Shown here one piece after another: positions 1 to 64,000 of a DNA stretch of 64,000 nt. This stretch comes from Cellulomonas alba (lineage in GTDB: Bacteria; Actinomycetota; Actinomycetes; Actinomycetales; Cellulomonadaceae). Location: contig NZ_JAUCGQ010000001.1 in assembly GCF_030362835.1 (NCBI RefSeq), positions 1,653,461 to 1,717,460 of the forward strand, read 5' to 3'. Numbering within the stretch: the first letter of the stretch is position 1; each line of letters starts with the position of its first letter. The translations under genes and the position numbers were made by a program. Under the pieces are notes generated by a model that saw nothing but the letters and a program-made list of their open reading frames with translations, had not been told where the DNA came from and made no database searches.

Positions 1-569
1 GCGTCGATCGGCACCTGCGTGTCCTGCTCGACCGTGCGGATGACGCAGGCCGCGGCGGACGCGAGGTTCTGGTCCGAGCCCGCACCGAGCGAGAACGCGT
101 CGTTGAACTGGTGCCGCGCGAGCGCGGGGCTGCGCGTCCCGTCGTGCCGCTTGCACGACGGGATGTCGACGAGCGAGTCGCGCGGGATGGACACCACGTC
201 GACGCGCGACCGGTCGGCCGCGACGTGCACGACCATCGTGGTGTCGTTGCGCATGCCGGCGACCGCGCCGGCGAGCTCGGCGTTCTCGCCGTCCCGGCTG
301 TCCGTGCCGATGACGAGCAGGTTGACCGCGCGCCCACCGAAGCCGTCCGTCGGCGGGCCGTCGTGCGGGCCGCCCGTGCCGAGCGGCGTCGGCCGCGGAC
401 CGTCGAGGAACTGGTCGGTGTCGGCGACGTCGACGGCCGACCTCAGGTGCTGCGCCACCGCTGCCGCGGCCGACGCGGTGAACACCACCACGGCGGTCGC
501 CACGAGCGCGGTCGTGCGCAGCGCGCGGTGGCGTCGTGGCAGGTCGCGGGCGTGCCGCGCGCTCGTCAT
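1..569 (-). CDS. LCP (LytR-CpsA-Psr) family protein, 3' end outside window
   Basis: The first 189 residues of an LCP protein, which in this family transfers undecaprenyl-linked glycopolymers onto peptidoglycan on the outer face of the membrane. A basic N-terminus is followed by one membrane anchor (about residues 20-40), a Pro/Gly-rich stretch, and the start of the LCP domain near residue 83 with NLLVIGTDSRDG, then RNDTTMVVHV and SIPRDS, which carry the Arg/Asp residues that bind the pyrophosphate lipid in this family. The frame is open to the window edge, so the C-terminal part is missing. No Shine-Dalgarno sequence precedes the ATG; a TAGCGT box lies 6 nt upstream, suggesting a leaderless mRNA. 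Confidence 0.88.
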   Translation of the reverse strand, partial: MTSARHARDLPRRHRALRTTALVATAVVVFTASAAAAVAQHLRSAVDVADTDQFLDGPRPTPLGTGGPHDGPPTDGFGGRAVNLLVIGTDSRDGENAELAGAVAGMRNDTTMVVHVAADRSRVDVVSIPRDSLVDIPSCKRHDGTRSPALARHQFNDAFSLGAGSDQNLASAAACVIRTVEQDTQVPID

Positions 570-575
570 GCCGCG

Positions 576-581
576 ACGCTA
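576..581 (-). promoter_or_regulatory. -10 box TAGCGT of a probable leaderless LCP gene
   Basis: TAGCGT (fits TAnnnT) ends 6 nt before the ATG, so a transcript starting at the usual distance would begin at the start codon. No clear -35 element is visible. Confidence 0.45.
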
Positions 582-653
582 GGCACGACCGGGCCGCCGG
601 CGGGCGCGTTCGTGGGGAGTCCGTCGGCAGAGTTCCCGGACGACTCGTGAAGG

Positions 654-1913
654 TCAGGCCGCCGACCGCGGGCGGGCTCGCGCGAGGGCGCCACCGACCA
701 GCACCGACAGCACCACGACCCCTGCGCCGAGCCGAGACCACCCGTGGACCGTCGCAAGGATGCCCGCGCTCAGCGAGCCGACCACCTGGCAGACCGTCGC
801 GGCGAGCTCGACGAACGGCTGGACGCGCCCGCGCTCGGCCGGCGCGTACGAGCCGACCACCATCGCGCTGCCGCCGCTGCTCGCGAGGTTCCAGCCGACG
901 CCGACCGCCGTCATCGCCAGCAGGAACGCCCACGTCGGGCTGCCCATGGTCGCGGCCCACCCCGCGACGACGAGAACACCCGCGCCGAGCAGCGCCACGC
1001 GGCGCTCGCCGATCCGGCCGATCCAGCGCGCCACCAGCAGGCCGGGCGCGAACATGCCGACCATGTGCAGCTGCACGGAGAACGCGGCGGCGCCCTCGCT
1101 GTGCCCCATCGCCATGCCCGCGACCGGGCCGGCCGTCATCATCGCGGTCATCGAGACGCCCGCGAGCACCCGCGCCGCGGTGCCGAGGAGCAGCGACTGC
1201 TGGCGCCACAGGACCCGCCCGGGGCGGCCCGCGCGCGCCGCCGTACGGCTCGGGACCGCGAGGCCGTCGAGGGCGCGCGGCAGCCGCGCGTTCCAGGCCG
1301 TCGCGGCGACGCCGAACGCCGCCACCATGAGGTAGGACGCGACGTACGGCGTGCCGGTGACGCCCTTGACCGCCGTCGCCAGGAACGGGCCGAGCAGCGC
1401 CGCGACGAGGCCGCCCGCGAGCAGCGTCGTCACGGCACGCGCGCGCGTCGCAGGGTTCGCCTCCGCGGCGGCGTAGCCGTAGTACGCGGCGCCCGCGCCG
1501 TAGACGCCGACGAGCGCGGTGCCGACGCAGAAGAGCCAGAACGCGTGCCACTGGACGCCCGCGGCCGACAGCAGGCCCGCCGCGACCGCGGCGAGCGGCG
1601 CGAGCACGAACGTCCGGCGGTAGCCGACGCGGCCGATCAGCCGCGACACGCCAAAGGTCGTCGCCATCGTCGCGACCGGGATGAGGCTGAACGGGAGGGT
1701 CGCGAGCTCGCGCGTCGGTGCGAGGTGCACACCGACGATGCCGGTGAGCGTGAGGTCGACCGACGAGCCGAGGACCAGGAACGTCTGCGCGGGCAGGAGC
1801 GCGCGGACGAGGCGTGGTCCGTCGAGCGCCGGTCCTGCCGTCGAGCCGGGTTCGGCGGTCGCCGAGATGGCGGCGTCGTCGGCGGGAGTGGTGTTCGTCG
1901 TCACGCGACCCAC
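654..1913 (-). CDS. MFS transporter (multidrug exporter-like)
   Basis: A 419-residue integral membrane protein with about 12 hydrophobic segments, two six-helix halves and a basic central loop near residues 205-225, as in the major facilitator superfamily. Length and architecture fit drug:H+ antiporters of the DHA1/DHA2 type; substrate unknown. Start is GTG; a second in-frame GTG three codons later is equally possible since neither has a strong ribosome site. Divergent from the GlxA-type regulator at 1976, with 62 bp between them, so that regulator is a candidate to control it. Confidence 0.85.
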   Translation of the reverse strand: MGRVTTNTTPADDAAISATAEPGSTAGPALDGPRLVRALLPAQTFLVLGSSVDLTLTGIVGVHLAPTRELATLPFSLIPVATMATTFGVSRLIGRVGYRRTFVLAPLAAVAAGLLSAAGVQWHAFWLFCVGTALVGVYGAGAAYYGYAAAEANPATRARAVTTLLAGGLVAALLGPFLATAVKGVTGTPYVASYLMVAAFGVAATAWNARLPRALDGLAVPSRTAARAGRPGRVLWRQQSLLLGTAARVLAGVSMTAMMTAGPVAGMAMGHSEGAAAFSVQLHMVGMFAPGLLVARWIGRIGERRVALLGAGVLVVAGWAATMGSPTWAFLLAMTAVGVGWNLASSGGSAMVVGSYAPAERGRVQPFVELAATVCQVVGSLSAGILATVHGWSRLGAGVVVLSVLVGGALARARPRSAA

Positions 1914-1963
1914 CCTGTCGGTGCAGGTCAGCGCCAGCGAGTGGCTGGAATGCCAAGGTGCGA

Positions 1964-1969
1964 TAGATT
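1964..1969 (+). promoter_or_regulatory. -10 box TAGATT of the GlxA-type regulator
   Basis: TAGATT (TAnnnT) ends 6 nt before ATG 1976, and no purine-rich ribosome site lies between. This is the spacing expected for a leaderless transcript. Confidence 0.45.
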
Positions 1970-1975
1970 CCCGCC

Positions 1976-2947
1976 ATGCGCCTCCTGCCCCCCGCAGCAG
2001 AGCCCCCGCGCGTCCACCGCGTCGCGGTCCTCGCGCTGTCGGCCGCCCTGCCGATGGAGGTCGGCATGCCGTTCCAGGTGCTCGGCGCGCGCGGCGGGGC
2101 GCCCTACGACGTCGTGCTGTGCGGCGAGCGGCCCGGGCCGGTCGAGACGTCCGGCGGGTTCGCGGTCGTCGCGCCGCACGGCCTCGACGCCGTCGTCGAG
2201 GCCGACACCGTCGTGGTCCCGGCGTTCCGGCCGCACGACCGGGTGCTCGGGCCCGCGGTGCTCGACGCGCTGCGGACCGCCCACGAGCGCGGAGCCCGCA
2301 TCGCGTCGATCTGCACGGGCGCGTTCGCGCTCGCCCAGGCCGGTCTGCTCGACGGCCGCCGGGCCACGACGCACTGGGGTCACGCCGGCGAGCTCGCGGC
2401 GACCTACCCGGACGTGGACGTCGACCCGGACGTCCTGTTCGTCGACGAGGGCGACGTCGTCACGGGCGCCGGCATCGCCGCGGGCATCGACGTCTGCCTC
2501 CACCTCATCCGCGTCGACCACGGCGCGGCCGTCGCCAACCGCGTCGCGCGGCTCGTGGTCGCCGCACCGCACCGCGACGGCGGGCAGGCGCAGTTCATCC
2601 CGCGTGACGCGGAGCCGCCGCGCCAGGCCGGGCTCGCGGCGACGCGCGCGTGGGCGCTCACGCGGCTCGCCACGCCGCTGACGGTGGCCGAGCTCGCGCG
2701 GCACGCCCACACGTCGGAGCGCACGTTCGCGCGCGCCTTCGTCGCCGAGACGGGCGAGCCGCCGCTGCGCTGGCTGAACGCGGCACGCGTCCACCGGGCC
2801 CGCGAGCTCCTCGAGACCACCGACTGGGGCGCCGACCGCGTCGCCGCCGAGTGCGGCCTCGGCACGGCCACCAACCTGCGCCTGCACTTCCGCCGCGCGG
2901 TCGGCGTCAGCCCGTCGGAGTATCGCCGGACGTTCGCCGCGGTCTGA
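1976..2947 (+). CDS. GlxA-type transcriptional regulator (DJ-1/PfpI domain plus AraC HTH)
   Basis: A 323-residue regulator. Residues about 10-185 form a DJ-1/PfpI (class I amidotransferase-like) sensor domain with the nucleophile-elbow sequence ASICTGAFAL; residues about 215-320 form an AraC double helix-turn-helix, ending in the typical GVSPSEYRRTF. This fold is that of GlxA/ArgR-type activators, where the PfpI domain senses a small molecule. It lies divergently beside the MFS exporter and may regulate it. The start is ATG with an apparent leaderless promoter. Confidence 0.9.
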   Translation: MRLLPPAAEPPRVHRVAVLALSAALPMEVGMPFQVLGARGGAPYDVVLCGERPGPVETSGGFAVVAPHGLDAVVEADTVVVPAFRPHDRVLGPAVLDALRTAHERGARIASICTGAFALAQAGLLDGRRATTHWGHAGELAATYPDVDVDPDVLFVDEGDVVTGAGIAAGIDVCLHLIRVDHGAAVANRVARLVVAAPHRDGGQAQFIPRDAEPPRQAGLAATRAWALTRLATPLTVAELARHAHTSERTFARAFVAETGEPPLRWLNAARVHRARELLETTDWGADRVAAECGLGTATNLRLHFRRAVGVSPSEYRRTFAAV

Positions 2948-2982
2948 CGCGGACCCGCAGCCGGACCGAGTCCGCATGGTCC

Positions 2983-3086
2983 GTGAGTCCGCGCGAGCCG
3001 CGAGTCCGCGGGAGCCGTGAGTCCGCGCGAGCCGTGAGTCCGCGGGAGCCGTGCGTCTGCGCGGGCCGTGAGTCTGTGCCGAGGCC
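2983..3086. repeat. 17-bp tandem repeats, about six units
   Basis: Five units of 17 bp (core GTGAGTCCGCGSGAGCC, one starting GCGAG, the fifth more diverged) are followed by a 19-bp degenerate unit. GAGTCCGC also occurs just upstream at about 2968. The array fills the gap after the GlxA-type gene; open frames across it encode only simple repeats and are not credible genes. At about 3103-3125 a hairpin of ACCGTGA with TCACGGT follows. Confidence 0.8.
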
Positions 3087-3180
3087 GTGAATTGGTTGAC
3101 GAGACCGTGAAGCAGGACTCACGGTCGCGCGCGCAACTCACGGTCCGGTGGGAAGGGCGGGGGATGCCACGCGGCTCGCG

Positions 3181-3250
3181 TGCTCGGTCGCGGCGCGCGT
3201 GCTCGGTCGCGGCTCGCGTGCTCGGTCGCGGCTCGCCTGCTCGGCCGGCC
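3181..3250. repeat. 19-bp tandem repeats, 3.5 units
   Basis: Three head-to-tail 19-bp units (TGCTCGGTCGCGGCTCGCG with one or two changes) and a partial fourth, unrelated in sequence to the 17-bp array 100 bp away. Together the two arrays occupy most of the 333-bp non-coding gap between the GlxA-type gene and hspR. The hspR stop codon lies just beyond, so the repeats sit at the 3' end of the heat-shock operon. Confidence 0.75.
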
Positions 3251-3280
3251 GTTGCGGGTCGGCTGGGGCGGGCGGGCGCG

Positions 3281-3712
3281 TCAGGATCGCGGGGTCGGCT
3301 GCCAGAGGACGACGGCGCCGGCGGCCTCGATGGCGCGGGGCGGCGGCGCCGGGCGTGCGGTCCGCGGGGCGCGGCGGGTCGCCACGACGTCGCCCCGCGG
3401 ATCGGCGGTGAAGACGCGCCGGCCCGGCTCGACGAAGGAGCGCAGGTACTCGACCTGGCGGCGCAGCCGGTCGACCTCGTCCTCGAGCGCGAGGATCCGC
3501 TTGATGCCCGCGAGGTTGATGCCCTCGTCCTGCGACAGTCGCTGCACCTCGCGCAGCGTCGCGATGTCCCGCAGCGAGTACCGCCGACCCCGGCCGCGGG
3601 TCCGGCCGGGCGAGACGATGCCGAGCCGGTCGTACTGCCGCAGCGTCTGCGGGTGCATGCCGGCGAGCTCGGCCGCGACCGAGATCACGTAGACCCGCGA
3701 GTCCTCGTTCAT
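3281..3712 (-). CDS. hspR: Heat-shock repressor HspR (MerR family)
   Basis: 143 residues with an N-terminal MerR-type winged helix (YVISVAAELAGMHPQTLRQYDRLG), the wing RGRGRRYSLRDI and a Glu/Arg coiled coil at about 75-100. HspR binds HAIR inverted repeats with DnaK as co-repressor and shuts off the dnaK operon. It is the last gene of dnaK-grpE-dnaJ-hspR, 28 bp after dnaJ, the usual actinobacterial order. Two HAIR sites stand upstream of dnaK. The C-terminal 40 residues are Pro/Arg/Ala-rich and low in conservation. Confidence 0.95.
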   Translation of the reverse strand: MNEDSRVYVISVAAELAGMHPQTLRQYDRLGIVSPGRTRGRGRRYSLRDIATLREVQRLSQDEGINLAGIKRILALEDEVDRLRRQVEYLRSFVEPGRRVFTADPRGDVVATRRAPRTARPAPPPRAIEAAGAVVLWQPTPRS

Positions 3713-3740
3713 GCCCGGCCGTCCGTCACGTGCGGCACCG

Positions 3741-4712
3741 TCACGTCCGTGCCTGCGCCATCAGGTCGGCGCGCGGGTCGTCGCCGCTCGTCGCGATGCC
3801 GAACGCCTGCACCGCCTCGCGCGCCGCGTCCGAGAGCCGCTGCGGCACGGCGACCTGGACGGTGACGAGCAGGTCGCCCGTCTGCTTGGGGCCCTTGAGC
3901 CCGCGGCCCTTGACGCGCAGCGTGCGTCCCGACGGCGTGCCCGCGGGCACCTTGACCTTGACGGTCGAGCCGTCGAGCGTCGGCACCTCGATCGTCGCGC
4001 CGAGCGCGGCCTCGTCGAACGCGACCGGCACGGTGACGCGGAGGTTCGCGTCGCCGTCGAGCGAGAACACCGGGTGCGGCGCGACGTGCACCGTGAGCAC
4101 CAGGTCGCCCGCGGGCGCACCGGCCTCGCCCGGCCGGCCCTTGCCGCGCAGCCGGATCTTCTGGCCGTCGCGCACGCCGACCGGCACGCGGGCGTTGACC
4201 TTGCGACCCTCGACGTCGAGCGAGACCGTCGCGCCCTCCGCGGCCTCGCGGAACGGCAGCTCGACGGCCGCCGCGAGGTCGGCGCCCGGCTGCGGCCCGC
4301 GCTGGAACCCACCCGCCCCGCCACCGAACAGGCCGCCGAGCAGGTCCTCGAACCCGCCGGCACCGCCCGTCGAGTAGCGGACACGCGTGCCGCCGGGACC
4401 GGGTGCCGCGCCGCCGAACATGCCGCCGAACACGTCCTCGAACCCGCCGCGGCCGCCCGACGTGAACCGGGCGCCGCCGGCCATCTGGCGCAGCTGGTCG
4501 TACTGCGAGCGCTGCTCGGGGTCCGAGAGCACGGCGTAGGCCTCGCCGACCTGCTTGAACTCGGCCTCGGCCTTCGCGTCACCCGGGTTGTGGTCGGGGT
4601 GCTTGGTGCGCGCCAGCTTGCGGTACGCCTTCTTGATGGTCGCGGCATCCGCGTCCTTGGGGACGCCGAGCACGGCGTAGAAGTCCTTCTCGAGCCAGTC
4701 CTGGCCGGTCAC
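3741..4712 (-). CDS. dnaJ: DnaJ-type co-chaperone without zinc finger
   Basis: 323 residues. The J domain (about 8-75) has the HPD motif at 38-40, needed to stimulate the DnaK ATPase. A Gly/Phe-rich region (about 85-155) with repeated GGFED(V/L) follows, then the two beta-barrel substrate-binding domains of the DnaJ C-terminus (about 160-305). The protein contains no cysteine, so the CxxCxGxG zinc-finger repeats of classical DnaJ are absent; it is a class B (CbpA-like) J protein standing in the canonical dnaJ position. It is separated from grpE by a strong hairpin. Confidence 0.93.
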   Translation of the reverse strand: MTGQDWLEKDFYAVLGVPKDADAATIKKAYRKLARTKHPDHNPGDAKAEAEFKQVGEAYAVLSDPEQRSQYDQLRQMAGGARFTSGGRGGFEDVFGGMFGGAAPGPGGTRVRYSTGGAGGFEDLLGGLFGGGAGGFQRGPQPGADLAAAVELPFREAAEGATVSLDVEGRKVNARVPVGVRDGQKIRLRGKGRPGEAGAPAGDLVLTVHVAPHPVFSLDGDANLRVTVPVAFDEAALGATIEVPTLDGSTVKVKVPAGTPSGRTLRVKGRGLKGPKQTGDLLVTVQVAVPQRLSDAAREAVQAFGIATSGDDPRADLMAQART

Positions 4713-4741
4713 GGCGCCTCCCTCCTTCGATCTTCACCGAT

Positions 4742-4781
4742 GACGAGCCCGCGGTGCATGTCGGCGCACCGCGGGCTCGTC
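4742..4781 (-). terminator. Hairpin between grpE and dnaJ
   Basis: A perfect 16-bp inverted repeat (GACGAGCCCGCGGTGC against its complement) with an 8-nt loop lies in the 79-bp gap between grpE and dnaJ, with no U-tract on either side. It could attenuate read-through or mark an mRNA processing end, which would uncouple dnaK-grpE from dnaJ-hspR levels. Confidence 0.6.
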
Positions 4782-4791
4782 GTCGCCGTCG

Positions 4792-5427
4792 TCAGGCCTC
4801 CGGGTCCACGACCGCGACGCGCGCGGCCCGCAGCACCCGGTCGGCCGTGCGGTACCCGTGCTGGAGCACCTGCTGGACGGTCGGCTCGCTGACCTCGGCC
4901 GAGTGCGCGTGCATGAGCGCCTCGTGCACCGCCGGGTCGAACGGCTCGCCCGCCTCGCCGTACTGCTCGACGCCGAACCGCGCGAGCGTCGCCTGCAGCT
5001 TCTCGGCGATCGACGCGAACGGACCCGTCAGGTCGCCGTGCTGCCGCGCGAGCTCGATGTCGTCGAGCACCGGGATCAGTGCCTCCGCGAGGGACGCGAC
5101 ACCCCGGTCCTGCGCGGCGACGGCCTCGGCCTTCGACCGCTTCACGTACGCCGAGTACTGCTGCTCGAGGTTGTAGTAGCTCGCGTTGGCGCGCTGCAGC
5201 TCCTCGAGCCGCTCGGCCGCGAGCTTCTGCGCCTCGACGAGGCCCTCCAGCACCACGGCCTCCTCGGCGTTGCTCGCCACCTGCTCGGCCTCGGCCAGGA
5301 CGGCCTCCTCCGGGCTCGGCTGACGGACCTCGCCCGTCTCGGGGTCGATGCGGCGCTTGTCGGTGAACCGCGGGGACTCCTCGTCCCCGCGGCCCGGCTC
5401 CGGACGGCCCTCGTTGTCGGCCGTCAC
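4792..5427 (-). CDS. grpE: Nucleotide exchange factor GrpE
   Basis: 211 residues. An acidic disordered N-terminus (about 1-60) is followed by a long coiled coil and the C-terminal beta domain, with the family sequences [13 protein letters not shown] and the terminal [18 protein letters not shown]. It releases ADP from DnaK in the cytoplasm. The GTG start overlaps the dnaK stop codon (GTGA), indicating translational coupling. Confidence 0.96.
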
Positions 5428-7286
5428 TTCGCCTCGTCCTCGTCCACGATCTCGGCGTCCACCACGTCCTCGTCGGACGCGGAGGCCGACGACGAGCCGT
5501 CGGACGCCGGCGCCTCGTCGGCCGGAGCGGCCGACTGGTTGGCGTAGATCGCCTCGCCGATCTTCTGCGCGGCCGTCGACAGGGCGGCCGTCTTGGCCTT
5601 CACCTCGTCGACGTCCGAGCCCTCGAGCGCCGTCTTGAGCTCGCCGACCGCCGACTGCACGTCGGTCTTGACGTTCTCCGGCAGCTTGTCGGCGTTGTCG
5701 ACCAGCAGCTTCTCCGTCGAGTAGACGAGCTGCTCGGCGCTGTTGCGGGTCTCGGCCTCCTCGCGGCGCTTCCGGTCCTCGGACGCGTGCTCCTCGGCCT
5801 CGCGCACCATGCGCTCGATGTCCTCCTTCGGGAGGGCCGAGCCACCGGTGATCGTCATCGACTGCTCCTTGCCCGTGCCGCGGTCCTTGGCGGACACGTG
5901 CACGATGCCGTTCGCGTCGATGTCGAAGGCGACCTCGATCTGCGGCACGCCACGGGGCGCCGGCGCGATGCCGGTGAGCTCGAACGTGCCGAGCGGCTTG
6001 TTGTCCCGCGCGAACTCGCGCTCGCCCTGGAACACCTGGATCAGCACTGACGGCTGGTTGTCCTCCGCCGTCGAGAAGATCTCGGACCGCTTGGTCGGGA
6101 TCGCGGTGTTGCGCTCGATGAGCTTCGTCATGACGCCGCCCTTGGTCTCGATGCCGAGGCTCAGCGGGGTCACGTCGATGAGGAGGACGTCCTTGCGGTC
6201 GCCCTTCATGACGCCGGCCTGGAGCGCGGCACCGACGGCCACGACCTCGTCCGGGTTGACGCCCTTGTTCGGCTCGCGGCCGCCCGTGAGCTCCGTGACG
6301 ACCTCGGCGACCGCGGGCATGCGGGTCGAGCCGCCGACGAGCACGACGTGGTCGATGTCGGCGAGCTTGACGCCCGCGTCGCGGATCACGGCGTTGAACG
6401 GCGCCTTCGTGCGGTCGATCAGGTCCTGCGTCATCTGCTGGAACTGCGCGCGCGTGAGCTTGGTGTCGAGGTGGACCGGGCCGTTCTCGCTCATGCTCAG
6501 GTACTGCAGCGAGATGTTGGTGCTCGTCGCGGACGAGAGCTCCTTCTTGGCCTGCTCGGAGGCCTCGCGGAGACGCTGCAGCGCGATCTTGTCCTTGGAC
6601 AGGTCGACGCCCGTCGTGTTCTTCACCTCGGCGACCAGGTGGTCGACGATGCGCTGGTCCCAGTCGTCACCACCGAGGTGGTTGTCGCCGGACGTCGCGC
6701 GGACCTCGATCGTCGAGAAGCCGTCGTCGTCCTTGCCCACCTCGAGCAGCGAGACGTCGAACGTGCCGCCACCGAGGTCGAAGACGAGGATGAGCTCGTC
6801 CTCCTTGCCCTTCTCGAGGCCGTAGGCGAGGGCCGCCGCGGTGGGCTCGTTGATGATGCGGAGGACGTTGAGGCCCGCGATCGTGCCGGCGTCCTTGGTC
6901 GCCTGGCGCTGCGCGTCGTTGAAGTAGGCCGGGACGGTGATGACGGCCTCGGAGACGGGCTCGCCGAGGTAGGCCTCCGCGTCCCGCTTGAGCTTCGAGA
7001 GCACCCGCGCGCTGATCTCCTGCGCGGTGTACTTCTTGTCGTCGATCGTCACGGTCCAGTCGGTGCCCATGTGGCGCTTGACGGACGTGATGGTGCGGTC
7101 GACGTTGGTGACGGCCTGGCGCTTGGCGATCTCGCCGACCAGCACCTCACCCGTCTTGGAGAACGCCACGACCGACGGAGTCGTGCGCGACCCCTCCGCG
7201 TTGGCGATGACCGTGGGCTCGCCACCCTCGAGGACGGAGACCACCGAGTTCGTGGTGCCCAGGTCGATGCCGACTGCTCGTGCCAT
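5424..7286 (-). CDS. dnaK: Molecular chaperone DnaK (Hsp70)
   Basis: 620 residues, full length. The nucleotide-binding domain starts with [11 protein letters not shown] and has the phosphate-2 loop [10 protein letters not shown] and the adenosine motif [12 protein letters not shown]; the substrate-binding domain and helical lid follow, and the C-terminus is the acidic EEVD-like tail typical of bacterial DnaK ([12 protein letters not shown]). It is the first gene of the operon. A ribosome site GAAAGAAGG lies 8 nt before ATG, and two HAIR operators lie 60-145 bp upstream, so HspR repression is expected. Confidence 0.98.
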
Positions 7287-7345
7287 GTGTGTGCCTTCTT
7301 TCCGGAGCGACTGCGGGCTCCTCTGGGATGCGACTTGGCGTCTGC

Positions 7346-7366
7346 CTTGAGCCCGCCCGGCTCAAC
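7346..7366 (-). promoter_or_regulatory. HAIR operator 1 (HspR binding site)
   Basis: CTTGAGC-N7-GCTCAAC matches the HAIR consensus CTTGAGT-N7-ACTCAAG with the exact 7-nt spacing. It lies 60 bp before the dnaK start codon. Confidence 0.88.
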
Positions 7367-7409
7367 AATGCGCGCCTGGTGGCAGCCGCGCAAGCCGGGT
7401 GGGGCCAAA

Positions 7410-7430
7410 CTTGAGTCTGTTGGGCTCAAC
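7410..7430 (-). promoter_or_regulatory. HAIR operator 2 (HspR binding site)
   Basis: CTTGAGT-N7-GCTCAAC, second HAIR element 64 bp from the first (centre to centre, about six helical turns), so two HspR dimers could lie on one face of the DNA. The rest of the 296-bp gap between dnaK and the next gene shows only a TAGCGT box near 7533 for the plus-strand gene. Confidence 0.88.
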
Positions 7431-7582
7431 CTTGGCCACCGCTCGGTCATTCCCGCACCACGCGCGGCCGCTGGTGGGCCGTTCGCCCAGACCACGCCGA
7501 GCCGCCGAGGGCGCGGCGGTCGTCGAACACCGCTAGCGTCCGGACGACCGCATCGACGGTCGCGATCACTCAGGAGGTTGCG

Positions 7583-8188
7583 GTGCCGGACACCACCTGC
7601 CACATGTCGATCTCGCTGGACGGCTTCGTCGCCGGGCCGGAGCAGAGCCGCGAGAACCCGCTGGGGAAGCGCGGTGGTGAGCTGCACGGCTGGCACATGG
7701 GCGACCCGCGAGCGACCGAAGCCGACGAGGTCGCGACCGGGTGGCTCATGCGCCCACGTGGCGCGTACGTCATGGGCCGGAACATGTTCGGCCCCGTGCG
7801 GGGACCCTGGGACGAGGAGTGGACCGGGTGGTGGGGTCCCGAACCGCCGTACCACGCGCCGGTGTTCGTCCTCACCCATCACGCCCACGACCCCATCGAG
7901 CGGGACGGCGGCACGACATTCCACTTCGTCACCGACGGCTTCGACGCGGCCTACTCCGCGGCGCGTGAGGCTGCCGGTGCCGACGGAGTGGACATCGCCG
8001 GCGGGGCCTCGACCGTGCGGCAGGCGCTGGTCGCCGGCGTGATCGACGAGCTCACCCTCGACATCGCGCCCGTCGTTCTGGGTGCGGGCGAGCGCATCTT
8101 CGACGGGATCGAGTCCTTCGGCTTCGAGCCCGTCGAGGTCCTGCACTCACCGCTGGCGACGCACGTCCGGTATCGCCGGGTCGGCTGA
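7583..8188 (+). CDS. Dihydrofolate reductase family protein (RibD C-terminal type)
   Basis: 201 residues with the RibD_C/DHFR-like fold seen in small bacterial reductases: N-terminal CHMSISLDGFVAGP, the central MGRNMFGP, and the C-terminal IAGGASTVRQALVAGVIDEL and LDIAPVVLGAGERIFD. The fold binds NADPH; true folate or riboflavin activity cannot be claimed. GTG start preceded by CAGGAGG. A TAGCGT box about 45 nt upstream is a possible promoter. This is the first of three such paralogues in the window (others at 17196 and 35186). Confidence 0.88.
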   Translation: MPDTTCHMSISLDGFVAGPEQSRENPLGKRGGELHGWHMGDPRATEADEVATGWLMRPRGAYVMGRNMFGPVRGPWDEEWTGWWGPEPPYHAPVFVLTHHAHDPIERDGGTTFHFVTDGFDAAYSAAREAAGADGVDIAGGASTVRQALVAGVIDELTLDIAPVVLGAGERIFDGIESFGFEPVEVLHSPLATHVRYRRVG

Positions 8189-8294
8189 GCCCGCCTGCCG
8201 CGGTCAGGCGGCGCCGTACGCAGGGGCATCGCGAGCCCGGGTTCGGGACGACGCCGGTAATGTGCGGCCGCACCCCGACGTCCGGGAGGACACC

Positions 8295-8759
8295 ATGGCG
8301 GCACTGCAGCCACCGACCGTGCGGCCGTTCTGCACGCTCCAGGTCCAGCTCGGCCCGCTCATGGACCTCGGGCTCGGCCGTTTTGGCCGACGGCGCATCA
8401 TCCCGATCATCGGCGGACGCGTCACGGGCCAGGTCAGCGGGACGATCCTCGACGTCGGTGCGGACTGGCAGTCGATCGCGCACGACGGTGTCGCCGAGCT
8501 CGACGCGCGGTACGCGTTCGAGACCGCGGACGGCGCCCTGATCGAGATCGTCAACCGCGGCTTCCGCCACGGACCGACCGAGGTGATGGAGCAGCTCGCC
8601 TCGGGCGCACCGACCCCGCCGGAGTCCTACTACATGCGGTCGACGGCCCGGCTCGAGAGCGGTCACCCGGACTACCGGTGGCTCAACGGCATGGTGTTCG
8701 TCGGCACCGGCGCGCGCGAGGCGAGCGCCGTGCAGATCGACCTGTACAGCGTGGAGTAG
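8295..8759 (+). CDS. DUF3237 domain protein
   Basis: 154 residues of the DUF3237 family: a beta-rich domain with GGRVTGQVSGTILDVGADWQ, LDARYAFETADGALIEIVNRG and the C-terminal YRWLNGMVFVGTGAR. Its biochemical function is not established. The ATG is chosen because GGGAGGA stands 7 nt before it; the frame is open upstream but without a ribosome site. The next gene, a FAD monooxygenase, starts 3 nt after the stop codon, so the two are almost certainly translated together and may act on the same aromatic compound. Confidence 0.8.
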   Translation: MAALQPPTVRPFCTLQVQLGPLMDLGLGRFGRRRIIPIIGGRVTGQVSGTILDVGADWQSIAHDGVAELDARYAFETADGALIEIVNRGFRHGPTEVMEQLASGAPTPPESYYMRSTARLESGHPDYRWLNGMVFVGTGAREASAVQIDLYSVE

Positions 8760-8762
8760 ACG

Positions 8763-10067
8763 GTGGACGTGTCCGGACCGCGCGTGCTGATCGCCGGTGG
8801 CGGCATCGGCGGGCTCGCCGCAGCGCTGACCCTCCACCAGCTCGGCGTGAGCTTCGCGGTGCTCGAGAGCGCTCGGGAGCTGGCGCCGCTCGGGGTCGGG
8901 ATCAACCTCCAGCCCAACGCCGTGCGCGAGCTCGGCGACCTCGGGATCGGTGCGGAGGCGCTCGACCGGATCGGCGTCCCCACCCGCGAGTGGGCGCTCG
9001 TCGGGCGCAACGGGCACGAGATCTACAGCGAGCCGCGCGGCCTGCTCGCCGGCTACCGCTGGCCGCAGTACGCCGTCCACCGGGGCCGACTGCAGATGCT
9101 GCTCGCGCAGACCCTCCGGGACCGGGCCGGCGCGGACGCGATCCGGCCCGGGCACCGCGTCACGGGCTACGAGAAGAACGCGGACGGATCCGTGACGGCG
9201 GTCGGCCGGCGCGCCGACGGCAGCGCGTGGCGCGAGCGCGGCACGGTGCTGATCGGCGCCGACGGCATCCACTCGGCCGTGCGGGCGCAGATGCACCCCG
9301 GCCAGCCGCCGATCCACTGGGGCGGCACGATCATGTGGCGCGGCACCACCCGGGCCGAGCCCGTCCGCACCGGCGCGTCCTTCGTCGGGGTCGGTTCGGC
9401 GCGCCATCGCTTCGTGGTCTACCCGATCTCGCGAGCCGACCCCGCCACGGGTCTGGCCACCGTGAACTGGATCGCCGAGCTGACGGTCGACGACGCGCAG
9501 GGCTGGCAGCGCAGCGGCTGGTTCCGGCAGGTCGGCGTCGAGGAGTTCGCGCACCACTTCGCCGACTGGAGCTACGAGTGGCTCGACGTGCCGGACCTCC
9601 TGGCGCGCGCCGAGGTCGCGTACGAGAACCCGATGATCGACCGTGACCCGGTGCCGACGTGGCAGGACGGCCCCGTGCTGCTGATCGGGGACGCCGCTCA
9701 CCCGATGTACCCCACGGGGTCCAACGGCGCGAGCCAGGCGATCGTCGACGCGCGCGTGCTCGGCGCTGCGATGGTGCGGCACGGCGTGACCCGCGACGCG
9801 CTCGGCGCGTTCGACGCCGAGCTGTGCGGTCCCCTGTCGGAGCTCGTGCTGCGCAACCGCGGGGCGGGCCCGTTCGGCCTGCTCGACCTCGTCGACGAAC
9901 GATGCGGCGGCGAGTTCGACGACATCGACGACGTGGTCCCCGAGGCCGAGCGCAGCGCGTTCGTGGCCGGGTACAAGGCTGCGGCGGGCTTCGCGGTCGA
10001 ACGGCTGAACGCAGCCGGTCCGACCATCCCTCCCGGCGCCCGCGCCAGGTCGGTCGGCCGCACCTAG
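8763..10067 (+). CDS. FAD-dependent monooxygenase (PHBH/PhzS-like)
   Basis: 434 residues. The N-terminal Rossmann motif is GGGIGGLAAALTL, followed by the group A flavoprotein hydroxylase motifs: LIGADGIHSAVR (DG motif, about residue 160) and LIGDAAHPMYPTGSNGASQAI (GD motif, about 300). This family hydroxylates aromatic or heteroaromatic substrates using NAD(P)H and O2; the layout is closest to salicylate hydroxylase and PhzS-type enzymes. GTG start coupled to the DUF3237 gene. Substrate unknown. Confidence 0.88.
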   Translation: MDVSGPRVLIAGGGIGGLAAALTLHQLGVSFAVLESARELAPLGVGINLQPNAVRELGDLGIGAEALDRIGVPTREWALVGRNGHEIYSEPRGLLAGYRWPQYAVHRGRLQMLLAQTLRDRAGADAIRPGHRVTGYEKNADGSVTAVGRRADGSAWRERGTVLIGADGIHSAVRAQMHPGQPPIHWGGTIMWRGTTRAEPVRTGASFVGVGSARHRFVVYPISRADPATGLATVNWIAELTVDDAQGWQRSGWFRQVGVEEFAHHFADWSYEWLDVPDLLARAEVAYENPMIDRDPVPTWQDGPVLLIGDAAHPMYPTGSNGASQAIVDARVLGAAMVRHGVTRDALGAFDAELCGPLSELVLRNRGAGPFGLLDLVDERCGGEFDDIDDVVPEAERSAFVAGYKAAAGFAVERLNAAGPTIPPGARARSVGRT

Positions 10068-10114
10068 CCGACCGCGGCGGCGACCCGACGGCTCTGCGAG
10101 TGACACGGCGGGCC

Positions 10115-10132
10115 GTCGCCGGGCCCGGCGAC
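10115..10132. terminator. GC-rich palindrome between convergent genes
   Basis: GTCGCCGGGCCCGGCGAC is a perfect 18-bp palindrome, able to form a 7-bp stem with a 4-nt loop, in the gap between the convergent monooxygenase and transglutaminase genes. It would serve both directions; no U-tract. Confidence 0.45.
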
Positions 10133-10142
10133 CCCATTCCGA

Positions 10143-10934
10143 TCAGCCGATCGTGACGAGCTCGCGGACGTCGTCGTCGGGCAACGCCTGCGCGACCGCG
10201 GTCACGCTGAGCTCGCCGAGGACCGCCTCGCCGTGGTGCACGCTGAGGAAGGCGGTGTCGGACGCGTCCCGCCCGGTCGCGACCCGCACGAGCGTCGCGC
10301 GGGGCGCGAGCGTCGTCGCGTCGACCACCCGCCAGCGGTCCTCGACCCACGCCTCCGCGACCGCGTGGAAGTCCATGGGGTCCAGGCCGGGCGCGTACAC
10401 CGCGACGAGCCGCGCCGGCATGTCGAGCGCCCGCAGCAGGGCGACGACCAGGTGCGCGTAGTCGCGGCACACACCCTGCCGGGCCAGGAGCGTGCGGACG
10501 GCACCGTCCGTCGGCAGGCTCGATCCGGGCACGTACGCCAGCCGCGAGCCGACCCACGACGAGACCGCGGCGAGCAGGTCGCGCCCGGCGAGTCCCCCGA
10601 ACTCGGCGCGCGCCGTCGGGCCGAGCGAGTCGGACTCGCAGTACCGGCTCGGCCGCAGGTAGCGCAGCAGGTCGGCCTCGTCGGTGGCGAGCTGCGGCGT
10701 GCCGCCGAGGACGGTGCCGGCGTAGTCGAGGACGAGCGCGCCGGGTGCGGCGTCGAGCAGGTGCACCCGCGTCCCGTGATCGCCCGCCACGACGCGCGGC
10801 GCCACGGGGACGCCGTCGATCGTGCAGGTGAGCTGCTCGCGCACGTCGTAGCCCGGTGCGGGCGCCAGCTGGAAGGCGAGAGTTGCGGGCGTCCGGACGT
10901 CGAGCGTGAGGTGGGCGGACACGTCGCGATCCAT
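10143..10934 (-). CDS. Transglutaminase-like cysteine protease family protein
   Basis: 263 residues. An N-terminal beta domain (about 1-95) precedes a transglutaminase-like core with the catalytic triad visible: Cys in RQGVCRDYAHL, His in DFHAVAEAWV, Asp in WRVVDAT. Family members are thiol hydrolases or peptidases acting on proteins; no signal peptide is present. The start is set at MDRDVSAHL because the open frame further upstream is only translation of a 47-bp tandem duplication. Confidence 0.85.
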   Translation of the reverse strand: MDRDVSAHLTLDVRTPATLAFQLAPAPGYDVREQLTCTIDGVPVAPRVVAGDHGTRVHLLDAAPGALVLDYAGTVLGGTPQLATDEADLLRYLRPSRYCESDSLGPTARAEFGGLAGRDLLAAVSSWVGSRLAYVPGSSLPTDGAVRTLLARQGVCRDYAHLVVALLRALDMPARLVAVYAPGLDPMDFHAVAEAWVEDRWRVVDATTLAPRATLVRVATGRDASDTAFLSVHHGEAVLGELSVTAVAQALPDDDVRELVTIG

Positions 10935-10966
10935 GCCCGCGAGTCTGTGGGTCGACGCGCCCCGGC

Positions 10967-11060
10967 GCCAGAGCAGGCGCGCGCGACCGGCCCCGACCGC
11001 GGCCGGCGCCCACGCCAGAGCAGGCGCGCGCGACCGGCCCCGACCGCGGCCGGCGCCCAC
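10967..11060. repeat. Perfect 47-bp tandem duplication
   Basis: Two identical 47-bp units (10967-11013 and 11014-11060) stand head to tail 32 bp before the transglutaminase start codon. The unit is GC-rich and contains CCCGACCGCGGCCGGCG. No mismatch between copies implies a recent slippage event. The rest of the gap up to the expansin gene (11061-11254) holds no recognised gene. Confidence 0.85.
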
Positions 11061-11254
11061 TCAGAACCTCAGCCGACCGTCCGGTCCGAGCTCCGCGACC
11101 CCCTGCCGCAGGCGAACCCCGGACGACGTGGTGCGACGACCGCCCCGCCGCGCTCGTGGCTCTCGTCTCGTCGGTAAACGATTTGCAGCCTCATGACGCG
11201 CGCAGGCGGCCGGACACACTCGGCGCGACCTGTCGTCCGTCGAAAGGGATCGTC

Positions 11255-12583
11255 ATGTCCACGCAGGGGTACGGCCGGTGGCGGACTCGCGTGCTCACGG
11301 CACTCCTCGCGGCCGGTGCGCTCGTCGCCGCCCTCGTCGTCGGCCAGGCGCCCGCGGACGCGCTGAACGCCGGCGGCGAGCCGGGCCCGGTGACCGGCAA
11401 CGCGACGTGGTTCGACAACCTCGGCTCGCCGTACGGCGGCTGCGGGATGCCGCAGGACCAGCTCGAGACGCAGAACTGGATCGCGCTGAACGTCTTCAAC
11501 ACGCCGGGTGACTACGCGATGTACTCGCGTCCGATGGCCGCGAACGACGCGAGGCTCGGCATGTTCGACAACGGCCTCAACTGCGGCCGTTGGGTGCGGG
11601 TGTCGATCGGGGACTACTGCACGGGCATCAACGACGGCGCTGCCGGGCAGGCGTTCTGCCGCAACGGCTCGTGGGTCGCGGACAAGTACGACGGCGCGAC
11701 GCTCGACATGCTCGTGGCGGACAGCTGCGGCGACCCCAACGCGTGGTGCCGCGACGACCCGTACCACATCGACCTGGCCCACCAGGCGATCAACCGGTTC
11801 GTCCAGAACGGCGCACCGGTCGGCGACCTCGAGCCCGCGCACTGGGGCAACCGCCACGTCACGTGGCAGTTCATCCCGGCGCCGAGCTACTCCGGCGACA
11901 TCCAGATCGGCTTCATCCAGGGCTCCCAGAAGTGGTGGGGCGGGGTCTCGATCAGCCACCTGCCCAACGGCATCCACGGCGTCGAGAACTTCACCGACGG
12001 CGCCTGGGCCACGGCCACGATGGACACCGACATGGGGCAGGCCTACCTGATCAAGCCGACCACCACGGGCGGGACGGACTACCGGATCCGGGTCAAGGAC
12101 GTCACCGGCGCCTACCTGTTCGGCGGCCGCGAGTACTCGTTCTCGCTCCCGGCGAGCTGTGGCGGCTCGTGCTCGGCGCCGCGGACGGTCGTCACGTACA
12201 CGACGACGGCCGGGGCCGGCTCGACGCCGACCCCGACCCCGACGGTCACGCCGACCCCGACAGCCACGCCGACCCCGACCCCGACGCCCACGCGGGGATC
12301 GTCCACATGCACCGCGACCTTCCGGGCCGCGAGCACGTGGTCGGGCGGCTACCAGGGCGAGGTCACGGTGACGGCCGGCTCCGCCGCGATCACGTCGTGG
12401 ACGGTCACCCTCTCCGACACGTCCGTGAGCAGCCTCTGGAACGGGGTCGTGACGGCGTCGGGGTCGACCGCGACGGTCCGCAACGCGTCGTACAACGGCA
12501 GCGTGGCGGCCGGCGGGACGACGACGTTCGGCTTCCTGGGCACCGGCTCGCCGGGCACGCCGCACCTGACCTGCTCGGCCTGA
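11255..12583 (+). CDS. Secreted expansin-like protein with C-terminal CBM2
   Basis: 442 residues. Signal peptide about 1-36 (cleavage near ADA-L). Residues 45-195 resemble the expansin double-psi barrel (SPYGGCGMPQ, NWIALNV, and Asp in HIDLA near residue 173); 196-300 match the second beta domain. A Thr-Pro linker (about 320-348) joins a CBM2 module (351-442) bounded by two cysteines. Expansin-like proteins loosen cellulose-containing matrices without hydrolysis and CBM2 binds cellulose or xylan. ATG is preceded by GAAAGGG. Assignment to expansins rather than a GH45-like barrel is by motif only. Confidence 0.75.
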   Translation: MSTQGYGRWRTRVLTALLAAGALVAALVVGQAPADALNAGGEPGPVTGNATWFDNLGSPYGGCGMPQDQLETQNWIALNVFNTPGDYAMYSRPMAANDARLGMFDNGLNCGRWVRVSIGDYCTGINDGAAGQAFCRNGSWVADKYDGATLDMLVADSCGDPNAWCRDDPYHIDLAHQAINRFVQNGAPVGDLEPAHWGNRHVTWQFIPAPSYSGDIQIGFIQGSQKWWGGVSISHLPNGIHGVENFTDGAWATATMDTDMGQAYLIKPTTTGGTDYRIRVKDVTGAYLFGGREYSFSLPASCGGSCSAPRTVVTYTTTAGAGSTPTPTPTVTPTPTATPTPTPTPTRGSSTCTATFRAASTWSGGYQGEVTVTAGSAAITSWTVTLSDTSVSSLWNGVVTASGSTATVRNASYNGSVAAGGTTTFGFLGTGSPGTPHLTCSA

Positions 12584-12606
12584 CGGTCGGCGACGGCCGT
12601 CAGGCC
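12577..12606. terminator. Hairpin after the expansin-like gene
   Basis: A perfect 10-bp inverted repeat, GGCCTGACGG and CCGTCAGGCC with a 10-nt loop; the stop codon lies within the left arm. It separates the expansin gene from the convergent permease gene. Confidence 0.6.
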
Positions 12607-12642
12607 GCACGTCGGCACAGCCGCACCGTCGGCGTCCGGCAC

Positions 12643-14025
12643 TCACATCCGCTCGACGCGGTCCGGCTCCGGTCCCCGGTCGCTCTGACCGATCGGGTGA
12701 CCGGCGTCGTCGCCGCGCGCTGCGACTCGCCGCGCCCGACCGTGGCGTTCGGGGGCGCGCGGGCTGCGGGAGGCCCGTGCTCGCTCGACCGCCGCAACCC
12801 GGCGGCCGTACAGGGCGGCCCCCGCGGCCAGGGCGACGGGGAGCAGCAGCATCCATCCGCAGGAGACCAGCACGAGTGCGACGAGCACGGAGGCGAGCAG
12901 GGCGCCGACGCGCGCACCACCCGTCAGCAGCCGCGCCCCGGCGAGGGTGCCGGCAAGGGTGACCGCACCGAGCAGGGCGCTCGTGGCGCGCACGAGGGTG
13001 TCCAGCTGCAGGCCGGCCAGCGCCGTGGCTGCGACGACGAGCGCGCAGCTGCAGGTCAACGTGAGCACGCTGCGACCGGACCAGCCGGCGTCGGGACCGA
13101 CCGGCGTCGAGAGCAACGGGACGGTGCGCGCACGCCCGAGTGCGGCGCCGAGCTGGATGCCGCTGGCGAGGTAGCCGTTGATCGCGCCGAACGTCAGCGC
13201 GACAGCGGCTCCGGCGGTGAGCACGGTTCCGGCGGGACCGAACGTGCCGCGAAGGAAGGTCAGCAGCGGGACGGAGCTCTGCCCGGCGTCGAGCCCGATC
13301 GTGAGGACAGCCAGGCCCAGGTACAGGACGGTGACGACGAGCAGTGCGACGACGGTGGCGCGCAGCACGGTCGTGCCGCTGCCGAACTGGGCGGACAGGT
13401 GCGTGGCCGCCTCCCAGCCGGAGAAGGCGTAGAAGAGCAACGCCGCGGCCGCACCCACCGCCGTCCACCCGCGCGGGGCGAACGGTGTGAACGCCGCGGC
13501 GTCGACCCGGGAGGCAGACGTGACGATGGTCGTGGCGAGAAGCGCGACGAGCAGCACGGTCGAGACGACCTGGCTGCGTCCGCTCGCACGCAGCCCGGCG
13601 ACGTTCGCCGCCAGCCCGGCGACGACGAACGCCGCGCCCAGGATCCGTACCCACCCCGTGTCGACGGCAGCCGCGGCGGCCAGGTACCGCGCGCCGATGA
13701 TGCCGGCGGCGGCGACCCCGATCGGGACGGCGGCGTAGAACCACCACCCCACCGGCCCGGCGGCCCAGTCCCCGAAGGCGTGCGCCGCGAAGCCCGAGAT
13801 CCCTCCCCCGCCGGGATGGCGCGCGCCGAGCGTCGCGAACGTCAGCGCGATCGGCACCGAGGCCGCCAGGAGCGCGGCCCAGGCCGCCAGCGGCGCCGGG
13901 CCGGCCGCGTGAGCGGCCAACGCCGGCAGCGCGAGCGCTCCTGGGCCCAGCAGGCTGCCCAGCAGCATCGCGGCCCCCGTGACCACGCCGAACCGGTAGG
14001 GCGTCCGGCTCCGTGCGGGCATCAC
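12643..14025 (-). CDS. APC-superfamily amino acid permease
   Basis: 460 residues with 11-12 hydrophobic helices and a 60-residue hydrophilic Arg-rich tail. The first helix has the unwound-helix sequence GAAMLLGSLLGPGALALP typical of APC transporters. Likely an amino acid importer or exporter in the membrane. The start codon overlaps the stop of the DUF2000 gene (ATGA), so both form one transcript read away from the Lrp/AsnC regulator at 14547. Alternative starts exist one codon downstream. Confidence 0.85.
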   Translation of the reverse strand: MMPARSRTPYRFGVVTGAAMLLGSLLGPGALALPALAAHAAGPAPLAAWAALLAASVPIALTFATLGARHPGGGGISGFAAHAFGDWAAGPVGWWFYAAVPIGVAAAGIIGARYLAAAAAVDTGWVRILGAAFVVAGLAANVAGLRASGRSQVVSTVLLVALLATTIVTSASRVDAAAFTPFAPRGWTAVGAAAALLFYAFSGWEAATHLSAQFGSGTTVLRATVVALLVVTVLYLGLAVLTIGLDAGQSSVPLLTFLRGTFGPAGTVLTAGAAVALTFGAINGYLASGIQLGAALGRARTVPLLSTPVGPDAGWSGRSVLTLTCSCALVVAATALAGLQLDTLVRATSALLGAVTLAGTLAGARLLTGGARVGALLASVLVALVLVSCGWMLLLPVALAAGAALYGRRVAAVERARASRSPRAPERHGRARRVAARGDDAGHPIGQSDRGPEPDRVERM

Positions 14026-14426
14026 GCACCCATCAGCGCCAGGCGCTTGGTCAGCTTCGTGACCCGGCTGCGCGGGCCGTGAAGAATCAGCCCGACGTAC
14101 TCGACGTCCTGCGTCGTCGTCTCCGACAACGCCTGCTCGTACTCGGCGTAGCTGCGCGAGCGGCGCGCGACCTCGTTGAACCCGACCACGGTGACGCCGC
14201 CCGCTGCCAGCGCGTGCACGTGCAGCTCGCGCAGCTCGCGTCCGGAGGCGGCCAGCGTCGGCACCGGCACCGGGTTCAGCCCCGCGTGCAGCGTCCCCGA
14301 CGCATCCGCGCTGTCCTCGGCGACCGACGCGTCGAGGCGTCCGCCCAGCGCGAGCCCGAGCACCACGGCCGCGTTGGCGGCCAGCGCCGGGGGCAGATCG
14401 GTTCGGAGCACCAGAACGATCTTCAT
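14022..14426 (-). CDS. DUF2000 domain protein
   Basis: 134 residues matching DUF2000 in length and pattern: MKIVLVLRTDLPPALAANA at the N-terminus, LHVHALAAGGVTVVGFNEVAR in the middle and YVGLILHGPRSRVTKLTKRL at the end. Function is unknown, but such genes recur beside Lrp/AsnC regulators and amino acid transporters, as here. The start is the ATG at MKIVLVL since the upstream extension lies over the operator region. Coupled by 4-bp overlap to the permease. Confidence 0.82.
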   Translation of the reverse strand: MKIVLVLRTDLPPALAANAAVVLGLALGGRLDASVAEDSADASGTLHAGLNPVPVPTLAASGRELRELHVHALAAGGVTVVGFNEVARRSRSYAEYEQALSETTTQDVEYVGLILHGPRSRVTKLTKRLALMGA

Positions 14427-14478
14427 GTCCACATCCCGCCCGACGAGGCGGTCAGATGACCGCCGTCCACGCACGACG

Positions 14479-14540
14479 GTAGGCGAACGAACGTCTGGTG
14501 CGGCCTGCGGCCGAACTTCGTTCGGAGCCGCGCCTACGCT
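14479..14540. promoter_or_regulatory. Divergent control region of the Lrp/AsnC divergon
   Basis: Between the divergent DUF2000-permease and Lrp genes are a 6-3-6 palindrome CCGAAC-TTC-GTTCGG (14511-14525), a related direct motif CGAACGAACG (14484-14493), and outer arms GTAGGCG (14479) and CGCCTAC (14531). TACGCT (14535-14540) is a -10 box 6 nt before the Lrp GTG start, consistent with a leaderless, autoregulated transcript. Confidence 0.6.
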
Positions 14541-14546
14541 GGGCGG

Positions 14547-15008
14547 GTGGACGAACTTGATTCGGCGATCGTGGCCGAGCTGCAACGCGATGCGCGGCAG
14601 ACCAACCGGGAGCTCGCGCGACGGCTCGGGATCGCACCCTCGACCTGCCTGGAGCGCGTGCGGCTCCTGCGCCGACGAGGCGTGATCCTCGGCTACCGCG
14701 CCGTCATCTCCCCGCCGGCCCTCAACCGCGGCGTCGAGGCGTTCGTCTCGACCCGACTACGACCACTCAACCGCCCCGTGATCGACGGGTTCAAGCAGGC
14801 CGTCATCGAGCTTCCCGAGGTGGTCGCCGTCTACGTCATCGCCGGCGACGAGGACTTCCTGATCCACGTCACCGTGCCCGACCTCGACCACCTGCACGCG
14901 TTCCTCGTCGACCGCCTCGCTCCGCGCCGGGAGGTCGTCAGCTTCCGCAGCCAGATCGTGTTCCAGAGCGCGCACAAGGACGTCCTCGAACGCCTCGCGC
15001 ACGGGTGA
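14547..15008 (+). CDS. Lrp/AsnC family transcriptional regulator
   Basis: 153 residues: N-terminal winged helix-turn-helix (about 1-60; LDSAIVAELQRDARQTNRELA, LGIAPSTCLERVRLLRRRG) and a RAM ligand-binding domain (about 65-150; VIELPEVVAVYVIAGDEDFLIHV). The RAM domain usually senses an amino acid. Transcribed divergently from the DUF2000-permease pair, whose expression it most likely controls. GTG start without a ribosome site but with a -10 box 6 nt upstream. Confidence 0.93.
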   Translation: MDELDSAIVAELQRDARQTNRELARRLGIAPSTCLERVRLLRRRGVILGYRAVISPPALNRGVEAFVSTRLRPLNRPVIDGFKQAVIELPEVVAVYVIAGDEDFLIHVTVPDLDHLHAFLVDRLAPRREVVSFRSQIVFQSAHKDVLERLAHG

Positions 15009-15073
15009 CGGACCGACCGCGACAGGCACGGTCGCCGTGCGCCCGAGTCCCTGCAGGGCCGGCGCCCCCGCCG

Positions 15074-16003
15074 TCACACCAGCTCGACGCGGTCCGCCTG
15101 CGGTCCCCGGTCGCTCTGCCGGACGTCGTAGCGCACCCTGTCGCCCTCCCGCAGCGCGTCGGCGCCGCGCACGACCGACACGTGCACGAACAGGTCGTCG
15201 CCGCCCGCGTCGGGGGTGATGAAGCCGAAGCCACGGTCCGCGTCGTAGCGCGCGACGACGCCCTGGCCGCCGCGCACGGGAGCGCCCGATCGCCGCGGCT
15301 CGGGCCGACCGCCGGCGGGAGCCGCGGACCGGCGAGGCGCGCCCCCCACGAGCTCCACGTCGCGGGCCTGCGGGCCCCGCTCGCCGGCGGCGACGTCGAA
15401 GGCGACCCGGTCCCCCTGCGACAGCTCGCGCAGTCCTCCCAGCAGCTCTCGGACGTGGACGAAGACGTCCTCGTCGCCGGAGTCGGGCGAGATGAACCCG
15501 AAGCCCTTCTCGGCGTCGAAGAACGTCACGGTGCCGTCCGCGCCGTCGGACGCCGCCGCCCGGGTGGCCTGCTCTCCGAGGGGCAGCAGGTGGTCCGCCT
15601 GCGGCCCCTTCTCCCCGTCGACGACCAGGAACGCGACCCGCTGCCCCTCCCGGACCACGCCGCCACCGACGATGGCCGAGCTGTGGACGAAGATCTCGGC
15701 GCCGCCGCCGTCCGGTGCGAGGAAGCCGTACCCCTTCGCCGGCTCGTACCAGGAGACGGTGCCGAGCACACCCAGGGTCGCGTCGGCCGGGAGGTCGCGC
15801 GTGACCCGGACGCGGCGCGCCTGCGGGCCGCGGTCGCCCTCGCCGATCTCGAACTCGACCTCCTGGCCCTCCCGGAGCACCCGCGGCCCGTCGTCGCCGA
15901 CGATCTCGGACGCGTGCACGAACAGGTCCTCGGCCCCGTCCCCGAGGTCGAGGAAGCCGAACCCCCGATCGGGGTCGAACCAGCGGACAACTCCCTGCGG
16001 CAC
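15074..16003 (-). CDS. Four-cold-shock-domain protein
   Basis: 309 residues made of four CSDs: about 2-67, 79-142, 156-219 and 246-309. Each has the RNP1 signature (GFGF at 14, GYGF at 91, GFGF at 167 and 258) and the RNP2 signature (LFVH near 27, IFVH near 104, VFVH near 180, LFVH near 271), and each ends with a GPQA motif. The domains bind single-stranded nucleic acid in single-CSD proteins, which are about 67 residues long. Linkers are 10-14 residues, with a Pro/Arg/Gly-rich one (220-245) before the last. GTG start with AAGGAG 7 nt upstream. Bacterial proteins with four CSDs in one chain are unusual. Confidence 0.9.
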   Translation of the reverse strand: MPQGVVRWFDPDRGFGFLDLGDGAEDLFVHASEIVGDDGPRVLREGQEVEFEIGEGDRGPQARRVRVTRDLPADATLGVLGTVSWYEPAKGYGFLAPDGGGAEIFVHSSAIVGGGVVREGQRVAFLVVDGEKGPQADHLLPLGEQATRAAASDGADGTVTFFDAEKGFGFISPDSGDEDVFVHVRELLGGLRELSQGDRVAFDVAAGERGPQARDVELVGGAPRRSAAPAGGRPEPRRSGAPVRGGQGVVARYDADRGFGFITPDAGGDDLFVHVSVVRGADALREGDRVRYDVRQSDRGPQADRVELV

Positions 16004-16208
16004 GGTGGACTCCTTGTCGATGCACGAACGGTGCCGTCCAGTGTCCTCCTCCCTCGCAGAGAGCGGGATGCCGGCCTCGTCGTCCGCGAACGCCTCGCGC
16101 TCGTCGTCGAGCTCGGAATGCCGGCTCTCGCCGTCCGGTTCCTGCCTGTGTCGGGTGGAACCGGCTGAGGAGTCCGCGTCGAACGGTCGCGCGGGTGGGG
16201 AGGACGAC

Positions 16209-16574
16209 GTGGAACCAACGGTCATCGAGGCGTTGCAGCAGAGCCAGACCATCGACCTGACCACGACGGGTCGCCGCACCGGTGAGGCCCGGCGGATCGA
16301 GATCTTCCTGCATGCGGACCGAGGCCTGCTGTTCATCACGGGCATGCCTCGCCCGCAGACGCGGTCCTGGATCCACAACATCCAGGCCGACCCGCACGTG
16401 ACCCTGCACCTCAAGCACGGGGTGCACGCCGACGTGCCGGCCCTCGCGCGCGTGGTCACCGATCCGGCGGAGCGGCGTCCGCTCATCGAGTCGGCGGCGG
16501 CACGGTGGGGTCGCCGCGACGTCGAGCTGATGATGGAGCAGAGCCCGCTGATCGTGCTCGAGCCGAGCTCCTGA
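16209..16574 (+). CDS. F420/FMN-dependent nitroreductase family protein (Ddn-like)
   Basis: 121 residues of the split-barrel deazaflavin-dependent oxidoreductase family: LTTTGRRTGEARRIEIFLH, LFITGMPRPQTRSWIHNIQADPHVTLHL. Such proteins bind coenzyme F420 or a flavin; family length is 120-150, so this is a minimal member. GTG start with GGGGAGG 8 nt upstream. Divergent from the four-CSD gene (about 205 bp apart). Confidence 0.85.
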   Translation: MEPTVIEALQQSQTIDLTTTGRRTGEARRIEIFLHADRGLLFITGMPRPQTRSWIHNIQADPHVTLHLKHGVHADVPALARVVTDPAERRPLIESAAARWGRRDVELMMEQSPLIVLEPSS

Positions 16575-16612
16575 GCTCCGCCCGACGCTGGCCAGACCGT
16601 CGACCGGCGGCC

Positions 16613-16618
16613 TAGCGT
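16613..16618 (+). promoter_or_regulatory. -10 box TAGCGT of a probable leaderless gene
   Basis: TAGCGT ends 6 nt before ATG 16625; no ribosome site stands between. Confidence 0.45.
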
Positions 16619-16624
16619 CGGGGA

Positions 16625-17164
16625 ATGGTGGTCAGCACTGCCGGGACGGTCGCCTTCGACGGCGAGAAGCTGATCCGCGCCTTGGACGACGAGCGGTCCG
16701 CGCGATCGCTGCCGTGGCGGGGCCTCGCCGTCGAGCTGTGGGAGCAGTCCGCCGACCTCAACGCGCGGCTCGGGGACGACGCCCTCTGCCCCGGCGCGCT
16801 CCACCGCACGGCGGTGCGGGGAACGATGTCGTGCCAGTACGCGCTGCCGCTGCTCCGCTGGCTCGGGCGGCCGCCCGAGGACTTCCTGGTCGGCGACGTC
16901 GCCGACGTCGGCGAGACCGCGCTCGTCGAGGCCGGTCCCGACAAGCGGCTCCACTGGGACCTCGCCGAGCTGTACGCCGACCTCGACCGCCGCCGGCAGT
17001 CCCGCGGGCTGACCTGGGCAGCCCTCGGCGCCGAGCTCGGCTGCACCCCGAGCCGGCTGACGAACCTCCGGACGGCGCGCCAGGCCGACATGGGCCTGGC
17101 GATGCAGGTCACCCAGTGGCTGGGCGAGCCGGCCGCGCGCTACATCCACGCCACCGACTGGTAG
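16625..17164 (+). CDS. Hypothetical protein with two tandem HTH-like modules
   Basis: 179 residues, not matched to a named family. Two similar halves (about 14-92 and 110-175) each have a long first helix with LxxDLxxRR or LIRALDDER, an HTH-like segment and a terminal LPLLRWLGRPPEDFL or MQVTQWLGEPAARYI. The second half, LTWAALGAELGCTPSRLTNLR, reads as a Cro/C1-type HTH; the first has degenerated or specialised. Probably a DNA-binding protein created by internal duplication. No membrane segment or signal. Confidence 0.65.
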   Translation: MVVSTAGTVAFDGEKLIRALDDERSARSLPWRGLAVELWEQSADLNARLGDDALCPGALHRTAVRGTMSCQYALPLLRWLGRPPEDFLVGDVADVGETALVEAGPDKRLHWDLAELYADLDRRRQSRGLTWAALGAELGCTPSRLTNLRTARQADMGLAMQVTQWLGEPAARYIHATDW

Positions 17165-17195
17165 CACGCCGAGTCCCGTCCCCCCGGAGGCCGTC

Positions 17196-17762
17196 ATGGG
17201 CAAGCTGATCTACGCCGCCAACACGTCGCTCGACGGCTACCTCGAGGACGCGGACGGCTCGTTCGACTGGTCGGTGCCCGACGGCGAGGTGCACGCGTTC
17301 TGGAACGAGCACGAGCGGCGCATCGGCACGTCGCTCTACGGGCGCCGCATGTACGAGACGATGCGCGTCTGGGAGGACGACGACTGGCTGGCGGACGAGC
17401 CCGCCGTCGTCCGCGACTACGCGGCGATCTGGCGCGACACCGACAAGGTCGTGTACTCCACGACGCTCGACGCGGCGTCGACGGCGCGCACGAGGATCGA
17501 GCGACGGTTCGACCCGGAGGCGGTGCGGCGGCTCAAGGCGGGGTCGAGCTCGGACCTGAGCGTCGGCGGCGCCGCCCTCGGCGCCGAGGCGTTCCGGCAC
17601 GGGCTCGTCGACGAGTGCGTGCTCCTGCTGTCCCCCGTGACCGTTGGCGGCGGCAAGCCGGCGCTGCCGCGGGGCGTCCGGCTGGCCCTGGAGCTGCTCG
17701 ACCACCGCCGGTTCGCCAACGGCGTGGTGTACGTGCGGCACGCGGTGCGCAGCGCCGCCTGA
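17196..17762 (+). CDS. Dihydrofolate reductase family protein (RibD C-terminal type)
   Basis: 188 residues: N-terminal KLIYAANTSLDGYLEDADG, LYGRRMYETMRVWE, and C-terminal LSVGGAALGAEAFRHGLVDEC with LLLSPVTVGGGKPALP. This is the NADPH-binding RibD_C fold; substrate unknown. GGAGG lies 8 nt before ATG. It is followed on the opposite strand by the BAAT-type hydrolase, with 12 bp between the stops. Confidence 0.9.
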   Translation: MGKLIYAANTSLDGYLEDADGSFDWSVPDGEVHAFWNEHERRIGTSLYGRRMYETMRVWEDDDWLADEPAVVRDYAAIWRDTDKVVYSTTLDAASTARTRIERRFDPEAVRRLKAGSSSDLSVGGAALGAEAFRHGLVDECVLLLSPVTVGGGKPALPRGVRLALELLDHRRFANGVVYVRHAVRSAA

Positions 17763-17774
17763 CGCCCGTCGACG

Positions 17775-18716
17775 TCACGCCTCGTCGGCCGTCTCCCGCG
17801 GCAGCGTGTAGCGAAGGAAGCCGACCGTCCGGCGCCACGTCTCGGCGCGCGCGTCCGCCGTGAGGACCGGGTCGCCGCCGTACCGGAACGTGACGCCGGG
17901 GCCAGGGCCGTACGGCGCCACCGGACCGCCCGGTGGTCCGGCGATCGTGTGGCCGACCCCCTCCAGCACGACGTGCGCCCACGGGTACGGGTGGTCCGCG
18001 GCGCGGAGCCGCCCGGCCGCGACCTCGCTGAGCCCGACGCAGTCCCACGACCCGTCGTCGCCCGCCGACACCATGAGGACGCCGCCGCGGACCCGCTCGA
18101 CCGGGATGCTGATCGCCTCGAGCTCGTCGCCCGTGGGCAGCGCCGCGAACGCGTCGCGCAGCGAGACGGGCTCGTCCCGCTCGATCGACCGCACGAGCTC
18201 GGGCGGCACGACGTACGGCAGGTGGGGCAGCCGTCGGCCGGCCACGGTCCACGCCGCGCCGGACGTCGCCAGGATCCGGTCGAGCCTCCCCGCCGCGTAG
18301 TCGATCCCGGCGGTCACCACGCCGCTGCCGACCACGCTGACGACCGATCCGACGCGCTCGTCGTGGCTCCCGACCAGGAGCGCGAGCTCACCGCCGCGAG
18401 AACCACCGAGCAGGCCGATCGACCCGCTCGCGTAGCCGCGGGCCGACAGCAGGTCGAGCGCGCGGAACACGTACTCCAGGGGGATGTCGACGAGGCTGCT
18501 CGGGACGCCGGGCGACCCGAAGTAGGCGAGCGCCAGCGCAGCGAACCCCTCCTGCGCCAGGGCCACGGCGTCCGCCTCGTGCAGCCCGCCCTCGGCGCCG
18601 CCGAGCACGACGACCGCGCAGCGGGCCTGCGACCGCGGCTCGACGAGCACGCCGACCACGCCGTGTCGCCGGCAGACGTCCCGGTCACGCACGACGCTGC
18701 GGGTACCCCGCTCCAT
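17775..18716 (-). CDS. Acyl-CoA thioester hydrolase / BAAT C-terminal domain protein
   Basis: 313 residues, alpha/beta-hydrolase fold of the bile-acid-CoA:amino acid N-acyltransferase C-terminal type. The nucleophile elbow is LLGGSRGGELAL (about residue 110), the acid lies near VSAGDDGSWDC and the His in LEGVGHT. Family members hydrolyse or transfer acyl groups from CoA thioesters; the actinobacterial substrate is unknown. A TAGCGT box 7 nt before the ATG suggests leaderless transcription. Confidence 0.85.
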   Translation of the reverse strand: MERGTRSVVRDRDVCRRHGVVGVLVEPRSQARCAVVVLGGAEGGLHEADAVALAQEGFAALALAYFGSPGVPSSLVDIPLEYVFRALDLLSARGYASGSIGLLGGSRGGELALLVGSHDERVGSVVSVVGSGVVTAGIDYAAGRLDRILATSGAAWTVAGRRLPHLPYVVPPELVRSIERDEPVSLRDAFAALPTGDELEAISIPVERVRGGVLMVSAGDDGSWDCVGLSEVAAGRLRAADHPYPWAHVVLEGVGHTIAGPPGGPVAPYGPGPGVTFRYGGDPVLTADARAETWRRTVGFLRYTLPRETADEA

Positions 18717-18723
18717 GGGCGGG

Positions 18724-18729
18724 ACGCTA
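18724..18729 (-). promoter_or_regulatory. -10 box TAGCGT before the BAAT-type gene
   Basis: TAGCGT lies 7 nt before the ATG on the minus strand, the leaderless arrangement seen at several genes in the window. Confidence 0.45.
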
Positions 18730-18778
18730 TCGGGGGCCGCCGGTGCCGGCGAGCGACCCGTGCCGCGTCCCGCGACGG

Positions 18779-19360
18779 TCAGGCGTGCCGCGCACGCCAC
18801 TCGTCCTGGGTGATCTCGTACCGAAACCCGCCGAGCTCGGCTCCCTCGACGGCGAGCATGTCGTCCGGCGTCGGGAGCTTCTCCGCGACGGTCATCCCGA
18901 CCTTCTCCATCACGTGCTGCGACGGGCGGTTGAGCGCCATCGTCGCGCCCCAGACGACGCGCACGTCGAGCTCGGTGAACGCCCTCTCGAGCAGGGCCGA
19001 GGACATCTCGGTGGCGTAGCCCTTGCCCCACGCCGCCTGGCGCAGCCGGTACCCGAGCTCCGCCTCGTCGAGCGGCCCCTCGCGCTCGGGCCGCAGGCAG
19101 AACCAGCCCACGAACGCGCCGGTCGCCTTCTCGTCGGCCGCGAAGAGGCCGAAGCGGCCGGCCCACCGGTCGTAGCCGGCGAGGATGCTCGGCAGGGCGA
19201 GGTCGCGGATCTCCTCCGGGGCGGTGGGCTCGCCGCCTGACAGGTAGCGCATCACGGCGGGGTCGCTGTCGAGCTCGATCAGCAGGTCGGCGTCGTCGGC
19301 ACCGAGCTGGCGCAGGCCCAGCCGGTCGGTCTCCAGGTACCAGCTCACGGCGGCCAGCAT
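18779..19360 (-). CDS. GNAT family N-acetyltransferase (RimJ/RimL type)
   Basis: 193 residues. The acetyl-CoA-binding segment is ELGYRLRQAAWGKGYATEMSSALLERAF with the R/QxxGxG/A pattern, and the opening LETDRLGLRQLGADDADLL is typical of the RimJ/RimL group (GNAT domain 3). The acceptor is unknown. The ATG is chosen; a GTG a few codons later is possible. Confidence 0.9.
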   Translation of the reverse strand: MLAAVSWYLETDRLGLRQLGADDADLLIELDSDPAVMRYLSGGEPTAPEEIRDLALPSILAGYDRWAGRFGLFAADEKATGAFVGWFCLRPEREGPLDEAELGYRLRQAAWGKGYATEMSSALLERAFTELDVRVVWGATMALNRPSQHVMEKVGMTVAEKLPTPDDMLAVEGAELGGFRYEITQDEWRARHA

Positions 19361-19431
19361 GCCGGAGCACCGCCGGCCGCACGCACCTGATTCGACCAGC
19401 CTCGACGTCCGCCCCGGCCGTCGGCCGGCGG

Positions 19432-20439
19432 TCAGAGGCCGAGCTGGCGCGCCGCGTCCCGCAGCGTGTCGGCGGAGTGCCGCAGCGCCGCGAGCTCGGC
19501 GTCCGACATCGCCGCCGGCAGCGCGACGCCCGCGCCCGCGTGGCTCACCATCGTCGGCACGGACAGGCACACGTCGCGGATGCCGCGGTAGTCCTCGAGC
19601 AGCGACGACACGGGCATGACACGGTGCTCGTCGTTCACCACTGCCTCGACGATCCGGGACCCGGCGAGGCCGATCGCGTAGTTCGTGGCGCCCTTCCCCT
19701 CGATGATCGAGTACGCCGCGTGCACGACCTCGTGCGCGATCGCGTCGCGGGCGGCCTCGTCGAGCGGCGCGTGGCCGTCGAACGGCTCGAGCTCGAGCAG
19801 CGGCACGCCGCCGATCGTCGCGGACGACCAGAGCGGCACGGCCGTGTCGCCGTGCTCCCCGGCGATGTAGGCGTGCACGTTCTGCACCGCGACGCCCACG
19901 TGCTGCGCGATCAGCCACCGGAACCGCGAGGAGTCGAGCACCGTGCCGGAGCCGAGCACCTGCGCGCGCGGCAGACCCGAGACCTGCAGCGCCGCGTACG
20001 TGACGACGTCGACGGGGTTGGTCACCATGACGTACACCGCGTCGGGCGCGACCTCGACGAGCTGCGGCACCAGCGTCCGCATCAGCCCGACGGTCCGCCC
20101 CGCGAGGTCGATCCGGGTCTCGCCCGGCTTCTGCTTGGCGCCGGCCGTGACGACGACGACGTCCGCGCCCGCGCACGCCGCCACGTCGTCCGAGCCGACG
20201 ACGTGGGCCATCGGCACGAACTGGATGCCGTGCGCGAGGTCGAGCGCCTGCGCGCGCACCTTCGCGGTGTCGAGGTCGTACAGCACGACCTCGCGCGCGG
20301 CGCCCCGCATCAGCACCGCGTAGGCGAGCGTCGCGCCGACCGCGCCCGCCCCGACGACCGCGACCTTCGCCGTGGGGCGAGACGGGAGCGTGTCGCCGAG
20401 CCCGCCGTCGCCGATCTCCGCGTCCTGCTCGTGTGCCAC
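19432..20439 (-). CDS. ldh: L-lactate dehydrogenase
   Basis: 335 residues. The NAD-binding motif is GAGAVGATLAYAV; the family has catalytic His in AGEHGDT, Arg in the substrate loop (KQKPGETRIDL) and EGKGATNYAIG. These mark L-LDH rather than malate dehydrogenase, reversibly reducing pyruvate with NADH. GTG start with GAGGGGAG upstream; the preceding 15 codons are open but have no ribosome site. The N-terminus has about 17 extra residues before the Rossmann motif. Confidence 0.92.
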   Translation of the reverse strand: MAHEQDAEIGDGGLGDTLPSRPTAKVAVVGAGAVGATLAYAVLMRGAAREVVLYDLDTAKVRAQALDLAHGIQFVPMAHVVGSDDVAACAGADVVVVTAGAKQKPGETRIDLAGRTVGLMRTLVPQLVEVAPDAVYVMVTNPVDVVTYAALQVSGLPRAQVLGSGTVLDSSRFRWLIAQHVGVAVQNVHAYIAGEHGDTAVPLWSSATIGGVPLLELEPFDGHAPLDEAARDAIAHEVVHAAYSIIEGKGATNYAIGLAGSRIVEAVVNDEHRVMPVSSLLEDYRGIRDVCLSVPTMVSHAGAGVALPAAMSDAELAALRHSADTLRDAARQLGL

Positions 20440-20535
20440 CGCAGCTCCCCTCGTCGCGGCGCGGGACGACTCCCGGCGCCGCACGCCGTCCGGTGGGACC
20501 AGCGTGGCCGCCGGGAGCCGATCGCGCGCGGCGGG

Positions 20536-20913
20536 TCAGAGCGCGCCCGCGGCGACCTTGCGGAGCAGCTCGTCGGTCTCCGGGTCGTCCATCAGCTCGT
20601 GGACCTCCTGCGCGCACCGGCAGCCGACGGCGATCTTCGCGGCCCACGCCTCGGCCTCCTCGCGCGTCGCCACCTCGATGACCGAGAACCCGCCGATGAC
20701 CTCCTTGGTCTCCGGGAACGGGCCGTCGGTGACGGTGCCGTCGGTCCCGACGATCGTCGCGCGCTGCCGCTGCAGCCCGGCGCCGTACACCCACACCCCG
20801 GCGCGCACGGCCTCCTCGACCACCTCGTGCGAGGCGCGGCCGACGTCCTCCCAGTCCGCGTCGGGGATGTGGTCCATCGCGCCGTCGTTGAACGAGATCA
20901 GGTACTGCGTCAT
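20536..20913 (-). CDS. YCII-related (DGPF) protein, orphan copy
   Basis: 125 residues of the YCII/DGPF family: YLISFNDGAM at the N-terminus, TDGPFPETKEVIGGFSVIEV and a C-terminal helical segment with RCAQEVHEL. Function unresolved; family members are small ferredoxin-like-fold proteins often controlled by ECF42 sigma factors. This copy has no adjacent sigma gene on its strand, but carries the same TGTCGG-N17-CGTCGC promoter as the sigma-linked copy at 22368. ATG preceded by GGGAG. Confidence 0.88.
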   Translation of the reverse strand: MTQYLISFNDGAMDHIPDADWEDVGRASHEVVEEAVRAGVWVYGAGLQRQRATIVGTDGTVTDGPFPETKEVIGGFSVIEVATREEAEAWAAKIAVGCRCAQEVHELMDDPETDELLRKVAAGAL

Positions 20914-20963
20914 CGCCTGGCTCCCTCGCTCCGGCGGCCCCCTGCGGGCCGCGCCTCATCTGC

Positions 20964-20992
20964 GCGACGAACGGCTCGGCCGGGATCCGACA
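20964..20992 (-). promoter_or_regulatory. ECF42-type promoter before the orphan YCII gene
   Basis: On the minus strand TGTCGG (20987-20992) is followed after exactly 17 nt by CGTCGC (20964-20969), 51 nt from the start codon end. Spacing and sequence match three other sites in the window, all before YCII genes. Confidence 0.65.
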
Positions 20993-21030
20993 CCCGCGCG
21001 ACTCCATCTTCGCGGGGCCGGCCCGCGCGG

Positions 21031-21747
21031 TCACCTCAGCCGGGCACCGCCCTCGACGTGGATGGTCTCGCCCGAGACGAAGCCCGCGCCGAGCAGCCAC
21101 ACGACGGCCGCGGTGACGTCGTCCGCGGAGCCGGCGCGCCCGACGAGCGTGCCCCCGGCGGCCTGCGCGAGGAACGCGGGCTTGCCGGCGCCGAGACCGT
21201 CCCAGCTGCCCGAGTCGACGATCCCGGGCGATACCGCGTTGACGCGCACGGGCGCGAGCTCGGCCGCGAGGTGCTGGACAGCGAACGCGACCGCGCCGTT
21301 CGCGATGCCCATGACGGCGTAGCCGGGCGACGGGTTCCACGCGGCGACGCCTGAGAAGAGCACGATCGAGCCGTGCGCCGGCAGGCCGCGGGCCGTGTGC
21401 TTCGCGAGCATCAGCGGGCCGATCACCTTCGCCTCGAACGCCGCCACCGTCCGGTCGTGGTCGAGCTCGGTGACAGGCACGTTGTGGTGCGCCGACGCGA
21501 GCACGACGACGTGGTCGAGCGGGCCGGCCTCGCGGAGCGCCGCGACGATGCTCACCTCGTCCGTGACGTCGACCCGGACCGACTTCGCGCCCTCGATGGT
21601 CCCCGCAGCGGCGGCGGCGCGAGCCGCGTCGCGTGCCCCGACGACCGCTGTCGCGCCCTCCGCGGCGACCGCGCGGGCGACCGCGAGGCCGAGGTCGCGG
21701 GCCCCGCCCACGACGAGCACGCGCTGACCGGTGAGCTGCTGGTTCAT
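21031..21747 (-). CDS. SDR family protein with altered active site
   Basis: 238 residues with the short-chain dehydrogenase fold: cofactor loop VVGGARDLGLAVARAV, NNAG replaced by VLASAHHN, and a C-terminal VSGETIHVEGG. The Ser (VLFSGVAAW) and Tyr (SPGYAVMG) are present, but the Lys of YxxxK is Gly, so classical hydride transfer is doubtful. Transcribed divergently from an HxlR-type regulator with a GGTAT-N7-ATACC palindrome between, the usual arrangement for a regulator and its target. Confidence 0.85.
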   Translation of the reverse strand: MNQQLTGQRVLVVGGARDLGLAVARAVAAEGATAVVGARDAARAAAAAGTIEGAKSVRVDVTDEVSIVAALREAGPLDHVVVLASAHHNVPVTELDHDRTVAAFEAKVIGPLMLAKHTARGLPAHGSIVLFSGVAAWNPSPGYAVMGIANGAVAFAVQHLAAELAPVRVNAVSPGIVDSGSWDGLGAGKPAFLAQAAGGTLVGRAGSADDVTAAVVWLLGAGFVSGETIHVEGGARLR

Positions 21748-21818
21748 GGTCGTCCCCTCTCGGCGGTGCGGAGCTGGGAGCGCCGGCGGCGGTGCCACCG
21801 GCGGCACCGCCGCGGTCA

Positions 21819-21837
21819 CGGTATGGTTTTGATACCG
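21819..21837. promoter_or_regulatory. Palindromic operator between SDR and HxlR genes
   Basis: CGGTAT-N7-ATACCG, a perfect inverted repeat in the 137-bp divergent gap, in locally AT-rich sequence. It is the natural binding site for the HxlR dimer. Confidence 0.6.
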
Positions 21838-21884
21838 GTTACTTCAACGAAACCGGGACGGCTGCGGCGGAGGCAGAGCGACCC

Positions 21885-22250
21885 ATGGGCAAGGCGTACG
21901 ACGTGATGGCGGCCACCTGCCCCAGCCGGACGGTGCTGCACCGGATCGGCGCGCGGTGGACGGTCTTCGTCGTGCTCGCGCTCGGCGACGGACCGCGGCG
22001 CTTCACGCAGCTCAAGACGCGCATCGAGGGCATCACGCCCAAGGTGCTGACCGAGACGCTGCGCGCGCTCGAGGCCGACGGGCTCGTCCGCCGGACGTCG
22101 CTCCCAGGGAACCCGCCGGGCGTCGAGTACGCGCTGACGGACCTCGGCCGCTCGCTCGGCGGTCCCATGCGCGCCGTGTCCGAGTGGGCCGAGTCGCACG
22201 TGCCCGAGATCCTCGCGGCGCGCGCCCGGTACGCCGACGCGGAGGCGTGA
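21885..22250 (+). CDS. HxlR family transcriptional regulator
   Basis: 121 residues with the HxlR winged-helix fold: the conserved Cys (ATCPSRTVLHRIGARWT), FTQLKTRIEGITPKVLTETLRALEADGLVRR and the wing VEYALTDLGRSL. Such regulators sense electrophiles or oxidants through that Cys. ATG at MGKAYD with GGCGGAGG upstream; the longer open frame would run over the operator. Likely controls the divergent SDR gene. Confidence 0.9.
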   Translation: MGKAYDVMAATCPSRTVLHRIGARWTVFVVLALGDGPRRFTQLKTRIEGITPKVLTETLRALEADGLVRRTSLPGNPPGVEYALTDLGRSLGGPMRAVSEWAESHVPEILAARARYADAEA

Positions 22251-22295
22251 CCCGCCGGCGCGCGGCGGTCGCCGCACCATCTGCTGCTCGCGGGC

Positions 22296-22324
22296 TGTCG
22301 GATCGACGCGGGCCCGTTCGTCGG
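22296..22324 (+). promoter_or_regulatory. ECF42-type promoter of the first YCII-sigma operon
   Basis: TGTCGG (22296-22301), 17-nt spacer, CGTCGG (22319-22324), 44 nt before the ATG of the first YCII gene. It drives the three-gene unit that ends with the ECF42-like sigma gene, implying autoregulation. Confidence 0.68.
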
Positions 22325-22367
22325 GAGAATGAGGGCGACGCGGGGTCGCCCACCGAAGGAGCAACGC

Positions 22368-22727
22368 ATGGCGCGCTACCTGATCTCGTTCGACCGCGGA
22401 TGGATGACCTTCCCGGAGGAGGACCTGCCCGCCGTCGCAGCCGCGGCTCGGGCCGCGGTCCAGGAGGCGGTCGACGCCGGGGTGTTCGTGTTCACGAGCG
22501 GCATCGGGGACACCGAACCCACGACGCTCGTCGGGGTGGACGGCGCCGTGACCGACGGGCCGTACCCGGAGACGAAGGAGCAGATCGGCGGCTTCGCGAT
22601 CGTCGACGTCCCCAGCCGGGACGAGGCGATCGCCTGGGCGGCCAAGATCGCCGCCGCGTGCCGGTGCTCGCAGGAGGTCCGGCAGCTGCTGCCGGACCCG
22701 CGCGTCGACGCGTGGCTCGCCCGCTGA
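22368..22727 (+). CDS. YCII-related (DGPF) protein
   Basis: 119 residues: RYLISFDRGWM, TDGPYPETKEQIGGFAIVDV and KIAAACRCSQEVRQLLPDP. Close relative of the orphan at 20536 (same motifs in the same order). Ribosome site GAAGGAG lies 7 nt before the ATG. First gene of an operon with a second YCII gene (17 bp later) and an ECF sigma factor. Confidence 0.9.
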   Translation: MARYLISFDRGWMTFPEEDLPAVAAAARAAVQEAVDAGVFVFTSGIGDTEPTTLVGVDGAVTDGPYPETKEQIGGFAIVDVPSRDEAIAWAAKIAAACRCSQEVRQLLPDPRVDAWLAR

Positions 22728-22743
22728 CGAGGGAGGACCCGAC

Positions 22744-23130
22744 ATGACCCGGTACATGCTCTCCGTGTACGGCCCCGCCGAGCGGACCGCGTACGGCAGC
22801 TACCCGTCGAAGGAGGACATGCTCGAGTCGTTCGCCGACACGGGCGCGTTCAACGACCGGCTCGTCGCCGACGGCTACTTCGTGTTCGCCGACGGCCTGG
22901 CGGAGGTCGCCACCGCGACGGTGGTCGACGGCCAGGGCGACGAGCCCGTGCTCAGCGACGGGCCGTACCTCGAGGCGAAGGAGCACCTCGGCGGCTTCTG
23001 GATCATCGACGCGCCCGACCTGGACGTCGCGCTGCGGCTCGCGGCCGAGGGGTCGCGCGCCTGCCGCGGCAAGGTCGAGGTGCGGCCGTTCTCGACCCCG
23101 GATGAGCTGCAGGCGCTGCTCGACTCGTGA
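22744..23130 (+). CDS. YCII-related (DGPF) protein
   Basis: 128 residues with RYMLSVYGPAERTAYG, LSDGPYLEAKEHLGGFWIID and a PFS/DELQALLDS tail; more distant from the preceding YCII protein. GAGGGAGG precedes the ATG. Its stop codon overlaps the GTG start of the sigma gene (GTGA), so sigma synthesis is coupled to it. Confidence 0.9.
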   Translation: MTRYMLSVYGPAERTAYGSYPSKEDMLESFADTGAFNDRLVADGYFVFADGLAEVATATVVDGQGDEPVLSDGPYLEAKEHLGGFWIIDAPDLDVALRLAAEGSRACRGKVEVRPFSTPDELQALLDS

Positions 23131-24380
23131 CGCCGTCCCCCGTCGACGACGCGATCGTCCGCGCGCACCGTGAGGAGTGGGCGCGGGTGGTCGCGACGCT
23201 GACCCGGCGCTTCGGCGACCTCGGGCTGGCGGAGGACTGCGCCGCCGAGGCGTTCGCGACGGCGGTCGAGCGCTGGCCGCGCGACGGCGTGCCGCCGAAT
23301 CCCGGCGCGTGGCTCACCACGACGGCCGCACGCAAGGCGATCGACCGCCTGCGCCGCGAGTCCCGGCGTGACGAGAAGCACCAGGAGGCGCGCCTCTTGT
23401 TCGACGACGATCCCCCGGCACCGCGCGGCGCGATCGACGACGACCGGCTGCGGCTCCTCTTCACGTGCTGCCACCCTGCGCTCGCGCAGGAGACGCGCGT
23501 GGCGCTCACGCTGCGGATGGTCGGCGGCCTGACCGTGCCCGAGATCGCGCGCGCGTTCCTGGTGCAGGAGACCGCGATGGGGCAACGGATCACGCGCGCG
23601 AAGGCGAAGATCAAGGCCGCCCACGTGCCGTACCGCGTGCCGACGGCGGACGACCTGCCCGCGCGGCTCGACGGCGTGCTGACCGTCCTCTACCTCGTCT
23701 TCAACGAGGGCTACCTCGCGTCGGGCCCCGGCACCGACCCTGTGCGGCACGACCTGACCGGCGAGGCGATCCGGCTGACGCGGCTGGTGCGCGAGCTGCT
23801 GCCCGGCGCCGGCGAGGCCACGGGCCTGCTCGCGCTCATGCTCCTGACGGAGGCTCGCGGCCCGGCGCGCGTGTCGTCGACCGGCGAGCTCGTCACGCTC
23901 GACGAGCAGGACCGCGGCGCGTGGGACCGGGACCTGATCGACGAGGGCCACGCGCTCGTCCGCGACACGCTCGTCGCCGTCGCCGCCGGCGGCCCGCCGC
24001 CGGGGCGGTACCAGCTGCTCGCCGCGATCAACGCGGTCCACACCTACGCGCGCGACGCGCACGACACCGACTGGTCGCAGGTCGCGACGCTCTACGACCG
24101 GCTCGCGGCCCTCGACCCGTCGCCCGTCGTCGCACTCAACCGCGCGGTCGCGGTCGCCCAGGTGGACGGGCCGGAGGTCGGCCTGGCGCTCGTCGACCGG
24201 CTGCCGCTCGACGGCTACCACGCGTTCCACGCGACCCGCGCCGACCTGCTGCGTCGCCTGGGCCGCAGCGCGCAGGCGCGCGACGCCTACGACCGCGCGA
24301 TCGAGCTGGCCGGCAACACCGCCGAGGCCGCCTACCTCAGGCGCCGGCGCGGCCAGCTCGGCGCGACGGACGCGGGGTAG
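23127..24380 (+). CDS. ECF42-like RNA polymerase sigma factor
   Basis: 417 residues. Sigma region 2 is about 8-75 (LAEDCAAEAFATAVERWP), region 4 about 105-165 (RVALTLRMVGGLTVPEIARAFLVQETAMGQRITRAKAKI). A C-terminal extension of about 240 residues carries the DUF6596 signature (LYLVFNEGYLAS) and a TPR-like tail (YDRLAALDPSPVVALNRAVAVAQ). This is the ECF42 layout, where the extension rather than an anti-sigma factor is thought to control activity and the targets are DGPF genes, as in this operon. Confidence 0.93.
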   Translation: MTPSPVDDAIVRAHREEWARVVATLTRRFGDLGLAEDCAAEAFATAVERWPRDGVPPNPGAWLTTTAARKAIDRLRRESRRDEKHQEARLLFDDDPPAPRGAIDDDRLRLLFTCCHPALAQETRVALTLRMVGGLTVPEIARAFLVQETAMGQRITRAKAKIKAAHVPYRVPTADDLPARLDGVLTVLYLVFNEGYLASGPGTDPVRHDLTGEAIRLTRLVRELLPGAGEATGLLALMLLTEARGPARVSSTGELVTLDEQDRGAWDRDLIDEGHALVRDTLVAVAAGGPPPGRYQLLAAINAVHTYARDAHDTDWSQVATLYDRLAALDPSPVVALNRAVAVAQVDGPEVGLALVDRLPLDGYHAFHATRADLLRRLGRSAQARDAYDRAIELAGNTAEAAYLRRRRGQLGATDAG

Positions 24381-24402
24381 ACGCGAGATCGCCGGCCGTC
24401 GT

Positions 24403-25044
24403 TCAGCGGGCGAACGCGGCGAGCCACGTGTGCGCGATCTCGACGTCGCGCGGCGTGAGCGCGTGGCCCGCGGGCAGCACGTGGTGGGTCACGGCAGCGC
24501 CCGCGCGGCGCAGGCGCTCGGCAAGCCGCCGGCCGTCGCCGAGCGACCGGCGGGCGTCGCGCACGCCGTCGACCACGAGGACCGGCGTCCGGTCGAGCCG
24601 CTGACCGACCTCGCCGGTGAACGGCGACAGCGGGCGGAACAGGATGCCGCCGGCGAGCAGGCCGGGGCGCGTCATGAGCAAGGCCGCCGCCATGATCGCC
24701 CCGTTCGAGAAGCCCACCGCGAGCGGCGGCCCGGCGAGGCCGTGCTCCGCGCAGGACGCCTCGACGAAGTCCGCGAGCACCCGCGCACGCCTCGCCACAT
24801 CGACCTCGTCCACCCGGCGGTCGGGGAAGCGCCGGAGGAACGCGAAGCCCGACTCCGTCTCGACGGCGCCCCGGATGCTCAGCCGCGCGGACCCCGGCGC
24901 AAGCTCGGCGCCGAGCGGCAGCAGCTGCTCCTCGTCGCCGTCCGTGCCGTGCAGCAGCACGAGCGCCGGCGTCGCCGCGGTCCCGCTGCCGGCGACGAAC
25001 CGCGACACGTGCGCCGCCCCCGGGCGATCTCCGACGTCGTCCAC
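24403..25044 (-). CDS. Alpha/beta hydrolase (phospholipase/carboxylesterase type)
   Basis: 213 residues. LVLLHGTDGDEEQLLPLG gives the oxyanion loop, the nucleophile is Ser in VGFSNGAI (GxSxG), the acid lies in VVDGVRD and the His in LPAGHAL. This matches small esterases of the YpfH/carboxylesterase 2 group. No signal peptide. GTG start chosen; about 20 bp separate it from the sigma gene's stop on the other strand. Confidence 0.87.
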   Translation of the reverse strand: MDDVGDRPGAAHVSRFVAGSGTAATPALVLLHGTDGDEEQLLPLGAELAPGSARLSIRGAVETESGFAFLRRFPDRRVDEVDVARRARVLADFVEASCAEHGLAGPPLAVGFSNGAIMAAALLMTRPGLLAGGILFRPLSPFTGEVGQRLDRTPVLVVDGVRDARRSLGDGRRLAERLRRAGAAVTHHVLPAGHALTPRDVEIAHTWLAAFAR

Positions 25045-25108
25045 CAGGCCAGCGTGCCGGAGGGTGCGCCGGCCCGCGACGCGCGACCCAGGAGACGCCC
25101 CGGTTGCG

Positions 25109-25720
25109 TCATCGACCCGGGCGCGCGATCGTCGTGCGGAGCGCGGTGACGGACGGCCGCCCCGGCACCGACGAGAAGCCGAACGCCACGGGAGGGACGA
25201 CCGGCAGGAGCGGCCCGCAGTCCGCGCCGCGCCAGGTCGCCTGCGCGTCGACCACCCGGCGCTGGCCGGACGCGCCGTACCACTCCCGGCGGCCACCGCC
25301 TGCGCTGCCGCGGGTCCGCACGCCGGTCAGGACGAGCCGCGCGACGGGGTCCACCGTGGCGGCGAACCACCGGGAGCGCGCCGCCGGACGGGGAACGGCC
25401 GCGAGCAGCGCGCCGAGCGCGGTACGGCGACCGATCGTGACGTCCGCGACGAGCGGTCCCGCCTCGAGGTGCCACCGACGGCCGGCGGCGTCCGCGGTCA
25501 CGCACACCGGCGTCACGACCACCTCGTCGAACACGTACGTGCCGGCGATCTCGTCGGCGACGGCCGCGGAGGGCGCCAGCAGCGTTCGCCGGCCCGTGGC
25601 GTCCTGCGTCATCACGTCGGCGAACGGCGGCCACGGCGAGCGCAGCCACCGACCGACGACGACGCGTCGGCCGTCCGCCGTCGCGAACCCGAGGATGTGG
25701 CCGTCGTACCGGTCGAGCAC
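25109..25720 (-). CDS. Conserved hypothetical protein
   Basis: 203 residues, family not recognised. It is soluble and beta-rich with several Trp residues, opens with VLDRYDGHILGFATADGRRVVVGRW and contains TYVFDEVVVTPVCV. Codon pattern and high third-position GC match neighbours, supporting a real gene. GTG start is tentative, as no clear ribosome site is present. It lies between a hydrolase and a MerR regulator on the same strand (gaps 64 and 35 bp). Confidence 0.55.
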   Translation of the reverse strand: MLDRYDGHILGFATADGRRVVVGRWLRSPWPPFADVMTQDATGRRTLLAPSAAVADEIAGTYVFDEVVVTPVCVTADAAGRRWHLEAGPLVADVTIGRRTALGALLAAVPRPAARSRWFAATVDPVARLVLTGVRTRGSAGGGRREWYGASGQRRVVDAQATWRGADCGPLLPVVPPVAFGFSSVPGRPSVTALRTTIARPGR

Positions 25721-25755
25721 CCGGCCAGTGTGCGCGCCGGGTGCCCCCCTCCCGC

Positions 25756-26544
25756 CTACCCCGCGACCCGCCGCCGCACGGGGTCGATCCGTCGCACCTT
25801 GGTCCACCCCGTCCAGCCGCGCTCCTCGAGCAGCGCCAGGATCCGGCGCGCGTAGGGCGCGGTCGTCAGGAACACCGAGTCGAGGAGCTCGGCGAGGTCG
25901 TCGGTGATCTGGAACTCGCCGCCCGCCTCCGCGGCGAGCTGCTCGCCCATCGCGTACAGGCCGGCCAGGTGGTCCGCGAGCGCCTCGAAACGCGGGTCCG
26001 CGAGGTCCCACTCGAGCGCCTCCGCGAGGTCGCGGTAGAGCTTGACGACGCCGGGCTCGTCGATCTGGCCGTTCTTCAGCTCCATGAACGTCGGCATCTG
26101 CTCGGGCATCTGGGCGGCGACGAGGATCCACGCGTCGCGCTCGAGGTCGATCATCTGCTGCGGCAGGTCCAGCGCGCGCAGCCGCTCGACGTACGCCACG
26201 GCCGCGGGCGGGAGCGCGAGGCTGTCGCCCGCCGCGAGCTTGCGGATCCGCTCGCGGTGGTGCTCGCGCTCGCGGATCTCGGCCCGCAGGCGGCGGTCGA
26301 TGTCCTCGACCGCCGCCCCGAACTCCTGGTCACCCGCGGCCAGCAGCTCCTCGACCCGCGAGAGCGGGACGCCGGCGTCGGCCAGGGTGCGGATCTTGAT
26401 CAGCTCGACGACGGCCTCCGCGTCGTACCGCCGGTACCCGGACTGGTCCCGCTCGGGCTCCGGCAGGAGCCCCTTCGCGTGGTAGTGCCGCACCGCCCGT
26501 ACGGTCACGCCCGCGTACGCCGCGAGCTCGCTGATCGTCAGCAC
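25756..26544 (-). CDS. MerR family transcriptional regulator
   Basis: 262 residues. N-terminal MerR winged helix (LTISELAAYAGVTVRAVRHYHAKGLLPEPERD, YRRYDAEAVVELIKIRTLADAGVPLSRV), coiled coil to about 120, then a 140-residue helical effector domain lacking Cys, so not a metal sensor. GTG start with AGGAGG 4 nt upstream. Eleven bases after the DUF1048 gene; probably the last gene of the ABC-exporter operon and its regulator. Confidence 0.92.
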   Translation of the reverse strand: MLTISELAAYAGVTVRAVRHYHAKGLLPEPERDQSGYRRYDAEAVVELIKIRTLADAGVPLSRVEELLAAGDQEFGAAVEDIDRRLRAEIREREHHRERIRKLAAGDSLALPPAAVAYVERLRALDLPQQMIDLERDAWILVAAQMPEQMPTFMELKNGQIDEPGVVKLYRDLAEALEWDLADPRFEALADHLAGLYAMGEQLAAEAGGEFQITDDLAELLDSVFLTTAPYARRILALLEERGWTGWTKVRRIDPVRRRVAG

Positions 26545-26555
26545 CGATCCTCCTG

Positions 26556-26909
26556 TCAGGCCCGCGAGCCGTCGGCCGCGAGCTTCTTCCGGACGTCGCC
26601 GTTGAGCGAGGCGCGCCACCTGTCGAGGTACGTGGGGACCTGCGGGAGCCGCGCGTCGCAGTAGGCCGCGACGTCCGGACCCGTGACGTCGAGGACCCGC
26701 TTGCCCTCGGCCGCCGCGGCCTCGAACTCGCCCAGCACCTCCCGCAGGATCTCGACGATGTCCATGCCGTCGCCGGCCGTGAACCGCCACATGTACGACT
26801 TCATCTCGCCGTAGACGATCCGGTAGTCCGGCGGGAGCGCGGCCGCGCGGGCCTCCATGCGCTTCCAGTCCTTCTTGTCGCCGATCAGCTTCGTGAGCAG
26901 GTTGTTCAT
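26556..26909 (-). CDS. DUF1048 domain protein
   Basis: 117 residues matching DUF1048: LTKLIGDKKDWKRMEARAAALPPDYRIVYGEMKSYMWRF and an internal helix pair. It is a small all-helical cytoplasmic protein; relatives sit with PadR/MerR regulators and ABC exporters, as here. Function unknown. GGGAGAAG precedes the ATG. Confidence 0.87.
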   Translation of the reverse strand: MNNLLTKLIGDKKDWKRMEARAAALPPDYRIVYGEMKSYMWRFTAGDGMDIVEILREVLGEFEAAAAEGKRVLDVTGPDVAAYCDARLPQVPTYLDRWRASLNGDVRKKLAADGSRA

Positions 26910-26964
26910 CAGTCTTCTCCCTCGTAGGCCGTTCTATCGTGCGGCGGGTCGGACGGGCCGGATC

Positions 26965-27741
26965 TCAGGCGAGCCGACGCCGGTAGGTGCGCATCGCGAG
27001 CGCGTACGCGACGAGCAGCAGCCCGACGCACCAGCCGAGCGCGACCCACAGGTCGCTCCCGACGGGCTCTTGCGCGAACAGGCTGCGGACCGTGTTGACG
27101 ATCGGCGTGACGGGCTGGTTCTCGGCGAACCACTGCACCGGCGCCGGCATGTTGTCGGTCGGCACGAACGCCGAGCTGACGAAGGGCAGGAAGATCAGCG
27201 GGTAGGAGAACCCGCTGACGCCGTCGACCGACTTCGCGGTCAGCCCCGGGATCACCGCGAGCCACGTCATGGCCAGCGTGAACAGCAGCATGATCGCGAG
27301 CACGCCGAGCCATGCCGGCAGGCCGGCGCCGGTGCGGAAGCCCATCAGCAGCGCGACGGCGACGACGAGCACGAGCGAGACGAAGTTCGCGACCAGCGAC
27401 GTCAGCACGTGGCTCCACAGCACCGCGGGCCGCGCGATCGGCATCGACTGGAACCGCTCGAAGATGCCGCCCGACACGTCCGTGAACAGCCGGAACGCGG
27501 TGTACGCGATGCCCGAGGCGACCGTGATCAGCAGGATGCCGGGGAGCAGGTAGTTGACGTAGTTCTCGTCGCCGCTGTCGATCGCGCCGCCGAAGACGTA
27601 CACGAACAGCAGCAGCATGGCGATCGGGGTGATCGCGGTCGTGATGATGGTGTCGGGGCTGCGGAGCACGTGCTGCAGCGAGCGGCCCGACAGGGCGGCG
27701 GTGTCGCCGATGGTGCGCTTGATCACGGGTCCGGTCCTCAC
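26965..27741 (-). CDS. ABC-2 type exporter permease (DrrB-like)
   Basis: 258 residues with six membrane segments and the ABC-2 membrane pattern (ITPIAMLLLFVYVFGGAI, FERFQSMPIARPAVLWSHV, PLIFLPFVSSAFVPTDNMP). DrrB-like proteins export drugs or lipids with a DrrA ATPase, whose gene overlaps its start by 4 bp. Likely confers self- or drug-protection; the MerR regulator downstream may respond to the substrate. Confidence 0.92.
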   Translation of the reverse strand: MRTGPVIKRTIGDTAALSGRSLQHVLRSPDTIITTAITPIAMLLLFVYVFGGAIDSGDENYVNYLLPGILLITVASGIAYTAFRLFTDVSGGIFERFQSMPIARPAVLWSHVLTSLVANFVSLVLVVAVALLMGFRTGAGLPAWLGVLAIMLLFTLAMTWLAVIPGLTAKSVDGVSGFSYPLIFLPFVSSAFVPTDNMPAPVQWFAENQPVTPIVNTVRSLFAQEPVGSDLWVALGWCVGLLLVAYALAMRTYRRRLA

Positions 27742-28583
27742 TCGTCGGCGCCGACCGTGGCGGCGGTGTCGTCGGGGTTCCTGTCCTGGCGGGCGCCAGC
27801 GGTGGCGGTGGCTGTGGCTGTGGCGCGGGCCGGGTCGCCGACGATCGAGAGGAAGACCTCCTCGAGCGTCGGCTGCTTCTCGACGTACTCGACCTTGGCG
27901 GGGGGCAGCAGCCGCTTGAGCTCGGCGAGCGAGCCGTTCGCGATGATGCGGCCCTCGTGGAGGATCGCGATCCGGTCGGCGAGCTGCTCGGCCTCCTCGA
28001 GGTGCTGCGTGGTGAGCAGCACGGTCGTGCCGGTGTCCGCCAGCTCGCGCACCGCGTCCCAGACCTCGTTCCGCGCCTGCGGGTCGAGGCCCGTGGTCGG
28101 CTCGTCCAGGAACACGACGGGCGGGTTCCCGATCAGGCTCATCGCGATGTCGATGCGCCGGCGCATGCCGCCCGAGTAGGTGGCGACGCGCCGGCCGGCG
28201 GCGTCGGTGAGCGAGAACCGCGCGAGCAGCTGGTCGGCGATCGCGCCCGGCCGCGGCAGGTGTCGCAGGCGAGCGATCAGGGCGAGGTTCTCGCGGCCCG
28301 TCAGGACCTCGTCGACCGCCGTGAACTGCCCGGTGAGGCTGATCGACTCGCGCACCTGCGCGGGCTGCGACGCGACGTCGAAGCCCTGGACCGTGGCGGT
28401 GCCGCCGTCCGCCCGCAGGAGCGTCGACAGGATCTTGACCAGGGTGGTCTTGCCTGCCCCGTTCGACCCGAGCAGGGCGAGGATGCTGCCGGCCGTGACG
28501 TCGAGGTCGACGCCGCGCAGCACCGGGAGGTCGCCGTAGGACTTCGTCAGTCCGGTGATCTGGATGGCTGGTGATGTGCTCAT
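27738..28583 (-). CDS. ABC exporter ATP-binding protein (DrrA-like)
   Basis: 281 residues. Walker A is LLGSNGAGKTTLVK, the signature is YSGGMRRRID, Walker B is PPVVFLDEPTTGLD. Residues 225-260 have the DrrA C-terminal VEYVEKQPTLEEVFL motif. The last 25 residues are an Ala/Thr-rich low-complexity tail. First gene of the operon drrA-drrB-DUF1048-merR. Confidence 0.95.
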   Translation of the reverse strand: MSTSPAIQITGLTKSYGDLPVLRGVDLDVTAGSILALLGSNGAGKTTLVKILSTLLRADGGTATVQGFDVASQPAQVRESISLTGQFTAVDEVLTGRENLALIARLRHLPRPGAIADQLLARFSLTDAAGRRVATYSGGMRRRIDIAMSLIGNPPVVFLDEPTTGLDPQARNEVWDAVRELADTGTTVLLTTQHLEEAEQLADRIAILHEGRIIANGSLAELKRLLPPAKVEYVEKQPTLEEVFLSIVGDPARATATATATAGARQDRNPDDTAATVGADE

Positions 28584-28702
28584 GCGAGGAGCCTCGAACC
28601 CTGACGCTGGGTCAAGGTCAAGGCCCTTTTCCCGACGAGTTTCGCGGCCCGCGGACCGGCGCCCCGACGGCCCGGTGCCCGACCGGATCCGACCGGGTTA
28701 CG

Positions 28703-28732
28703 TTGACCCGTTGAACAAATCGTGCCTACCGT
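28703..28732 (+). promoter_or_regulatory. Candidate promoter of the GH10 xylanase gene
   Basis: TTGACC (28703-28708), 18-nt spacer and TACCGT (28727-28732, TAnnnT), about 65 nt before the TTG start. The downstream leader includes AAAGGAG. The GATAACGGTATC motif of the other xylan genes is absent here. Confidence 0.5.
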
Positions 28733-28796
28733 GCAGATCGGGGGTTTCAGGCAGGGGAGCCCCCGCGAGAGTCCCCTCCATGCAAAGGAGCATGCT

Positions 28797-29948
28797 TTGC
28801 GTACCTCTCGAGCCTTGATCGCAGGCGCACTGACGGCGAGCTGCCTCGCCCTCGTCCCGAGCGTGGCCGTAGCCGCGCCCCCACCCCACGCGCACGCGTC
28901 GCACCACCACTCGCACCCGGCGAAGCACGACACGCTCGGCGACCTCGCCAAGCGGGCCGGCATCAAGTTCGGCGCCGCGGTGAACACCGACGTGCTGGCG
29001 ACGGACGCCAAGTACCGCCACCTCGTCGGCACCCAGTTCACGAGCGTCACGCCCGAGAACGTCATGAAGTGGGAGGTCGTCGAGCCCGAGCAGGGTGTCT
29101 ACGACTACACCGCCGCGGACCAGCTCGTCGCCTTCGCCAAGCAGCACCACCAGGTGGTGCGCGGCCACAACCTCGTGTGGCACAACCAGCTGCCCGCCTG
29201 GCTGACGTCGGGCACCTTCACCGCGGCCCAGCTGCGCGACATCCTGCACCAGCACATCACCGCCGAGGCGAGCCACTTCCGCGGCAAGATCCAGCAGTGG
29301 GACGTCGTCAACGAGGCGCTCAACGACGACGGCACCTTCCGCCAGGACATCTGGTACAACGCGTACCAGGAGCTCACCGGCGACGGCACCGGGTACATCG
29401 CGGACGCGTTCCGCTGGGCCCACCAGGCCGACCCGCACGCCAAGCTCTTCTACAACGACTACAACCTCGAGTTCACCGGGGTGAAGAGCGACGCGGCGTA
29501 CGCGCTCGTCAAGCAGCTCAAGTCGGAGGGCGTGCCGATCGACGGCGTCGGCTTCCAGGGCCACCTCGACACGCAGTACGGCTACCCGGACCTGCAGAAC
29601 AACCTGCAGCGGTTCGCCGACCTGCACCTCCAGGTCGCGATGACGGAGGTCGACGTCCGCACGTTCGTCAAGCAGAACGCCGACGGCACGTACAGCGACA
29701 CCCCGGCCACCCCGGCCGACGCCCAGAAGCAGATCGACTACTGGACCAACACCGTCAAGGCGTGCCTCGCGGTGAAGGCGTGCAAGTCGTTCACCACGTG
29801 GGGCGTGTCCGACAACTACTCCTGGATCCCCGGCGTGTTCACGGGTGAGGGAGCGGGCCTGCTGTACGACCAGAACGAGAACCCGAAGCCGCAGTACTTC
29901 GCCGTGGCGGACGTGCTGCGTCACGCTCACGGTCACCACCGGCACTGA
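28797..29948 (+). CDS. Endo-1,4-beta-xylanase, GH10, secreted
   Basis: 383 residues, single catalytic domain without a binding module. Signal peptide about 1-27 (AVA-APP). Catalytic acid/base is Glu near 173 (WDVVNEALND), nucleophile Glu near 284 (AMTEVDVRT), with the substrate-site sequences VTPENVMKWE and GHNLVWHNQLP. It cleaves xylan backbones outside the cell. TTG start fixed by AAGGAG six bases upstream; nearby ATGs are out of frame. Both mature ends are His-rich (about 31-44 and the last 10 residues), which is unusual. Confidence 0.93.
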   Translation: MRTSRALIAGALTASCLALVPSVAVAAPPPHAHASHHHSHPAKHDTLGDLAKRAGIKFGAAVNTDVLATDAKYRHLVGTQFTSVTPENVMKWEVVEPEQGVYDYTAADQLVAFAKQHHQVVRGHNLVWHNQLPAWLTSGTFTAAQLRDILHQHITAEASHFRGKIQQWDVVNEALNDDGTFRQDIWYNAYQELTGDGTGYIADAFRWAHQADPHAKLFYNDYNLEFTGVKSDAAYALVKQLKSEGVPIDGVGFQGHLDTQYGYPDLQNNLQRFADLHLQVAMTEVDVRTFVKQNADGTYSDTPATPADAQKQIDYWTNTVKACLAVKACKSFTTWGVSDNYSWIPGVFTGEGAGLLYDQNENPKPQYFAVADVLRHAHGHHRH

Positions 29949-29997
29949 CACCCGGCCGGCCTCCCCGTCCCGCGGCGCTGCCGCGGCCTGACGGACC

Positions 29998-30040
29998 GCG
30001 GGGCACGGTGCGCGTCCTCGGACCGCGCACCGTGCCCCGC
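29998..30040 (+). terminator. Intrinsic-type terminator after the GH10 gene
   Basis: A perfect 17-bp stem (GCGGGGCACGGTGCGCG and its complement) with a 9-nt loop, 50 bp after the stop codon. No U-tract, as is common in high-GC actinobacteria. Confidence 0.8.
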
Positions 30041-30237
30041 ACTCGTCTCCCGGCCCTGTCCCGCCCCCCGACGCGCCGTCTCGCGCGCGGATGATGCGCC
30101 CGTGCGGCGGGCCGCGCACGCCGGGCGGGCGATCTCCACCGGAACGTGGGACGGGCCTGTCGCTCGGCGCGCGCGGCTCGAACCGTCGACCTAGCGTGGA
30201 AGACGACCCACCGAGGTCCCGACGGAAGGAGAACGGC

Positions 30238-30684
30238 ATGCCGACCATCGACGAGAGCATCGACATCGACGTCCCGATCAGCACCGCCTACGACCAGTGG
30301 ACGCAGTTCGAGGAGTTCCCGCAGTTCATGGGTGGCGTGGACGAGGTCCGCCAGGTCAGCGACACGATGACGCACTGGCGCACCTCGATCGCCGGCGTCG
30401 ACCGCGAGTTCGACGCGCAGATCACCGCGCAGGAGCCCGACCGGCAGATCAGCTGGCGCAGCGTGGACGGCAAGACGCACGAGGGCAACGTGACCTTCGA
30501 GCCCCTCGGCGCGACGCAGACCCGCGTGCGCGTGCGCACGGTGTGGGAGCCCGAGGGCTTCACCGAGAAGGCCGGCGCCGCCCTCGGCGCCGACGACCGG
30601 CAGGTCAAGGCCGACCTCAAGCGGTTCAAGGAGTTCATCGAGAACCGCGGGGTCGAGACCGGCGGCTGGCGCGGCCAGGTGTGA
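30238..30684 (+). CDS. SRPBCC family protein (polyketide cyclase/dehydrase-like)
   Basis: 148 residues with the START/Bet v1-like helix-grip fold of the cyclase/dehydrase 2 group: SIDIDVPISTAYDQWTQFEEFPQFMGGVDEVRQ and FKEFIENRG at the C-terminal helix. Related actinobacterial proteins bind hydrophobic ligands; no enzymatic role is established. GAAGGAG lies 7 nt before ATG; a TAGCGT box near 30192 is a possible promoter. A 14-bp hairpin follows. Confidence 0.88.
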   Translation: MPTIDESIDIDVPISTAYDQWTQFEEFPQFMGGVDEVRQVSDTMTHWRTSIAGVDREFDAQITAQEPDRQISWRSVDGKTHEGNVTFEPLGATQTRVRVRTVWEPEGFTEKAGAALGADDRQVKADLKRFKEFIENRGVETGGWRGQV

Positions 30685-30709
30685 CGACCTGACCCCCTGA
30701 CCCACGCCC

Positions 30710-30751
30710 GGCGACGCCCGGCGCTCACCTCGCGTGACGCCGGGCGTCGCC
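30710..30751 (+). terminator. Hairpin after the SRPBCC gene
   Basis: Perfect 14-bp inverted repeat (GGCGACGCCCGGCG) with a 14-nt loop, inside the 222-bp gap before the glutamate decarboxylase gene. TACCGT at 30766-30771 right after it may be the -10 box of that gene. Confidence 0.65.
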
Positions 30752-30906
30752 GCGTCCGGCGCTGCTACCGTCGACCCGTCCCCTGCCCGAGATGTCGGGC
30801 TTGTGCCTGCACCTTGTCGCGACGCTCCGGTCGCCGCCTCCGCACCACCACGACTGCGACACCGCGGCGTGATCGTCGAGCCGCGGGTCCGACCTCGGGA
30901 GCACGC

Positions 30907-32322
30907 ATGAGCGACAGCCACGACGACCCCCACGGCCCGATCCACGGCCGACCGTCCTTCCGGACCGCGATCGACCGGACTCGCTTCCCCGACCAGGGCC
31001 TCGACCCGGACGAGGCGTACGAGCTGCTGCACACCGGACTGATGCTCGACGGCCGGGAGACCCTCAACCTCGCGTCGTTCGTCACGACGTGGATGGAGCC
31101 GCAGGCCGAGGCGCTCATCCACGACACGCTGCGCAAGAACCACATCGACCACGAGGAGTACCCCGTCGCCTCGCTCGTCGAGGAGGCGTGCGTGCACATG
31201 CTGGGCGACCTGTTCCACGCGCCCGACCCGGCCGCGGTCGTCGGCGTCGCGACGATCGGCTCGTCGGAGGCGATCATGCTCGGGCTGCTCGCCCACAAGC
31301 GCGCGTGGAAGCACCGGCGCGAGGCCGCCGGCCTGCCGACGGACCGGCCCAACGTCGTCTTCGGCGCCGAGACGCACGTGGTGTGGGACAAGTTCGCCAA
31401 CTACTTCGACGTCGAGATGCGCAAGATCCCGATGAAGCCGGACCGCTTCACGATCGGCGCCGACGACGTCGAGGCCCTCGTCGACGAGAACACCATCGCG
31501 GTCGGCGCGGTGCTCGGCACGACGCACATCGGCGAGGCCGACCCGATCGAGGAGATCAACGACCTGCTCGTCCGGATCAAGAGCGAGCGCGGCTGGGACG
31601 TCCCGCTGCACGTCGACGGCGCGAGCGGCGCGTTCGTCGCGCCCTTCGCCGAGCCCGAGCTGCGCTGGGACTTCCGGCTCGAGCAGGTCGCGTCGATCAA
31701 CGCGTCGGGCCACAAGTACGGGCTCGTCTACCCCGGCGTGGGCTGGCTGATCTTCCGTGACGCGTCGCGCCTGCCCGAGGACCTCGTGTTCAGCGTCAAC
31801 TACCTGGGCGGCGCGCAGCCCACGTACACGTTCAACTTCTCGCGCGGGTCCTCAATGATCCAGGCGCAGATGTACAACTTCCTGCGCCTCGGCCGCGCCG
31901 GCTACACCGCGATCGTGCAGACGATGCTCGACAACGCGCGCCACCTCAACGAGCGCCTCGAGGCGAGCGGCCGGTTCGCGATCCTCAACCCCGGCCTCTC
32001 GGAGCCCGTCGTGACGTTCCGGCTGACCGACGACCCGGGCTTCGACGTCTACCACCTGTCCGCGCGCCTGCGGGAGAACGGCTGGATCGTCCCGGCGTAC
32101 TCGCTGCCGCCCGCCGCCGACGAGGTGCACCTGCTGCGCGTCGTGGTCCGGCCCGACCTGAGCCGCGTGATGATCGAGCAGCTGCTGCGCGACCTCCATC
32201 AGGCGTACGACGAGCTCGCGGCCGAGGCGCCGCCGGCCCGGGCCCGCGCGAAGGCCGACCTGTGGACCTCCCCGGCGCACGCCGCTGCGCAGAGCAAGGC
32301 CCGGACCGGCCTGCACCGGTGA
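30907..32322 (+). CDS. gadB: Glutamate decarboxylase
   Basis: 471 residues, PLP-dependent group II decarboxylase. The PLP-binding Lys is in SINASGHKYGLVYPG (about residue 276); TIGSSEAIMLG and HVDGASGAFVAPF match GAD/GadA. It converts glutamate to GABA with consumption of a proton, giving acid resistance. No GABA antiporter lies next to it; instead its stop codon overlaps the start of a YrhK-domain membrane protein, which may be its partner. The leader is about 130 nt, long for this window. Confidence 0.94.
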   Translation: MSDSHDDPHGPIHGRPSFRTAIDRTRFPDQGLDPDEAYELLHTGLMLDGRETLNLASFVTTWMEPQAEALIHDTLRKNHIDHEEYPVASLVEEACVHMLGDLFHAPDPAAVVGVATIGSSEAIMLGLLAHKRAWKHRREAAGLPTDRPNVVFGAETHVVWDKFANYFDVEMRKIPMKPDRFTIGADDVEALVDENTIAVGAVLGTTHIGEADPIEEINDLLVRIKSERGWDVPLHVDGASGAFVAPFAEPELRWDFRLEQVASINASGHKYGLVYPGVGWLIFRDASRLPEDLVFSVNYLGGAQPTYTFNFSRGSSMIQAQMYNFLRLGRAGYTAIVQTMLDNARHLNERLEASGRFAILNPGLSEPVVTFRLTDDPGFDVYHLSARLRENGWIVPAYSLPPAADEVHLLRVVVRPDLSRVMIEQLLRDLHQAYDELAAEAPPARARAKADLWTSPAHAAAQSKARTGLHR

Positions 32323-33320
32323 CGCGGACGGGCGCCGGGACCGACGCACCGGGGAACGGGCCGGGCGCGCCGGGCACGGGACCGGGGGGACAGGGAAGCG
32401 GACCGGGCGAGCGCGGGACCGGACGAACCGCGCCGTTCGCCGACCTGCCCGACGGCTGGCGTCTGGTCCGGGCGCGCGGGCCCGGGCGGTTCGTCACGCA
32501 CGCGCTCCTCGAGGGTCCGGGGGGCGCGCGGCTCGAGTGGACGTCACGCCGGCACCGCAAAGGGCTGGGCCTGCGCGCGACCGACGGGCCGGCGAACGAC
32601 GCCGGGCCGGCCGTCGCCACGACGCACGGAACCCGACGGGTCGCGCGGCCCACGGCGGGCAGCGTCTGGCTCGGCCTCCTGTTCGGCGTCGGGTCGGTGC
32701 TGTTCGCGCTCGGGTCGGTGCCGGCGTTCTTCGACCACGTGGCCGCCGTCGCCGTGGCGTGGACGTTCTTCGCCGGCTCCGTCTTCTTCACGAGCGCGGG
32801 CGCGCTCCAGCACGTCGAGACGCTCCGCGCACCGGGCGGCGTGCTCGACGACCGCCTGCCCGGCCGGCTCGCCACCCTGCTGCGCTGGCACCCGCACCGC
32901 ATCGACTTCTGGGCGTCGTTCGTGCAGCTCGTCGGCACCGTCTGCTTCAACGTCAGCACGTTCGCCGCGACCCGTACGGGACTCGACGCCGCGGCCGCGC
33001 GGCACCTCGTGTGGGCGCCCGACGTCTACGGGTCGGTGTGCTTCCTCGTGGCGAGCTGGCTCGCGTACGCCGAGGTCAACCGCGGGGCGCTGCCGCGGCC
33101 GGACCGGTCGTGGGGCTGGTGGATCGCGGGGCTGAACCTGGTCGGCTCGATCGCGTTCGGCGCCGCGGCGGTCGGCGCGCGCTACGTCGGCGACACGGCC
33201 GATCCCGCGAACGTCTCGCTGGTGAACCTCGGCACGTTCGCGGGCGCGGTGTGCTTCCTGCTCGGCGCGGCCCTGCTGCCGGTCGAGTCGGCCCGCGACC
33301 GCGCGACGACCGGGCCGTGA
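32319..33320 (+). CDS. YrhK-domain integral membrane protein
   Basis: 333 residues. A 45-residue Gly/Pro-rich N-terminus is followed by a short soluble region and six hydrophobic segments in which the YrhK-like pattern appears (WLGLLFGVGSVLFALGSVPAF, and RIDFWASFVQLVGTVCFNVSTFAA). Function unknown. GTG start overlaps the gadB stop (GTGA), so both proteins are made together. The N-terminal Gly/Pro-rich part may be disordered. Confidence 0.8.
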   Translation: MTRTGAGTDAPGNGPGAPGTGPGGQGSGPGERGTGRTAPFADLPDGWRLVRARGPGRFVTHALLEGPGGARLEWTSRRHRKGLGLRATDGPANDAGPAVATTHGTRRVARPTAGSVWLGLLFGVGSVLFALGSVPAFFDHVAAVAVAWTFFAGSVFFTSAGALQHVETLRAPGGVLDDRLPGRLATLLRWHPHRIDFWASFVQLVGTVCFNVSTFAATRTGLDAAAARHLVWAPDVYGSVCFLVASWLAYAEVNRGALPRPDRSWGWWIAGLNLVGSIAFGAAAVGARYVGDTADPANVSLVNLGTFAGAVCFLLGAALLPVESARDRATTGP

Positions 33321-33355
33321 GGCGCGGGCCGGTCCGCCCGGGGAGTCGCGGTCCG

Positions 33356-33616
33356 TCAGGCGGTGCGACGGCCCGCCCACCACCGCCACAGCGCGGTCAC
33401 GACGACCGCGCCGACGATCGAGCCGATGATGCCGCTCGGCCGGAGCTTGAGCCCGTCGCCCGCCAGGAGGCTGATCAGCAGGCCCCCGACGAAGGAGCCG
33501 ACGAGCCCGGCGATGATCGCCATCGGCCAGTCGATCTTCCTGTCGCGCCGTCCGAGGATCAGCTGCGCCAGGGCGCCGATCAGCATTCCGAACAGGATCA
33601 GGCCGAGTATCAGCAT
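33356..33616 (-). CDS. GlsB/YeaQ/YmgE family stress membrane protein
   Basis: 86 residues with three hydrophobic segments and the family sequence ILGLILFGMLIGALAQLILGRRDRKIDWPMAIIAGLVGSFVGG in part. Transglycosylase-associated/GlsB proteins are small membrane proteins linked to envelope stress. The ATG at MLILGLIL gives the normal family length; a TAGCCT box 7 nt upstream suggests a leaderless mRNA. Confidence 0.88.
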   Translation of the reverse strand: MLILGLILFGMLIGALAQLILGRRDRKIDWPMAIIAGLVGSFVGGLLISLLAGDGLKLRPSGIIGSIVGAVVVTALWRWWAGRRTA

Positions 33617-33623
33617 GCCGCCG

Positions 33624-33629
33624 AGGCTA
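33624..33629 (-). promoter_or_regulatory. -10 box TAGCCT before the GlsB-type gene
   Basis: TAGCCT (TAnnnT) ends 7 nt before the ATG on the minus strand; no ribosome site is present. Confidence 0.4.
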
Positions 33630-33733
33630 GGCCAGGCGCGCCCGCTCGGCACTTACCCACAACGGATGATTCGGGCGGCGCCGCATCGATCGCCGCACCG
33701 CGACCTCCTGCGGCACCGACAGTCCTTCTTGTC

Positions 33734-33751
33734 TTGACAATCAGAGTTGTC
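33734..33751 (+). promoter_or_regulatory. Overlapping -35 box and operator of the ArsR-type regulator
   Basis: TTGACA (33734-33739) is a consensus -35 box 31 nt before ATG 33770, putting the transcript start at or next to the start codon. It overlaps an inverted repeat GACAA-N6-TTGTC (33736-33751), so the encoded regulator could block polymerase by autoregulation. Confidence 0.55.
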
Positions 33752-33769
33752 GGTGACGATGCTGGAGCC

Positions 33770-34369
33770 ATGCTCGACGTCGCCGTCATCGAGGAGCCCG
33801 CCGTCGCCGCGGCATCGCTCGAACCGATCCGCGCCCGCGTGCTCGCGGCACTCGCCGAGCCTGGCTCAGCGGCGATGCTGGCCGGCCGCCTCGGGCTGCC
33901 GCGCCAGAAGGTGAACTACCACCTCAAGGAGCTCGAGCGGCACGGGCTCGTCGAGCTCGCGGAGGAACGACGCAAGGGAAGCGTCACCGAGCGCGTGTAC
34001 CGCGCGACCGCCGCGTCCTACGTCATCTCCCCCGCCGTGCTCGCCGCCGTCCGGCCCGACCCCGACCGCGCGCCCGACCACCTGTCGGCCCGCTGGCTGC
34101 TCGCGCTCGGCTCGCGGCTCGTGCAGGAGGTCGGCGCGCTCGTCACCGGCGGCGCCCGCGCGCACGCACCCGTCGCGACGTTCGGGCTCGACGCGCAGGT
34201 GCGGTTCGCGTCGGCGGCCGACCGGGCCGCGTTCGCGCGCGAGCTCACCGACGCCGTCACCGCGCTCGTCAGCCGGTACCACGACGAGCAGGCGCACGGC
34301 GGACGCACCCACCGGGTCGTGGTCGCACTCCACCAGCTGCCCGACCCGCCGCAGGAGGCCCGCGCATGA
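33770..34369 (+). CDS. ArsR/HTH_20 family transcriptional regulator
   Basis: 199 residues. Winged helix about 18-80 (LEPIRARVLAALAEPGSAAMLAGRLGLPRQKVNYHLKELERHGLVE) followed by a 115-residue helical domain. Regulators of this kind often precede an SRPBCC/AHSA1 gene; here the next gene starts within its stop codon (ATGA). The two are thus an autoregulated pair. Leaderless start inferred from the TTGACA position. Confidence 0.9.
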   Translation: MLDVAVIEEPAVAAASLEPIRARVLAALAEPGSAAMLAGRLGLPRQKVNYHLKELERHGLVELAEERRKGSVTERVYRATAASYVISPAVLAAVRPDPDRAPDHLSARWLLALGSRLVQEVGALVTGGARAHAPVATFGLDAQVRFASAADRAAFARELTDAVTALVSRYHDEQAHGGRTHRVVVALHQLPDPPQEARA

Positions 34370-35103
34370 CGCACCCGTTCGAGATCGGGCTCGAGCAGGA
34401 GCTGCCCGCGGACCCGGAGCAGGTCTGGGCGGCGATCGCGACGGGTCCCGGCATCGACTCGTGGTTCATGGGCCGCAACGAGGTCGAGGAGCGCGAGGGC
34501 GGCGCGGTCTCGATGGAGACGGGCGGCCGGCGGGAGGACGCCGTCGTCACCGCGTACGAGCCCGGCCGGCGCTTCGCGACGCGGACGAGCGCCGCACCCG
34601 ACGGCCGGTTCATGGCGTTCGAGTACCTGATCGAGGGGCGCGCCGGCGGCAGCAGCAGCGTCCTCCGCGTCGTGCACAGCGGCCTGCTCGGGGACGACTG
34701 GCAGGACGAGTACGACGCGCTGCGCAGCGGGTGGCCGTTCCACCTCCACACGCTGCGCGAGTACCTGGCGCACTTCGCCGGCCGGACCGGCACGCCCACC
34801 TTCGGCCTGCGCGTCTGGGACGGACGCACCCGCGACGAGGTCCGGACCGCGATCGCGCGCGCACTCGGCGCGGACGAACGGCTCGCGGTCGGCCTGCCGG
34901 TGCACGCCGACGTCCCCGGGCTGCCGCCGCTCGACGGCGTCGTGGTCTGGGCGGACGACGACCGGGCGGCGGTCCGGACGGCCGACGGCCTCTACACGTT
35001 CCACCAGGGCGCGGGCGTCGCCGTGATGTTCCACCACCTGTTCGGGGCCGCCGACGGCGCCGAACCCGCCTGGCAGGCCTGGCTCGCCGCCCTGCCGGCC
35101 TGA
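34366..35103 (+). CDS. SRPBCC/AHSA1 family protein
   Basis: 245 residues. An N-terminal AHSA1-like START domain (about 5-140: LPADPEQVWAAIATGPGIDSWFMG, FEYLIEGRAGGSSSVLRVVHSGLLGDDWQDEYDALRSGW) is followed by a 100-residue unassigned C-terminal domain. The ligand is unknown. It overlaps the ArsR gene by 4 bp. The 82-bp gap to the next gene is low-complexity (CCGACCCACACC repeats). Confidence 0.87.
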   Translation: MTHPFEIGLEQELPADPEQVWAAIATGPGIDSWFMGRNEVEEREGGAVSMETGGRREDAVVTAYEPGRRFATRTSAAPDGRFMAFEYLIEGRAGGSSSVLRVVHSGLLGDDWQDEYDALRSGWPFHLHTLREYLAHFAGRTGTPTFGLRVWDGRTRDEVRTAIARALGADERLAVGLPVHADVPGLPPLDGVVVWADDDRAAVRTADGLYTFHQGAGVAVMFHHLFGAADGAEPAWQAWLAALPA

Positions 35104-35185
35104 TCCCCTACCCATCCCGACCGACACCGACCCACACCCGACCCCATCCCGACCCGCGTCCCGACGCACACCGAGGAGCACCGCC

Positions 35186-35758
35186 ATGCGCACGCTGATC
35201 AGCACCGCCTTCATCTCCGCCGACGGGGTCGTCGAGGGACCCGGCGGCGAGCAGGGCTACCGGAACTCCGGCTGGACGTTCAAGGACGTCGAGTTCGTGC
35301 CCGAGGCCTACGAGCTCAAGGGCCGCGAGCAGGAGGAGTCGTCGGCGATGCTCCTCGGCCGCGTCAGCTACCGGGCGTTCAGCCCGGTGTGGCCCGCGAT
35401 GGCGGAGTTCACGACCTACAACGCGATGCCGAAGTACGTCGTCTCCACGACCCTGACCGACGGCGACCTCGTCACCGACTGGGGCGAGACCACGATCCTG
35501 CGCTCGCTCGACGACGTGGCCGCGCTCAAGGAGACCGACGGCGGCTCGATCATCGTGCACGGCAGCGCGGCCCTGAACCGCGCGCTGTCCGACGCGGGTC
35601 TGATCGACCGGTACCACCTGCTCGTGTTCCCGGTGCTGCTCGGCGCAGGCAAGCGCCTGTTCAGCACGTCCGACCGCGACGCGCAGCGGCTGCGGCTCGT
35701 CGAGCACGACGTCTACCCGAACGGCATCCAGAAGAACGTGTTCGACGTCGTGCGCTGA
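35186..35758 (+). CDS. Dihydrofolate reductase family protein (RibD C-terminal type)
   Basis: 190 residues: LISTAFISADGVVEGPGGEQG, LLGRVSYRAFSPVW, SIIVHGSAALNRALSDAGLIDRYHLLVFPVLLGAGKRLF. It probably belongs to the ArsR-SRPBCC unit, as ArsR, AHSA1 and RibD_C genes commonly travel together. GAGGAG stands 7 nt before ATG. Third such paralogue in the window. Confidence 0.9.
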   Translation: MRTLISTAFISADGVVEGPGGEQGYRNSGWTFKDVEFVPEAYELKGREQEESSAMLLGRVSYRAFSPVWPAMAEFTTYNAMPKYVVSTTLTDGDLVTDWGETTILRSLDDVAALKETDGGSIIVHGSAALNRALSDAGLIDRYHLLVFPVLLGAGKRLFSTSDRDAQRLRLVEHDVYPNGIQKNVFDVVR

Positions 35759-35773
35759 CCGCGGCCGGCGCCG

Positions 35774-36496
35774 TCAGACCGTCGGCGGCACCGGCTCGCC
35801 GGGGAACAGCAGCCGGTACTGCTTGGCGTACTGCCGCTTGCCGACCGTCTTGTAGAGGAACCGCACGGGCGCGGGGACGCCCGCGAAGAACTCGGCGCGG
35901 TCGGCGGGCTCGAGGTTGGCGAGCAGCATGCCGAGCTGCGGCAGCAGCCGCGACTTGGGGATCGCCGTCATGCTGTGCTCACCGATCTGCTTCCACTCGG
36001 CCTCGGTCATGACGCGCTCGGCCACGGGCACGACCTCGACGACCTCCCGGCGCAGGTGCACCTTGAGCACGTCGAGCATGCGGCCGTACGCGTCGGCCAG
36101 CCGCTCACCGGTCTCGGGGTCGGCCGTGCGGCGCCACTCGGCGAGCAGCGGGCCGGCCTCCTCGAGCAGCGCCTGCACCTGCTTGTGGTGCGCGCGCATC
36201 TGGGCGACGTGCAGCGCGCACCCGGGAGCGCGCGTCTCGAGCTTGTCCCACAGCAGCTCGTCCTCGCTCTCGTGGTGCACGTGCAGCGACGCGTCCAGGT
36301 CCGCGAGCCACTGCCCGAGGAACTCGCTGCGCTGCGTGTCGCCTGCCGGCGCGGACCGCACGAGCTCCGACGCCTTCTCGTAGCCCCAGAGGAACGCGTT
36401 GTGGACGACGCGCATCTCCTTGCCGTTGCAGAGCTGGGGGCCGTCGGGGATCGGGGGGAGCGTCTCGCCGGGGGCGGAGACGTAGAAGTCGACCAC
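35774..36496 (-). CDS. Hemerythrin HHE-domain protein
   Basis: 240 residues. A four-helix hemerythrin bundle (about 30-150) shows the di-iron ligands: VVHNAFLWG, HVHHESEDELLW, ALHVAQMRAHHKQV and VHLRREVVEVVPV. Such proteins bind oxygen, NO or iron. The C-terminal 80 residues are helical, with WKQIGEHSMTAIPKSRLLP. GTG start with GGAGG upstream. Two 18-bp repeats stand in its leader. Confidence 0.9.
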   Translation of the reverse strand: MVDFYVSAPGETLPPIPDGPQLCNGKEMRVVHNAFLWGYEKASELVRSAPAGDTQRSEFLGQWLADLDASLHVHHESEDELLWDKLETRAPGCALHVAQMRAHHKQVQALLEEAGPLLAEWRRTADPETGERLADAYGRMLDVLKVHLRREVVEVVPVAERVMTEAEWKQIGEHSMTAIPKSRLLPQLGMLLANLEPADRAEFFAGVPAPVRFLYKTVGKRQYAKQYRLLFPGEPVPPTV

Positions 36497-36506
36497 GGTT
36501 CCTCCG

Positions 36507-36542
36507 TGCTTCACGCGGTGGATGTGCTTCACGCGGTGAGTG
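36507..36542. repeat. 18-bp direct repeat in the hemerythrin leader
   Basis: GTGCTTCACGCGGTG occurs twice, 18 bp apart, starting at 36507 and 36525, just upstream of the hemerythrin GTG. The rest of 36543-36869 shows no credible gene. Confidence 0.7.
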
Positions 36543-36869
36543 TGCGGGGCGCTGCGCTGCGCCGTGTCGAGGGCTCCGACGTGGGGTCGTGACGCACCGC
36601 AATCTAGCGACGGCGTCGCCGCCGCCGCGAGGGCCGGTACGGGTGGAATGTCCGATCGCTCCGCGTGGACCAGGCGCGCGCGAGCCCGGCTTCGTCGCTC
36701 CACCGACACGCGTCCTGCCGGCCGCCGATGCCGGATGTCGGCGTCAGCGCTCCCCGGGAACCCGCCGCCGCCGCCGACCCTGGTGGCGCGCCGCCGCGCT
36801 CCACGCACCTAAGCGGTTCGGGACTCCGGTCCAGCCCTTCCCACGGCCCGCGACGCCGCCGACCCTCGG

Positions 36870-36885
36870 TCGATAACGGTATCGA
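36870..36885 (+). promoter_or_regulatory. Palindromic operator upstream of the CE4 gene
   Basis: TCGATAACGGTATCGA, with 6-bp perfect arms, lies 49 nt before the CE4 ATG. The same 16-mer, with one change, recurs before the first GH11 gene (38637). The shape suits a LacI-type sugar-responsive repressor. Confidence 0.6.
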
Positions 36886-36933
36886 GACGGCACCGGCCGT
36901 CGCCGCGGACCCCATCGCACGAGGGAGTGCACG

Positions 36934-38283
36934 ATGCGCCACAACCCCAGCCACCACCGTCGGACGCCCGGTCGACGCCTGCGGGCCGTCGCCGGCGCCG
37001 CCGCCGCGGGCTCGCTCGCAGCCGCCGGCCTCGTCGCCCTCGCGGCCGGGCCCGCGACGGCGGCCACCTGGTCGGGCAGCTGCTCGGCGGGCTACGTCGG
37101 CCTGACGTTCGACGACGGGCCGACCGCCGGCAACACGACGAACCTCGTCAGCATCCTGACGAGCAACGGCGCGACGGCCACGGTCTTCCCCGAGGGCCAG
37201 AACGTCCAGGCGCACCCCGACCTGCTCCGCGCGTACCAGCAGGCGGGCCTGACGATCGGCAACCACACGTGGGATCACCCGCACATGACGCAGCTCAGCC
37301 AGTCCGACATGTCGTCCGAGATCTCGCGGACGCAGTCGGTCATCCAGCAGACGATCGGCTCCGCGCCCCAGCTGTTCCGGCCGCCGTACGGCGAGACCAG
37401 CTCGACACTGAAGTCGGTCGAGTCGCAGTACGGGCTGCGCGAGGTGATCTGGGACGTCGACTCGCAGGACTGGAACGGCGCGAGCGCGAGCGCGATCCGG
37501 TCCGCTGCCGGACGACTGACGAACGGCCAGGTCATCCTGATGCACGACTGGCCGGCGAACACGCTCTCGGCGCTCCCCGGCATCTTCTCCGACCTCAAGT
37601 CCCGGAACCTGTGCCCGGGCGTCGTCTCGGCGAGCACCGGCCGCGCCGTCGCGCCGTCGGGGTCCTCAGGCGGCGGGTCCACGGGCGGCGGCGGGTCGAC
37701 CGGTGGCGGCTCGAGCAGCGGCTGCACGGTGAGCCTGACGAAGAGCGGCGACTGGTCCGACCGGTTCAACGTGACGGCGTCGGTGTCGGGGTCGAGCGCG
37801 TGGACGGTGACGCTGAACCTCGGCTCGGGTCAGAGCCTGCAGAACAGCTGGAACGCCAACGTCACCTCGAGCGGCTCGACGCTGACCGCGACGCCCAACG
37901 GGTCGGGCAACAGCTTCGGGGTCACGCTGTACAAGAACGGGAACAGCAACCTGCCGACCGCCAGCTGCAACGCCAGCGGGTCCGGCGGGTCCACCGGCGG
38001 CGGCTCCACCGGCGGAGGCGGCTCCAGCGCGTGCACTGTCAGCCTGACGAAGGCCAACGACTGGTCCGACCGGTTCAACGTGTCCGCCACGGTGTCCGGG
38101 TCCTCGAGCTGGACCGTCAAGGTCACCCTCGGCTCGGGCCAGAGCCTGCAGAACAGCTGGAACGCCACCGTCACGTCGAGCGGCTCGACGCTCACCGCGA
38201 CCCCCAACGGCTCGGGCAACACGTTCGGGTTCACGCTCTACAAGAACGGCAACGGCAACGTGCCCACCGCCACCTGCAGCTGA
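36934..38283 (+). CDS. Polysaccharide deacetylase (CE4) with two CBM2 modules
   Basis: 449 residues. Signal peptide about 1-43. The NodB domain (50-225) has all five CE4 motifs: FDDGP (59-63) for metal and base, HTWDH (111-115) for metal, RPPYG (149-153), WDVDSQDW (173-180) and MHDW (203-206). A Gly/Ser linker leads to two CBM2b-like modules (about 265-345 and 368-449), each bracketed by Cys and with WSDRFNV. It removes acetyl groups, most likely from xylan given the neighbours. Ribosome site GAGGGAG before ATG. Confidence 0.92.
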   Translation: MRHNPSHHRRTPGRRLRAVAGAAAAGSLAAAGLVALAAGPATAATWSGSCSAGYVGLTFDDGPTAGNTTNLVSILTSNGATATVFPEGQNVQAHPDLLRAYQQAGLTIGNHTWDHPHMTQLSQSDMSSEISRTQSVIQQTIGSAPQLFRPPYGETSSTLKSVESQYGLREVIWDVDSQDWNGASASAIRSAAGRLTNGQVILMHDWPANTLSALPGIFSDLKSRNLCPGVVSASTGRAVAPSGSSGGGSTGGGGSTGGGSSSGCTVSLTKSGDWSDRFNVTASVSGSSAWTVTLNLGSGQSLQNSWNANVTSSGSTLTATPNGSGNSFGVTLYKNGNSNLPTASCNASGSGGSTGGGSTGGGGSSACTVSLTKANDWSDRFNVSATVSGSSSWTVKVTLGSGQSLQNSWNATVTSSGSTLTATPNGSGNTFGFTLYKNGNGNVPTATCS

Positions 38284-41581
<3,298 letters not shown>

Positions 41582-41628
41582 CCCAGCGATCGGGCGGCCG
41601 GCGAGGGTGAGCGCCGGCTGCCCGGCAG

Positions 41629-41666
41629 GCCGAGGCCGTCCCGCGCACGTGCGGGGCGGCCTCGGC
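41629..41666 (+). terminator. Terminator after the second GH11 gene
   Basis: A 16-bp stem (GCCGAGGCCGTCCCGC with one G-U pair) and a 6-nt loop, 48 bp after the stop codon; it closes the xylan island and faces the convergent alcohol dehydrogenase gene. Confidence 0.75.
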
Positions 41667-41737
41667 GCTCCTGCGGGCAGCGCAGCGAGCCGCGCCGGCA
41701 CGCAGCGTCCCGGCGGCCACCACCGTGCCCGGACCGG

Positions 41738-42760
41738 TCAGGGCACCAGCAGCGTCTTGATGGCGCGGCGCTCGTCCATCGCGCGGTAGCCCTCCGCGAC
41801 CTCGGACAGCGGCAGGGTCAGGTCGAAGACGCGGCCGGGGTCGATGGCGCGCTGCTCGATGAGCCCGATGAGCTCGGGCAGGAAGCGGCGCACCGGCGCC
41901 GGGCCGCCGTGCAGGTGGACGAACGAGTAGAAGAGTCGGTCGCCGGGGATCGCGACGCCGTGCGCGACGCCCACCATGCCGACGTGCCCGCCGGCGCGGG
42001 TCGCGGCGATCGCCTGCATCACGGACTGCTGGGTCCCGACAGCCTCGATGACGCTGTCCGCACCGAGCCCGTCGGTCAGGTCCTTGACCTCCGCCACGCC
42101 CTCGTCGCCGCGGGTCGTCACGATGTCGGTGGCACCGAACTCGCGCGCCAGCGCCTGCCGCGACGCGTGCCGGCTCATCGCGATGACCCGCTCCGCGCCG
42201 AGCTCGCGCGCGGCGAGCACGCCGAGCAGGCCGACCGCGCCGTCGCCGACGACCGCCACCGTCTTGCCCGGACCGACCTCCGCCGCGGTCGCCGCGAACC
42301 AGCCCGTGCCCAGCACGTCGGACGCGGCGAGCAGGCTCGGCACCAGGTCCGCGTCGGGCGTCCCGCTCGCCGCGACGAGAGTCCCGTCGGCGAGCGGCAC
42401 GCGCAGCCGCTCGGCCTGCGCCCCGAGCCCGCCCATGCCCACACGGTGGAGGCACGCCGTCTGGTAGCCGGCGCGGCAGTGGGCGCACGTGTTGTCGGAC
42501 GCGAAGAACGAGCCGACGACCGTCTGGCCCGGGCGGATCGTGCGCACGTCGGCGCCGACCTCCTCGACGACCCCGACGTACTCGTGGCCGATCGGCTGCG
42601 GGTGGTCGATGCGGTTGTCGCCGCGGTAGCTCCACAGGTCGGAGCCGCACACGCACGTCGCGACCATGCGGATCACGGCGTCGGTGGGCTGCTCGATCGT
42701 GGGGTCGGCTCGCTCCTCGAAGCGGACGTCGCCAGGGGCATGGATCACGGCACCGCGCAC
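41738..42760 (-). CDS. Zinc-dependent alcohol dehydrogenase family protein
   Basis: 340 residues of the MDR superfamily: GroES-like domain with catalytic zinc ligands (TCVCGSDLW, GHEYVG), Rossmann domain with VVGDGAVGLLGVLAA. The structural-zinc lobe reads SDNTCAHCRAGYQTAC, with Asp in place of the first of four Cys, as in a subgroup of bacterial members. Substrate alcohol unknown. GTG start with GAGG before it. Divergent from the methyltransferase at 42936. Confidence 0.92.
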   Translation of the reverse strand: MRGAVIHAPGDVRFEERADPTIEQPTDAVIRMVATCVCGSDLWSYRGDNRIDHPQPIGHEYVGVVEEVGADVRTIRPGQTVVGSFFASDNTCAHCRAGYQTACLHRVGMGGLGAQAERLRVPLADGTLVAASGTPDADLVPSLLAASDVLGTGWFAATAAEVGPGKTVAVVGDGAVGLLGVLAARELGAERVIAMSRHASRQALAREFGATDIVTTRGDEGVAEVKDLTDGLGADSVIEAVGTQQSVMQAIAATRAGGHVGMVGVAHGVAIPGDRLFYSFVHLHGGPAPVRRFLPELIGLIEQRAIDPGRVFDLTLPLSEVAEGYRAMDERRAIKTLLVP

Positions 42761-42935
42761 GGCGGCCTCCTCGCGCTGGGGTTGCCGCCATGCTCACACA
42801 GCCGACGTCGGCGCGCCGACCGCGGCATGGTCGGCCTCGTCAGCGGGCGCGACGACGGAGCGCTCGGAGCCGGGTCAGGGACGTGGACGCGCTGGCAGGA
42901 TCGGCCCGGTGGAGCTTCCCGGGGAGGGCGGTGAC

Positions 42936-43622
42936 GTGGACCGGACGACGGCGGCCGCCGCGCGGCGGTGGGACCGGCTCGCGGGCGGGTACGACCGTGC
43001 GACCCGGATGGCCGAGCGGCGGTGGTTCGGGCCGGCGCGCGCGTGGCTCGTGCCGCGGGCTCGCGGTGACGTGCTCGAGGTCGCGGTCGGCACGGGCGCG
43101 AACCTGCCGCACTACCCCGCCGGCGTCCGCCTCACCGCGACGGACGTGAGCCCCGCGATGGTCGGGCTCGCGCGGGAGCGGGCCGCGGCCCTCGGGCTCC
43201 CCGTGACGCTCGAGCTGGGCGACGCCGCCCGCCTGGCGGCACCGGACGACGCGTTCGACGCGGTGGTCTGCACCTTCGCGCTGTGCGCGGTGCCTGACGA
43301 GCGCGCGGTCCTGACGGAGCTCGTGCGGGTGCTGCGGCCCTCCGGGCTGCTCCTGCTCGCGGACCACGTCGAGTCGTCGTCGGCGCCGGTGCGCGTGCTG
43401 CAGCGCGGGCTCGACCTCGTGTCGATGCGCGCCGAGGAGCACTACCGGCGGCGGCCGCTGCTCTGGGCGCAGGCGCACCCCGGGCTCGAGGTGCTCGACG
43501 TGCACGCGACGCGGCGGCGGCTCGTCGAGGCGTTCGTCGCGCGCAAGGCGGCCGCGGAGGGCGACCGGGCCGTGGACAGCCGGCGCCGCGACGACGAGCG
43601 TGGGCCGGGAACGACGACGTGA
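42936..43622 (+). CDS. Class I SAM-dependent methyltransferase
   Basis: 228 residues (Methyltransf_11/25 type). SAM motif I is VLEVAVGTGANL, acidic residue TATDVSPAM, and later FDAVVCTFALCAVPDERAVLTELVRVLRPSGLLLLADH in pieces. Resembles UbiE-like or phospholipid methyltransferases; substrate unknown. GTG at 42936 has GGGGAGGG 8 nt upstream; an in-frame GTG at 42909 is less likely. Confidence 0.88.
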   Translation: MDRTTAAAARRWDRLAGGYDRATRMAERRWFGPARAWLVPRARGDVLEVAVGTGANLPHYPAGVRLTATDVSPAMVGLARERAAALGLPVTLELGDAARLAAPDDAFDAVVCTFALCAVPDERAVLTELVRVLRPSGLLLLADHVESSSAPVRVLQRGLDLVSMRAEEHYRRRPLLWAQAHPGLEVLDVHATRRRLVEAFVARKAAAEGDRAVDSRRRDDERGPGTTT

Positions 43623-43632
43623 GGAGACCGCA

Positions 43633-44058
43633 GTGAGCAACCTGGTGGTGCACTTCGAGATCCACGCCTCCGAGCCGCAGACGCTCGTCGACTTCTACTC
43701 GCAGCTGTTCGGCTGGACGTTCACGCGGTTCGGCTCGCAGGACTACTGGGTGATCGACACCGGCGAGGGCTCGATCGACCCGCAGACGCGCACCGGCTCG
43801 GGCATCAACGGCGGACTCGTGCGGCGCAGGGGCCCGCGGCCCGAGATCGGCGGCCCCGTCACCGGGGCGGACCTCGTGATCGGCGTCGACGGCAGCATCG
43901 ACTCCGTCTACGCGCGCGGCATCGAGCTCGGCGCCGTCGAGGCGCTGCCGCCCACGGACATGGCGGGCATCGGCCGGCTCGGCTACCTGATCGACCCCGA
44001 CGGCAACGTGTTCGGCGTCATCTCGCCGATGCTGTCGGACGGCACCCGCGCGATGTGA
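43633..44058 (+). CDS. VOC family protein (glyoxalase-like)
   Basis: 141 residues, single vicinal-oxygen-chelate domain: VVHFEIHASEPQTLVDFYSQLFGWTF and YLIDPDGNVFGVIS. His and the second Asp/Glu metal positions are partly visible, so enzymatic activity is uncertain. GTG start with GAGGAG upstream, 10 bp after the methyltransferase, likely cotranscribed. Confidence 0.88.
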   Translation: MSNLVVHFEIHASEPQTLVDFYSQLFGWTFTRFGSQDYWVIDTGEGSIDPQTRTGSGINGGLVRRRGPRPEIGGPVTGADLVIGVDGSIDSVYARGIELGAVEALPPTDMAGIGRLGYLIDPDGNVFGVISPMLSDGTRAM

Positions 44059-44128
44059 CGACGCGCGAGCCGCCCCGCGACCGCGAGCCACCGCCGGTCG
44101 GGATCAGCCCGGCCGTACGGTGCCGGTC

Positions 44129-44836
44129 ATGGACGGCGCCGAGCCCGACGAGGACCCCGGCCGCGAGCAGGCGCGGCGCGAGCTGCTCATCGACGTCAAC
44201 GACGGGCTCATCGCGGCCGCGGGCATGGTCGAGGGCGTCGCGCGGGCCGGCGCGCCGACGGGCGTCGTGCTGCTGTCGGCGATCGCCGCGGCGGCCGTCG
44301 GCGCGGCGATCGTCGGCGGAATGCGGTTCGCCGAGTCCGCCGGCGAGCGGGACGCGCGCGACGCGATCATCGAGGCCGAGCGCCGGAGGATCGCGAACGA
44401 CCCCGCCGCGGAGCTCGACGAGCTGACCGCGATCTACGCGGCGAAGGGGCTCGACCCCCAGACGGCGCGGCGGGTCGCCGAGGAGCTGAGCGCGCGGGAC
44501 GCGCTCGCCGCGCAGCTCGACGCCGAGTACCGGCTCGACGCGCTGTCGACCACCTCGCCCGCGCGGGCCGCGCTCCGTGCGTGCGGCGCGTTCGTCGCGG
44601 GCGCGATGCTGCCGCTGCTCGTGGGGACGGTCGCCAGGCCCGCGGTCCGGGTCTCCGTCACGGCTGCCGTGGTGCTGCTGGCGCTGGTGGCGAGCGCGAT
44701 GCTCGCCGCGCGCTCCGGCCGGGTGTCGCCCGTGCGTGCGGTGCTCCGGACCGTCGGCGTCGGCGCGCTGGCGATGCTCATCACGATCGGGCTCGGCGGC
44801 CTGCTCGACCTGGGGAGCGCCGAGGTCGAGCTCTAG
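44129..44836 (+). CDS. VIT1/CCC1-like membrane transporter
   Basis: 235 residues, with the CCC1/VIT1 opening LLIDVNDGLIAAAGMVEGVARAG, a cytoplasmic Glu/Arg-rich coiled segment (about 75-140) and five membrane helices in total. Members transport Fe2+/Mn2+ out of the cytosol; the metal-binding loop with Glu residues (ERRRIANDPAAELDEL) is present. Start ambiguous: GTG 44120 or ATG 44129, no ribosome site for either. Confidence 0.83.
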   Translation: MDGAEPDEDPGREQARRELLIDVNDGLIAAAGMVEGVARAGAPTGVVLLSAIAAAAVGAAIVGGMRFAESAGERDARDAIIEAERRRIANDPAAELDELTAIYAAKGLDPQTARRVAEELSARDALAAQLDAEYRLDALSTTSPARAALRACGAFVAGAMLPLLVGTVARPAVRVSVTAAVVLLALVASAMLAARSGRVSPVRAVLRTVGVGALAMLITIGLGGLLDLGSAEVEL

Positions 44837-44855
44837 CCCGGCGCTCCACGACGAC

Positions 44856-44883
44856 GGCGGGGGTGCGCGACCGCACCCCCGCC
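44856..44883. terminator. Bidirectional terminator between convergent genes
   Basis: Perfect 12-bp stem GGCGGGGGTGCG with a 4-nt loop, between the VIT1-like and the FMN reductase genes. Confidence 0.75.
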
Positions 44884-44938
44884 CGTCCACCGGCCGGGCG
44901 CCCAGGCCCCCACGACCCTGCCCGGCCGGCCGTCATGG

Positions 44939-45490
44939 TCAGGCCTGCACCACCTGCCGCTGCCCGCCGGGCGCTGCCGCGAGCTCGTGGACCCACGACG
45001 CGTCGAACCATCGGTCCGTCGCGGCCTCGACGTGCCCCAGCTCGGACTCGAGCAGCGCGAGCGCGCTGGCCGGGACCACGGCGCCGAGCTCCGCGAGCAG
45101 CGGCAGGAGGTGCGCGTCCCCCGCGTGCGCGTGCACCGGGCTCGCGGAGACCACGAGCGGGACCACCGGGATCCCGTCGAGCCCGCGAGGGCCGTAGCCG
45201 TCGAGGAACGCCTTGAGCAGCCCCGTGTACGACGCCTTGTACACCGGCGTCGCGACGACGAGCAGCCTCGCGCCGGCGGCGAGCGCCAGCGCCGCGTCGA
45301 CGTCCGGCCGCTCGGCGGCGAACACCTGCGGCGCGAGGTCGGCCAGCTCGATCGTCACGCCCGGGCCCGGCAGCCCGAGGCGGCGCGCCACGATCCCCGC
45401 GGCAGCCTCGGCCGCGGCCCGGGTGCGGGACGCCGGCCGCGGGTTGCCGACGAGCGTGACGACGCGACCCGTGTCGGCGAGCGCGCTCAT
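44939..45490 (-). CDS. NADPH-dependent FMN reductase (SsuE/MsuE-like)
   Basis: 183 residues, flavodoxin fold: LVGNPRPASRTRAAAE at the phosphate loop, VVATPVYKASYTGLLKAFLD. It supplies reduced FMN to a partner monooxygenase, here the LLM gene that overlaps its start by 4 bp. Last gene of the ABC-LLM operon. No signal peptide. Confidence 0.9.
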   Translation of the reverse strand: MSALADTGRVVTLVGNPRPASRTRAAAEAAAGIVARRLGLPGPGVTIELADLAPQVFAAERPDVDAALALAAGARLLVVATPVYKASYTGLLKAFLDGYGPRGLDGIPVVPLVVSASPVHAHAGDAHLLPLLAELGAVVPASALALLESELGHVEAATDRWFDASWVHELAAAPGGQRQVVQA

Positions 45491-46878
45491 CGGACACCGC
45501 CCTCGGCGCCCGCGCCCGCGCCGACGAGCTCGGCCTCGGCGCGTTCGCGCGTGTACCGGTTCGCCGGGCGGCCGAGCCCGAGGTGGTCGCGCAGCGTGGT
45601 GCCGGTGTACTCGGTGCGGAACAGGCCGCGCGCCTGCAGGATCGGCACCACGTGGTCGACGAACGCGTCGAGACCCGCGGGCAGCGCGGGCGGCATGACG
45701 TTGAACCCGTCGGCCGCGCCGCGGGTGAACCACTCCTCGATGGTGTCGGCCACCTGCTCGGGCGTGCCCGCGACGACGCGGTGCCCGCGTGCGCCCGCGA
45801 GCCGGTGGAGCAGCTCGCGGGTCGTCGGCCGCTCGCGCTCCACGATGCCCGCCACGACCTGCAGCCGGCTGCGCGCGTTGTCGGTCACGTCGCCCGCGCC
45901 CGAGAAGATCTCGAGCGGCACGGGTGCGTCGAGCTCGAGGCCCGTCAGGTCGACGCCCGCGAGGGTGCCGAGCTGGCGCAGGCCGTACTCGGGCACGGTG
46001 AGCTCGTTCAGCTCGCGCTCCAGGATCCGCGCCTCGGCCTCGGTCGAGCCGATGAACGGGCTGATGCCGGGCAGGATCTTGACCTGCTCGGCCCGGCGTC
46101 CGTGCCGGTGCGCGCCCGCCTTGATGTCGGCGTAGAACGCCTGCGCGTCCTCGAGGCGCTGGTGCGCCGTGAAGATCGCCTCGGCCCAGCGCGCCGCGAA
46201 GTCGCGGCCCGCGTTCGACGCGCCGGCCTGGACGAGCACCGGATGCCCCTGCGGCGAGCGCTTGACGTTGAGCGGACCGGCGACGCGCACGTGCTCGCCC
46301 GCGAACTCGACCGCGTGGATCTTCGAGGGGTCGGCGTACCGGCCCGCCTCGCGGTCGAGCAGGATCGCGTCGTCCTCCCAGCTGTCCCAGAGCCGCGTCG
46401 CGGCCCGCAGGAACTCGTCGGCCCGCGCGTAGCGGACCTCCGGGTCCGGGTGCGCGTCGAGGCCGAAGTTGGCGGCCGCGTCCGCCGCCGCCGTCGTCAC
46501 GATGTTCCAGCCCGCACGCCCGTGGCTCAGGTGGTCGAGGGTCGCGAACAGGCGGGCCAGGTTGTACGGCTCGTAGAAGGTGGTGGAGGCGGTGGCGATC
46601 AGGCCGATGCGCTCGGTGTGCGCCGCGATGGTCGCGAGCGTGAGGATCGGCTCGGGGTGGCCGACCGAGTTGAACTCGACGCCGCGGTGCAGCACCGGCC
46701 CGTCGGCGAAGAACACGGCGTCGAGCTTGGCGGCCTCGGCGCGCTGCGCGAGCTGCACGTAGTAGTCGGCGTCGTAGATGCGGTCGGGACTGCTGGACGG
46801 GTGGCGCCAGGCGGCCTCGTGGTGGCCGGCCGGGTGGAGGAAGAGGTTGAGGCTGAGCTGCCGCGGTGCGTCGGACAT
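45487..46878 (-). CDS. LLM-class FMN-dependent monooxygenase (NtaA/SnaA/DszA type)
   Basis: 463 residues, TIM-barrel luciferase-like enzyme of the NtaA/DmoA subgroup: LNLFLHPAGHHEAAWRHP, LDAVFFADGPVLHRG, FYEPYNLARLFATLDHLSHGRAGWNIVTT. Uses FMNH2 and O2 to cleave C-S or C-N bonds in sulfonates, sulfones or chelators. The FMN reductase lies directly downstream and a sulfonate-type ABC system upstream, so an organosulfur compound is the likely substrate. Confidence 0.92.
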   Translation of the reverse strand: MSDAPRQLSLNLFLHPAGHHEAAWRHPSSSPDRIYDADYYVQLAQRAEAAKLDAVFFADGPVLHRGVEFNSVGHPEPILTLATIAAHTERIGLIATASTTFYEPYNLARLFATLDHLSHGRAGWNIVTTAAADAAANFGLDAHPDPEVRYARADEFLRAATRLWDSWEDDAILLDREAGRYADPSKIHAVEFAGEHVRVAGPLNVKRSPQGHPVLVQAGASNAGRDFAARWAEAIFTAHQRLEDAQAFYADIKAGAHRHGRRAEQVKILPGISPFIGSTEAEARILERELNELTVPEYGLRQLGTLAGVDLTGLELDAPVPLEIFSGAGDVTDNARSRLQVVAGIVERERPTTRELLHRLAGARGHRVVAGTPEQVADTIEEWFTRGAADGFNVMPPALPAGLDAFVDHVVPILQARGLFRTEYTGTTLRDHLGLGRPANRYTRERAEAELVGAGAGAEGGVR

Positions 46879-46966
46879 GGCGGTGCCTTTCGGGGTCGGG
46901 GACGAGCTGGTCAGCGGGGCGCCGCTCCGCGACAGCCCGGCGTGCCGCCCGCGTGCCTGGCCCGGG

Positions 46967-47839
46967 TCATGCCGCCCGCCACCGCGACAGGCGGCGCTCG
47001 ACGGAGACGAGCACGGCGTTGACCGCGAGGCCGACCAGCGCGATCGCCACGATCCCCGCGTACATCTCGGGGATCTGGAAGTTGAACTGCGTGTAGGTGA
47101 TGAAGTACCCGAGGCCGGCCTTGGCGCCGACCATCTCGGCCGCGAGCAGCACGAGCACCGACGACGTCGCGGCCATCCGGATGCCCGTGAACACCGTGGG
47201 GACCGCCGACGGCAGCACGACCTTGGCGAACAGCGCGACGCGGCCGATGCCGAGCGACCGCGCCGACTTCACCAGCAGCGGGTCGACCGTCCGCACGCCG
47301 AGGATGGCGCTCAGCAGCAGGGGGAAGAAGCACGCGTAGACGACGATCGCGACCTTCGACGTCTCCCCGATGCCGAGGAGCAGGATGAACACCGGCAGCA
47401 GCGCGAGCGCCGCGGTGTTGCGGAAGATCTCGAAGAACGGCGTCAGGTAGCTCGACACGCGTGACGACGAGCCGATCACGAGCCCGAGGGGCACCGCGAT
47501 CACCAGCGCGATCGCGAACCCGGCGCCGGCCCGCGCGAGGCTCGTCGTGGTGTGCGTGACGAGCGTCCCGTCGGCGACGAGCTCCGCGAACGTACGCGCG
47601 ACCGTCGAGAACGGCGGCAGGAACACCGGGTCGACCCAGCCGGCCCGCGGCGCGACCTCCCACAGCGCGAGGAACGCGACGATCGCGACCGACGCGCGGC
47701 CCGCGACCGCGAGCGCGTGCCGCACCGACCGGCCGCCGGCAGCGGACTGGAACACGGACCGGCGGCCGAGCGTCGGCGGGTCGGCGAACGCGGGCTCGTC
47801 GGCCACGACCGGGGGACGCGAGGCCAGGGTGCTAGACAT
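46967..47839 (-). CDS. ABC transporter permease (SsuC/TauC-like)
   Basis: 290 residues, six membrane helices and the BPD-transp-1 EAA loop (SARSLGIGRVALFAKVVLPSAVPTVFTG). A 40-residue hydrophilic N-terminus precedes helix 1. Belongs to nitrate/sulfonate/taurine uptake systems; overlaps the ATPase gene by 8 bp. The 88-bp gap to the LLM gene shows no terminator. Confidence 0.93.
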   Translation of the reverse strand: MSSTLASRPPVVADEPAFADPPTLGRRSVFQSAAGGRSVRHALAVAGRASVAIVAFLALWEVAPRAGWVDPVFLPPFSTVARTFAELVADGTLVTHTTTSLARAGAGFAIALVIAVPLGLVIGSSSRVSSYLTPFFEIFRNTAALALLPVFILLLGIGETSKVAIVVYACFFPLLLSAILGVRTVDPLLVKSARSLGIGRVALFAKVVLPSAVPTVFTGIRMAATSSVLVLLAAEMVGAKAGLGYFITYTQFNFQIPEMYAGIVAIALVGLAVNAVLVSVERRLSRWRAA

Positions 47840-48677
47840 GCGCGACCTCCTTCTCGGCCGCGACCTCGCCCGCGGAGACGGTGGTCGCCGCCGGCCTGTC
47901 GTGCAGCGCGTCCCACACGCGGTGCCGGTACGCGACGAACCGCGGGTCGGAGCGCAGGTCGGTCGACGACCCGACCGTCCGGTCGCCGAGGTCGACGTCG
48001 ATCACGTCGCGGACGCGCCCCGGCCGGGGCGTCAGGACGACGATGCGCTGGCCGAGGTAGACGGCCTCCTCGATGCCGTGCGTGATGAACAGGATCGTCT
48101 TGCCCGTGGCCCGCCAGATGCGGAGCAGCTCGTCCTGCAGCTGCTCGCGCGTCTGGGCGTCGAGCGCCGCGAACGGCTCGTCCATCAGCAGCACCTCGGG
48201 GTCGAACGCGAGGCTCCGCGCGATCGCGACGCGCTGCTTCATGCCACCCGAGAGCTCGTGCGGGTAGCGCTGCTCGAAGCCCTCGAGCCCGACGAGCGCG
48301 AGGTGCTCGCGCGCGATGCGCTGCCGTTCGGCACGTCGCAGCCCGCGGCCCTCGAGCCCGAGCTCGACGTTCCCCTGCGCCGACCGCCACGGCAGCAGCG
48401 CGTACTGCTGGAACACGATGCCGCGGTCGAGCCCCGGACCCGTCACGGGCCGGCCGTCGAGCAGGATGCGGCCCGCGGTCGGCGCGCTCAGTCCCGTGAC
48501 GAGGTCGAGCAGCGTCGACTTGCCGCAGCCCGACGGGCCCACGACGGTGACGAGCTCCCCCGGCGCGACCGCGAGCGTGAAGTCCTCGAGCGCGACGAAC
48601 CGCTGCCCGGCGCCCGCGCCGCGGACGTCGAACTCCTTGCGCACGCCCTCGAAGGCGAGGCGCGGCTGCGCGGTCAT
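47832..48677 (-). CDS. ABC transporter ATP-binding protein (SsuB/TauB-like)
   Basis: 281 residues. Walker A GPSGCGKSTLLD, signature LSGGMKQRV, Walker B VLLMDEPFAALD, and the SsuB-type FQQYALLPWRSAQGNVELGL. Cytoplasmic ATPase of the uptake system. ATG overlaps the stop of the binding-protein gene (4 bp). The open frame further upstream lies wholly in that gene and is discarded. Confidence 0.94.
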   Translation of the reverse strand: MTAQPRLAFEGVRKEFDVRGAGAGQRFVALEDFTLAVAPGELVTVVGPSGCGKSTLLDLVTGLSAPTAGRILLDGRPVTGPGLDRGIVFQQYALLPWRSAQGNVELGLEGRGLRRAERQRIAREHLALVGLEGFEQRYPHELSGGMKQRVAIARSLAFDPEVLLMDEPFAALDAQTREQLQDELLRIWRATGKTILFITHGIEEAVYLGQRIVVLTPRPGRVRDVIDVDLGDRTVGSSTDLRSDPRFVAYRHRVWDALHDRPAATTVSAGEVAAEKEVAHV

Positions 48678-49807
48678 CGGGTCGCCGCCGGGGTGCTCGC
48701 GGCGCCGCTCGCGGCCGTGGTCGCCGCCGGGGTGCTCGCGACGGGCCTGCCGTCGGGACCCGCGTCGGCGGGGTACGTCCCGTTCGCGTACGGGTTGAAC
48801 GTGTTGGTCCACAGCTTCGTCGGGTCGAGCTGCCCCTCCTTGAGCTGCCCGTTCCGCACCAGCCAGTCGACCCAGATGCTGATCTCGCGCGGCTGGATGA
48901 CGCCGCCCGCGGCGGGGATGGACGACGACTTCCAGTACTGCACGAGGTCGGCGTTCTCGCCGCGTCCACGCTTCTCGATGATCGACCGGAACCGCGCCTG
49001 GACCTGGTCGGCCGGCGTGATCTGCGTCCACCGGATGGCGCGCGCGACGCCCTGGACGAAGTCGGCGACCGCGTCACGGTGCTTCGCGACGAAGTCGTCC
49101 CGGAAGATCAGCGTCCCGTAGGAGAAGTCGCCGAACAGCGTGTCCTCGCCGAACAGCTTGGTGAGGCCGCCGCGGGCGAGCGCCTTGTCCTGCAGCACGC
49201 CCGAGAGCGCGGCGACGTCGACCTGGTGCGCGCGGAGCACCTGCTCGGCGTTGACGGGCGGCACGACGACGAGCTGGACCTTGTTCACCTCGTCGGGCGT
49301 CAGGCCGCCCCGCGCGAGCCACTCGCGCACCACGAACTCCGCCTGCGCGCCGAGCGTGTTGACGGCGACCTTCTTGCCGATCAGGTCGTGCGCGTCGTGG
49401 ATGGGGCTGCCGGCGAGCGTGTAGTAGCCACCCTGCGTCTTCTGGTCGACGCCGTAGTAGGAGATGACCGACGTGATCTTGGCGCCGGTCGACGCGAGCT
49501 TGGCGATCGCGCCGTTGAACGCGCCGCCGAAGTCGGTCTGGCCGGTGACGGTCGCCTGGATCGAGGCGGGGCCGCCGGTGACGTCGCCGATCCAGTCGAG
49601 CCTGACCTTGTGGAAGTAGCCGAGGTCCTCGGCGAGCTCCGGGAACCCGACCTGGCCGACGGACCCCTGGTAGCGCAGGACGGTAGTGCCGCCGGACGCG
49701 TGCGGCGCGGCCGCCTCCGCACCGGCGCAGGCCGCGAGCGTGGCGGCGGTGGCGATGGCGAGCGCCGCGGCGACGGACGCTCGGAGGGCATGGCGAAGCT
49801 GACGCAT
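48674..49807 (-). CDS. ABC substrate-binding lipoprotein (SsuA/TauA-like)
   Basis: 377 residues. A lipoprotein signal ends LAACAGAE (Cys about 27). Periplasmic-binding fold of the NMT1/SsuA type (VLRYQGSVGQVGFPELAEDLGYF, ATVTGQTDFGGAFNGA). It captures the sulfonate-like solute. The last 20 residues are an Ala/Thr/Ser-rich tail encoded by a 21-bp DNA repeat (48681 and 48720). First gene of the five-gene operon. Confidence 0.93.
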   Translation of the reverse strand: MRQLRHALRASVAAALAIATAATLAACAGAEAAAPHASGGTTVLRYQGSVGQVGFPELAEDLGYFHKVRLDWIGDVTGGPASIQATVTGQTDFGGAFNGAIAKLASTGAKITSVISYYGVDQKTQGGYYTLAGSPIHDAHDLIGKKVAVNTLGAQAEFVVREWLARGGLTPDEVNKVQLVVVPPVNAEQVLRAHQVDVAALSGVLQDKALARGGLTKLFGEDTLFGDFSYGTLIFRDDFVAKHRDAVADFVQGVARAIRWTQITPADQVQARFRSIIEKRGRGENADLVQYWKSSSIPAAGGVIQPREISIWVDWLVRNGQLKEGQLDPTKLWTNTFNPYANGTYPADAGPDGRPVASTPAATTAASGAASTPAATR

Positions 49808-49946
49808 GGACGTTCTCTCCTCGTGGAAGGGCGGCCCGCTGGTGGGCCGGTGTCGACGTGCTGGGGCTCAGGGGCAGCACGGACAGCCGAGGGCCGGGGG
49901 CCGACGGCGGGAGGAGATGAACCGACGCGAAGCGCGCATGCGGAGG

Positions 49947-49976
49947 ACCGTAGAGAAAGCCGACCATTCTGATCAA
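49947..49976 (-). promoter_or_regulatory. Candidate promoter of the ABC-LLM operon
   Basis: On the minus strand TTGATC (49971-49976), 18-nt spacer, TACGGT (49947-49952). It lies in the only AT-rich patch (49960-49990) of the 274-bp gap between the binding-protein gene and ltrA. A leader of about 130 nt follows. Confidence 0.5.
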
Positions 49977-50081
49977 CATTAGTTCGCATCGTGAGAAGGA
50001 CACCCGTCCAGGTCGGCACGAGCCGCACCGCGGCGCCCGACTCCCCTAGGCAGGGACGGCCGGGCCCGGCACCCTGGGCGC

Positions 50082-51203
50082 GTGCCGCGCACCCCGCACC
50101 GGGCCACCCGGGTCTCGACGCTCGAGCTGCTGCTCGACCTCGTCTTCGTCGTCACGGTCGGACAGCTCGCGCGGACGGTCGCGGACGACGTCGGCTGGGT
50201 CGCGATCGGGCAGGCCGCCGTGCTGATGGCGGTCGTCTGGTGGATGTACGCCGCGTTCGCGTGGCTGACGAACCAGGCCGTGCCCGACACCACGCCCGTG
50301 CGCGTGCTGCTGATCGCCGCGATGGCCGCATTCCTGGTGCTGTCGCTCGCCATCCCGACGGCCTTCGGGCACGGCGCCGTCGTGTTCGGCTGCGCCTACG
50401 TCGCGGTCGCGGTGATCCACGGCGGGCTGTTCATCGCGCGCGGCGGCGCGAGCGGCGCGGCCGCGATGGTGCGCGTCACGCCCTTGAACGTGCTGATCGG
50501 CGTCGCGATGGCGGGCGCGGGCCTCGCGACCGGCGCGTGGCGGTGGACGCTGGTCGCGGTGGCGCTCGGGCTCATCGTCGCGGGCGCGTCGATCGGGCGG
50601 CGGACCCCGTTCGACCTCGTCGCCGAGCACTTCGTCGAGCGGCACGGGCTGCTGACGATCATCGCGCTCGGCGAGTCGGTCGTGTCCGTGACCGCGAGCG
50701 TGCACGGCGGCGAGCTCGACGCGGGCACGGTCGTCGGCGGTGTGCTGGTCGTCGCGGTGATCGCCGCGCTGTGGTGGTGCTACTTCGTCGGCGACGACGA
50801 GCGGGCCAGCGTGGCGTTCTCCGCGGTCGACGTCGACCGCCGAGCGGGGGCCGCGCTGCGCGCGTTCTACGTCGACCACGGCGTCATGCTGTTCGGGCTC
50901 GTGCTGCTGGGCGCGGGTTTCCACCTGTCGCTCGAGGCGCCGTTCGAGCCGCCGGGCGTCCCGGTCGGGCTGCTGGCCGGGGTCGGCGTCGCACTGTTCC
51001 TGCTGGCGGACGTCGACTACCGGCGGTACCTCGGCCTCGGCACCGGCTGGTGGCGCGCAGCGGCGGCCGCGACGTGCGCGGCGGTGGGTCTGCTCGGCGC
51101 GCGCCTCGACGCGGCCGTGCTCGTCGGCGGCCTCGCGCTCGTTCTGGCGGTCGCGCTGGTTGCCGAGGCGCGGACCGCGCGTCCGGAGCCGGCGGAGGCC
51201 TGA
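50082..51203 (+). CDS. Low-temperature-requirement A family membrane protein
   Basis: 373 residues with about ten membrane segments and the LtrA opening STLELLLDLVFVVTVGQLARTVADD, then FDLVAEHFVERHGLLTIIALGESVV. Function unknown; the Listeria founder is needed for growth in the cold. GTG start without strong ribosome site. Its last codons lie in an imperfect repeat that continues downstream. Confidence 0.9.
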   Translation: MPRTPHRATRVSTLELLLDLVFVVTVGQLARTVADDVGWVAIGQAAVLMAVVWWMYAAFAWLTNQAVPDTTPVRVLLIAAMAAFLVLSLAIPTAFGHGAVVFGCAYVAVAVIHGGLFIARGGASGAAAMVRVTPLNVLIGVAMAGAGLATGAWRWTLVAVALGLIVAGASIGRRTPFDLVAEHFVERHGLLTIIALGESVVSVTASVHGGELDAGTVVGGVLVVAVIAALWWCYFVGDDERASVAFSAVDVDRRAGAALRAFYVDHGVMLFGLVLLGAGFHLSLEAPFEPPGVPVGLLAGVGVALFLLADVDYRRYLGLGTGWWRAAAAATCAAVGLLGARLDAAVLVGGLALVLAVALVAEARTARPEPAEA

Positions 51204-51261
51204 GCCGGCGCAGGTCGGAGCCGCGGAGGCCCGAGCCGGCGGAGGTCGGAGCTGCGGAGGT
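51184..51261. repeat. Imperfect 31-32 bp repeat overlapping the ltrA 3' end
   Basis: Units at 51184-51215 and 51216-51246 share CGGAGCCG-CGGAGGCC-GAGCCGGCG, followed by shortened copies CGGAGCTGCGGAGGT (51247) and CGGAGCCGCGG. The repeat spans the ltrA stop codon and the gap to the next gene. Confidence 0.65.
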
Positions 51262-51308
51262 CGGAGCCGCGGCGGGCGGTCCGCCGCGGCTCGCGGGACG
51301 CTGGCGTC

Positions 51309-52766
51309 GTGGGCTGGTTCGACGCCGAGCGGTACACCGTGGCCCGCGCCGTGGTGCAGCACGGGGTCGCGGCGGTGTACGCGATCGCGTTCTGGGCGGT
51401 GCTGCGCCAGTTCCGGCCGCTGCTCGGCGAGCACGGGCTGCTGCCGGTGCCGGCGTTCGTCGCGCGGGTGTCGTGGCGGCGCACGCCGAGCCTGTTCCAC
51501 TGGCGGTACTCGGACCGGCTGGTCGTCGCCGTCGGATGGGTGGGGCTCGTCGTCGCGCTGACGCTCGTGGCCGGCTTGCCGCAGCGCGGGCCCGCGTGGC
51601 TGCCGCTGATCGCGTTCGCCGTGCTGTGGGCGCTCTACCTGTCCGTCGTCAACGTCGGGCAGGTGTTCTACGGGTTCGGGTGGGAGTCGCTGCTGCTCGA
51701 GGCGGGGTTCCTGGCCGCGTTCCTCGGCTCGGACCGCGTCGCACCGCCGCTGACCGTGCTGGCGCTCTTGTGGTGGCTCGTGCTCCGGCTCGAGCTCGGC
51801 GCGGGGCTGATCAAGTGGCGCGGCGACCCGGCGTGGCGCGACCTCACCGCGCTCTACTACCACCACGAGACGCAGCCGATGCCGGGGCCCGCGAGCCGGC
51901 TGTTCCACCTGATGCCGCGGCCGCTGCACCGCGTCGAGGTGCTTGCGAACTTCGTCGCGCAGCTCGGGGTGCCGTTCCTGCTGCTGGTGCCCGGGCCCGT
52001 CGCGGCGACCGGCGCCGCGGTGATGATCGTGACGCAGCTCTGGCTCGTGCTGTCCGGCAACTTCGCGTGGCTCAACTGGCTGACGATCGTGCTCGCGTGC
52101 TCGGCGATCGACGACCGGGCGTGGGCGTGGGTGCTGCGGCCGTTCGGCGTCGACGTGCCGGGCTTCCACGGCGGGCCCACGCCGGTCTGGTTCGTGGTCG
52201 TCGTGCTCGCGATGACGGCGCTCCTCGCGGTGCTCAGCTGGTGGCCGCTGCGCAACCTGTTCTCGCGGGGGCAGCTGATGAACGCGTCGTTCAACGTCTG
52301 GCACCTCGCGAATGCGTACGGCGCGTTCGGCTCGATCACGCGACGCCGCACCGAGGTCGTCGTCGAAGGGACCACCGACGCCCGACCCGGCCCCGACTCC
52401 GTGTGGCGCGAGTACGAGTTCCGTGGCAAGCCGGGTTCGGTGGGCCGGCTGCCCCGCCAGTTCGCCCCCTACCACCTGCGGCTCGACTGGGGCATGTGGT
52501 TCCTCGGGCTGGGCTCGGCCGCACAGCTGCGGTGGTTCCGGCCGTTCCTCGGACGCCTGCTCGAGGCCGACGCGCCGACCCTGCGTCTGCTCGCGCACGA
52601 CCCGTTCGAGGGCGCGCGCCCGCGCTGGGTGCGCGCGCGGCTCTACCGGTACCGGTACGCGACGCCGGCCGAGCACCGGGTCGACGGCGCGCGATGGGTC
52701 CGCCAGGAGGAGGGTCAGCTGATCGGCGCCGTCGACCTCGCCGGCCTGGCGCGGTACGCGCGCTAG
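51309..52766 (+). CDS. Lipase maturation factor family membrane protein
   Basis: 485 residues. Membrane helices about 15-330, then a soluble domain about 345-480 with RTEVVVEGTTD, LPRQFAPYHLRLDWGMWFLGLG and RARLYRYRYAT, as in LMF1 homologues. The vertebrate protein folds lipases in the ER; the bacterial role is unknown. GTG start; follows ltrA in the same direction. Confidence 0.9.
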   Translation: MGWFDAERYTVARAVVQHGVAAVYAIAFWAVLRQFRPLLGEHGLLPVPAFVARVSWRRTPSLFHWRYSDRLVVAVGWVGLVVALTLVAGLPQRGPAWLPLIAFAVLWALYLSVVNVGQVFYGFGWESLLLEAGFLAAFLGSDRVAPPLTVLALLWWLVLRLELGAGLIKWRGDPAWRDLTALYYHHETQPMPGPASRLFHLMPRPLHRVEVLANFVAQLGVPFLLLVPGPVAATGAAVMIVTQLWLVLSGNFAWLNWLTIVLACSAIDDRAWAWVLRPFGVDVPGFHGGPTPVWFVVVVLAMTALLAVLSWWPLRNLFSRGQLMNASFNVWHLANAYGAFGSITRRRTEVVVEGTTDARPGPDSVWREYEFRGKPGSVGRLPRQFAPYHLRLDWGMWFLGLGSAAQLRWFRPFLGRLLEADAPTLRLLAHDPFEGARPRWVRARLYRYRYATPAEHRVDGARWVRQEEGQLIGAVDLAGLARYAR

Positions 52767-52838
52767 GGTGCGGCCGACCTGCGCGGCCGCGCGGGACGGC
52801 GCGGACCCGCGCGCCGCGTCACGAGCGGAGGGACGGTC

Positions 52839-53594
52839 GTGGGGCTGGACACGCAGCACGGCGGTCCGCGCTGGACCACGGCGTTCCTCGACCTGCCGGG
52901 CGCGGCGTTCGCCGCCTCCGTCGCGTTCTGGCGCGGCGTGACGGCGACCGGGATCTCGGCGCCGCGCGGCGACCACGGCGAGCTCGCCACGCTGGTGCCG
53001 GCGGACGGCGACGCGTTCCTCCGGGTGCAGCGGTTCGACGGCGGTCCCCGGGTGCACCTCGACCTGCACGTCGACGACCCCGTGGCCGCCGCGGCGGCGG
53101 CCGTCGCACTCGGCGCCGCCGAGCTCTTCCGCGAGGACCACGTGGTGCTCCGCTCGCCCGGCGGGTTCGTGTTCTGCGCCGTCCCGTGGCAGGGCGAGCA
53201 GCGGCGGCCGGGACCGGTCGGCGGCGTGGTGGTCGACCAGGTCGCGCTCGACGTCCCTGACGCGCTGCACGCGGCCGAGGTCGAGTTCTGGAGCGCGCTC
53301 ACCGGGTGGGCCGCGGACGGCACGGACGAGCCCGAGCTGACGCTGCTGCGCCGGCACGCGGGGATCCCGCTGCGGCTGCTGCTGCAGCGTCTCGGCTCCG
53401 ATGATCCCCGCCAGTCCGTGACGGCGCACCTGGACCTCGCCGCCGGCGCGGCGCGGCGCGACGTCGCAGACGCCCACGTCGCGGCGGGCGCGCGGATCCT
53501 CGCCGAACGGGCCGACTGGGTCGTGATGCAGGACCCGGCGGGGATCGTCTACTGCCTGACGGCGCGCGAGCCGGTGGTGGGCCGCGCGGACTGA
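52839..53594 (+). CDS. VOC family protein with two glyoxalase-like domains
   Basis: 251 residues. Two VOC halves of about 120 residues: first with VHLDLHVDDPVAAAAAAVALGA and VLRSPGGFVFCAVP, second with VDQVALDVPDALHAAEVEFWSALTGW and MQDPAGIVYCLTA. This matches the two-domain actinobacterial glyoxalase-like proteins. GTG start preceded by GAGGGA. Ligand unknown. Confidence 0.87.
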   Translation: MGLDTQHGGPRWTTAFLDLPGAAFAASVAFWRGVTATGISAPRGDHGELATLVPADGDAFLRVQRFDGGPRVHLDLHVDDPVAAAAAAVALGAAELFREDHVVLRSPGGFVFCAVPWQGEQRRPGPVGGVVVDQVALDVPDALHAAEVEFWSALTGWAADGTDEPELTLLRRHAGIPLRLLLQRLGSDDPRQSVTAHLDLAAGAARRDVADAHVAAGARILAERADWVVMQDPAGIVYCLTAREPVVGRAD

Positions 53595-53630
53595 CCGCTC
53601 GTGATCGGCGAGGGGCGACGCCCCGCGGGC

Positions 53631-53897
53631 TCACTGCTCCGCGTCGGCCCTGCCCTGCGCGGGATGGCGGCTGACGGCCGCCGACTCGAGGATCGACTCG
53701 ACGGTCCGCGCCGACCGGCCCGCGGCGTACGACGCGACGGCGAGCAGCATCGCGATCCCGACGACGACCGCCCGGCCGACGAGCCCCGGCACCGCCATCG
53801 TCAGGGCGACGCAGGGCACGGCGAGCACGGCCAGCACGAAGCACGCGAGCCAGTCGCGATCCCTGCGCTGCTCGAGCTCCGCCCGCATGGTCACCAT
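53631..53897 (-). CDS. Small membrane protein, unknown
   Basis: 88 residues with two hydrophobic helices (about 18-36 and 42-62) between a charged N-terminus and a polar tail (SARTVESILESAAVSRHP). ATG has AGGAGG 7 nt upstream, and a TACCGT box about 35 nt before that, supporting a real gene. No family recognised. Divergent from the NUDIX gene. Confidence 0.68.
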   Translation of the reverse strand: MVTMRAELEQRRDRDWLACFVLAVLAVPCVALTMAVPGLVGRAVVVGIAMLLAVASYAAGRSARTVESILESAAVSRHPAQGRADAEQ

Positions 53898-54008
53898 GCC
53901 GCCACCTCCTGCGAGTGCCGTCATCCTGACGGTAGGACGCCGTTTCGTCACCAGGCGGGGACGTATGTCCCCCGGGCGGCGGACGGACCGGCGTGCGACC
54001 GTGCCGTC

Positions 54009-54479
54009 ATGGCGAGCACGAGCGCGGCACTGCTGCTGTACCGGGTCGATCCCGTCGAGGTGCTGATCGGGCACATGGGCGGGCCGTTCTGGGCGCGCAA
54101 GGACGCGGGGGCGTGGACGATCCCGAAGGGCGCTGCCGAGGGCGAGGAGGACCTGCACGCCGCCGCGCTGCGCGAGTTCGCCGAGGAGCTCGGCATGCCG
54201 GTGCCGGACGCGCGGGAGCCCGACCTGCCGCTGGGCGAGGTGCGGCAGCGGTCGGGCAAGCGCGTCGTCGCGTGGGCCCGGCGCGGGACGCTCGACGTCA
54301 CGACGATCGCGAGCAACCTCGCCGTGGTCGAGTGGCCCCCGCGCTCCGGCCGGACCATGGAGGTGCCCGAGCTCGACCGCGCCGCGTGGTTCACGCCGCA
54401 GGACGCGCGCCCTCTGCTCGTCAGCGGTCAGGCCGAGCTGCTCGACCGGCTGGTCGCCGCGCTGGCCGCGGCCGGATGA
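54009..54479 (+). CDS. NUDIX hydrolase
   Basis: 156 residues. The NUDIX box GAAEGEEDLHAAALREFAEELG (Gx5Ex7REUxEExGU) is intact at about 43-64. The opening SAALLLYRVDPVEVLIGHMGGPFWARKDAGAWTIPKG matches the predicted NTP pyrophosphohydrolase group (YffH/DR0004-type). Hydrolyses a nucleoside diphosphate derivative; substrate unknown. Confidence 0.92.
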   Translation: MASTSAALLLYRVDPVEVLIGHMGGPFWARKDAGAWTIPKGAAEGEEDLHAAALREFAEELGMPVPDAREPDLPLGEVRQRSGKRVVAWARRGTLDVTTIASNLAVVEWPPRSGRTMEVPELDRAAWFTPQDARPLLVSGQAELLDRLVAALAAAG

Positions 54480-54540
54480 CGAACCGCCCCGCCGGCGCAG
54501 CGTCGTGCGTCGGCGGGGCGGTCCGCTGGTCGAGTCGGCG

Positions 54541-55458
54541 TCAGCTCGCGCCGGGGCCTGCGTCGCGCGCGGCCGGGTCCTCGCCCGCGAGGACGAGGTA
54601 CAGGTCGCGGCGCGCGCGGTCGAGCAGCGCGACGGCTCGGGCGACCTGCTCGTCGGTGCCCGTGCGGCCCACCTGGTGGACCACCGAGACGAGCATGCCG
54701 ACCGAGTCGCGCAGCGTGCGGATCGGGTCGGCCGGCCGGGTGGCCGCGTCGTCCCACGGGGTGCCGAGCTCCTCGGCGTGCTCCTGGACGTAGGCGCGGC
54801 CCGCGTCGGTGAGCGTCGCCAGCCGGCGGCCGGACTCGGTCGCCGTCGTGACGAGCCCCTCGTCCTCGAGCAGGTTGAGCGCCGGGTAGACCGCGCCCGG
54901 GCTCGGCTGCCAGCGGCCGCCGGAGCGCGCCGCGATCTCCTGGATCAGCTGGTACCCGTGCCGCGGCTGCTCGGCGAGGAGCAGCAGGACGGCGGCGCGG
55001 ACGTCGCCGCGACCGGCACGGCGACCCGGGCCGCGGCCGCCTCGGGCCCGGCCGCTGCGATCGCCGTGCGCGGTGCGGCCGTGGTGGCCGCGCCGGCCGG
55101 GGTCGCCGCCCTCGGCGGCGTACTCGAACGCCCGGCCGCCGAACCCGGCGCCGAAGCCCGGGCCGAAGCCGACGTCGGGCGCGCGGCCGGGACCGCCACG
55201 GCGGCCCCCGGTGCTGCCCGGACCGCCGGGGTTGGTCGGGCCGCCGGGGACGGTCGGGGTGCCGGGGTCGGCGCCGGAGGGGCGGCCAGCGTCGCCAGCA
55301 TCGTGCGACGGTGCGCCGGCAGCAGCGCCGCCAGTGCGGCCATCGCCGGGCTCGATGTCGGGCGAGCCGGGGAAGTCGCCGCGGCGGCGGCGGTCGCGGG
55401 GGCCCGCCCCGAAGGGGTTGCCGGGGCGGGGACGGTATCGATCATGGGTGCCTCGCAT
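54541..55458 (-). CDS. PadR family regulator with long Gly/Pro-rich N-terminus
   Basis: 305 residues. Residues 1-150 are Gly/Pro/Arg-rich low complexity with GFGPGFGAGFGGRAFEY. The PadR winged helix is at about 155-230 (VRAAVLLLLAEQPRHGYQLIQEIAARSGG, PSPGAVYPALNLLEDEGLV), followed by a helical dimerisation tail. PadR proteins of this actinobacterial kind often begin with such a segment. AGGAGG is 6 nt before ATG. An operator-like palindrome lies upstream at 55581. Confidence 0.88.
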   Translation of the reverse strand: MRGTHDRYRPRPGNPFGAGPRDRRRRGDFPGSPDIEPGDGRTGGAAAGAPSHDAGDAGRPSGADPGTPTVPGGPTNPGGPGSTGGRRGGPGRAPDVGFGPGFGAGFGGRAFEYAAEGGDPGRRGHHGRTAHGDRSGRARGGRGPGRRAGRGDVRAAVLLLLAEQPRHGYQLIQEIAARSGGRWQPSPGAVYPALNLLEDEGLVTTATESGRRLATLTDAGRAYVQEHAEELGTPWDDAATRPADPIRTLRDSVGMLVSVVHQVGRTGTDEQVARAVALLDRARRDLYLVLAGEDPAARDAGPGAS

Positions 55459-55580
55459 GAGGTGCCTCCTGGGGTGTCTCGAGGCCCGCCGGTGGGTGGT
55501 CCGCGGGCCGGGGCCGGCCGCGTGGTGCCGCGGGCCGACCGGAACGATCGCGAGACCGGTCGCTGAGGACCGGACGCCGT

Positions 55581-55606
55581 AACGATATATCGTTGATACA
55601 TCGTTA
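55581..55606 (-). promoter_or_regulatory. Operator-like palindrome before the padR gene
   Basis: AACGATATATCGTT (55581-55594) is a perfect 14-bp palindrome; a further ATCGTT half-site follows at 55600. It is the most AT-rich segment of the region, between the SDR and padR genes, and suits PadR autoregulation. Confidence 0.6.
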
Positions 55607-55643
55607 GCAACCATCGCGTCGGAGACGGGCGCGGCGCGGTGGG

Positions 55644-56390
55644 TCAGAGCCGGGCGAGGACCGCGCCGCCGTGGATGCCCAGCACCTGCCCCGTGGTCCA
55701 GCCCGCGTCGGGGCCGACGAGGTACGCGACGGCGGCGGCAACCTCCTCGGGCGTGCCGCCGCGGCCCGCGGGGATGCGTGCGAGCCGCGCCCGCCGGTCG
55801 TCGTCCGTCAGCCCCTGCTCGGCCCAGAACTCGGTGCCGGGCACGAACCCGGGCGCGACCGCGTTGACGGTGATCCCCTCGGCCGCGACCTCGCGTGCGA
55901 GCCACGTCGCCCACGAGTTGATCGCGGCCTTCGCGGCGCCGTAGGAGCCCGCGCCGCGCAGCGCCGCCACGGAGCTCATCGCGACGACGCGGCCCCCCGG
56001 GCGGCTCAGGTGGGGCAGGAACGCGTCCGCCGTCAGCACCGTGGTCAGCACGTTCAGCCGGAACTGCTCGAGCCACCGCTCGGCGACCTGCTCGAGCGTG
56101 TCCTCCGGCTGCTCGCGGGTGCCGCCCGCGTTGAGCACGAGCGCGTCGAGCGGGCCGGTCCAACGCTCGGCGAGCGCGCGGACGTCGGCCGGCTCGCGCA
56201 GGTCGGCGGTCTCGACACTGACGGCGTCGCGACCCGTCTCGGCATCGATCGCCTCGCGCGCCTCCTCGAGCCGGTCCCGCCGCCGGCCGACGACCGTCAC
56301 GTCGAACCCGTCGAGCGCGAGCCGGCGCGCGATCGCGCGCCCGATCCCCGTGCCGCCACCCGTCACCAGCGCCCGCTGCCCCTGCGTCAT
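55644..56390 (-). CDS. SDR family oxidoreductase
   Basis: 248 residues, classical SDR: TGGGTGIGRAIAR, LNAGG, Ser in MSSVAAL, YGAAK catalytic Tyr-Lys, and PGFVPGTEFW. Catalytically complete, unlike the SDR at 21031. Closest in style to 3-oxoacyl reductases; substrate unknown. Transcribed toward padR, but separated from it by the palindromic operator. Confidence 0.9.
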   Translation of the reverse strand: MTQGQRALVTGGGTGIGRAIARRLALDGFDVTVVGRRRDRLEEAREAIDAETGRDAVSVETADLREPADVRALAERWTGPLDALVLNAGGTREQPEDTLEQVAERWLEQFRLNVLTTVLTADAFLPHLSRPGGRVVAMSSVAALRGAGSYGAAKAAINSWATWLAREVAAEGITVNAVAPGFVPGTEFWAEQGLTDDDRRARLARIPAGRGGTPEEVAAAVAYLVGPDAGWTTGQVLGIHGGAVLARL

Positions 56391-56535
56391 GCCGACCAGA
56401 GTGCCCGGCCGCGGCGGAGACGTCGACGGGAACGGCTCGTCACCCGTTCGCCCCTTCAGCACGCCGCCCCCGGCGCCGATGCCCCAGGCGACCACCGCGC
56501 GCGCCGCGCACCGTGGCTCTCCGGAGAGGCGAGGC

Positions 56536-57600
56536 TTGGCCGACCACCCGCACGTGCCGCACGACGACCTGCCCCGCTCGCCCACCGGGCGCGTGCCGCA
56601 GTGGGTCGTCGAGGAGGCGCGCACCGGTCGGCGGACCGCCCCCGACCCGTGGCGCGTCGGACCGCCCCTGCTCGGACCCGACCTCGGCGGCCCGGCGACG
56701 GGGCGGACACGCGCGAAGCCGCACCGGCGTCGCCGCTCGCACCGACCCGTCGCTGGCACGCGTCGGCGCAGCCCGGCCCCGCTGCCGGGCGACCGCGTCA
56801 TCCGGCGCAGCACCCATCCCGTCGCCTGGACGCTGCTCGTCGCGCTCGTGCTGGTCACGGCCGTCGCGCCCGTCCGCTCCTGGGCGTACACGGGCGTCGC
56901 GCGGCTGACGGGCCACGCCGTGCACCTGCCGGGGACGCCGACGCCCGGGCGCGAGGAGGCGGACACGCCGCTCGGGACGCCCGCAGCCGTCTCGTCGCGG
57001 AGCTCGTCGTTCGCGTTCATGCACCGCCAGCCGGACGGCGTCACACCCGTCACGTGGGACCCGTGCCGTCCGATCCACTACGTGACGCGCCCCGCCGGCA
57101 CGCCCGCGGGCGGCGACGCGCTCGTCGCGCACGCGATCGCCGCCGTGACGCGCGCGACCGGCCTGCGCTTCGTCGACGACGGCGCGACGACCGAGTCCGT
57201 CACGGCGGACCGCGCGGTGTTCCAGCCGGACCGGTACGGCGACCGCTGGGCGCCGGTGCTGATCGCGTGGGAGACGCCGGACGAGCAGCCGCGGCTCGCG
57301 GGTTCGGTCGCCGGGCTCTCCGGCCCGGCGGGCGTGACGCTGCCCGGTGCCGACGCCGCGTACGTCTCGGGAACCGTCGAGCTCGACGGTCAGCAGATCG
57401 CGACGGCCGAGCGCGTCGAGCCCGCGGCGGCTCGGCTCATCGTCATGCACGAGCTCGGGCACCTCGTCGGGCTCGACCACGTGGACGACCCGACGCAGGC
57501 GATGAACCCGATCGCGACGCACGGGTTGCAGGGCTTCGCGGCGGGCGACCTCACGGGCCTGGCGCGCCTCGGCCGGGGCGACTGCCGGCCGGACCTCTGA
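56536..57600 (+). CDS. Matrixin-like zinc metalloprotease, membrane-anchored
   Basis: 354 residues. The zinc motif HELGHLVGLDH (about 310-320) is complete for the metzincin/matrixin group, followed by MNP as Met-turn region. One membrane helix is at about 95-112, preceded by a 90-residue Arg/Pro-rich cytoplasmic part and followed by the extracellular catalytic domain. TTG start inferred from the GAGGCGAGG upstream; later in-frame GTG starts are possible. Target unknown. Confidence 0.8.
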   Translation: MADHPHVPHDDLPRSPTGRVPQWVVEEARTGRRTAPDPWRVGPPLLGPDLGGPATGRTRAKPHRRRRSHRPVAGTRRRSPAPLPGDRVIRRSTHPVAWTLLVALVLVTAVAPVRSWAYTGVARLTGHAVHLPGTPTPGREEADTPLGTPAAVSSRSSSFAFMHRQPDGVTPVTWDPCRPIHYVTRPAGTPAGGDALVAHAIAAVTRATGLRFVDDGATTESVTADRAVFQPDRYGDRWAPVLIAWETPDEQPRLAGSVAGLSGPAGVTLPGADAAYVSGTVELDGQQIATAERVEPAAARLIVMHELGHLVGLDHVDDPTQAMNPIATHGLQGFAAGDLTGLARLGRGDCRPDL

Positions 57601-57634
57601 CCGTCGCGGCCGATTGCCGGACGGACCGGTTCGG

Positions 57635-58414
57635 TCAGGGTCGCGCGACGACGAGCCGGAGCGCGCCGTCGAACGACGGCTGCGTCCGCAGGTGCCCGAA
57701 CCGGGCGTCCCACGCACCCGAGTCGAGGTCGTCGCGCAGCTGCCGCTCGAACCGGCCGACCGCCGCCGGCTCGACGAAGCCCCACGCCGAGCACGCCTGC
57801 CGCGCGGCGGGGTCGAGCAGCAGCTCCGGCCGGCCGTAGTAGGCGTCGTTGAAGCCGTCGGTGCAGTCGAGCGGGATCGGCACGACGCGCACGTCGACGT
57901 GGTCGGGGCCGCCGAGGAGCCGCGAGAGCTCCTCGATCGGCGGGTAGCGGCGCGCCTCCGTCGCGATCACCTCGGGGGCGTAGTGCACGAGCCACCAGTC
58001 CGCGAGCGCGTCGGGGTCGCCGGTGAGGAGCACGACGGGGCCGCGCGTGACGCGTCGGACCTCCGCGAGGCCGGCCGCGAGGTCGGGCCACTGGTGGACG
58101 GTGAACGTGCCCATGGCCGCGTCGAAGGCGCCGTCCTCGAACGGCAGGTGCTCGGCGACCGCGTCGACCGCCGGCGCGAGGTGCGGCGGGCGCTGGGCGC
58201 GCATCGCAGCACTCGGCTCGACGGGTGTGACGTCGCGGTCCGTCGGCTCGTACGAGCCCGCGCCGGCGCCGACGTTCAGCACGGTGCGCGCGTCGCCGAG
58301 CGCCGCGTGGACCGCGGCGGCGATCCGGTCGTCCGGGCGCCGGTACGTCGGGTAGACCGCGCCGGTGCGGCCGTAGTCGTGGTCCCCCGCGCTGCCGTCC
58401 GCCGTCCGCGTCAT
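57635..58414 (-). CDS. Class I SAM-dependent methyltransferase
   Basis: 259 residues, Methyltransf_11-like. Motif I is VLNVGAGAGSYEP, acidic loop VTPVEPSAAM, and later FDAAMGTFTVHQWPDLAAGLAEVRRV. Substrate unknown. The start is the internal ATG at MTRTAD. Divergent from the YCII operon with a 188-bp gap that contains the ECF42-type promoter. Confidence 0.85.
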   Translation of the reverse strand: MTRTADGSAGDHDYGRTGAVYPTYRRPDDRIAAAVHAALGDARTVLNVGAGAGSYEPTDRDVTPVEPSAAMRAQRPPHLAPAVDAVAEHLPFEDGAFDAAMGTFTVHQWPDLAAGLAEVRRVTRGPVVLLTGDPDALADWWLVHYAPEVIATEARRYPPIEELSRLLGGPDHVDVRVVPIPLDCTDGFNDAYYGRPELLLDPAARQACSAWGFVEPAAVGRFERQLRDDLDSGAWDARFGHLRTQPSFDGALRLVVARP

Positions 58415-58521
58415 GCGGCCCAGTGCAGCACGCACCGCCGCGCGGCGTCACGGGCTTCGGCGGCGCGGGTTCGGCCGCGCGTCGTGACGGCACGGTCCCG
58501 ACGAGGCGTTCGGTGGGAGGG

Positions 58522-58550
58522 TGTCGAGCGGGGTGGGGGCGGCGCGTCAT
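58522..58550 (+). promoter_or_regulatory. ECF42-type promoter of the first YCII gene, second operon
   Basis: TGTCGA (58522-58527), 17-nt spacer, CGTCAT (58545-58550), about 51 nt before ATG 58602. Confidence 0.7.
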
Positions 58551-58601
58551 CTCGGCGACCGGGCTCGCGCCGCGCGGCCCGACGGACGGATGGAGACCCT
58601 C

Positions 58602-58958
58602 ATGAACGCCACGTACCTGGTGCTGCTCCTCGGCGACGAGCGCGAGTGGTCCGCGCTCGACGGGCCCGGACGGGACGCGCTCGACGCGTCGCACCGCGAG
58701 TTCACGGCCGTCGCCCCGACGCGCGGGCACACGATCCTCGAGGGACGCGAGCTCGCGCTCCCGTCGACGGCGCTCGTGGTGCGGCGGGCGCGGGACGGCG
58801 AGGCGACGGTGAGCGAGGGCCCGTTCGCAGAGACGGTCGAGCAGGTGGGCGGGTACTACCTGGTGCGCACGGCCGACCCGAACGATCTGGCGCAGCTCGT
58901 CGCGGACACCCTGACGGAGCACGCCGACATCCGCCTCATGCTGCACACCGAGGGCTGA
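58602..58958 (+). CDS. YCII-related (DGPF) protein
   Basis: 118 residues: YLVLLLGDEREWSALDG, SEGPFAETVEQVGGYYLVRT. The DGPF core appears as EGPF. The second of two close in-frame ATGs is chosen because GGAG lies 6 nt before it. Its own ECF42-type promoter is upstream, and a second such promoter lies between it and the next YCII gene. Confidence 0.9.
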   Translation: MNATYLVLLLGDEREWSALDGPGRDALDASHREFTAVAPTRGHTILEGRELALPSTALVVRRARDGEATVSEGPFAETVEQVGGYYLVRTADPNDLAQLVADTLTEHADIRLMLHTEG

Positions 58959-58974
58959 CCCGACTCGGTCCGGC

Positions 58975-59003
58975 TGTCGATTTCCCGGACCCTCGCGCGT
59001 CAT
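58975..59003 (+). promoter_or_regulatory. ECF42-type promoter of the second YCII gene, second operon
   Basis: TGTCGA (58975-58980), 17-nt spacer, CGTCAT (58998-59003), 47 nt before ATG 59051. The core hexamers equal those at 58522 exactly, though the spacers differ completely. Confidence 0.72.
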
Positions 59004-59050
59004 CCCCCCAGACGGGCACAGTGGGAGGCCCGCAGACGAGAGGACCCGCC

Positions 59051-59458
59051 ATGAGCACGTACATCGTCCTGCTGCACTCCGACGAGGCAGCCTGGGAGAA
59101 CGCCGACGAGGCGACGCGTGAGCGCGTCCGCAGCGCGCACGTGGAGTTCGCGCAGCGGGCCATCGGGGCCGGCCACCGGATCCTGGGCGGCGAGGAGCTG
59201 GACCGCTCCCGCACCGCGACGGTCGTGCGCCGCGACGGCGAGGGCCGGTTCGAGACGAGCGAGGGCCCGTACGCCGAGGCCGTCGAGCAGGTCGGCGGGT
59301 TCTACGCGGTCGAGACGGACGACCCGGCGGGCCTCGCCGAGATCGTCCAGGTCCTCGCGTGGCACGACGGCGCCGCGTGCGAGATCCGCCCGATCATCGA
59401 CCACTCGATGGACGTGGACCTCGGAGCGCGCGCGCAGGCCGCGGCGGGGGTGTCGTGA
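59051..59458 (+). CDS. YCII-related (DGPF) protein
   Basis: 135 residues: TYIVLLHSDEAAWENAD, SEGPYAEAVEQVGGFYAVET and CEIRPIIDHSMDVDLG. Close relative of the preceding YCII protein (same order of motifs and length). Its stop overlaps the GTG start of the sigma gene (GTGA). Confidence 0.9.
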   Translation: MSTYIVLLHSDEAAWENADEATRERVRSAHVEFAQRAIGAGHRILGGEELDRSRTATVVRRDGEGRFETSEGPYAEAVEQVGGFYAVETDDPAGLAEIVQVLAWHDGAACEIRPIIDHSMDVDLGARAQAAAGVS

Positions 59459-60900
59459 CGCAGGACCCTCCCCACGCGGAGCTCGACGCCGACGCCGGCG
59501 CGGGGGACGGACCCGGTGCGGGACCCGAACCCGCCGGCGCGGACGTCGACGCCGCACCCCCTCGTGCAGCGGGCCCGGCCGGCGACGCCCCCGCGGCCGA
59601 GGCGGGCGCCGCCGAGCGACCCGCCCCCGGCGCCAGTGCGCCCGAGGTCGCCTCGGCGATCGCGGAGGCGTGGACGACGAGCTGGTCGCGCCTCGTGGCG
59701 CTGCTCATCGGCCAGTACGCGCGGCCCGACCTCGCGGAGGACGCGGTCGCCGACGCGTTCGAGCAGGCGGCCCGCCACTGGCCGACCGCGGGCGTCCCGC
59801 GCAACCCGGGCGCGTGGCTGCTCACCACGGCACGCCGGCGCGTGCTGGACAGGCTGCGCACCGAGCAGGTGCACCGGCGCAAGGAGCCCCTGATGGTCGT
59901 CGACGACGAGATGCGCGCCCTCGCGGCGGCCGCCGTCGACCCCGGCGCGCACGTCGCGGACGAGCAGCTGCGGCTCGTCTTCGCGTGCTGCCACCCGGCG
60001 ATCGCGCCGGACGACCGCGTCGCGCTGACGCTGCGGTTCGTCGTCGGCCTCTCGACCGCCGAGATCGCGCGGCTGCTGCTGGTCCAGGAGACGGCGCTCG
60101 CGGCGCGCATGACGCGGGCCAAGAAACGGCTCGCGGCGTCCGGCATCCCGTTCGCGGTGCCCGCCCCCGAGCGGCTCGACGACCGCCTCGACGTGGTGGC
60201 GACCGTCGCGTACCTGCTGTTCACGGCGGGCTACCAGCCCGCGCCGGGCGAGCGGCCGCTGCGCGTCGACCTCGGCGACGAGGCGATCCGGCTGCTGCGC
60301 TCGCTCGACACCCTGCTGCCGGACCGCGCCGTGGTGCGCGCGCTGCTCGCCCTGCTGCTCCTGCAGCACTCGCGGCGCGACGCGCGGCTCGACCGCGACG
60401 GCGCGATCGTGCTGCTCGCGGACCAGGACCGGTCGCGGTGGCACGCCGACGAGATCGCGGAGGGCGTGGCGCTCCTGACGACGCTCGAGCCCGACGTCCC
60501 GACGTCCCGGCTCGCGGAGGACTACCGCGTGCAGGCGCTCGTCGCGGCCGAGCACGCGACGGCGGCGTCGGCGGATGCGACGCGCTGGGACGTGATCGCG
60601 GCCCACTACGCGCACCTCGAGGCACTCAGCGGGTCGCCGGTCGTGCGGCTCGCGCGCGCGGTCGCGGTCGCGGAGGCGCAGGGCGCGGACGCGGGGCTCG
60701 CACTGCTCGAGGGGCTGGACGACGCGCTGCCGCGCCATCACCGCGTCCCGGCCGTGCGCGCCGAGCTGCTGGTGCGCGTGGGGCGCACGGCCGACGCGGC
60801 GTCGCAGTACCGGCGCGCGCTCGACCTCGTCACGAACGCGACCGAGCGCACGCACCTCGAGGCGCGCCTCGCGGCGCTGGGCGGGTCCCCGACCGAGTGA
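59455..60900 (+). CDS. ECF42-like RNA polymerase sigma factor, second copy
   Basis: 481 residues. A 62-residue acidic/Ala-Pro-rich N-terminal extension precedes region 2 (about 70-140, LAEDAVADAFEQAARHWP), region 4 (about 175-230, VALTLRFVVGLSTAEIARLLLVQETALAARMTRAKKRL), then the DUF6596-like domain (YLLFTAGYQP) and TPR-like tail. Conserved CCHPAI between regions is shared with the 23127 sigma. Both sit last in YCII operons with the same promoter signature. Confidence 0.92.
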   Translation: MTQDPPHAELDADAGAGDGPGAGPEPAGADVDAAPPRAAGPAGDAPAAEAGAAERPAPGASAPEVASAIAEAWTTSWSRLVALLIGQYARPDLAEDAVADAFEQAARHWPTAGVPRNPGAWLLTTARRRVLDRLRTEQVHRRKEPLMVVDDEMRALAAAAVDPGAHVADEQLRLVFACCHPAIAPDDRVALTLRFVVGLSTAEIARLLLVQETALAARMTRAKKRLAASGIPFAVPAPERLDDRLDVVATVAYLLFTAGYQPAPGERPLRVDLGDEAIRLLRSLDTLLPDRAVVRALLALLLLQHSRRDARLDRDGAIVLLADQDRSRWHADEIAEGVALLTTLEPDVPTSRLAEDYRVQALVAAEHATAASADATRWDVIAAHYAHLEALSGSPVVRLARAVAVAEAQGADAGLALLEGLDDALPRHHRVPAVRAELLVRVGRTADAASQYRRALDLVTNATERTHLEARLAALGGSPTE

Positions 60901-60909
60901 CGCCGGCCG

Positions 60910-62238
60910 TCAGCCGACGACGAGCAGTGCCACGAGCGTCAGGTTGAGCGCGACGACGAGCCCGACGACCACGAGCAGCGTGCCGTGCAGCCGGCGCCCG
61001 TTGCGGTGGACGCCCATGAGCCGCGCGTCCCGGGTCAGCCGGACCAGCGGCACCATCGCGAACGGGATGCCGAAGCACAGCACCACCTGCGAGAGCACGA
61101 GGGTCCACGTCGGGTCGGCGCCGGCCGCCAGCAGCACGACCGCGGGCACGAGCGTCACGACCCGCCGCACCACGATCGGCACCTGCCGGTGCAGCAGCCC
61201 CGCCATGATCGTCGACCCGGCGTAGGCGCCGACCGACGACGACGCGAGCCCCGACGCGAGCAGACCGACCGCGAACACGACGCCGACGCCGACGCCGAAC
61301 GCGTCGACGATCGCCGCATGCGCCCCCTCGATCGAGTCGGTGCTGCCGGCGGCGTCGCGGAGCCCCGACGCGGCGAGCAGCAGCAGCCCGATGTTGACGA
61401 CGCCCGCGACCGCGAGCGCCGCTCCGACGTCCCACCGGGTCGCGCGCAGCAGGTGCGTCCGCGCGTCGTGGTCCGAGGGGTGCCCGTGCCGGTCGTGCAC
61501 GAGCGCCGAGTGCAGGTAGATGACGTGCGGCATGACGGTCGCACCGAGCATCGAGGCCGCCAGCAGCACGGAGCCCGGCCCGTCGAACCGCGGGACGAGC
61601 CCCGAGAGCACGCCGCGCGCGTCGGGCGGGCTGACCAGCAGGCCGGCCAGGAAGCCGATGGTGATGACGGCGAGCAGCCCGATGATCACGACCTCGAACC
61701 GCCGCTGGCCGTACCGGCTCTGCAGCGTCAGCAGCCCGAGCGAGACGACGCCGACGATCACGCCACCGAGGGCGAGCGGCAGGCCGAACAGCAGGTGCAG
61801 CGCGATCGCGCCGCCGACGACCTCCGCGATGTCCGTCGCCGCCGCGACGACCTCCGCCTGCAGCCAGTACGCGATGCGCGGCCCGCGGCGCAGGCGCTCG
61901 CCCAGCACGGCCGGCAGCGACCGGCCGGTGACGAGCCCGAGCTTGGCGGACTGGTACTGCACGAGAACCGCGATGACGTCCGCGACCACGAGCACCCACA
62001 GCAGCAGGTACCCGTACCGCGAGCCGGCGGTGAGGTTCGCCGCCACGTTGCCCGGGTCGACGTACGCGATCGCGGCGACGAACGCCGGGCCGAGCAGCAG
62101 CGCGGTGCGCCCGCGCCGCGGTGGGGCGACCTGCCCGCCGGACGTCGAGGCACCCCGGCCGCTGGGCGGCGGCGCGTCGGGCGTGGCCTCGAGCGCGGCC
62201 GTGCGGCCGCCGGGCACGCCCTCGTCGCTCGCGCTCAT
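60910..62238 (-). CDS. mntH: Nramp family divalent metal transporter (MntH-like)
   Basis: 442 residues, 11 membrane helices. The metal-site motifs are DPGN (IAYVDPGNVAANL) in helix 1 and MPH (GATVMPHVIYLHSALVH) in helix 6, as required for Mn2+/Fe2+ import. A 40-residue disordered N-terminus is present. The ATG at MSASDEG is chosen; a GTG further up is possible. A TTCGG-N4-CCGAA palindrome lies about 40 bp upstream. Confidence 0.93.
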   Translation of the reverse strand: MSASDEGVPGGRTAALEATPDAPPPSGRGASTSGGQVAPPRRGRTALLLGPAFVAAIAYVDPGNVAANLTAGSRYGYLLLWVLVVADVIAVLVQYQSAKLGLVTGRSLPAVLGERLRRGPRIAYWLQAEVVAAATDIAEVVGGAIALHLLFGLPLALGGVIVGVVSLGLLTLQSRYGQRRFEVVIIGLLAVITIGFLAGLLVSPPDARGVLSGLVPRFDGPGSVLLAASMLGATVMPHVIYLHSALVHDRHGHPSDHDARTHLLRATRWDVGAALAVAGVVNIGLLLLAASGLRDAAGSTDSIEGAHAAIVDAFGVGVGVVFAVGLLASGLASSSVGAYAGSTIMAGLLHRQVPIVVRRVVTLVPAVVLLAAGADPTWTLVLSQVVLCFGIPFAMVPLVRLTRDARLMGVHRNGRRLHGTLLVVVGLVVALNLTLVALLVVG

Positions 62239-62277
62239 CGCCCCACTCGGCTCTCCGGGTCGACCGTCCACCCGATT

Positions 62278-62294
62278 GTTCGGATACCCGAAAC
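62278..62294 (-). promoter_or_regulatory. Palindrome upstream of the Nramp gene
   Basis: GTTCGGATACCCGAAAC contains TTCGG-N4-CCGAA (62279-62292). It lies where a metal-responsive repressor (MntR/DtxR class) could bind, but no known consensus is matched. Confidence 0.4.
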
Positions 62295-62398
62295 TCTAGT
62301 GCCCGGACGGCCAAACATCCCGCGCACGCGAGCGCGCGCCGCATGATCCCGCGGCATTCCGGTCGACCGGCCCGGGCACCCACCGCCACAGTGGACGC

Positions 62399-63505
62399 GT
62401 GACGACGTGGTCGATCGACCCGCTGCCGGTCCCCGACGGCCCGGACGATCCCGGCCTGCGCGAGCTCGCGCACGTCACGAACGCGGTCGACCGCGAGCTC
62501 TGGGGCTCCGACGACTTCCGCCGGACCACGCGTGAGCTCCTCGAGTCGCTGCGCGACGACCCGTACGAGCGGCACGTCGTGCTCGGCGCGCGCGACGGCG
62601 GCGCCCTGCTCGGCTACGCGCTGCTGCACCTGCCGCGCCGCGAGAACACGCACACCGGCGCGCTCGAGCTCGGCGTGCTCCCCGAGCACCGCCGCCGGGG
62701 CATCGGCACCGCGCTGCACGCCGCGGCTCTCGCGCACGCGCGCGCCGACGGACGCACCCGGCTCACGGCGTCGACGGACCAGCGCGTCGAGCCGGCGCCG
62801 GGCACGGGGACGCTCGCGCCGCCGACCGGCGAGGGGCTCGTCGCGGCCGACGACGCGGGTGTGCGGTTCGCGCGGCGGCACGGCTGGGACCTCGAGCAGG
62901 TCGCGCGCTACTCGGTGCTCGACGTGCCGCGGGACGGCGACGCCGCGGCCCGGGAGCACGTCGCCCGCCTGCGCGCCGACGCCGAGGCCCACGCCGGGCC
63001 GGACTACCGACTGCTGGCCTGGTCGGCTCCGACGCCGGCCGACTACGCGGAGCAGTTCGCCGCGCTCCAGACCGAGATGAGCGCGGACGACCCGCACGCC
63101 GGTTTCGAACAGGACACCCAGGAGTGGGACGCCGAGCGGGTGCGCCGGGGCGAGCAGACGTGGGCCGCGCAGGGCCGCGCGCTCCTCGTCATGTGCGCCG
63201 AGCACGTGCCGACGCGGACGCTGGCCGCGTACACCGACCTCCTCGTCCCCGACGAGCCCGGCGAGTACGTGCACCAGTACGACACGCTGGTGGCGCGCGC
63301 CCACCGCGGCCGGCGCCTCGGCATGCTCGTCAAGACCGCGAACGTGCAGCGGCTCGTCGACGAGCTGCCCGCGGTGCGACGCATCGGCACGTGGAACGCC
63401 GAGGAGAACCGCTGGATGCTCGCGATCAACGTCGCGCTCGGGTTCCGCCCGGCGGGCGGTTCGGGCGAGTGGCAGCTGCGGCTCGACGGGCGCGGCGACG
63501 CCTGA
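62399..63505 (+). CDS. Double-GNAT N-acetyltransferase family protein
   Basis: 368 residues made of two GNAT halves. The first (about 15-185) has a full acetyl-CoA loop, LELGVLPEHRRRGIGTALHAAALAHA. The second (about 200-360) has TLVARAHRGRRLGMLVKTANVQRL. Similar two-domain proteins occur in actinobacteria, including mycothiol synthase, but the acceptor here is unknown. GTG start. Confidence 0.88.
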   Translation: MTTWSIDPLPVPDGPDDPGLRELAHVTNAVDRELWGSDDFRRTTRELLESLRDDPYERHVVLGARDGGALLGYALLHLPRRENTHTGALELGVLPEHRRRGIGTALHAAALAHARADGRTRLTASTDQRVEPAPGTGTLAPPTGEGLVAADDAGVRFARRHGWDLEQVARYSVLDVPRDGDAAAREHVARLRADAEAHAGPDYRLLAWSAPTPADYAEQFAALQTEMSADDPHAGFEQDTQEWDAERVRRGEQTWAAQGRALLVMCAEHVPTRTLAAYTDLLVPDEPGEYVHQYDTLVARAHRGRRLGMLVKTANVQRLVDELPAVRRIGTWNAEENRWMLAINVALGFRPAGGSGEWQLRLDGRGDA

Positions 63506-63546
63506 CGGCGCCCGGTGCCGGGCGGCCGAGGGGTGGAGCCGTGGGC

Positions 63547-63568
63547 CCGGCGCCCGCGCGGGCGCCGG
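63547..63568. terminator. Bidirectional GC-rich hairpin
   Basis: A 22-bp palindrome with CCGGCGCCC arms and a 4-nt loop, between the double-GNAT gene and the convergent truncated gene. Confidence 0.5.
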
Positions 63569-63571
63569 CCG

Positions 63572-64000
63572 TCACGCCGGGACCGGCACCGCCTTCCGCC
63601 ACCACGCGTCCCAGTGGCCGCGCACCTCCTCGAACCGTGCCTCGTCGAGGCCGTACGTGTGAAGGATCGCCGACACCGCACCGTGCGGCGGACGCTCGGC
63701 CATCGGGATCTCGTAGACGACCAGCAGGTGCTCGTCGACGCCGTGCAGCTGGACGCCGAACTGGAGCGGCGCCTTGTAGAGCACCATGCCGCCGAGCAGC
63801 ACGCCGTCGGGCCGTCGACCCTCGACGTGGCCGCCCGTCGGCGTGCCCCGGACGTCGCGCAGACCGGCACGGTCGAGCAGCCGGTCGCCGCGGGCCCCCG
63901 CGTCGAGGTCGTGCACCGAGAGCGTGCGGCGGTCCTCGCCGGGGTGCACGCGCAGCGCGAACTCCAGCTGGTGCAGCGCGGCGACCCAGAGCTCGTCGAT
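63572..64000 (-). CDS. Unknown protein, 5' end outside window
   Basis: The last 142 codons of a gene whose start lies beyond the window; the frame is open to the edge. The visible part (IDELWVAALHQLEFALRVHPG, GVLLGGMVLYKAPLQFGVQLHGVDEHLLVVYEIPM, WDAWWRKAVPVPA) is soluble, with no membrane segment and no recognised domain. Codon usage matches the surroundings. Confidence 0.6.
   Translation of the reverse strand: MDELWVAALHQLEFALRVHPGEDRRTLSVHDLDAGARGDRLLDRAGLRDVRGTPTGGHVEGRRPDGVLLGGMVLYKAPLQFGVQLHGVDEHLLVVYEIPMAERPPHGAVSAILHTYGLDEARFEEVRGHWDAWWRKAVPVPA

Follow-up and report, generated by a model that had tools for sequence, protein, structure and literature searches.

The window, that is, the whole 64,000-nucleotide stretch of Cellulomonas alba DNA that was analysed, contains around 58 kb two YCII genes followed by a gene for an ECF42-type sigma factor, with one promoter-like site before each YCII gene:

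58522-58550, plus strand: P1, TGTCGA-N17-CGTC-AT (TGTCGA at 58522-58527, CGTC at 58545-58548), putative promoter upstream of YCII-1
58602-58958, plus strand: YCII-1, 118 aa (PF03795, 29.9 bits, cut-off 24)
58975-59003, plus strand: P2, TGTCGA-TTTCCCGGACCCTCGCG-CGTC-AT (TGTCGA at 58975-58980, CGTC at 58998-59001), putative promoter with letters canonical for the clade of the 58-kb sigma factor
59051-59458, plus strand: YCII-2, 135 aa (PF03795, 36.6 bits), its stop overlapping the sigma start
59455-60900, plus strand: ECF42-type sigma factor, 481 aa, last gene of the P1/P2 operon (PF04542, PF08281, PF20239)

P1 and P2 are 453 bp apart, as the first-pass annotation had described, and its distance of 47-51 nt to the YCII starts was also reproduced: the ATGs at 58602 and 59051 are located 51 and 47 nt past CGTCAT, respectively (53 and 49 nt past CGTC), and both proteins match PF03795 above the cut-off. 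The closest named relatives of the sigma factor are from Cellulomonas (66-80% identity). It carries an N-terminal extension of approximately 65 residues before sigma2 (59455-59650), rich in D, A, P and G. A methyltransferase gene (PF08241; 57635-58414, minus strand) is divergent from the P1 operon and may share its intergenic region.

A second sigma operon and a further YCII gene on the opposite strand are found between 20 and 25 kb:

22296-22322, plus strand: putative promoter TGTCGGATC...CGTT-CGTC of the other sigma operon of the window, 45 nt before the ATG
22368-22727, plus strand: YCII gene, 119 aa, first in the second sigma operon (PF03795, 45.8 bits)
22744-23130, plus strand: YCII gene of the same operon (PF03795, 44 bits)
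23127-24380, plus strand: second ECF42-type sigma factor, 417 aa (PF04542, PF08281, PF20239; TPR_2 below its cut-off)
20966-20992, minus strand: putative promoter TGTCGGATC...CGTT-CGTC, same code as at 22296, 52 nt before a YCII gene
20536-20913, minus strand: YCII gene downstream of this promoter (PF03795, 47.5 bits)

The last of these sites had been placed at 20964; it is present on the minus strand but starts at 20966, and reaches 20964 only with two flanking bases included. The second sigma factor lacks the N-terminal extension of the 58-kb one. Directly before its operon, a short-chain dehydrogenase gene (21031-21747, minus strand) is divergent from a gene for an HxlR-type regulator (21882-22250, plus strand).

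Both sigma factors of the window match sigma2 (PF04542) and sigma4 (PF08281) above the cut-off and have a C-terminal extension in which PF20239 (DUF6596) matches; for TPR_2, the 23127 sigma scores 19.8 (cut-off 27), and the matches listed for the 59455 sigma do not include it. Two YCII genes directly precede each sigma gene, an arrangement that recurs in relatives, and the window sites have the TGTC..-N17-CGTC promoter type of ECF42. Streptomyces venezuelae ECF42 factors are said to activate DGPF genes from a TGTCGA / CG(A/T)C signature.

In the 3.80-Mb genome from which the window comes, TGTCGR-N17-CGTC has 25 matches, compared with 21 for N14 and 17 for N20, two control spacings that keep the codon phase of N17; the motif alone is thus barely over-represented. 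A reversed-pattern control (5 vs 25) was discarded as too lenient, because the counts are driven by codon phase (1497 matches for N10-N24 together), and was replaced by the N14 and N20 controls. The first-pass annotation had staked its claim on the motif being rarer at random positions; its density proved to be nearly background, but the claim is rescued by placement before YCII genes. An exact N17 site precedes the start of six of the 11 genomic YCII genes by 39-53 nt; comparing the listed places by eye put none of the N14 and N20 matches (38 in all) closer than 1 kb to a YCII match. The rare feature is the position of the motif before YCII genes, not the motif itself.

Two further N17 sites lie 47 nt before a glyoxalase gene (C1:166060-166086, minus strand, locus L001) and 52 nt before a RibD_C gene (C1:689836-689862, minus strand, locus L004). 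The latter has the code of the 22-kb sites, with a YCII gene shortly downstream, and is likely a further target of the 22-kb sigma factor. The near forms TGTCGA-N17-CGTG and TGTCGA-N17-CGAC precede two more YCII genes, each heading the operon of another sigma factor; the genome encodes four DUF6596 sigma factors. A SAM riboswitch (RF00162, 46.2 bits, gathering threshold 44.4; C1:2019328-2019425, L232:1329-1426, minus strand) is located a short way upstream of, and opposite to, the ECF42 operon at C1:2020k.

Conservation was assessed using 194 sigma genes, reduced to 177 non-redundant ones (125 from Cellulomonas and 52 from elsewhere). A full-score site was present 28-75 nt upstream of 84 of the 200 YCII starts that precede ECF42 sigma genes, compared with 0/202 in each of two controls, one shifted into the gene and the other on the reverse strand. 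Sites with a score of 7 were found at 37 YCII starts (4 in the shifted and 14 in the reverse-strand control), and 79 of the 200 starts scored under 7; before the -10 letters were relaxed, the best score had been 5 or 6 or less at 72/200. We then considered orthologs of the 58-kb sigma factor (at least 60% identity; 42 non-redundant Cellulomonas loci, 1700 nt scanned in each). Exact TGTCGA-N17-CGTC occurs on the sense strand in 36/42 loci and on the antisense strand in 0/42, and N17 is also the spacing of the Sinorhizobium meliloti ECF42 promoters tabulated with mapped starts (PMC6180224), which together bear out the earlier proposal that P1 and P2 are promoters of the ECF42 type serving a YCII operon that includes a sigma gene. 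The exact site is absent from the scanned stretch in six of these loci. Outside Cellulomonas, unbiased counting returned TGTCC-N18-CGTC as the top dyad (22/52 loci), with the same geometry as at P1 and P2; unrestricted counting upstream in Cellulomonas was swamped by dyads that we took for YCII coding sequence and was informative only outside this genus. That P1 and P2 belong to ECF42 biology of a known kind is well supported.

The two sites differ in how closely they follow their orthologs. Over 49 ortholog sites the consensus of the extended -10 region is C-T-C-G-C-G-CGTC-AT; P2 carries this CTCGCG-CGTC-AT and its spacer matches the ortholog consensus at 13/17 positions, compared with 6/17 for P1. 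Judged by these letters, P2 appears to be the conserved canonical promoter and P1 a diverged second copy. It is conceivable, although we consider it doubtful, that P2 alone works, P1 being degenerate or a coincidental match, with YCII-1 read from elsewhere: the P1 spacer and the bases before its -10 are off the consensus, and the hairpin in its leader (see below) is weak. On the other hand, P1 has the full TGTCGA...CGTCAT letters with CGTC 53 nt before an ATG, and two exact sites, 453-1247 bp apart, are found in 13 of the 42 ortholog loci, ten of which have a YCII-like start after each site.

The first-pass annotation had also combined the two 58-kb and the two 22-kb sites into a single regulon, which does not agree with their letters: the sites at 22296 and 20966 (TGTCGGATC...CGTTCGTCG) read TGTCGG-ATC...CGTT-CGTC-G, the clade code of the other sigma factor, whereas the 58-kb pair reads TGTCGA...CGTC-AT. 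Each clade has letters of its own: TGTCGA...CTCGCG-CGTC-AT for the 58-kb sigma, mostly TGTCGG or TGTCGT...CGTT-CGTN for the 22-kb sigma, TGTCGA...CGTT-CGAC for the C1:1649k sigma, TGTCGA...CGTT-CGT[AG] for the C1:2020k sigma, and TGTCC[AG]...CGTC-AT in Bacteroidota. When mapped on a tree of the 148 sigma factors (out of 232) that had a promoter call, the -10 class changes 17 times, compared with a shuffled mean of 68.3 and minimum of 60 (148 rows, 100 shuffles), and the -35 class changes 14 times, compared with a mean of 50.3 and minimum of 44 (145 rows). Promoter letters track the sigma tree across these 148 sigma factors. A few calls are likely wrong and kinship of the neighbouring DNA contributes, so the test measures agreement of letters rather than recognition. 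The opposite arrangement, in which the four ECF42-type sigma factors cross-read one promoter class and the four window sites form one regulon, would explain why TGTCGR-N17-CGTC, exact or nearly so, recurs at all of them, but the -35 letters, the -10 letters and the bases before the -10 all follow the sigma clades, and we regard it as unlikely. Instead, promoter codes would differ slightly from one ECF42 paralog to the next, and the 22-kb pair would accordingly belong to the other sigma factor of the window.

Base preferences downstream of the -10 suggest where transcripts begin. Across 136 actinobacterial leaders in two groups, a pyrimidine (T or C) occupies the eighth nucleotide after CGTC in 91-92% and a purine (G or A) the ninth in 92-97%. 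For SMc01149 of S. meliloti, which is an ECF42 target, the start mapped by both RNA-seq and 5'-RACE likewise falls on the ninth nucleotide, counted by eye (PMC6180224). Starts 5-8 nt after CGTC had been expected earlier; the base preferences and the SMc01149 start predict the ninth nucleotide instead:

58557, plus strand: predicted start of P1, ninth nucleotide after CGTC
59010, plus strand: predicted start of P2, ninth nucleotide after CGTC
22331, plus strand, and 20957, minus strand: predicted starts of the 22-kb promoters, ninth nucleotide after CGTC

A G-rich stretch with YGAG near the predicted start (offsets 4-10 after CGTC) is recurrent in actinobacterial ECF42 leaders, including those that have no hairpin.

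Between the -10 and the ATG, many of these leaders contain a short hairpin. We counted perfect stems of at least 5 bp by loop length and compared the counts with dinucleotide shuffles (n=200); leaders were taken at a site threshold of 7/8 in the first set and a looser 6/8 in the second, and loops with pairing end letters were excluded, loop letters being otherwise unused. The 66 Cellulomonas leaders yielded 22 stems with a 5-nt loop compared with 2.7 expected (largest shuffle 9), 15 of which start 12-13 nt after the -10. Loops of 3 nt gave 9 stems compared with 4.1 expected, and the other loop lengths from 4 to 12 stayed within the shuffles. The 5-nt loop was similarly prominent in a thinned Cellulomonas set (53 leaders, 16 vs 2.3 expected) and in other actinobacterial genera (34 leaders, 10 vs 1.3 expected, all starts at 10-14). 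No such enrichment was seen among other genes (324 leaders, 27 vs 20.5, inside the shuffles), where the anchor was a roughly called start codon and not a promoter, nor in other phyla (18 leaders, 0 vs 1.2 expected); the hairpin was found in 0/20 leaders from outside Actinomycetota. Relatedness was addressed by weighting 136 leaders by similarity cluster at offsets 9-16, which gave 20.3 vs 0.53 with 75 clusters (largest of 200 shuffles 2), 12.7 vs 0.36 with 49 (largest 3) and 3.4 vs 0.16 with 21 (largest 3). When mismatches were allowed, 64 of the 136 leaders qualified, compared with 6.2 in letter shuffles.

The hairpin keeps a more constant distance to the promoter than to the translation start. 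Measured from the -10, the interquartile range of the loop centre is 20-21 nt in 37 distinct stems (full range 11-33, sd 3.3); measured to the ATG, it is 28-33 nt (full range 18-51, sd 6.9). Twenty-three of the 37 stems begin 12-13 nt after CGTC, the ninth nucleotide being the predicted start. Loop letters also recur in the 33 stems that start at 9-16: R at the first position in 32 (69% in shuffles), C at the second in 23 (28%), C or A at the third in 26, G at the fourth in 21 (42%) and G at the fifth in 29 (34%). Actinobacterial ECF42 leaders are enriched for a position-locked hairpin with a 5-nt, R-C-M-G-G-like loop. Five of the ten leaders examined in the genome of the window reach a hairpin score of 4, and the window itself provides both perfect and imperfect cases:

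22333-22351, plus strand: predicted leader hairpin GGGCGAC-GCGGG-GTCGCCC, perfect 7 bp
20934-20952, minus strand: predicted leader hairpin GCGGCCC-GCAGG-GGGCCGC, perfect 7 bp
58562-58580, plus strand: weak pentaloop hairpin candidate in the P1 leader (score 4.8; RNAfold gives another structure as the minimum)
59013-59031, plus strand: imperfect P2 leader hairpin CGGGCAC-AGTGG-GAGGCCC (score 2.2, threshold 4)

Several orthologs have the counterpart GGGCAC-AGTGG-GTGCCC in their P2 leader.

Other hairpin tests gave weaker results. Folding energy gave a weak signal (mean z -0.34, p<0.05 in 4/65 Cellulomonas leaders; controls +0.17 and 0/51), as did stems of at least 6 bp with any loop (23/65 vs 13/51 controls), and these controls, YCII starts without a scored site, are poor because they include real promoters with other letters; loop length and position were used instead. 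In a fixed-column pairing test at 70% identity, the antidiagonal centred at 21 leads both in Cellulomonas and in the other genera. Each set taken singly was reached by the largest of 60 permutations (28.9 vs 40.4 in Cellulomonas; 20.0 vs 21.1 in the others), and the pooled value exceeded all 60 (48.5 vs 33.5); pooled at 60% identity it did not (25.1 vs 30.7), and a different antidiagonal ranked first at 50%, so that this test holds for the pooled set with light thinning only. The ECF41-type motif TGTCACA-N16-CGTC, tried as a promoter-anchored hairpin control, was dropped since its matches in 22/60 genomes look like chance. Rfam searches of nine loci (E up to 1) returned four matches, none on a leader.

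Inverted repeats beside promoters are often operators, and the position of this one follows the promoter, as would be expected if it were a DNA site for a dimeric regulator and not an RNA hairpin. We find this improbable, because the arm sequences differ widely between operons while pairing and loop length are kept (34 distinct examples, chosen for pairing). Least plausible is that the pentaloop hairpins arise artefactually from the high G+C content of the leaders and from kinship among the sequences. The weak energy signal and the fading of the strict column test would fit this view, but the 5-nt loop stands out (3 nt slightly), is replicated in other genera, is not enriched in the 324 control leaders and withstands cluster weighting.

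Taken together, we favour, with a probability of about 0.8, self-activation of the ECF42 operon via P1 and P2, with paralog-specific codes, starts at the ninth nucleotide and a pentaloop hairpin protecting the mRNA. The sigma factor encoded at the operon end (59455-60900) would read P1 and P2 as -35/-10 promoters, autoregulation being the natural reading. Active sigma factor would raise transcription of its own gene and of the two YCII genes, in a positive feedback loop entered once upstream of each YCII gene. Counting against such feedback, overexpression of RpoE10 in S. meliloti left the first gene of the operon encoding it uninduced; the motif there overlaps the mapped start (PMC6180224). 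Transcripts would start at the ninth nucleotide after CGTC, and many actinobacterial ECF42 transcripts would then carry the 5-nt-loop hairpin approximately 4 nt from their 5' end. There the hairpin would most likely guard the mRNA against decay from the 5' end, which we infer as its simplest role since the stem lies so close to the predicted start and before the RBS. A protein might also recognise the loop, given that certain of its letters recur. We tentatively raise the possibility that the start-locked R-C-M-G-G pentaloop is a regulon-wide RNA tag, common to paralogs with differing promoters, for a trans-acting protein or for the sigma factor's own TPR extension acting on nascent RNA.

These observations have several implications. 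A single genus offers many ECF42 paralogs with promoter letters that follow their clade, a natural set for studying promoter recognition and for building orthogonal sigma/promoter pairs. A position-locked hairpin shared across a sigma regulon points to a further level of control after initiation. Neither the clade-specific codes nor the start-locked pentaloop hairpin was found in the literature searched; key ECF42 papers lay outside that search, so absence of the leader hairpin of ECF42 operons from print is not established.

ECF42 factors with YCII neighbours have been described in Streptomyces venezuelae (Sven_0747, Sven_4377, Sven_7131), Pseudomonas putida (ECF-10) and S. meliloti (RpoE10). 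Typical of this group is a TPR-rich C-terminal extension of about 200 residues, which is reported to be required for activity, without a separate anti-sigma factor (PMC6180224, PMC8999054); YCII proteins have been suggested in a review to take part in ECF42 regulation (PMC8999054), and the S. meliloti targets include glyoxalase-like genes (PMC6180224). As far as the consulted portions of these sources go, the C. alba genome shares with the known systems sigma2 and sigma4 followed by a long C-terminal extension, adjoining YCII genes, TGTC..-N17-CGTC promoters and a glyoxalase gene among the likely targets, and it differs from their descriptions by two promoters within an operon, several paralogs with separate codes side by side and the leader hairpin. 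Stabilising stem-loops at the 5' terminus are known from the Escherichia coli ompA and papA and the Bacillus subtilis aprE leaders (titles cited in PMC3997798). Judged from these titles, the ECF42 hairpin, for which stabilisation is only proposed, has in common with them a stem-loop a few nucleotides from the 5' end (predicted here) and before the RBS; unlike them, it spans a sigma regulon, has an R-C-M-G-G-type 5-nt loop and keeps a near-fixed distance from the promoter.
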